Origin: a virus
DNA length: 20,285 nt
Direction: 5' to 3' (one strand)
IMG/VR virus record: IMGVR_UViG_3300049735_000356
Span: 1 to 20,285 of that record
Shown: piece by piece, positions 1 to 20,285 of the stretch
Position numbering within the stretch: the first letter of the stretch is position 1
How the letters are laid out: each line of letters begins with the position of its first letter
The notes under the pieces: generated by a model
What the model was told of the DNA's origin: nothing
The model's input: only the letters and a program-made list of their open reading frames with translations
Database searches by the model: none
Translations under genes and position numbers: made by a program

Positions 1-1
1 A

Positions 2-574
2 ACTACTAATCAGATTACAATAGCATCAGAGGCGGTAGGTTCTATATCCGCAGGTACATTTATAAGTGTTGATGCAACCGATCCCTTAATACCTATTGTA
101 GATCTTTCGGCGACTGGACTAGGCACCCCGACTAGTGATTATTATTTAAGAGGCGATAACACTTGGGCAACAATTGCAACTGGCGGAACAATGAGTTCTT
201 GGGATCTACAAGCAGATACAGGAACAGATCAAAATATAGTAGACGGAGAAGATGTAAAATTTATAGGTGGTACCGGTATTGATACTTCTGTAGCAGATAA
301 TGGAGGCGTTGCGGAATTAACTATTGCTTTAGATTCAACTGCGGTTGGCAGTTTAACTGTAGCAGCTACAACATACGATAATACAGCAGACGCGCTAGCG
401 GTAACTGCAACAGGTAATGATTATACAATAAATGCAAAAAATGTAATTACCCCTGGGGTTAATCCAGTATCCTCTCCTACAACTTCTACAGTAAAAAATA
501 TAGTTACTCTTACAGCAGCACAATACGCTGCATTATCATCAACAGATGCAAACACACTTTATTTCGTAGTATAA
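2..574 (+). CDS. Tail fibre-like protein, 5' end cut by window
   Basis: The frame is open from base 2 through TAA at 572-574, so the gene starts upstream of the window; the internal Met at 191 is probably not the real start. The residues encoded at 101-172 (DLSATGLGTP, then YLRGDNTWAT) match a motif that occurs twice more in the large fibre at 2322-6488, which places this protein in the same fibre family. The composition is rich in Thr, Ala, Gly and Val with few charges, as in beta-rich phage fibres. The C-terminus (TLTAAQYAALSSTDANTLYFVV) looks like a common fibre or baseplate C-terminal module with a Y..L....NTLYFV pattern. It is followed after one base by the next adhesin gene. Its role in receptor binding or fibre assembly is inferred from composition and context. 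Confidence 0.75.
   Translation, partial: TTNQITIASEAVGSISAGTFISVDATDPLIPIVDLSATGLGTPTSDYYLRGDNTWATIATGGTMSSWDLQADTGTDQNIVDGEDVKFIGGTGIDTSVADNGGVAELTIALDSTAVGSLTVAATTYDNTADALAVTATGNDYTINAKNVITPGVNPVSSPTTSTVKNIVTLTAAQYAALSSTDANTLYFVV
101..172 (+). repeat. LRGDNTW fibre motif, copy 1
   Basis: This encodes a 24-residue version of the motif D-L-S-A-T-G...TP...LRGDNTWAT. Related 22-residue copies lie at 3390-3455 and 3687-3752 in a different gene. The motif joins beta modules in phage fibres and offers a homologous segment for recombination between neighbouring fibre genes. Confidence 0.7.
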
Positions 575-575
575 T

Positions 576-2303
576 ATGGCGAATATTTATTTAGGGGGCT
601 CAACTGCTTCAAATTTATATCTGGGCAGCCAAGAAATATGTAAAGTTTATTTAGGCTCTACACAAATATATGATGGCTGTGGGTTTACTCCTGTGGTGGT
701 TACATTAGATGTAGATAATAATATAACAGGCCCTAGTGCGGGATATACACTAGGAGGAGATTTAACGGGTGCCCAGCAATCAGGACAAGCAAATGTAGGA
801 ACTTATGCTTTTAATACCACTGTAAGCACAACTAGTGGTTATCAGTTTACCTCAGGGCCTAGCGTAAGTAATGCTAGTGGAACTATACCTGCTGCTAATT
901 CAACTGTAACAACTACAATTACTGGTAATGTACAACTGCAGGCTACAAATAGAACCGTCACATTAACTGTTGTAGATAATGTAAATAACCCAGGCACAAG
1001 TCATACAATAACAGGTGATACTAATGGAACAGCCAAAGCTGGTCTTCCAGGAAGCACCGTTACTTTTATAACTAATTTAGTAAAAAATTCAGAATGGACA
1101 GGAACTGTAAATGGGTCAAGCGCAAGCACTGTAACCGTAACACAACCTGTAACAGTTCAAAATACTAATTCAACTACTACTATTACATTTAATGGCACAT
1201 TAACACAAACCACTTACACGGTAACACATAGTTATAATACTAGTGGCGTAACTGGAACACAATATAGTGCCCCTGTATCAACAGTAGCAAATGCAAATAG
1301 TAGTGTAATTTCTCAATCTGGTAATTCAGTAACTGGTTACGCTGGTGCTTCTTGGCAATTTGTAACTACAGGGCTTTCTGCTAATTCAGGTTATGCATGG
1401 GGATCTGGCGATCCTACTCTTAGTCCTGCATCGCCTAGAAGTGTAAGCATAACAGGAGGACAATCTTCGCCTACAGCATTAACAACTAATATATCGGGAA
1501 CAATATCTCAAGCTTCTAATTCTCTTCAATTTTCTACCACTCCAGGATCATGTGCTAATGGTGCATCTATAGCTTATACTAACAATTCTAGTTCGGCTAC
1601 TTTGTATTATTCTGGTACATTAGGAGCCGGTACCGTATTGTATACAGATTCAGGATTACAAAATGTAGTTAGTGCCCCAGCCGGTTATTATAAAAATATA
1701 AGTAATGCAACAGCAATACAATGGAGCGGTAGCGCAGTAGTGCAAGCGAATTTAGTAATACAGGTAAATCAATTATACAGTCACTCTTTAGGTGTGTCAA
1801 CTAGTAGCGGAAGCGATGCTTGTAGTAATTTTAATTCAAATAATAAAACAACCGTTTATTCTAATGTATCGGCTAACCCTATAAGCGGAAGTTATATATT
1901 TTTATCTTCTGATGGGTGTTCTGCATCGGCGGGATATGTAAGTGATGGAACTAATTTTAGGCAGGTTCAAAGCTCTGGGCAATATACAGGGTCCTCTCAA
2001 ACTTGTGCTTTAAATAGATATTATGTAGATGTCACAGATTTTGATAGTCCCGACCCTTGTACAGAAACTACAAATAGTAAATATTACTGGGAAGATCCCA
2101 ACTCTAATAGCCAAGGAAATACCCCTGGAACAGAAGCGGAAAATATTGCTCCTAGCGGTACAACTGTATATGCGAACGCAACAACTTCTGCTGTTTTTTC
2201 TGGAGGCAATGGTTACCACCTTGTAGATCAGCCCAGCACCGGAGATCCGTATTATCAATACATAAGTTCTTCAGGAGTTGTAGGTGGTGCTTCAGGGTGT
2301 TAA
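576..2303 (+). CDS. Modular adhesin/tail fibre with YLGS repeats and Ig-like modules
   Basis: A 575-aa protein that starts one base after the previous stop. The N-terminus carries three YLG motifs at an exact 10-residue spacing (NIYLGG 3-8, NLYLGS 13-18, KVYLGS 23-28), a pattern I associate with phage virion-attachment segments. Three beta-rich repeats of roughly 80-100 residues follow (about 42-123, 127-209, 214-311); each opens with a VTLxV or YTVTH strand and closes with a TGN/FNG/SG-type strand, resembling Ig-like folds. The C-terminal half holds about three further related modules (316-398, 400-475, 480-575) with an LYTD or VY strand, an aGYY/aGYVSDG turn and an SSGxV strand. Eight cysteines (22, 35, 326, 416, 448, 477, 495, 575), including the last residue, could form disulfides. 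There is no signal peptide. It is likely a receptor-binding or fibre component; this is inferred from architecture and position. Confidence 0.75.
   Translation: MANIYLGGSTASNLYLGSQEICKVYLGSTQIYDGCGFTPVVVTLDVDNNITGPSAGYTLGGDLTGAQQSGQANVGTYAFNTTVSTTSGYQFTSGPSVSNASGTIPAANSTVTTTITGNVQLQATNRTVTLTVVDNVNNPGTSHTITGDTNGTAKAGLPGSTVTFITNLVKNSEWTGTVNGSSASTVTVTQPVTVQNTNSTTTITFNGTLTQTTYTVTHSYNTSGVTGTQYSAPVSTVANANSSVISQSGNSVTGYAGASWQFVTTGLSANSGYAWGSGDPTLSPASPRSVSITGGQSSPTALTTNISGTISQASNSLQFSTTPGSCANGASIAYTNNSSSATLYYSGTLGAGTVLYTDSGLQNVVSAPAGYYKNISNATAIQWSGSAVVQANLVIQVNQLYSHSLGVSTSSGSDACSNFNSNNKTTVYSNVSANPISGSYIFLSSDGCSASAGYVSDGTNFRQVQSSGQYTGSSQTCALNRYYVDVTDFDSPDPCTETTNSKYYWEDPNSNSQGNTPGTEAENIAPSGTTVYANATTSAVFSGGNGYHLVDQPSTGDPYYQYISSSGVVGGASGC
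648..659 (+). repeat. Third YLGS unit of a 10-residue N-terminal repeat
   Basis: These bases encode the YLGS of the third of three N-terminal units spaced exactly 10 codons apart (the whole array lies at about 582-659). The regular period suggests a short beta-solenoid or zipper at the virion-proximal end of the adhesin. Confidence 0.5.
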
Positions 2304-2321
2304 AAAAAAAAAAAATAAAAA
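2304..2321 (+). promoter_or_regulatory. A-rich leader before the large fibre gene
   Basis: A run of 14 A residues (2302-2315, beginning inside the preceding TAA), one T, and more A lead directly into ATG 2322. No Shine-Dalgarno sequence is present. A-rich leaders promote initiation in Bacteroidetes, whose mRNAs generally lack Shine-Dalgarno motifs. The A-run lies after the stop codon, so slippage there could not fuse the two genes. Confidence 0.45.
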
Positions 2322-5300
2322 ATGGCAATAATATATAGTTATCCTCTTGGAACTCCAAAGCTGTCAGATTTAGTAATTGGTACTTCTTTAGGTAATGGTA
2401 ACCCTACTAAAAGTTTTACAATACAAAGTATTGCCAATTTAGCCGCGGGCGTAACAAAAATTATACCTGGTACAGATATTTCAATTAGCCCAACTAGCGG
2501 GACTGGCGAGGTAACAATAAATTGTACATTAGATCCAGGCGTTACTTCTATAATAGCAGGGGCTAATATTGCTTTGTCTCCATCTAGCGGTGTAGGGGCT
2601 GTAAACGTAAGTGTTACGGGAGTTGTTTTAGGAGTAACTTCAGGCGATGCTAATACTATTACAATAGGAGGAACATCCACTAACCCCACTGTTGCTGCTA
2701 ATGTTACTTCAACTATAGCGAGCGGAGGAGCAAATCTTGCTACTGCGGGTACAATTTATGATTTTGTAAATACTAACTATATACCGTACGCACAAACCTC
2801 AACTGCTAATATGCAGTTTGTAAATAATAGCACATCACTAGGCAGCTCAGATACCGTAGTGCCTACTCAATTAGCTGTTAAAACATATGTTGATAATGCT
2901 ATTGTGGGCCAGTTGGTTTATCAAGGCGGTTATAATGCATCTACAAACACTCCTGATTTAACAACATCTCCAAATAGTATTTTACGCGGGTGGACTTATA
3001 CAGTAACAACCGGGGGCACATTTTTTACTGAAACAGTAGAGGTTGGGGATTTATTAATTGCAGAATCTGATAATCCGTCTGCTCTTACGGATTGGACAAC
3101 AGTACAGAACAATATTGGAATTGCTACAGCAACTACTCAAGGTATAGCTAATTTTCCTACAGCTGGTGGACTAGTTGTTAATGCAGGTGCAGTATCAATC
3201 GCTAATACAGCTGTTACTCCAGACTCGTATACATTAACTAATTTAACAGTAGATGCGCAGGGGCGTATTACCGCCGCGTCTAATGGAACAGTAGATATTG
3301 GTGTTGCTGATTTTTCTTCTGCTCCTGGAACTTTTATAACAGTTGCAAATTTAACTTCTGCTACTGGATCTGTAGATTTAGGCACAGTAGACTTATCCGC
3401 AACCGGTACCCCAAGCAGTACAACATTTTTACGCGGGGACAATACATGGGCAACGCCGGCAGATATAGATAATTATGTAGATGGAATATCCTTTGATACT
3501 TCTACAGGCGTTTTAACATTAACACGAACAGGAGCATTAGCAGATCTTACGCAAGATTTAGATGGCAGATATGCATTAAGTGCAAATATACCAACTAATA
3601 TAGTAGAAACATTAACAACAACAAATGGTACATATATAAATCTTACTCCTACAGCTTCAACTTCAGGAAATGTAACAGTAACAGCTCAACTTTCGGCTAC
3701 AGGCACGCCTAGTGCATCAAATTTTTTATCCGGGGATAATACATGGAAAACAGCACTTACTAGTGTTGGCTTAACTAGTACCGCAAGTACGATTGGTATA
3801 AGTAGTTCACCTCTTACAGCCAATGGCACAATGAACATAGATTTAAATACATCAGGCGTTACTGCGGGATCTTACACGAATGCGGATATTACTGTTGATC
3901 AATATGGAAGAATAACCGTTGCAGGAGACGGGTCTTCTGGAGGTACAGGCACGGTAACAGGGGTGACATCAACTGATACAAATACAATATCAATAGCTAA
4001 TTCTACCACTACACCGGCTATTACAGCAATTACAGCCGCGGTAGCCTCGGGCTCAGCAGCATTAGTAACAAGCGGCGATGTGTTTACTTATGTAAATGCT
4101 ACAGCACTTACTAGTGTTGGACTTACAAGCACAGCTAGCACTATTGTAATAGGAAGTTCTCCTTTAACGGCTAACGGTACTATGAATGTTGACTTAGCAG
4201 CATCGGGAGTATCGCAAGGGTCTTATACAAATGCAGACATAACCGTTGATCAGTACGGTAGAATAACGGTAGCTGGTAATGGATCAAGTACAGGTGGCAC
4301 TGTAACTAGTGTTACTTCCGCTGACACAAATACAATTACAGTTGCTAATACAACTACAACTCCCGAAATAACTGCTGTAACTGCGGCTGTAGCTTCTGGG
4401 TCAACTGCTTTGGTAACTAGCGGTGATGTATATAGCTATGTTAATACAAATGCGCCTGGGACTGTAACATCTATAGGTTTTGACGTATCTGCTTTTAGTG
4501 CTTTTTCAATTACTCCGAGTACGGCAATATCCACTAATGGAACATTTACACTTGGTATTAGCGGTGGTTCAGCAGGACAATTTTTAGATTATACAGGCAA
4601 CTGGTCTACACCGTCTGGCTCTGTTACAGGGACAGGAACTGTTAATAAATTAGCAAAATGGAGTAGCGGTGGTACTGGTATACAAAATTCTAATATAACG
4701 GATAATGGTAGTCTTATTACGATAGCAAGTGAAACTAACCAAACCGGAAAAGCTGTTTTTAGAAATGGAATGGTTTTAAGCAATAACCCAGGCGGTGTTA
4801 CTGTAGATGACACATCTATGGTTATTGGGGCGGGTAATAATGATATTGTTTCAGGGGCTGATCACGCATTAGCAGTAGGAAACAATAATCAAATATTATC
4901 AAACTCGGACAATTCTATAGCTGTTGGGCAAGGTAATACACTAACAGAAGCAACCGCTTCGGCTGCATTTGGGTTATCTAATACTATAACAGGTGCAGGT
5001 ACAACTGAAAGATCTTTTGTAGCTGGATTTAATAACACTATTACAACCGCAAACAGTAGTGTTGTTATGGGAGGTGGTAATTCTTTAACTAGTAATGCCG
5101 GCTTAGGTATAATACTTGGAAATGCTAATACTGTAACGGGTAATCAATCAAATGACTCGTCTTTTGTTTTAGGAAGTAGTAATACTTTAAGCAATAATAC
5201 AAATCTTCAAAATGTTTTTGCTATAGGCAATAACTTAACTGCGGATACAGGAGAAATGATACTTGGGTATAGAAATCTCACTTCTGGTTATCCCGCTACA

Positions 5301-6488
5301 AATTTTAATTCAGGACTTGGTAATACTAAGTTTGTTTTGTCCGTAGGAACAACTACAACTACAAATAGTAATGCTTTTATTGTAACAGAAGGAGGGGTTT
5401 CCAGAGGTAATGGAGGAGCGGTACCGCAAGTTCCACGTATAATATTCCCAACCATAACTTCTTTTTCAGCCAGTAATGATGCGGCAGCAGCTGCGCTAGG
5501 AATACCTACAGGAGGTGTATACCAAAATCAAGGTGTGATGCAAATTAATCGTGGGGGAGGCTCTACTACAGATCCGTTGTCTGGAGGAGGATTATCGGGT
5601 AGTGGTACCGCTGGGGAAGTTACGTTTTTTGATGGTAACACAAGCGTTACTTCGTCGTCAAATTTTACTTGGGACAATACTGATGATAGATTAGAAGCAG
5701 GAAGTTTAGCAGCTGGTGCTAATTTTGGGGCCCAACCAGGTATATTTTCTTCTGTTAATATGGGCGTAGTTTCAAACAATTCTATGTCAGCTAGCATGTG
5801 GCTTGGACCTGTTTCAAATTATTCGGAGGCTGGAATGACCTATAGCGATTTTAGCAATGTGCTTTCATTTAGAAGTGGCAATAATGATTCTATGACTTTA
5901 AACTCCTCAGGGCAGCTTAAATTAGGGCAATATCAAGCTAACGCAAATACTAGTTATAGTACTGGAACTTCTGGATTAAGTCCTAATCAAAACTTTCAAC
6001 CCACCGGTTCAGATACATTAGCAAATGTATGTGTTGATACAAGTGGAAATTTTGTTAGAGGAGATCAAGAAGCTACTATGACTTTTACAAGAGGACAAAT
6101 AAATAATGGATTTGGGGGCAGTGGAGCTATTATAATAGCCGCTCCGGGCGCAAATAAGTATGTAGTAGTAATAGATTCAACTTTTTTTATATACAGCTCA
6201 GGTACATGGTTTAACACTAACCAGGTAGGGTTTGAAGTAAGACAAGCAAATCATAATAGCGCAAATGCAACTTGTGCAATTCTTACTTATCAGATAATAC
6301 GACAAATTAGTAATAATGGAACGGGTAATGGTATTGCGAACAGGGACGTTCCTGTAGTAGCTAGAACTTATAAAGATAATACGGCTACTACTCTTCACAG
6401 AATTGGTACCTCTATATCAGAAACTAATTTTACTGAGATGGCTGTTAAATTAAAATATAGGATTTATGATTCAGGAACGTTTAAGTAA
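2322..6488 (+). CDS. Giant modular tail fibre with YadA-like head repeats
   Basis: This 1388-aa protein is the largest in the window. Modules I can see: an N-terminal repeat ending GVTSGDANTI and DFVNTN; a conserved fibre domain (about 185-265) with VKTYVDNAIVGQLVYQGGYN and VEVGDLLIAESDNPS; SYT..NLTVD..GRITAAS-type motifs; two LRGDNTW-type motifs; two tandem 117-residue repeats (encoded 3753-4454); a GTVNKLAKWSSGGTGIQNS segment; a block of trimeric-autotransporter head repeats (residues 833-985); GSGTAGEVTFFDG; and a distinct final domain of about 170 residues, probably the tip. Head repeats form left-handed trimeric beta-rolls in YadA and Hia adhesins, so a trimeric fibre is likely. Receptor binding by the C-terminal domain is inference. 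The start is fixed by the A-rich leader and the upstream stop codons in frame. Confidence 0.85.
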   Translation: MAIIYSYPLGTPKLSDLVIGTSLGNGNPTKSFTIQSIANLAAGVTKIIPGTDISISPTSGTGEVTINCTLDPGVTSIIAGANIALSPSSGVGAVNVSVTGVVLGVTSGDANTITIGGTSTNPTVAANVTSTIASGGANLATAGTIYDFVNTNYIPYAQTSTANMQFVNNSTSLGSSDTVVPTQLAVKTYVDNAIVGQLVYQGGYNASTNTPDLTTSPNSILRGWTYTVTTGGTFFTETVEVGDLLIAESDNPSALTDWTTVQNNIGIATATTQGIANFPTAGGLVVNAGAVSIANTAVTPDSYTLTNLTVDAQGRITAASNGTVDIGVADFSSAPGTFITVANLTSATGSVDLGTVDLSATGTPSSTTFLRGDNTWATPADIDNYVDGISFDTSTGVLTLTRTGALADLTQDLDGRYALSANIPTNIVETLTTTNGTYINLTPTASTSGNVTVTAQLSATGTPSASNFLSGDNTWKTALTSVGLTSTASTIGISSSPLTANGTMNIDLNTSGVTAGSYTNADITVDQYGRITVAGDGSSGGTGTVTGVTSTDTNTISIANSTTTPAITAITAAVASGSAALVTSGDVFTYVNATALTSVGLTSTASTIVIGSSPLTANGTMNVDLAASGVSQGSYTNADITVDQYGRITVAGNGSSTGGTVTSVTSADTNTITVANTTTTPEITAVTAAVASGSTALVTSGDVYSYVNTNAPGTVTSIGFDVSAFSAFSITPSTAISTNGTFTLGISGGSAGQFLDYTGNWSTPSGSVTGTGTVNKLAKWSSGGTGIQNSNITDNGSLITIASETNQTGKAVFRNGMVLSNNPGGVTVDDTSMVIGAGNNDIVSGADHALAVGNNNQILSNSDNSIAVGQGNTLTEATASAAFGLSNTITGAGTTERSFVAGFNNTITTANSSVVMGGGNSLTSNAGLGIILGNANTVTGNQSNDSSFVLGSSNTLSNNTNLQNVFAIGNNLTADTGEMILGYRNLTSGYPATNFNSGLGNTKFVLSVGTTTTTNSNAFIVTEGGVSRGNGGAVPQVPRIIFPTITSFSASNDAAAAALGIPTGGVYQNQGVMQINRGGGSTTDPLSGGGLSGSGTAGEVTFFDGNTSVTSSSNFTWDNTDDRLEAGSLAAGANFGAQPGIFSSVNMGVVSNNSMSASMWLGPVSNYSEAGMTYSDFSNVLSFRSGNNDSMTLNSSGQLKLGQYQANANTSYSTGTSGLSPNQNFQPTGSDTLANVCVDTSGNFVRGDQEATMTFTRGQINNGFGGSGAIIIAAPGANKYVVVIDSTFFIYSSGTWFNTNQVGFEVRQANHNSANATCAILTYQIIRQISNNGTGNGIANRDVPVVARTYKDNTATTLHRIGTSISETNFTEMAVKLKYRIYDSGTFK
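3390..3455 (+). repeat. LRGDNTW fibre motif, copy 2
   Basis: This encodes D-L-S-A-T-G-T-P-S-S, then TTFLRGDNTWAT. It is nearly identical in protein sequence to copy 1 in the upstream gene and to copy 3. Confidence 0.75.
3687..3752 (+). repeat. LRGDNTW fibre motif, copy 3
   Basis: This encodes QLSATGTPSA, then SNFLSGDNTWKT. It ends exactly where the 351-bp tandem duplication begins, which supports a module-boundary role. Confidence 0.75.
3753..4454 (+). repeat. Two tandem 351-bp (117-aa) in-frame repeats
   Basis: Copy 1 begins at 3753 and copy 2 at 4104, both with gcacttactagtgttgg. The period is exactly 351 bases, so the frame is kept. Both copies encode LTSVGLTSTASTI, SPLTANGTMN, then SYTNADITVDQYGRITVAG and AAVASGS.ALVTSGDV. 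Third positions differ widely, so the duplication is old or kept under protein-level selection. A third, partial relative of the second half lies near 2632-2775 (GVTSGDANTITIGG to YDFVNTN). Confidence 0.85.
4818..5276 (+). repeat. Trimeric-adhesin head repeats (YadA/Hep_Hag-like)
   Basis: Residues 833-985 of the large fibre contain about nine short units of the form [SA]-x-[AV]-x-G-x-x-N-x-[LIV], such as HALAVGNNNQI, NSIAVGQGNTL, SFVAGFNNTI, SFVLGSSNTL and VFAIGNN. This is the pattern of left-handed parallel beta-roll heads in trimeric autotransporter adhesins. The unit length varies between about 14 and 22 residues. Confidence 0.7.
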
Positions 6489-6502
6489 ATAAAAAATTAA
6501 TT

Positions 6503-6910
6503 ATGAGAATTCCAAGAAACGGAGTAGCAAAAGATATTCGCCATTTTTCTGGCAGTTTACTGGTATTTGGCATGATCATGGGGATTATGTATTATTTAAC
6601 ACAATACGAAATACCTAATACAAATCGCGATTTATTAACTACCCTTGTGGGAATGCTAGCGGCTAGTTTGGCATTAATAATAAGCGCTATCACAGGTGCT
6701 CGCCCCAATGAGCTTGAAGAAGCTAAAAAAAATATATCATCTTTGCAGATGAAGATAGATATGCTAGTAAGCCAAAAAGACTCTTTAGAAAATATGGTCA
6801 TAAAATTGCAAGACGATATGATAGATCGTTTACTTTTAAATAAAGCTATAGATTATGACGATAAAAAATGTATTTGTGGTGAAAATAGCTGTAGCTGTAA
6901 AGGAGAATAA
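6503..6910 (+). CDS. Two-TM coiled-coil membrane protein, lysis candidate
   Basis: A 135-aa protein with two hydrophobic segments at about residues 17-35 and 44-65. A helical, probably coiled-coil stretch follows at 69-112 (LEEAKKNISS, MKIDMLVSQKDSLENMVIKL). The C-terminal tail is rich in cysteine, with C123, C125, C130 and C132 in CICGENSCSC. Two close TM helices with a charged tail would fit a holin or a spanin-like membrane anchor, but I recognise no named family. It lies after the fibres and before the chaperonins, away from the 3TM holin at 12230. The start at 6503 follows an A/T-only 14-base leader. The paired CxC motifs could bind metal or form disulfides; this is inference. Confidence 0.65.
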   Translation: MRIPRNGVAKDIRHFSGSLLVFGMIMGIMYYLTQYEIPNTNRDLLTTLVGMLAASLALIISAITGARPNELEEAKKNISSLQMKIDMLVSQKDSLENMVIKLQDDMIDRLLLNKAIDYDDKKCICGENSCSCKGE

Positions 6911-6961
6911 AACCGAGTAATTATAAATCATAACCTTATACTAATTTTAAAACCAAAACCA

Positions 6962-7246
6962 ATGACACTTTTTTACCAGACTCAATCGTGGTCTAGTCAA
7001 CCATCAGTATCCAAAGAAACCAAAAAAATTTGGGAATGTTATTCAAAGAAAAAAAATTGGAGAATTACTCAATTACCAAATGGCTATTATCAATCAGAAT
7101 GGAAAGATTTGAATAATAATTGGTCAGGAATAACAAGGCGAGAAACTATTGAAGGTGCTGAAAAAGCAATTGAATCTTCAATAGAGCATTATGAAAAAAA
7201 ATTAAAACTTGCAGAAGGCCCAATTATAGTAAAAACTTTTGAATAG
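6962..7246 (+). CDS. Small conserved-type phage protein, function unknown
   Basis: A 94-aa soluble protein. The core KNWRITQLPNGYYQSEWKD, then WSGITRRETIEGAEKAIE and SIEHYEKKL, looks like a small domain that I recall from marine phage hypothetical proteins: a Trp/Tyr-rich beta-hairpin followed by a helix. No catalytic motif is evident. It starts after a 51-base spacer, one of the longest in the window, and ends 27 bases before groEL. The A-rich leader (aaccaaaacca) supports the start at 6962. It may be co-transcribed with groEL. Confidence 0.65.
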   Translation: MTLFYQTQSWSSQPSVSKETKKIWECYSKKKNWRITQLPNGYYQSEWKDLNNNWSGITRRETIEGAEKAIESSIEHYEKKLKLAEGPIIVKTFE

Positions 7247-7273
7247 AATATATAAATTAAATTAAATTAAATC
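7247..7273 (+). promoter_or_regulatory. AAATT-repeat leader of groEL
   Basis: The 27-base spacer is nearly all A/T. It contains nearly four tandem copies of AAATT (7254-7272) directly before ATG 7274 and no Shine-Dalgarno motif. It probably acts as an unstructured A/T-rich ribosome-entry region of Bacteroidetes type. A promoter cannot be assigned with confidence. Confidence 0.4.
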
Positions 7274-8827
7274 ATGTCAGACGCTATAGTCAAAAATCTT
7301 AGTTTTGGAAACGAAGCTAAGGAACAACTATTTACAGGTATAAACAAACTAACACGAGCCGTTAGCTCTACATTAGGCGCTAGCGGTAAACGTGTAATAT
7401 TAGAAGACGCTGCAGGAAAACCGGTTATTACTAAAGATGGGGTTACTGTAGCTAATTCTATAATATTATTAGACCCTATAGAAAATATAGGCGCTACATT
7501 ATTAAAAGAAGCTGCAAGAAAAACTGTTAAAGAAGCAGGTGATGGTACAACTACAGCAACTTTATTAGCTCATTCTATACTAACTCATGCATATCCAAAA
7601 CTAGATAAAATTGGAGCGCGTGATATAAAAGAAGGTATTGATAAAGCAATTAAAAAAGTAATTAAGTATTTAGAAAAAACCTCTGTTAAAGTAACAGGTA
7701 AAATGATTGACCAGGTTGCAACTATTTCAACTAATAATGATGTTGCACTTGGTAAAATTATTGCTGAAGCATTCCGGTCAGTTGATGAGACAGGTATTGT
7801 AATGATGGAACAAACAGAACTGTCTGAAACAACTGCTGAATTAATAGATGGAATTCAATATGATCAGGGATTAATTAATCCACATTTTGTTACAAAAAAA
7901 GAAACTAATACTGCTGAACTAGAAAATGCAAGTGTATTGCTTATAGAATCTCCCGTAGAAAATATAAGAAAAATACAAAATATACTTGAATACATTATAA
8001 AAAATAATAAGCCTTTATTAATAATTGCAGATATGGATCCAACTGTGCTATCTGCTTTAGCAATGAATAAAGTTAAAGGTAATATAAAAGTAAATGTTAT
8101 TAGTGCTCCTGTATATGGCATAAATAGAAAAGATATATTTTCAGATTTAGGCTTATTAACCGGGGCCACCGTAATAAATGAAGATTTAGGTGATGACATG
8201 GATTTAATTCAGCCAGAGCATTTAGGCTTTTGTAAAAAATCTATAACCGATAATAATGAAACCATAATTAAAGTTTCTGAAATACCAGAAGAGGTAAGCG
8301 GTATTATTAAAAACTTAAAATTAGAATTAAGCAAAACAACTATTCCTCCTGAGATTCAAAGAATCGAAAAAAGAATAGCTAAGTTATCTGCAAAAATTGC
8401 TAGCGTAAAAGTTGGGGCAGATTCGAGTATTGAATTAAAAGAAAAATCAGATAGAGTAGAAGATGCAATATGCGCTACAAAAGCAGCAATAAAAGAAGGT
8501 ATTGTTGCGGGTGGAGGAGTTGCTTTGCTAAATGCATACCAAAATATAGTTGCTGAAAATGATGCTGAACAAATTTTATTAGATTCTATAACAGCACCAT
8601 ATAATACTATTTTAGAAAATGGTAATTTATCAGGAGATTATAATGCTAAAGAAGGATATGGTATTAATGTAGTTACAGGAAAATCGGTTAGTATGATTAA
8701 ATCCGGAATTATAGATCCATTGCTTGTTACTAAAGCAGCTTTGAAAAATGCAGCTTCTGTTGCTACTACTATTTTATCAACTGATTGTATAATTAATAAC
8801 TTAAGAGCAAATGAAAGCGATAGGTAA
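7274..8827 (+). CDS. groL: Phage chaperonin GroEL (Cpn60), with shortened equatorial loop
   Basis: A 517-aa group I chaperonin, an ATP-driven protein-folding chamber (E. coli GroEL has 548 aa). ATP-site motifs are intact: TLGASGKRV (33-41; the usual TLGPKG has lost P and K), ITKDGV with D55, GDGTTT (89-94), the hydrolytic Asp in RVEDA (D397, equivalent to E. coli D398), VAGGG (411-415) and IIDP with D481. The apical domain aligns over DQGLINPHF, NIRKIQNILEY and KPLLIIAD. Two departures stand out. Between APYNTIL and YNAKEGYG there are 8 residues where E. coli has 22, which removes the inter-ring contact loop. The C-terminus stops at NNLRANESDR, without the GGM tail. The gene overlaps groES by 17 bases. 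Likely clients are its own capsid or fibres (inference). The family call is certain; the oligomeric state is not. Confidence 0.97.
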   Translation: MSDAIVKNLSFGNEAKEQLFTGINKLTRAVSSTLGASGKRVILEDAAGKPVITKDGVTVANSIILLDPIENIGATLLKEAARKTVKEAGDGTTTATLLAHSILTHAYPKLDKIGARDIKEGIDKAIKKVIKYLEKTSVKVTGKMIDQVATISTNNDVALGKIIAEAFRSVDETGIVMMEQTELSETTAELIDGIQYDQGLINPHFVTKKETNTAELENASVLLIESPVENIRKIQNILEYIIKNNKPLLIIADMDPTVLSALAMNKVKGNIKVNVISAPVYGINRKDIFSDLGLLTGATVINEDLGDDMDLIQPEHLGFCKKSITDNNETIIKVSEIPEEVSGIIKNLKLELSKTTIPPEIQRIEKRIAKLSAKIASVKVGADSSIELKEKSDRVEDAICATKAAIKEGIVAGGGVALLNAYQNIVAENDAEQILLDSITAPYNTILENGNLSGDYNAKEGYGINVVTGKSVSMIKSGIIDPLLVTKAALKNAASVATTILSTDCIINNLRANESDR

Positions 8828-9071
8828 AAACTTAATTATACAAAAAGAAAAACAAGGATCTTCTAAAACTGAAGGCGGATTAATATTATCTGAAAAGCAA
8901 CGAGAAGATTTAAGATATAATAAAGCTCAAATAATATCAACAGGTAATTTAGTAGAAGCAGTAAAACCTAAAGATAATATTTATTATGATGGCCATGCAG
9001 GTCATGATATTGAAATAAATAAAACAATATATCAAGTAATAAAAGAACACGATATAGTAATTGTTTTATGA
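8811..9071 (+). CDS. groS: Phage co-chaperonin GroES (Cpn10)
   Basis: An 86-aa co-chaperonin (E. coli GroES has 97 aa). It begins with KNLIIQKEK, matching the first GroES strand. A mobile loop follows with EGGLIL (21-26), equivalent to the GGIVL tripeptide that docks on the GroEL apical domain. Then come AQIISTGN (matching GEVLAVGN), KPKDNIYY (matching VKVGDIVIF) and a final YQVIKEHDIVIVL (matching EEVLIMSESDILAIV). The stretch between GN and the KD strand is about 9 residues shorter than in E. coli, which removes the roof hairpin; T4 gp31 likewise lacks it. The ATG lies inside the end of groEL in another frame (17-base overlap), suggesting translational coupling and matched amounts. Bacterial operons run groES-groEL, so the order here is reversed. 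Confidence 0.92.
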   Translation: MKAIGKNLIIQKEKQGSSKTEGGLILSEKQREDLRYNKAQIISTGNLVEAVKPKDNIYYDGHAGHDIEINKTIYQVIKEHDIVIVL

Positions 9072-9514
9072 AGCAATTAGAGGCTAGAGACATTAAAGAA
9101 TTGAATCTATTAAAACATTACAGAGTAATCCGCAAATGGGCCGCAAGAAATAATCAATTAACAGATGCTGATTTAGAACTTTTAATATATTTAGATTGTA
9201 TTGATTTATTTACAAAAATAGATTTTAAAATGGGTGCTTATTCTTATAGCTGGGATAATAGAAGATGGAATAAATTATTAAAGCTTAACTGGATTACTGT
9301 TTGGAGAAAAAGAAATCATACAACTCAAAAATATAATTTATATAAAGTTTCTTTTAAAGGCAAACATTTAATTAATAGAATGTATAAAATAATGTTAGGC
9401 GAAGAAGATATTCCGCTTAGCGAAAAAAGAAATAAAATAATGAAAGGAGAAACCTATACTGATAAAGTATTAAAAGTTTCTATAAAAAATATTAATAAAG
9501 ATAAACATAGATAA
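9068..9514 (+). CDS. Winged-helix protein candidate (MarR-like)
   Basis: A 148-aa basic protein that begins in an ATGA overlap with the groES stop. The order of elements fits a winged helix: a helix LLKHYRVIRKWAARN (14-28), LTDADLELLIYLDCI (31-45), a recognition-helix-like RRWNKLLKLNWI (65-76), then a basic hairpin VWRKRNHTTQKYNLYKVS (78-95) and KGKHLI. This recalls MarR-type regulators, where helices are followed by a WI..WRKR wing and an LT.KG-like turn. The C-terminal tail is Lys-rich. If it binds DNA it could control late transcription of the neighbouring morphogenesis genes. The fold is read by eye, and a DNA-packaging or nucleoid role is equally possible. Confidence 0.6.
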   Translation: MKQLEARDIKELNLLKHYRVIRKWAARNNQLTDADLELLIYLDCIDLFTKIDFKMGAYSYSWDNRRWNKLLKLNWITVWRKRNHTTQKYNLYKVSFKGKHLINRMYKIMLGEEDIPLSEKRNKIMKGETYTDKVLKVSIKNINKDKHR

Positions 9515-9516
9515 TT

Positions 9517-9720
9517 ATGGACAAAAGCAAAGCAATTATTTCAAACCCACAACTTCGAGGGCAAGTAGGGGAATCTCATGTATGGGACGGCCCTTTAGAT
9601 ACTGATGGATTTCCTATGGGCTCAGGCTCAAGTTCTGGAATTACAGGTATGCAATTAAAAAAATATCCCACGCCGTATATGGCAGGGCCTATTACTCAAA
9701 TAGCCAAAGGAAATAAATAA
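9517..9720 (+). CDS. Small hypothetical protein, 67 aa
   Basis: This encodes MDKSKAIISNPQLRGQVG, then ESHVWDGPLDTDGFPMG and a Gly/Ser-rich linker, ending YMAGPITQIAKGNK. It has no TM segment, no catalytic motif and low predicted order. The gene sits two bases after the winged-helix gene and abuts the small membrane-protein gene at 9721, so it clearly belongs to the same transcription unit. I do not recognise a function. A virion-associated peptide is possible, since several neighbours have similar short, Gly/Pro-rich N-terminal motifs. Confidence 0.6.
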   Translation: MDKSKAIISNPQLRGQVGESHVWDGPLDTDGFPMGSGSSSGITGMQLKKYPTPYMAGPITQIAKGNK

Positions 9721-9873
9721 ATGGCTTTTTCTGATTTGAAACTATACGCAATAAATTCTTTAGCTTTAGGAGTTACTATGATGGACATCGAGTGGTGGTT
9801 AAAAATTATTTTGTTAGTGGTTACTATAGGGTATACAATTACTAAATGGTGGAAAATAAAAAAAAATAAATAA
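9721..9873 (+). CDS. 50-aa single-TM protein, holin-like candidate
   Basis: The ATG directly follows the previous TAA. The frame encodes MAFSDLKLYAINSLALGVTM, then MDIEWWLKIILLVVTIGYTI and TKWWKIKKNK, stopping at 9871-9873. An amphipathic N-terminal helix is followed by one hydrophobic helix (about residues 25-40) flanked by Trp pairs, and a Lys-rich tail that predicts a cytoplasmic C-terminus. Short proteins of this shape are common as class III-like holins or holin regulators in phages. It overlaps the next start by one base (TAATG), which supports it as a translated gene even though it is very short. It is one of three membrane-protein genes in the window. Confidence 0.7.
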   Translation: MAFSDLKLYAINSLALGVTMMDIEWWLKIILLVVTIGYTITKWWKIKKNK

Positions 9874-10187
9874 TGGCATATTCACAAAGCTCTTCTCCTT
9901 TTTTAAAAAGAGGTGATGCTCCTTCACGCAAAAAATCTTTAGGTTATTATAATAAGGCTAAAGATAGCGGAACAGGTGCTGCAGCCGGCGGTGGTATGTC
10001 AGAAAAAGGCGTAAAAAAATATAGAAAAGATAATCCTGGTAGTAAGCTTAAAACGGCGGTAACTACTGATCCTAAAAAACTTAAAAGGGGAAGCAAAGCT
10101 TGGAAAAGAAGAAAATCTTTTTGCGCAAGATCAAAAAATTGGAAATCAAAAAGAGGTAAAGCTGCACGACGCAGATGGAACTGCTAA
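9873..10187 (+). CDS. Very basic small phage protein (DUF6321-like)
   Basis: A 104-aa protein extremely rich in Lys and Arg. It has a Gly-rich turn (GAAAGGGMSEKGVKKYRKDN, 35-54), PGSKLKTAV (56-63), a KPGSK-like stretch KRGSKAWKRRKSFCARS (71-87), and the terminal GKAARRRWNC. The pattern GGGM..KGVKKYR..NPGSKLKTAV...RRKSFCAR..W.....KAARRRWNC is one I recall from many marine phage genomes; I believe Pfam calls it DUF6321, but I could not check. The two cysteines (C84 and terminal C104) and the basic character suggest nucleic-acid contact or a virion role. It starts in a TAATG overlap with the preceding membrane-protein gene. Confidence 0.75.
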   Translation: MAYSQSSSPFLKRGDAPSRKKSLGYYNKAKDSGTGAAAGGGMSEKGVKKYRKDNPGSKLKTAVTTDPKKLKRGSKAWKRRKSFCARSKNWKSKRGKAARRRWNC

Positions 10188-10208
10188 ATTAATATTAAAC
10201 ACTACAAA

Positions 10209-10460
10209 ATGGAAAAAGGACATTACGGTGAATACACCGGCAACGCAAGACATTCACGCACGCCTGTAAACAAATACGATTACAGATCTTCTGAAAGAGA
10301 TGATGCGGCACATATATCTTATTTAAAAAGAGATATATTAGACGATCAAAAGCATGGAGGTAAATATAAAGATATTGATCAAACTGCAGATGAAAAACAT
10401 ATTTCTAAATTAGCAGGAGATATGAAATATGATAAAAAACACGATAAATATAAAGCTTAA
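10209..10460 (+). CDS. Small hydrophilic protein with YTGN..P[IV]N motif
   Basis: An 83-aa, highly charged, His/Lys/Asp-rich protein. The N-terminal GEYTGNARHSRTPVN (7-21) has the same length and key positions as a segment in the next protein (GTYTGNHPRFTAPIN). The rest is helix-forming with acidic and basic blocks (YLKRDILDDQKHGGKYKDID, then KHISKLAGDMKYDKKHDKY). There are no TM segments and no catalytic residues. Four bases separate it from the next start. The shared motif suggests that both proteins bind a common partner, for example a head component. The function is unknown. Confidence 0.65.
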   Translation: MEKGHYGEYTGNARHSRTPVNKYDYRSSERDDAAHISYLKRDILDDQKHGGKYKDIDQTADEKHISKLAGDMKYDKKHDKYKA

Positions 10461-10464
10461 AACG

Positions 10465-11094
10465 ATGGGTCAAAAAATAAATACAAAAAGCCGGGCTGGT
10501 GGATCTGGTACTTATACCGGCAACCACCCCAGGTTTACTGCACCTATTAATATGATGGGACAAGTTACAGGTCAGATGCCTACACAAATGGGAGCTATGC
10601 CCCAGCAAAATATTATAGACCCTACTCAACAAAATATTATAAACCCTATGACTGCTAGTGCACAGCCGGCTTATTCCGCGCAAGAGCAAATAGGCATGGC
10701 TAATCAACCACCTTTAACAACAGCTGGTCTAGCCTCACCTGCATTTGTTGATGCAGATTATAGTGTAGGTCAAGGAATTAAAAAAGTTGCTGATAAAGTT
10801 GCCGGTGTTGACACTACAATTAAAGGCGGACTAACTGGTAGAGCCGCTAAAACTAAGGATAAAGCTGATGCTGCAAAAATTGCCGCTGAAAAAGAAACGC
10901 CAGAAGAAGCTATGGCTAAAACTTTAAATAATCAAGAAACTGCAGCAGAAAGAGCGGTGAGATTAGAAAAAAGAGGTAAGCGTCAAGCGGGAAGAGCTGA
11001 AAGAAAAGCTATTAGAAAACAATATAAAGGCTCAAAAAACAGGGGTGATAGGCGTAAAGCAATAATAGAAAGCCGTCAAAAACAAAGAAAATAA
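10465..11094 (+). CDS. Low-complexity Gln/Ala/Lys-rich protein, putative virion protein
   Basis: A 209-aa protein. I choose ATG 10465 rather than the in-frame ATG 10429, because the earlier one would overlap the upstream gene by 32 bases and adds a composition typical of a shadow frame. The N-terminus has GGSGTYTGNHPRFTAPINMM, then a Met/Gln/Pro-rich stretch with a tandem QQNIIDPT/QQNIINPM unit. The middle segment VGQGIKKVADKVAGVDTTIK may be an amphipathic helix. The C-terminal third is a strongly basic, Ala/Lys/Arg/Glu-rich helix (EKRGKRQAGRAERKAIRKQY to the end). This resembles internal or ejected virion proteins in composition, but no family is recognised. Confidence 0.7.
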   Translation: MGQKINTKSRAGGSGTYTGNHPRFTAPINMMGQVTGQMPTQMGAMPQQNIIDPTQQNIINPMTASAQPAYSAQEQIGMANQPPLTTAGLASPAFVDADYSVGQGIKKVADKVAGVDTTIKGGLTGRAAKTKDKADAAKIAAEKETPEEAMAKTLNNQETAAERAVRLEKRGKRQAGRAERKAIRKQYKGSKNRGDRRKAIIESRQKQRK

Positions 11095-11095
11095 T

Positions 11096-11251
11096 ATGAA
11101 ATCAAAAGGTTTTGGCGACGACGTAGAAAAATTTACTAAGGCTACAGGAATTAAAACTATTGTAGATAAAGTTTCTGAAGGTTTAAATATACCTTGCGGT
11201 TGCGGTGCTAGAAAAAATAAATTAAACGAAATGTTTCCTTATAATAAATAA
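11096..11251 (+). CDS. 51-aa CGC-motif phage protein
   Basis: This very short gene lies between the stop at 11094 and the next ATG, which it overlaps by one base (TAATG at 11249-11253). It encodes MKSKGFGDDVEKFTKATGIK, then TIVDKVSEGLNIPCGCGARK and NKLNEMFPYNK. The sequence has an amphipathic helix, a CGC motif (C34, G35, C36) and a terminal LNEMFPYNK. I recall this GfGD.v.k.tkatGIk...CGC..Rk..LN..fPy pattern in other phage genomes as a conserved hypothetical protein. Adjacent cysteines could bind metal with a partner or act in thiol exchange; this is inference. The tight packing between two real genes supports translation. Confidence 0.75.
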   Translation: MKSKGFGDDVEKFTKATGIKTIVDKVSEGLNIPCGCGARKNKLNEMFPYNK

Positions 11252-11553
11252 TGGCTTTTAAAATTAACCCTCCTTATACAATAGATAATACACCGGTTTA
11301 TACGGTAGATTTAGAAAATAATGTATTAGGTAAAGCTAATAATAACGGAACTATTATAATAAATAAAAATTTACATCCATCTAATATAAAAAAAGTAGTA
11401 GATCATGAAATGGTCCATGTTGATCAATTTAAACGGGGCGATTTAGATTATGACGATCAAAATGTATATTGGAAAGGCAAAGTATATCCTCGATCTAAAA
11501 TGAGAGAGGGATCACCCACTTTAGCTTGGGAAAAAGAAGCTTATAACAAATAA
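11251..11553 (+). CDS. Mini metallopeptidase-like protein with HExxH
   Basis: A 100-aa protein with a zincin motif, DHEMVHVDQ (H52, E53, H56), preceded by the strand NNGTIIINKNLHP and a helix SNIKKVVDHE. The C-terminal LAWEKEAYN (E94 or E96) is a plausible third zinc ligand, as in gluzincin-type families where a downstream Glu completes the site. At 100 residues it would be a minimal catalytic core. Possible roles are prohead or fibre maturation, or cell-wall degradation during entry or lysis; nothing in the sequence decides between these. It starts in a TAATG overlap with the CGC gene. Confidence 0.65.
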   Translation: MAFKINPPYTIDNTPVYTVDLENNVLGKANNNGTIIINKNLHPSNIKKVVDHEMVHVDQFKRGDLDYDDQNVYWKGKVYPRSKMREGSPTLAWEKEAYNK

Positions 11554-11563
11554 ATAAACAAAA

Positions 11564-12223
11564 ATGGAAAGTGCAAAACAAGAAAGAAAAAACTTAATGA
11601 ATGACATGCCTATTGTCAATCGCGCAAGCGGAAGCTGGATGTCTAAACATTCCCGTGCCGCGGTAAGTCCAGTTGAAATGGGAGGTTCAGGTAAAATGAA
11701 TCCTATTGAAATGGGGCATAAAGAAAGCCCAATGGCTATTGATACAGATCCTAAATCTGGTAGAGATAAAAGATTCGGATATAGTGATAGCGGAGAGTTA
11801 GTAGGCATAAAAGAAAGAGGAGGAAATATTGGTGGACAATATATGCCTAATCAAAAAACAATTGATCAAGCTAATACCAACACAGGAATATTTGATCCAA
11901 AATCTACTTCAGCAGGTAAATTTAAAGGTGGTTTAAGATCAAGCGCTGGAGGTATAATGACGGAAAAACAATTTAGAGATCCTTCAAATAAAAATATGGC
12001 TATGGGGGTTGTTGATCATCAAGGAAAATATACTAAATTTTCTTCTCCAAAAAGTAATACAAATAACAGCTTAAGTAAGAGCCAAGTTTTTAAAGAGTAC
12101 GCTAATACAAGAGATGAATATAATCAAAGGCGTCAAAACCTGTTGAACATGCAAAAAAATGTTCAAGATTATGCTAAAGCTGGTGGAAGAATTAAAAAAA
12201 GCGATCCTAAATCTGGTCGTTAA
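11564..12223 (+). CDS. Hypothetical low-complexity protein with PxEMG and DPKS repeats
   Basis: A 219-aa hydrophilic protein, Gly/Ser/Lys/Asn-rich and probably disordered. It has two copies of [SN]P[VI]EMG (35-40 and 46-51), followed by KESPM, and three DPKS motifs (62-65, 111-114, 214-217); the first and last are DPKSGR and share the same 15-base DNA string (gatcctaaatctggt). A helical stretch occupies about 172-205 (VFKEYANTRDEYNQRRQNLL). The N-terminal KHSRAAVSPVEM loosely resembles ARHSRTPVN in the protein at 10209. SP[IVL]EM-type repeats recur in small Bacteroidetes-phage proteins as I remember them; their role is unknown to me. It follows the mini-peptidase gene by 10 bases and precedes the holin. 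Confidence 0.6.
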   Translation: MESAKQERKNLMNDMPIVNRASGSWMSKHSRAAVSPVEMGGSGKMNPIEMGHKESPMAIDTDPKSGRDKRFGYSDSGELVGIKERGGNIGGQYMPNQKTIDQANTNTGIFDPKSTSAGKFKGGLRSSAGGIMTEKQFRDPSNKNMAMGVVDHQGKYTKFSSPKSNTNNSLSKSQVFKEYANTRDEYNQRRQNLLNMQKNVQDYAKAGGRIKKSDPKSGR

Positions 12224-12229
12224 AATAAA

Positions 12230-12610
12230 ATGTGGAAATTATTACTTGGGTTTTTAAAAGGCGGCGACGGTAGAAAATCTGTAGCTGGCAATTTAGCCTG
12301 GGAAATACGCGAAGCAATTAAAGGAAAAGAATTAGATCCTAACGAACTAATATCTATTCAAACTAAAATTAATGAAATAGAAGCAGGCCATAGAACAGTA
12401 TTTGTTGCCGGATGGAGACCCTTTATAGGCTGGGTTTGTGGTGTTGCTTTAGCATATAATTTTGTAATAAGAGATTTATTTATTTGGGCTTTAGACCCGC
12501 AGGAAGTTCCGCCTGCATTACAAATGGAACATTTAATGACCGTCTTACTCGGAATGCTTGGGCTGGGCGGTTTAAGAACATATGAAAAAGTAAAAGACAA
12601 AGTAAAATAA
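12230..12610 (+). CDS. Holin of 3TM superfamily (GTA_holin_3TM type)
   Basis: A 126-aa membrane protein. The diagnostic segment IEAGHRTVFVAGWRPFIGW (50-68) runs into a TM helix (about 65-80). A second hydrophobic span (100-116, LMTVLLGMLGLGGL) ends in the signature GLGGLRTYEK (111-120). This is the pattern of the 3TM phage holin family (Pfam GTA_holin_3TM, PF11351), which permeabilises the inner membrane at the end of infection so that lysins reach the wall. The N-terminal part is amphipathic and helical. No recognisable endolysin gene lies beside it in this window. It sits in the small-gene block, six bases after the preceding gene. I am confident in the family; timing and partner are unknown. 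Confidence 0.88.
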   Translation: MWKLLLGFLKGGDGRKSVAGNLAWEIREAIKGKELDPNELISIQTKINEIEAGHRTVFVAGWRPFIGWVCGVALAYNFVIRDLFIWALDPQEVPPALQMEHLMTVLLGMLGLGGLRTYEKVKDKVK

Positions 12611-12635
12611 TAATTATTAATTTAAATTTAATCAA

Positions 12636-12878
12636 ATGGAAAACAAAGTAACAGAAGAACAATTAGAAAAAATTAAAGACTTTCAGCTTAAAATGAATAA
12701 TAAGCTAAGAGATTTAGGTTTTATTGAAAATCAAAAGCACATTTTATTGCATGAATATGCGGGCATTAATCAAGAAAGCGATGAATACAAAAAAGAGCTT
12801 GAAAAAGATTATGGCGCTGTAAGTATAGATTTAGAAACAGGAATTTATACTGCAATAGAAAAAAAAGAAGATAAGTAA
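12636..12878 (+). CDS. Small helical phage protein, 80 aa
   Basis: A charged, alpha-helical protein: EEQLEKIKDFQLKMNNKLRD (7-26), LGFIENQKHILLHEY (27-41), then YGAVSIDLETGIYTAIE near the C-terminus. A helical hairpin followed by a short beta element is a common design in small phage proteins near head genes (my recollection). No TM segment or catalytic motif is seen. The 25-base A/T-rich spacer before it (taattattaatttaaattt...) lacks a Shine-Dalgarno motif. Five bases separate it from the next gene. The function is unknown. Confidence 0.7.
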   Translation: MENKVTEEQLEKIKDFQLKMNNKLRDLGFIENQKHILLHEYAGINQESDEYKKELEKDYGAVSIDLETGIYTAIEKKEDK

Positions 12879-12883
12879 TTATA

Positions 12884-13114
12884 ATGTCTACTATTATAAG
12901 AAAAATCAGTATTGGGTCTGATTATAAAAATGATGCTATGCATTACTCGATAGGACAAGAAGTCTACGGAGGACATAAAATAGCTTATATCATATTTGAT
13001 GATGCTGATGGTTCTTATAATATTCATATTAAAAAAGACAACGAAGTAGTGCCATGGAAAAAGTTTAATTCTAATATGGCTATTTCAGTTGAGTACGACT
13101 TAAAATATGAATAG
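12884..13114 (+). CDS. Small beta-rich phage protein, 76 aa
   Basis: This encodes MSTIIRKISIGSDYKNDAMH, then YSIGQEVYGGHKIAYIIFDD and further strands to WKKFNSNMAISVEYDLKYE. The alternating hydrophobic pattern predicts a small beta barrel. The motif IRKISIG.DYKN.AMHY..GQ..YGG is one I recall from other phage genomes beside terminase genes. There is no enzyme motif. It overlaps the next start by eight bases (13107-13114), so the two are probably translationally coupled. The co-translated partner is the GroES-like tandem protein. Confidence 0.7.
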   Translation: MSTIIRKISIGSDYKNDAMHYSIGQEVYGGHKIAYIIFDDADGSYNIHIKKDNEVVPWKKFNSNMAISVEYDLKYE

Positions 13115-13712
13115 TATATATGATTTTATTGTAGAGCCTGTTGGCGAAAGATACAATAACTCTATTAAAGTTAATGACACTAATTTAATTCTTAATTCAA
13201 AAATAGAATCTTTTAAGTTTATTAATAAAATTGCAAAAGTAATAAGCGTACCTTTAGCGTATAAAACGTCTATAAAATCTAATGATGAAATTATAATTCA
13301 TCATAATGTATTTAGAAGATATTACGATATTAGAGGTAAAGAAAAAAACAGTAGCAAATATTTTAAAGACAACTTATATTTTTGTCAGCCGGATCAAATT
13401 TATCTTGTTAAAAAAAATAATAAATGGGTTGCATTTAATGATCGTTGTTTTGTTAAGCCTATTGTAAATAAAAGCGATTTAAAGCCAGGAAAAACCTCAG
13501 CCCTTATTGGAATACTTAAATATGGTAATGATTCTTTAAAAGCACTTGAAATTAGCCCAGGTGATGTAGTAGGCTTCACGCCTAACAGCGAGTGGGAGTT
13601 TATAATAGAAAATGAACTTCTATATTGCATGAAATCTAATGATATTGTTATTAAATATGGAAGTAAAGAAAACAAAAGAGAATATAATCCAAGCTGGGCA
13701 AAAAGCAGTTGA
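13107..13712 (+). CDS. Tandem GroES-like (Cpn10-fold) protein, putative second co-chaperonin
   Basis: A 201-aa protein that I read as two fused GroES-like barrels. Half 1: FIVEPVGERYNN (7-18), a loop with NLIL (26-29) like the GroES mobile-loop IVL, INKIAKVISVP (39-49), SNDEIIIHHNVFR (58-70, equivalent to VGDIVIFND) and DNLYFCQPDQIYLV (88-101, equivalent to EEVLIMSESDILAIV). Half 2: NDRCFVKPIV (111-120), ALIGILKYGN (132-141), SPGDVVGFTPN (150-160) and NELLYCMKSNDIVIKYG (169-185). The parallel LYFCQ..QI and LYCMK..DI strands show the internal repeat. Chloroplast Cpn20 is a known tandem Cpn10. Half 2 has only a short, non-hydrophobic loop. It lies directly before the small terminase, whose start overlaps it by 56 bases. 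The co-chaperonin role is inference; a head-associated beta-barrel is the main alternative. Confidence 0.65.
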   Translation: MNSIYDFIVEPVGERYNNSIKVNDTNLILNSKIESFKFINKIAKVISVPLAYKTSIKSNDEIIIHHNVFRRYYDIRGKEKNSSKYFKDNLYFCQPDQIYLVKKNNKWVAFNDRCFVKPIVNKSDLKPGKTSALIGILKYGNDSLKALEISPGDVVGFTPNSEWEFIIENELLYCMKSNDIVIKYGSKENKREYNPSWAKSS

Positions 13713-13923
13713 AGAATTAATTAAAATTGCAAAAGAAGCAATTGTTGACTCTGAAGATGATATTTCTGCGGATAGATTAAAAAATGCTGCTGCTACTAAA
13801 AAACTTGCAATATTTGACGCGTTTGAAATACTATCAAGAATTGAACAAGAAAAAAGTTTATTAGAAGATACTGATAGCGCTAAAAAACAATTTGGAGGAT
13901 TTGCTGAAAAAAGATCTAAATAA
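13657..13923 (+). CDS. terS: Small terminase subunit-like protein
   Basis: An 88-aa helical protein immediately upstream of the large terminase, overlapping it by one base (TAATG). The sequence NIIQAGQKAVEELIKIAKEA, DISADRLKNAAATKKLAIFD, AFEILSRIEQEK and the C-terminal GGFAEKRSK matches the short TerS-type proteins that precede terL in many marine phages (my recollection). TerS recognises the packaging site and regulates the large-subunit ATPase. I prefer ATG 13657 to the in-frame ATG 13639, which would add only MILLLN and a longer overlap with the previous gene. The protein is much shorter than typical TerS (about 130-180 aa), so it may lack a separate DNA-binding domain. Context gives most of the confidence. 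Confidence 0.72.
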   Translation: MEVKKTKENIIQAGQKAVEELIKIAKEAIVDSEDDISADRLKNAAATKKLAIFDAFEILSRIEQEKSLLEDTDSAKKQFGGFAEKRSK

Positions 13924-16142
13924 TGTATACCCAAAGTTTATATTATATTGATAAAACTCATATTAAACCTAAAACAATTAAAAAAAATAATAGGTATAAA
14001 AAATGGGAATATGGTTACAATGAAGATTACGATGTAGTTGTTATAAGTAAAACAGGCAAAATTGGTGAAATATATGATATTCAAGGATTAAAAATTGCAC
14101 TCCCACTTATAGAAGAATGTTATAAAAGATCTTCTACAGAAACAAAACAATATTGGGAAAAATTTGAATATCCAAATCAATTAAAAAAAATAAAATCAGT
14201 TTTTGAATGGGAAAAATACCCAGATAATTTTAAAGAAAACTGGTATGATTATATAGATAATGAGTTTAAGCGCAGGGAAAATGGATTTAGTTTTTATAAT
14301 AAAGGCGTTAGCACTTATATTACTGGGTCTCATTATATGTATTTACAATGGACCAAAATTGATGTTGGGGCGGCCGAATTTAGAGAATCTAACAGATTGT
14401 TTTATATATTTTGGGAGGCCTGCAAAGCAGACTACAGATGTTATGGCATATGCTATCTTAAAAATAGACGGTCTGGCTTTAGCTTCATGGCATCCTCAGA
14501 AACTGTTAATCAAGCCACTATCTCTAGTGACTCAAGATTTGGAATATTATCAAAGACGGGAGCGGACGCAAAAAAAATGTTTACCGACAAAGTTGTGCCA
14601 ATATCGACCAACTATCCTTTCTTTTTCAAGCCCGTACAAGACGGAATGGATCGCCCCAAGACAGAGCTTGCTTATAGAGTACCTGCCTCAAAGCTAACTC
14701 GACGCAAGATAGAAATAGGCGAGGAATTATCAGACATTGATGGGCTTGATACAACTATCGACTGGAAGAATACAGGCGATAACTCTTATGACGGAGAAAA
14801 ATTAATTCTATTAGTGCACGACGAATCTGGTAAATGGGAAAGACCCGATAATATAATTAATAACTGGAGAGTTACAAAAACAACTTTACGTTTAGGAAGT
14901 AGAGTAGTAGGTAAATGTATGATGGGCTCTACCTCAAATGCATTAGATAAAGGTGGAGAAAATTTTAAAAAAATATATGAAGGATCCGATGTTACTAAAA
15001 GAAACGCCAATGGTCAGACTAGCTCAGGACTATATTCTTTGTTTATACCTATGGAGTGGAATTACGAAGGATTCCTTGATATGTATGGATTACCTGTATT
15101 CAACACTCCCAAAAAACCGGTCCAAAGCATTGATAAAACAAAAATAGCAATTGGTGTTATTGATTATTGGAATAATGAAGTTGAAGGTTTAAAACAAGAT
15201 CAAGACTCTTTAAATGAATTTTATAGACAATTTCCAAGAACAATACAGCATGCTTTTAGAGATGAAACCAAACAATCTTTATTTAATTTAGTTAAAATTT
15301 ACGAACAAATAGATTATATTGAAGATATAAAATATAGTAGCTTAGTAACAAAAGGTAATTTCCAATGGGAAAATGGAGTAAAAGATAGTAAAGTTATTTT
15401 TATGCCAAACCGTCAAGGAAGATTTTATATTACTTGGACGCCCCCATTTCATCTACAAAATAATATAATACTTAAGAATAATTTAAAGTATCCTGGAAAT
15501 GAGCATTTAGGTGCATTTGGATGTGACAGTTATGATATTTCAGGAACAGTAGACGGTAGAGGATCTAAGGGAGCATTGCATGGGCTAACAAAATTTAGTT
15601 TAGAAGATGCGCCTGCTAATCAATTTTTTTTAGAATATATATCAAGACCTGATAATGCCGAAATATTTTTTGAAGATGTTTTAATGTCATTAGTTTTTTA
15701 TGGTATGCCTATATTAGCAGAAAATAATAAGCCTAGATTATTATATTATTTAAAAAGAAGAGGATACCGAGGGTATTCTATGAACAGACCTGATAAAATT
15801 TATAATAAATTATCAGTAACAGAAAAAGAAGTAGGAGGAGTCCCTAACTCAAGCGAAGATATGAAGCAGGCTCATGCTGCTGCGATTGAATCTTATATAG
15901 ATGAACACATTGGAGTAAAAGATCAGAGTTGCGGGAACATGTATTTTATGAGAACTCTTAATGATTGGTCTAAATTTAATTTAAATAATAGAACTAAGCA
16001 TGATGCTTCTATAAGTTCTGGATTAGCTATAATGGCTTGTAATAAAAATAAATATGCTCCAGTAGCTAAAAAAATATTTCAACCTATGAACTTGCAGATT
16101 AGAAAATATAACAACGAAGGGATTACATCAAAAATAATTTAA
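13923..16142 (+). CDS. terL: Terminase large subunit (packaging ATPase/nuclease)
   Basis: A 739-aa packaging motor that pumps DNA into the prohead and cuts the concatemer. A deviant Walker A lies at YLKNRRSGFSF (178-188), with an Arg/Lys-rich loop in place of GxxGxGKT as in many phage terminases. Walker B with catalytic Glu is LILLVHDES (294-302). The coupling motif is GSTSNALDKGG (335-345). The C-terminal RNase H-like nuclease shows FGCDSYD (D535), FFEDVLMS (E584/D585) and KHDASISSGLA (D694). The N-terminal extension of about 175 residues before Walker A is long. Bases about 14470-14790, between Walker A and B, are much richer in G+C than the rest of the gene. It starts in a TAATG overlap with terS and is followed by the portal after four bases. 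Confidence 0.93.
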   Translation: MYTQSLYYIDKTHIKPKTIKKNNRYKKWEYGYNEDYDVVVISKTGKIGEIYDIQGLKIALPLIEECYKRSSTETKQYWEKFEYPNQLKKIKSVFEWEKYPDNFKENWYDYIDNEFKRRENGFSFYNKGVSTYITGSHYMYLQWTKIDVGAAEFRESNRLFYIFWEACKADYRCYGICYLKNRRSGFSFMASSETVNQATISSDSRFGILSKTGADAKKMFTDKVVPISTNYPFFFKPVQDGMDRPKTELAYRVPASKLTRRKIEIGEELSDIDGLDTTIDWKNTGDNSYDGEKLILLVHDESGKWERPDNIINNWRVTKTTLRLGSRVVGKCMMGSTSNALDKGGENFKKIYEGSDVTKRNANGQTSSGLYSLFIPMEWNYEGFLDMYGLPVFNTPKKPVQSIDKTKIAIGVIDYWNNEVEGLKQDQDSLNEFYRQFPRTIQHAFRDETKQSLFNLVKIYEQIDYIEDIKYSSLVTKGNFQWENGVKDSKVIFMPNRQGRFYITWTPPFHLQNNIILKNNLKYPGNEHLGAFGCDSYDISGTVDGRGSKGALHGLTKFSLEDAPANQFFLEYISRPDNAEIFFEDVLMSLVFYGMPILAENNKPRLLYYLKRRGYRGYSMNRPDKIYNKLSVTEKEVGGVPNSSEDMKQAHAAAIESYIDEHIGVKDQSCGNMYFMRTLNDWSKFNLNNRTKHDASISSGLAIMACNKNKYAPVAKKIFQPMNLQIRKYNNEGITSKII

Positions 16143-16146
16143 ATAG

Positions 16147-18561
16147 ATGATTTACACGAATTACAATAGTTCTTTTCCGGACCAAGTAGTATCTGATGAA
16201 GTTAAAAATAGTTACGACTATGGTTTACAAGTTGGACAAGCTATTGAAAATGAATGGTTTAGGCAAGATACAGGAGGAGACAGATATTTACAAAATTTTC
16301 AAAATTATCATAACTTAAGGTTATATGCCCGAGGCGAGCAATCAGTACAAAAATATAAAGATGAATTATCAATAAATGGTGATTTATCTTATTTAAATTT
16401 AGATTGGAAAATAGTTCCAATTATACCTAAGTTTGTAAATATTGTAGTAAACGGTATGACTGAAAAAGGCTATGAAGTAAAAGCTTATGCAACCGACCCG
16501 TTTGCGACCGAAGAAAGAACTCAATTTGCTTTTAACGCTTTAAGAGATATTCAGAACAGAGAGTATATAGAAGAGTTAAATAAAGCAACAGGCCAAAACT
16601 TTTTTGCTAGTTCTCAGCCAGATAAATTGCCGGCATCAAAAGAAGAATTAGATGTAATGCTTCAAACAGACTATAAACAAAGCATAGAAATAGCGGAAGA
16701 AGAAGCTATAAGTAATGTTTTTGATTTTAATAAATATGATGAAATTAAAAGACGTATTGCATATGATTTAGTAGTTTTAGGTATTGGAGCTTCAAAAACA
16801 AATTTTAATTTATCAGAAGGCGTTAAAGTAGAGTATGTAGATCCTGCCGCTTTAGTTTATTCTTATACTGAAGATCCTAACTTTGAAGATATTTATTATG
16901 TTGGCGAAGTTAAAAATTTAAATCTTTCAGAACTTAAAAGACAATTTCCTTATTTAACAGATGCGGATTTAGAAGAAGTACAAAAATACAGAGGGCCAAG
17001 TAATTATAGCAACTATGTAAGAAACTATAATGGTCAAACTGATAATAATTTAGTATCTGTTTTATTTTTTGAATATAAAACTTATAATAATCAAGTTTTT
17101 AAATTAAAATATACTGAACAGGGACTAGAAAAAATATTAGAAAAGCCTGATACTTTTAATCCGCCGGCAAGTGATAATTTTGAAAGAATAAGTAGGAGCA
17201 TTGAAGTTTTATATACAGGAGCTAAAATATTAGGTATGCCAAAAATATTAAATTGGCAGATGGCTGAAAATATGACCAGGCCCTATGGGGATATTACTAA
17301 AGTAAATATGAATTATTCTTTATCAGCTCCTAGAATGTATAAAGGTCGTGTTACTTCATTAGTCGAAAAATGTACTACGTTTGCGGACATGATACAGTTA
17401 ACTCATTTAAAATTACAACAAGTGTTGTCTCGTGTTGTTCCCGACGGAGTATATTTAGATATGGACGGCTTAGCAGAAGTAGACTTAGGTAATGGAACTA
17501 ACTATAATCCAGCGGAAGCATTAAATATGTATTTCCAAACTGGTAGTATTGTAGGTAGATCATTAACGCAAGAAGGAGATATGAATAGAGGAAAAGTTCC
17601 AATACAGGAATTACAGTCTTCTAACGGTATGGCAAAAATACAATCTCTTATTACTACTTACCAGTATTATTTGCAAATGATTCGAGATGCTACGGGGCTA
17701 AATGAAGCAAGAGATGCAAGTACCCCTGATAAAAATGCTTTAGTTGGATTACAAAAATTAGCCGCTGCTAATTCTAATACAGCTACACGACATGTACTTA
17801 AAGCTTTGATGTTTATTACAGTTAAAACGGCTGAAAAAGTAGGGTTAAGAATTAACGACGCTTTAAATTTTCCCTTAACAAAACAAGCATTATTAAGTAG
17901 TATAAATACATTTAATGTAAGCACGTTACAAGAAATAGAACAATTAGATATACATAATTTTGGAATATTTTTAGAATTAGAACCTGATGCAGAAGAGCAG
18001 GCACAATTAGAACAAAATATACAAGTTTCTTTAAAACAAGACGCCATTAATCTTGAAGATGCTATTGATATTAGAGAAATTAGAAATATTAAATTAGCTA
18101 ATCAGGTTTTAAAATTAAGAAGAGTAAGAAGACAAGAACAAAAACAAGCTGCTCAGCTTGCTAATATACAAGCACAAGGGCAAGCTAATGCGCAAGCATC
18201 AGAGGCTGCCGCGCTATCAGAAGTTCAAAAGCAACAGGCGTTAGCTGAAACTAAAGTACAAATTGAAAAAGCTAAAACAGATTTTGAAATTAATAAAATG
18301 GAGCAAGAAGCTTTAATTAAAAAACAATTGATGGCAGAAGAGTTTGAATATAAAATGAAGCTTGCCCAAATAGAAGTAGAAGCACGCGCAGCAGAAGAAA
18401 AAGAAATAGAAGATAGAAAAGATAAACGTGTCAGAATTCAAGGCACACAGCAATCTGAACTTATAGATCAAAGAAAAAATGATTTATTACCAATAGATTT
18501 TGAATCTGCTGGGAATGATACATTAGGCGGTTTTGGACTTGAACAGTTTGAGCCGAGGTAA
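16147..18561 (+). CDS. Portal protein with long C-terminal coiled coil
   Basis: An 804-aa protein between terminase and scaffold, the canonical portal position. The portal forms the dodecameric ring through which DNA enters and leaves the head. Supporting features are the N-terminal region leading into DWKIVPIIPKFVNIVVNGMT (87-106), the wing/clip-like central region, and GVYLDMDGLAEVDLGNG. The conserved helical segment RDATGLNEARDASTPDKNAL is typical of large portals (a TG...R.AS.....A motif). Residues about 663-765 form a long Gln/Ala/Glu/Lys-rich coiled coil that would project as the barrel inside the head, ending in a short tail. The length and architecture resemble portals of Bacteroidetes phages including crAss-like viruses; this comparison is from memory. 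Confidence 0.85.
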   Translation: MIYTNYNSSFPDQVVSDEVKNSYDYGLQVGQAIENEWFRQDTGGDRYLQNFQNYHNLRLYARGEQSVQKYKDELSINGDLSYLNLDWKIVPIIPKFVNIVVNGMTEKGYEVKAYATDPFATEERTQFAFNALRDIQNREYIEELNKATGQNFFASSQPDKLPASKEELDVMLQTDYKQSIEIAEEEAISNVFDFNKYDEIKRRIAYDLVVLGIGASKTNFNLSEGVKVEYVDPAALVYSYTEDPNFEDIYYVGEVKNLNLSELKRQFPYLTDADLEEVQKYRGPSNYSNYVRNYNGQTDNNLVSVLFFEYKTYNNQVFKLKYTEQGLEKILEKPDTFNPPASDNFERISRSIEVLYTGAKILGMPKILNWQMAENMTRPYGDITKVNMNYSLSAPRMYKGRVTSLVEKCTTFADMIQLTHLKLQQVLSRVVPDGVYLDMDGLAEVDLGNGTNYNPAEALNMYFQTGSIVGRSLTQEGDMNRGKVPIQELQSSNGMAKIQSLITTYQYYLQMIRDATGLNEARDASTPDKNALVGLQKLAAANSNTATRHVLKALMFITVKTAEKVGLRINDALNFPLTKQALLSSINTFNVSTLQEIEQLDIHNFGIFLELEPDAEEQAQLEQNIQVSLKQDAINLEDAIDIREIRNIKLANQVLKLRRVRRQEQKQAAQLANIQAQGQANAQASEAAALSEVQKQQALAETKVQIEKAKTDFEINKMEQEALIKKQLMAEEFEYKMKLAQIEVEARAAEEKEIEDRKDKRVRIQGTQQSELIDQRKNDLLPIDFESAGNDTLGGFGLEQFEPR

Positions 18562-18592
18562 TTTTTATTAATTAATTTTATATTATTATATT
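18562..18592 (+). promoter_or_regulatory. A/T-only leader before the scaffold gene
   Basis: All 31 bases between the portal stop and ATG 18593 are A or T, with no Shine-Dalgarno motif. An A/T-only stretch of this length could hold a promoter -10 element or a ribosome-entry leader. A specific promoter cannot be assigned. Confidence 0.35.
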
Positions 18593-19813
18593 ATGTCAAC
18601 AGAAGTAAAACAAGAAGGGGAATTTAAAATAAAAAGCCCTTCAAAGCCAAAAAAATTAGTAGACGAAAACAAAATTGTAAAAGTTGAACTTAAAGACCCA
18701 AAACCAATAGAGGAAATACCGTCTGACGTTACAAAAGTTACAATAAAAAATAACACAGAAGACGATGCCGTTTCAACACAAAAGACAGATGATAGCGATG
18801 CTATTGTCAAAGAATCCGAAAACAGTAAAAACAGCGAAGGAGTGGCTGAAGAAATACGGGCCTCCGAAGAAACAATAGATTCTCCTTTAAAATTAGTAGA
18901 AGAAGATACAAAAGAAGCTGTAATTGAAGAAAAAGAACCGGCACAAAAAATTGAACAAAAATTAGATAGTACAGAAAAAGAAATAATAAAAGAAGAATTA
19001 CCTGAAGGTGTAGAAAGTCTTTTAAAATTTATGAAAGAAACCGGAGGTAATGTTCAAGACTATGCAAGATTAAATGCAGATTATTCTGCAGTTGACAATA
19101 ACACACTATTAAGAGAATATTACAATAAAACAAAACCTCATTTAGATTCTGAGGATATAAACTTAATATTAGATGAGTTTACATGGGATGAAGAAGTAGA
19201 CGAGGATAGAGATATACGCAAGAAAAAAATTGCGTTTAAAGAAGAGGTTGCAAAAGCCAAAAACTTTTTAGAAGACACTAAGAGTAAATATTACGAGGAA
19301 ATAAAATTACGTCCTGGAGTTACTCAAGAACAACAAAAAGCAATGGATTTTTTCAATCGCTATAATAAAGAAGAGCAAGATAGAAAGCTTTATGTAGAAC
19401 AGTTTCATAAAACTACTGATGATTATTTTTCTAAAAATTTCGAAGGTTTCGATTTTAATATAGGAGAAAAAAAATTTAAATACAGTATAAAAGATCCTGT
19501 TTCTACCGGTAACAGCCAGAAAGATTTAACTGAATTCGTTAAGACGTTCTTAAATGAAAACGGTGATTTACAAGACCCTGGAAGTTATCATAAAGCTGTT
19601 TATACCGCTAGAAATACTGACCAAATTGCAAATCATTTCTACGAGCAAGGCCGTGCTGATGCTATAAAAGATCAAATTGCAAAATCAAAAAATATAACTA
19701 CTGAGCCCCGCAAAACTGCAAGTGGTGAAGTGTTTATAAATGGATTAAAGGTTAGAGCTATAAGCGGAGGCGATTCTACTAAATTGAAAGTAAAAACAAA
19801 AAAATTTAACTAA
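18593..19813 (+). CDS. Scaffold-like acidic head assembly protein
   Basis: A 406-aa hydrophilic protein between portal and capsid genes. The first ~135 residues are highly charged, Glu/Lys/Asp/Thr-rich and probably disordered. A conserved helical core follows: PEGVESLLKFMKETGGNVQD (137-156), NADYSAVDNNTLLREYY and TKPHLDSEDINLILDEFTWD. A long charged helix with KSKYYEEIKLRPGV comes next. The C-terminal part (ASGEVFINGLKVRAISGGDS, then KLKVKTKKFN) is basic and could bind the capsid protein. Position, acidity and predicted helicity fit a scaffolding protein, which templates prohead assembly and is then expelled or degraded. No protease motif is visible in it. The leader is A/T-only. Confidence 0.72.
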   Translation: MSTEVKQEGEFKIKSPSKPKKLVDENKIVKVELKDPKPIEEIPSDVTKVTIKNNTEDDAVSTQKTDDSDAIVKESENSKNSEGVAEEIRASEETIDSPLKLVEEDTKEAVIEEKEPAQKIEQKLDSTEKEIIKEELPEGVESLLKFMKETGGNVQDYARLNADYSAVDNNTLLREYYNKTKPHLDSEDINLILDEFTWDEEVDEDRDIRKKKIAFKEEVAKAKNFLEDTKSKYYEEIKLRPGVTQEQQKAMDFFNRYNKEEQDRKLYVEQFHKTTDDYFSKNFEGFDFNIGEKKFKYSIKDPVSTGNSQKDLTEFVKTFLNENGDLQDPGSYHKAVYTARNTDQIANHFYEQGRADAIKDQIAKSKNITTEPRKTASGEVFINGLKVRAISGGDSTKLKVKTKKFN

Positions 19814-19829
19814 TTAAAAATTAAAAAAA

Positions 19830-20285
19830 ATGGCAAATGTTTCTCCTGCCTTTGGCCCGATTAAGCCGAGTCAAAAGCAACAGGTGCTTGTTGACAATTA
19901 CCTAAGTTTTACTGATGGTACTAATGATTTTGCTCAACAATATTTACCTGAAATTTATGAACAAGAAGTCGAAAGATATGGTAATAGAACCTTATCTGGC
20001 TTTTTAAGAATGGTTGGCGCTGAAATGCCAATGACTTCTGATCAAGTTGTTTGGTCAGAACAAAACAGATTACATATTGCATATGAACCTGTTACTTGCG
20101 CTAGTAATGCAACACTTACTTTTGTGTTAGATGCTACTGCGGGTAAAGACTTTGTTGCTAATGTTATTTCTGCGAACGATACTTTAGTTGTTATGGACCC
20201 TGCAACAGGTGAAGAGCTAAAAGTATTTGTTGAAACAAGTGTTGATACATCAGCTACATTAGCTACTATTACAGTAAAACCTTAT
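19830..20285 (+). CDS. Major capsid protein, 3' end cut by window
   Basis: The ATG follows the A-rich leader ttaaaaattaaaaaaa, and the frame stays open for 152 codons to the window end. The N-terminus MANVSPAFGPIKPSQKQQVL leads into FAQQYLPEIYEQEVERYGNR, TLSGFLRMVGAEMPMTSDQV and VWSEQNRLHIAY. The segment YGNRTLSGFLRMVGAE..M.SDQV.WSEQ.RLHI is one I associate with major capsid proteins of phages infecting Bacteroidetes. Its position directly after the scaffold-like gene agrees. An HK97-type fold is expected for this family, but the window ends before the core folds can be judged. It is the most abundant likely client of the phage chaperonins. Confidence 0.82.
   Translation, partial: MANVSPAFGPIKPSQKQQVLVDNYLSFTDGTNDFAQQYLPEIYEQEVERYGNRTLSGFLRMVGAEMPMTSDQVVWSEQNRLHIAYEPVTCASNATLTFVLDATAGKDFVANVISANDTLVVMDPATGEELKVFVETSVDTSATLATITVKPY

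Follow-up and report, generated by a model that had tools for sequence, protein, structure and literature searches.

A YTGN-core peptide on two adjacent small late proteins of an uncultured phage, a possible docking tag passed between carriers

In phage T4, the leader of the internal proteins is removed by the prohead protease. This leader, the capsid targeting sequence (CTS), is a described precedent for a shared leader (PMC3012670). The peptide analyzed here resembles the CTS by description: in both, small proteins of a tailed phage that are otherwise dissimilar begin with a brief conserved stretch. It differs in that the T4 signal occurs on several proteins per virion (PMC3012670), whereas here there is one carrier per genome, and two in the virus from which our sequence comes. 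That sequence (the window, the whole 20,285-base stretch of DNA that was analyzed) encodes GroEL (7274), GroES (8811), and fibre-like proteins, then a row of small proteins, together with a 3-TM holin (12230), the large terminase (13923), and the portal (16147).

The window terminase is 60.6% identical to that of the uncultured podovirus record MW202828 and 32-44% identical to those of phages of Flavobacterium, Cellulophaga, Maribacter, and Tenacibaculum, so that the host is probably a flavobacterium. Among described relatives, Elemovirus, Pachyviridae (phi13:2), Pervagoviridae (phi38:1), Maribacter phage Panino, and MW202828 have terminases 37-61% identical to that of the window. In their late regions, as in the window, a portal or structural protein adjoins the terminase, and chaperonin genes are found in several; in contrast, the small protein P83 described below is not detectable in any of those five whole records. 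Searches for relatives of the tagged carriers in cultured phages found none, the one match touching the C-terminal tail alone. Two genes ahead of the terminase, the product of 13107-13712 gives a weak Cpn10 match (E = 0.058), and genes placed like it in phi13:2, elemo, and Panino are annotated as cpn10 or GroES. A putative metallopeptidase with an HExxH motif (HEMVH; 11251-11553) is kept near the tagged gene in nearly all relatives, being matched in 80 of 82 loci; its Pfam matches (DUF6782, M91) fall below the cut-off.

The original prediction pointed to a 13-residue string, starting YTGN and ending P[VI]N, in two adjacent and otherwise unrelated proteins, here called P83 and P209 (Table 1). 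The strings are exactly where claimed, YTGNARHSRTPVN at residues 9-21 of P83 and YTGNHPRFTAPIN at residues 17-29 of P209, numbered from the ATG at 10465 (another in-frame ATG lies upstream, at 10429), and the remainder of the two proteins is indeed unrelated. Judged within the window only, the match does not exceed what chance could give: the best ungapped alignment (GGSGTYTGNHPRFTAPIN / GHYGEYTGNARHSRTPVN) has a score of 40 and an E value of 0.007, is equalled by 28 of 2000 shuffles, and ranks 3rd among the 171 pairs of window proteins shorter than 450 aa. A repeat search of 9500-12250 found none spanning both tags, and hence no recent duplication inside the genome was seen. The 1388-aa fibre at 4590 contains another YTGN, the third in the window; neither this nor the YTGNG strings of other fibres follow the tag pattern, and both were treated as chance.

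Table 1. Tagged proteins, their tags, and neighbouring chimeric or modular proteins in the window
Feature	Coordinates	Strand	Basis or remark
P83, 83-aa small protein: N-terminal tag, then two charged helices	10209..10460	+	ORF, relatives, AlphaFold2
Tag in P83, GHYGEYTGNARHS, ARHS type	10218..10256	+	Invariant G4, G7, Y9, G11, N12 in 54 sequences
P209, 209-aa chimeric protein: tag, Q/P-rich linker, basic C-terminal tail	10465..11094	+	Frame may start at 10429
Tag in P209, GGSGTYTGNHPRF, HPR type	10498..10536	+	Motif models; GTYTGNHPRF (ten residues) identical in L238
C-terminal part of P209, residues 126-208	10840..11088	+	Matches untagged cassette protein of L033/L031; blastp E 1.4e-11, 49% over 86 aa
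P219, chimera without YTGN tag	11564..12223	+	Residues 1-49 and 49-215 have different relatives
Neighbour in same cassette, SSPF leader + DUF6321 tail	9873..10187	+	PF19846, 39.1 bits vs cut-off of 28.5 (Pfam gathering score reached)

Relatives of P83 were confirmed in 220 cases in viral contigs, and 80 were kept. Copies of the window itself (L001-L003) were dropped from all analyses; a further locus, L004, comes from the same virus as the window (99.96% over 7,435 bases). P83 is 54-78% identical to 53 aligned relatives, which is ordinary for a clade whose nearest terminases are ~77% identical. Across the 54 aligned sequences, five tag residues are unchanged while their codons differ synonymously (four codons at G7, three at G11, two each at Y9 and N12), and the tag consensus is His-rich. 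Close relatives of P209 come from its own virus alone. A 20-column model of the HPR type was built from 27 unique segments from other viruses, with the window virus left out, and run against the 43 window ORFs and their 43 reversed counterparts. It returned P209 at an E value of 1.1e-9 and P83 at 6.2e-4, the next being 0.86. A model from other viruses thus picks these two proteins and nothing else in the window, which shows that the homology of the YTGN core is real. A model of ARHS and other types (42 segments) found P83 and missed P209 (E = 2.6). Against a carrier of the L088 type, P209 matched over 29 residues with an E value of 8.6e-10.

The motif proper can be written approximately as GHxGxY[TS]GN, after which comes either ARHS or HPR[FYW]. 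The core of the predicted motif stands on the models from relatives; its 13-residue length and P[VI]N end are coincidence. Residues 11-13 of 58 unique P83 modules read PVT in 35, PIT in 8, PVN in 2, and otherwise in 13, and the HPR-type relatives of P209 have SPA, SKG, or HKQ thereabouts instead. The looser match proposed in the protein at 11564 does not hold up either: it has an E value of 2.8 with one motif model and is unlisted by the other, and its KHS belongs to another conserved string, GS[WF]MSKH.

Absence of the motif from homologues of either protein had been named beforehand as the finding that would speak against the prediction. When homologues were chosen by the C-terminal helix alone, Y[TS]GN was found in 65 of 68 unique P83-type stretches, and the tag was likewise found in 31 of 35 unique HPR-type stretches chosen by helix, so the core survives this check. 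Seven helix-picked stretches are without the tag. Four truly lack it, with the P83 helix in L091, L099, and L126 and the HYLEN helix in L110; L209 and L210 start at a contig end, and L208 is broken. In L208 (7976-8139), the tagged gene is interrupted by stops directly behind the tag, either through a sequencing error or because the gene is dying. L085 lies outside the 266-locus gene set and was read separately, being counted among the helix-chosen stretches; its 9992-10183 encodes a 63-aa version of P83 with one of the two helical repeats.

The tag is carried by other proteins as well. In 80 loci fetched by terminase, the equivalent cassette position is occupied by other small proteins that bear Y[TS]GN, and further scans used two such proteins (18 and 32 loci) and the L088 type (50 loci). 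Unique N-termini with Y[TS]GN in the 266 loci comprised 61 of P83 type, 28 of DAKEAYN type, 11 of RELIYDA type, and 30 others, several of which are unrelated fibre strings. Hybrids tie the carrier types together: L113 and L114 join a P83-type lead (GHYGEYSGNARHSR or GYYGEYTGNARHSR) to the RELIYDA helix, and L205 and L216 join a P83-type lead plus HPR (GHYGQYSGNHPRF) to the DAK-type helix. The tag lies ahead of a charged helix or, in the L088 type, behind it, and a conserved short leader sits on several kinds of otherwise dissimilar small proteins. The tails of P83 differ from one another; among the 37 that are at least 8 aa long, 34 begin with SP.

To count carriers per genome we used 55 complete, non-identical cassettes (L084, L086, L087, and L168-L170 were left out). 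According to the gene caller, 46 of them have a single tagged gene, the window has two, and 8 have none. Three of these 8 (L005, L028, L030) do have P83, dropped by the gene caller, and one is the broken L208; the cassettes showing no tagged gene are L110, L137, L139, and L145. The corrected tally is one tagged gene in 49, two in 1 (the window), and none intact in 5. Besides the window, the P83 helix and an HPR tag occur in one locus only in L004.

P209 is, by its sequence relationships, a chimera whose tag end and basic tail have different relatives: residues 6-38 resemble sister-clade tagged proteins (~50-65%; best E, 1e-7), and the match of residues 126-208 is to a cassette protein that has no tag (Table 1). 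P219 is built in a similar way, with residues 1-49 matching one leader set (MESIKQERxxLMNDMPVDxRASGGSxMSKH) and residues 49-215 matching L030 6166, a protein without that leader. DUF6321 (PF19846) is found in the window on the neighbour at 9873 and not on the tagged proteins; several PHROG matches put this tail at the C terminus of far larger phage proteins. On a FastTree tree of 98 terminases (TerL), in which L004 represents the window virus, the sister group of the latter, at the maximum local support (100), consists of 21 viruses whose tagged protein is an internal HPR type or NM variant. The P83 helix is found in 0 of these 21 sister loci, many of whose contigs are partial. ARHS-type viruses fall outside the window virus and its sister clade, and the tree requires 5 changes for ARHS versus the rest and 8-9 for all types, far below shuffled labels. 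The simplest story would be that P209 gained the tag while P83 was present and that P83 was later lost in the sister line; the opposite order may also have held.

AlphaFold2 gave P83 helices at residues 25-48 and 56-77, with residues 1-24 without structure, in a weak model (mean pLDDT, 64); the two helices resemble an internal repeat (DDAAHISYLKRDILDDQKHG / ADEKHISKLAGDMKYDKKH), as judged by eye from the alignment. In the L147 model (mean pLDDT, 59), values under 50 cover the tag and most of the helix region next to it. A Foldseek search of the P83 model against the PDB gave nothing useful (best E, 1.9), and Pfam, PHROGs, and PADLOC assigned no function to P83, P209, P219, or the tails tested; the best tail match among the databases was that of phrog_24078, of unknown function, to L063 (3.4e-4). 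A literature search on the motif letters and DUF6321 found nothing. L147 4245-4781 and its relatives share a C-terminal tail, GCIKQMGGAWRVISNKT...KAEAALRGYHAG, predicted to form three strands and a helix, a piece of which resembles human faecal phage record MT837925 (E = 1e-3). L202 2576 has a tandem duplication within the helix, SARLHYLENSARLHYLEN.

We favor, tentatively and at a little under an even chance, the reading that the YTGN peptide is a docking tag passed between carriers. The peptide is a conserved module that lies in a predicted unstructured N terminus or, where it follows a charged helix, in a linker, and its carrier is one small late protein encoded between the chaperonin and terminase genes in nearly every virus of the clade. 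As a docking tag it would be a short linear motif read by one conserved late-programme partner, most likely one that belongs to the virion or takes part in assembly; the helix behind the tag would space or multimerise the carrier, and the C-terminal tail varies. Recombination would have put an HPR-type tag on the neighbouring P209, whose tail matches another cassette protein; the ARHS-type carrier P83 is still present in the window virus, and the sister clade has the HPR-type carrier only. Conservation of a peptide through changes of carrier, of position within the protein, and of the tail behind it is what is expected of a docking motif. Several results count against this reading: the four stretches with the helix and no tag, the five of 55 cassettes without an intact tagged gene, the failure of the ARHS model to find P209, the weak P83 model, and a tree made with FastTree only. 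One carrier per genome counts against it too, because it fits an ordinary conserved domain equally well, and such a domain explains much of the same evidence. In that case the tag would be part of a small His- and charge-rich functional domain (for metal, DNA, or capsid charge) of an ordinary late protein, and the P209 copy a by-product of recombination, with no docking. The single copy per genome, the His-rich consensus, the occurrence of tag and helix mostly together (65/68 and 31/35), and the presence of two tagged genes in one virus only all agree with this; however, the tag also occurs behind the helix in the L088 type, is predicted to be unstructured, and in P209 lacks that helix yet stays conserved with respect to the sister clade. 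We regard the domain reading as somewhat unlikely, if a serious contender.

The original prediction had suggested loading into the prohead. If both P83 and P209 were loaded by the tag, as T4 proteins are by the CTS, the conserved leader, diverse tails, and late position would be accounted for; yet the T4 signal is on several proteins at once, and a single carrier in 49 of 55 cassettes argues against a general prohead-loading or cargo address. By this analogy, prohead loading appears unlikely; it is a special case within the docking-tag reading and not additional to it. Alternatively, the motif, or the SP joint behind it, could be a processing site at which the HExxH protein cuts tags from tails. 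That protein is in the same cassette, and SP stands at the joint between module and tail in 34 of 37 cases, but the Pfam matches of the HExxH protein are below the cut-off and SP also occurs at protein starts with no module ahead; this explanation is very improbable. That two unrelated proteins have YTGN in common by chance composition would suit the modest E value and rank of the pair within the window, but the independent motif model and the 29-residue match to the L088 type leave it the slimmest of prospects; chance is rejected for the YTGN core by the motif models but stands as the explanation of the 11564 match and the P[VI]N ending.

A second motif is shared within the cassettes. In a tripeptide count over 78 protein families, SPF, SPL, NSP, and PLN came top. 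SP[FLAM][KNHQ] was found in 15.0 of 92 cassette clusters versus 1.6 expected (reversed motif, 0.1) and, outside the cassette, in 4.4 of 78 clusters versus 1.2 expected, counts that are coarse because single-linkage clustering merges 916 cassette proteins, which share modules, into one cluster. With the same clustering, Y[TS]GN gave 0.1 observed versus 0.4 expected, and this one cluster prevents a fair test. The motif is present in 247 of 1756 unique cassette proteins, first occurring within the 10 N-terminal residues in 48 of the 247 (~16 expected if evenly spread), and its carriers number 1.49 per cassette, versus 0.20 for the reversed motif. The strict form is absent from the window, which has looser forms only, e.g., SSPFLK at 9873 (9873-9905). 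Carriers include L072 3921-5036, L113 330-617, and L147 3592-4242; the motif is often near the N terminus, is sometimes repeated up to six times, and is common to otherwise unrelated small proteins far beyond chance. As a candidate packaging signal on several proteins per genome, SP[FLAM][KNHQ] is better than the YTGN tag. A broader scheme, which we consider rather doubtful, is a mix-and-match address system in which short leaders (the YTGN tag, the SP[FLAM] motif, and the GS[WF]MSKH string) would be exchanged among variable tails in one late cassette, like T4 but with several addresses; the window would then capture the handover from P83 to the chimeric P209 before P83 is lost.

Whether or not the tag is an address, the window virus and its sister clade show a conserved motif moving between genes, something rarely caught halfway. 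If it is one, many uncharacterized small late proteins could be searched for by means of it in an uncultured and seemingly common group of phages, and laboratory work would have a peptide at hand with which to load test proteins.

Follow-up and report, generated by a model that had tools for sequence, protein, structure and literature searches.

Introduction

The contact of GroES with GroEL is a flexible loop, which reads GGIVLTGSA in E. coli and contains a hydrophobic tripeptide. Apart from the case described here, lids with GroES domains in tandem are described for chloroplasts and related plastids, where an even number of domains on a seven-fold chaperonin is a recognised puzzle. In Chlamydomonas, Cpn20/Cpn23 and a small Cpn10-type subunit have been reported as hetero-oligomers of seven GroES-like domains, and the seven-fold GroEL also functions with homo-oligomers of Cpn20 and with GroES concatemers that have six or eight domains (PMC5780408). 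Phage T4 gp31 replaces GroES and folds gp23 in an expanded cage (PMC5780408).

Here we analysed a stretch of marine phage DNA of 20,285 nucleotides (source record IMGVR_UViG_3300049735_000356; hereafter the window) that has one GroEL match. An earlier note on this DNA had proposed a tandem GroES-like protein beside the terminase, and hence two co-chaperonins of differing design with one GroEL. The window does hold such a pair, and we estimate at roughly 75% the probability that the tandem protein is a tandem co-chaperonin lid. The gene family is already known and labelled; the tandem architecture appears to be undescribed in the openly licensed papers searched.

Results

The tandem gene and its neighbours

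The window encodes the following features:

7274..8827, + strand: phage GroEL, 517 aa, group I chaperonin, complete (Pfam PF00118, 7.5e-58; solved GroELs up to E 1e-109)
8811..9071, + strand: phage single-domain GroES, 86 aa, mobile loop GGLILSE (Pfam Cpn10, PF00166, 1.4e-11, 44.7 bits)
12884..13114, + strand: ORF of 76 aa, whose stop overlaps the start of the tandem gene by 8 nt
13107..13712, + strand: putative tandem GroES-fold co-chaperonin, 201 aa, PHROG 13932 family (ATG at 13107, stop ending at 13712)
13107..13421, + strand: predicted GroES-fold domain 1, residues 1-105 (predicted structure of half 1 alone)
13146..13226, + strand: mobile-loop-like segment of domain 1, residues 14-40 (LIL tripeptide at residues 27-29, bases 13185-13193)
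13422..13658, + strand: predicted GroES-fold domain 2, residues 106-184 (HHalign, and Pfam Cpn10 in relatives; canonical mobile loop missing in the window's lineage)
13639..13923, + strand: ORF of 94 aa between the tandem gene and TerL, overlapping the tandem gene (start possibly at 13657)
13923..16142, + strand: terminase large subunit, TerL (PHROG 6681, 1.2e-163)
16147..18561, + strand: portal protein (PHROG 6547, 5e-133)

The tandem gene sits with the terminase and portal genes, and the small GroES with GroEL, where its start overlaps the groEL 3' end. The coordinates of the open reading frame given in the earlier note proved correct, and the motifs that it quoted from the two halves are all present (FIVEPVG and CFVKPIV, KIAKV and ALIG, SNDEII and GDVVG, LYFCQPDQIYLV and LYCMKSNDIVI), as is the NLIL of half 1, at residues 26-29. 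It had divided the protein into residues 1-105 and 106-190; the two domains stand, and the second ends nearer residue 184.

The 8-nt overlap with the 76-aa ORF suggests translational coupling, and the isolate phages also have a small ORF at this position, just 5' of the tandem gene. Between the tandem gene and TerL a small ORF is likewise found in Pachyviridae (99 aa) and in ctfjg026 (94 aa). By position the 94-aa ORF is a candidate small terminase subunit; in ctfjg026 and Pachyviridae the small ORF there belongs to phrog_20415, a family without a known function. Residues 185-201 of the tandem protein are modelled with low confidence, share their bases with the next ORF, which is read in another frame, and have no counterpart in distant relatives. 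The C-terminal tail EYNPSWAKSS (13659-13709) is conserved in the window's clade only, and the overlapping frame may be the source of this conservation. In the phage GroEL, the GroES-binding apical helix reads KIQNILEYI versus DLLPILEKV, with Gln replacing one of the two usual leucines; this change is possibly matched to the phage lids.

A conserved phage gene family

The reading frame at 13107-13712 is a genuine gene and is conserved. Full-length relatives with 57-79% identity were found on at least 593-599 IMG/VR contigs, and the changes relative to the nearest of them lie mostly at third codon positions (e.g. 36/20/71 against L001). Because of these full-length relatives and this codon-position bias, the ORF is more than a chance reading frame. 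Among isolate and assembled phage records, tblastn gave 77 matches, which include Flavobacterium elemo phages, Cellulophaga phi38:1, phi40:1 and Calle (Pervagoviridae), Maribacter Panino and one uncultured podovirus. When a relative of phi38:1 was the query, the search also reached the Pachyviridae phi18:3, phi13:2, phi46:3 and phi19:3; when the Panino protein was searched against IMG/VR, no relatives were found.

The protein has a full-length profile match to PHROG 13932, 'co-chaperonin GroES' (E 9.4e-26, residues 1-182 to positions 1-197 of 200), and the phi18:3 member matches the same family at 5.3e-102. Several related records are labelled 'co-chaperonin GroES' or 'chaperonin cpn10' and others hypothetical. 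The Pervagoviridae core proteins include a 'chaperonin cpn10' (PMC8776804), presumably the tandem gene and not the small GroES. A phmmer match to peptide arginase and a Pfam match to UPF0300 were both at chance level and were discarded.

A cellular origin was also rejected. All 19 matches in genome collections are MAG contigs, and TerL adjoins the gene, downstream, in 18 of them, which marks these as binned phages; the remaining contig ends at the tandem gene. Four Bacteroidota-type phage contigs with the gene (L272, L277, L281 and L283) were binned into archaeal MAGs (Pacearchaeota, Woesearchaeota, Euryarchaeota), probably by mis-binning.

After the GD strand of domain 1 there is an HHN motif (13299-13307, residues 65-67), in which N67 is found in all 136 diverse members and H65 in 134 of the 136. 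The motif is not a GroES signature, and Pachyviridae carry D-V-N there. Candidate roles are a ring interface, a metal contact or a client contact.

Predicted fold of the two halves

Modelling of the whole tandem protein with AlphaFold2 (monomer, on 66 family members) gave a pLDDT of 85.4 and a pTM of 0.77, with a poor prediction for residues 187-201. The best match of this model in the PDB by Foldseek was 7ekq_R (E 1.1e-5, TM 0.57/0.59, 208 columns). Entry 7ekq is the Chlamydomonas ClpP complex, and we take its chain R, of 194 residues, to be a double-GroES co-chaperonin (Cpn20/Cpn23). The remaining PDB matches to rank 34 were Cpn10/GroES chains with a query-normalised TM of about 0.3, except 7ekq_Q at 0.49. 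Since the TM of 7ekq_R is about twice the single-domain value, the two domains fit onto the 7ekq chain simultaneously, as expected of two Cpn10 domains arranged head to tail in one chain. Thus, the predicted side-by-side arrangement resembles that of the chloroplast double-GroES protein, in keeping with the parallel to a fused double Cpn10 that the earlier note had drawn. Among viral models (BFVD), the best named match was the phi18:3 'chaperonin cpn10' (TM 0.77). Another BFVD model, A0A516L046 (304 aa), matches the tandem protein over 218 columns and is about 100 residues longer; the extra residues could be a third domain.

Half 1 was also folded alone, from an alignment of 83 half sequences, with a pLDDT of 89.5. 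Its best 30 PDB matches were all Cpn10, GroES, gp31 or 7ekq (Cpn20-complex) chains, with a best E of 4e-3, a TM of about 0.5 and probabilities of 0.72-1.0 over these 30 (1.0 for the best match). After the first 30 came enzymes of the alcohol dehydrogenase type, which have a GroES-like catalytic domain. In the whole-protein model no strand is found at residues 47-61, between the first barrel strands and the GD motif, where the roof beta-hairpin of GroES would lie.

By sequence, the two halves behave differently. The window's protein scores 13.9 bits against Pfam Cpn10, over the C-terminal half only and below the cut-off of 21.1; half 2 passes that cut-off in the relatives L238 (21.8), L181 (26.4), L182 (26.9), L179 (28.2) and phi18:3 (32.6 bits). 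A profile of half 2 aligned with the phage GroES at an HHalign probability of 95.7% and a score of 47, against at most 21 in 80 column-shuffled controls. Half 2 can therefore be assigned to Cpn10 from sequence comparison. For half 1, no Cpn10 match was found in Pfam, and its profile reached only 9-13% against the phage GroES, within the range of the shuffled controls (one shuffle gave 62.6%); assignment of half 1 on sequence was accordingly rejected as insufficient. The register of GroES is reproduced in the best profile alignment of half 1, and also in a match (E 0.018) of one elemo-type half 1 to the single-GroES PHROG. Because neither sequence route is significant, the membership of half 1 in Cpn10 rests on the predicted structure. 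A direct sequence repeat of half 1 and half 2 was also rejected as not significant (HHalign probability about 5-6%), and the likeness between the halves is structural only. Cpn20 chains gave no significant sequence match to the tandem protein, and the relatives found sit on phage contigs.

Taken together, the predictions give each half the GroES (Cpn10) beta-barrel, domain 1 from its predicted structure and domain 2 from the whole-protein model and the HHalign result. The proposal of a tandem GroES-like protein next to the terminase is thereby supported for the whole protein, for residues 1-105 folded alone and for half 2 by sequence. No head-completion, stopper or connector family was among the Pfam, PHROGs, PDB or BFVD matches; the earlier note had named matches of both halves to a head-completion or stopper family, or a confident predicted structure of another fold, as grounds for giving up its proposal.

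Mobile loops of the two domains

Domain 1 carries a conserved mobile loop with a hydrophobic tripeptide (LIL) of the GroEL-binding type, as judged from the alignment. Positions 27, 28 and 29 are hydrophobic in about 135, 128 and 119 of the 136 diverse members, and distant members have GVILTSS or GLILNTS in this loop. In domain 2, most lineages lack the loop; in the lineages of the window and of the elemo phages the segment is variable and has no tripeptide. Of two distant clades, Callevirus-like members keep the loop (L181 and L182, GSIIVPN), and Pachyviridae have a loop-like segment (phi18:3, PSLIYIPED). Thus, loop-like segments in both domains are found in L181, L182 and phi18:3 and not in the window or most lineages. 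The simplest unrooted reading would be an ancestor with two loops, of which the second was lost later.

TerL, GroEL and the single GroES as companions

Every one of the 218 testable loci has TerL downstream of the tandem gene; the distance is up to about 1.4 kb in 207 of them and 1.4-2.7 kb in the other 11. Companion genes were counted in 30 relatives whose records reach 48 kb or more, 22 of them IMG/VR contigs and 8 phage records, because shorter contigs may be truncated and the lack of GroEL on them is uninformative. Many of the 30 are close relatives, so that they represent about six lineages and not 30 independent events. All 30 have a single GroES, 26 by Pfam and four Pachyviridae by record annotation, and 25 have GroEL. 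GroEL was not found in the 72.8-kb contig of L181, nor, in searches to E 10, in the four Pachyviridae phi18:3, phi13:2, phi46:3 and phi19:3 (L258-L261), which carry two lid proteins, single and tandem. The pairing of tandem and single GroES therefore persists even where the phage has no GroEL. The association does not come from simple adjacency, as groEL/groES in phi38:1 and Panino are separated from the tandem gene by more than 15 kb.

In the virion MS/MS set of phi18:3, the tandem protein is not among the proteins marked as detected, and the portal is. The 129,537-bp contig of L076 (G008) has two copies each of GroEL, GroES and the tandem gene, with one GroEL copy split, and looks like a concatenated assembly; GroEL is split in G013 too.

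Compared with what the earlier note had described, the additions are that the family is already PHROG 13932, that half 2 has no GroEL-binding loop in the window's lineage and that the pair also occurs in phages without GroEL.

Discussion

We propose that the two GroES domains, fused head to tail, lie side by side like neighbouring subunits of a GroES ring, and that the tandem protein would form part of the lid of GroEL, the phage GroEL in the window and the host GroEL in relatives without groEL. Such a lid would shut the folding chamber over phage proteins, probably the large head proteins encoded nearby, with the LIL tripeptide in the mobile loop of domain 1 as the contact to GroEL. We infer the lid function, GroEL binding, clients and ring make-up and stoichiometry of the tandem protein from the predicted fold, the loops and the gene's company. 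Absence from the phi18:3 virion set is consistent with a non-structural helper. Against a lid function stand the failure of Pfam and profile-profile comparison to place half 1 in Cpn10, with a Foldseek E of only 4e-3 for its predicted structure, and a gene position tied to the packaging genes and not to groEL, which in several genomes is more than 15 kb away. The lost loop of domain 2 also counts against it, leaving four loops and not seven in a ring of three tandems and one single GroES.

The assembly could be just such a mixed seven-domain ring (3 x 2 + 1), as in chloroplast Cpn20/Cpn10, since a single-domain GroES is retained in every related genome that reaches 48 kb, even without a phage GroEL. 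We hold this specific ring at somewhat under even odds. It follows from the loop loss in domain 2 that a 3+1 ring would have four GroEL-contacting loops in the window's lineage and seven in Callevirus-like phages. Another arrangement, which has a serious but less than even chance of being right, is that the two proteins form separate lids: the tandem protein as a homo-oligomer of three or four chains, or as a double-tier ring of seven, serving one large client in the manner of gp31, and the small GroES as an ordinary heptamer. Both gp31 with gp23 and the Cpn20 homo-oligomers and six- or eight-domain concatemers that function on seven-fold GroEL (PMC5780408) are precedents for it, and it suits the placing of the tandem gene with terminase and portal and of the small GroES with GroEL. 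By itself, however, it leaves unexplained why all 30 of the large records, five of them without a phage GroEL, have both proteins.

The constant position upstream of TerL, in the 218 testable loci and in 18 of 19 MAG contigs, would also suit a structural or packaging accessory (a connector, stopper or terminase-binding protein) with a borrowed GroES fold that no longer works with GroEL, as would the loss of the domain 2 loop in most lineages and the near-invariant H65 and invariant N67, which are not GroES signature residues. We consider such an accessory improbable, because the hydrophobic tripeptide of the domain 1 loop is conserved across the family, Callevirus-like and Pachyviridae members keep both loops, no head-completion family is among the fold or family matches, the phi18:3 virion data do not flag the protein, and a GroES always accompanies it. 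It is very hard to credit that the tandem protein acts as a decoy or inhibitor by entering the GroES rings of the host and poisoning the host chaperonin in favour of the phage's. A binding loop on only one of two domains in the window's lineage would fit such poisoning, with phage GroES and GroEL present as replacements, but the gene also occurs in phages that lack GroEL and need a working host GroEL, and it lies among late morphogenesis genes and not takeover genes.

As part of a GroEL lid, the protein would be a second case of a tandem GroES, encoded by phages. With marine contigs in the hundreds that carry it, and cultivated phages of Flavobacterium and Cellulophaga, it would offer small laboratory systems for mixed rings, the minimum number of loops and client choice. 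It would also give a structural meaning to a family labelled only 'cpn10', 'co-chaperonin GroES' or hypothetical. A phage tandem GroES was not found in the openly licensed literature searched, in which the tandem architecture, the lopsided loops, the constant pairing with a single GroES and the persistence in GroEL-less phages appear undescribed.

Comparison with known systems

The closest family is PHROG 13932 itself (Cellulophaga Pachyviridae and Pervagoviridae, Flavobacterium elemo phages, Maribacter Panino), with the same full-length match and the same site upstream of TerL. The window's lineage differs in having no domain 2 mobile loop and in its C-terminal tail, and the family label is silent on the two domains. 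With GroES/Cpn10 (PF00166) the protein shares the predicted fold of both halves, but it has two fused domains and falls below the Pfam cut-off in the window.

Phage T4 gp31 lacks the roof beta-hairpin. It resembles the tandem protein as a phage-encoded GroES-fold lid with a shortened roof region and an unusual sequence (1g31_A is rank 11 for half 1), whereas it is a single domain, uses the host GroEL and has no second phage GroES. The Crassvirales phage cr111_1 has a GroES-like gene (gp085) a few genes upstream of TerL and a phage GroEL nearby, but the protein is a single domain of 136 aa. In this phage (L262:6816-8153) the 136-aa protein occupies the same genomic niche as the tandem gene, and nearer TerL, between the two, comes a protein of 182 aa (phrog_16390) that is unrelated. 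This 182-aa protein, of the right length in roughly the right place upstream of TerL, was considered as a tandem lid of crAss-like phages and rejected, as it matches neither the Cpn10 nor the tandem profile.

Chloroplast Cpn20/Cpn21/Cpn23 and apicoplast Cpn20 likewise have two GroES domains head to tail, and 7ekq_R is the best PDB match of the phage protein. Plant and algal chloroplast Cpn20 coexists with a single-domain Cpn10, as the phage tandem does with its single GroES in all 30 of the large records. In contrast to the chloroplast type, the phage protein of the window's lineage is without the loop in domain 2, which was lost, and its gene adjoins packaging genes. The identity is 12%, so the fusion may be convergent or the kinship very distant. 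One idea, which we hold at well under even odds, is that Bacteroidota phages independently reached the chloroplast answer, an asymmetric mixed lid of three tandems and one single GroES with domain 2 as a loop-less spacer and four GroEL contacts, placed in some lineages on the host GroEL.
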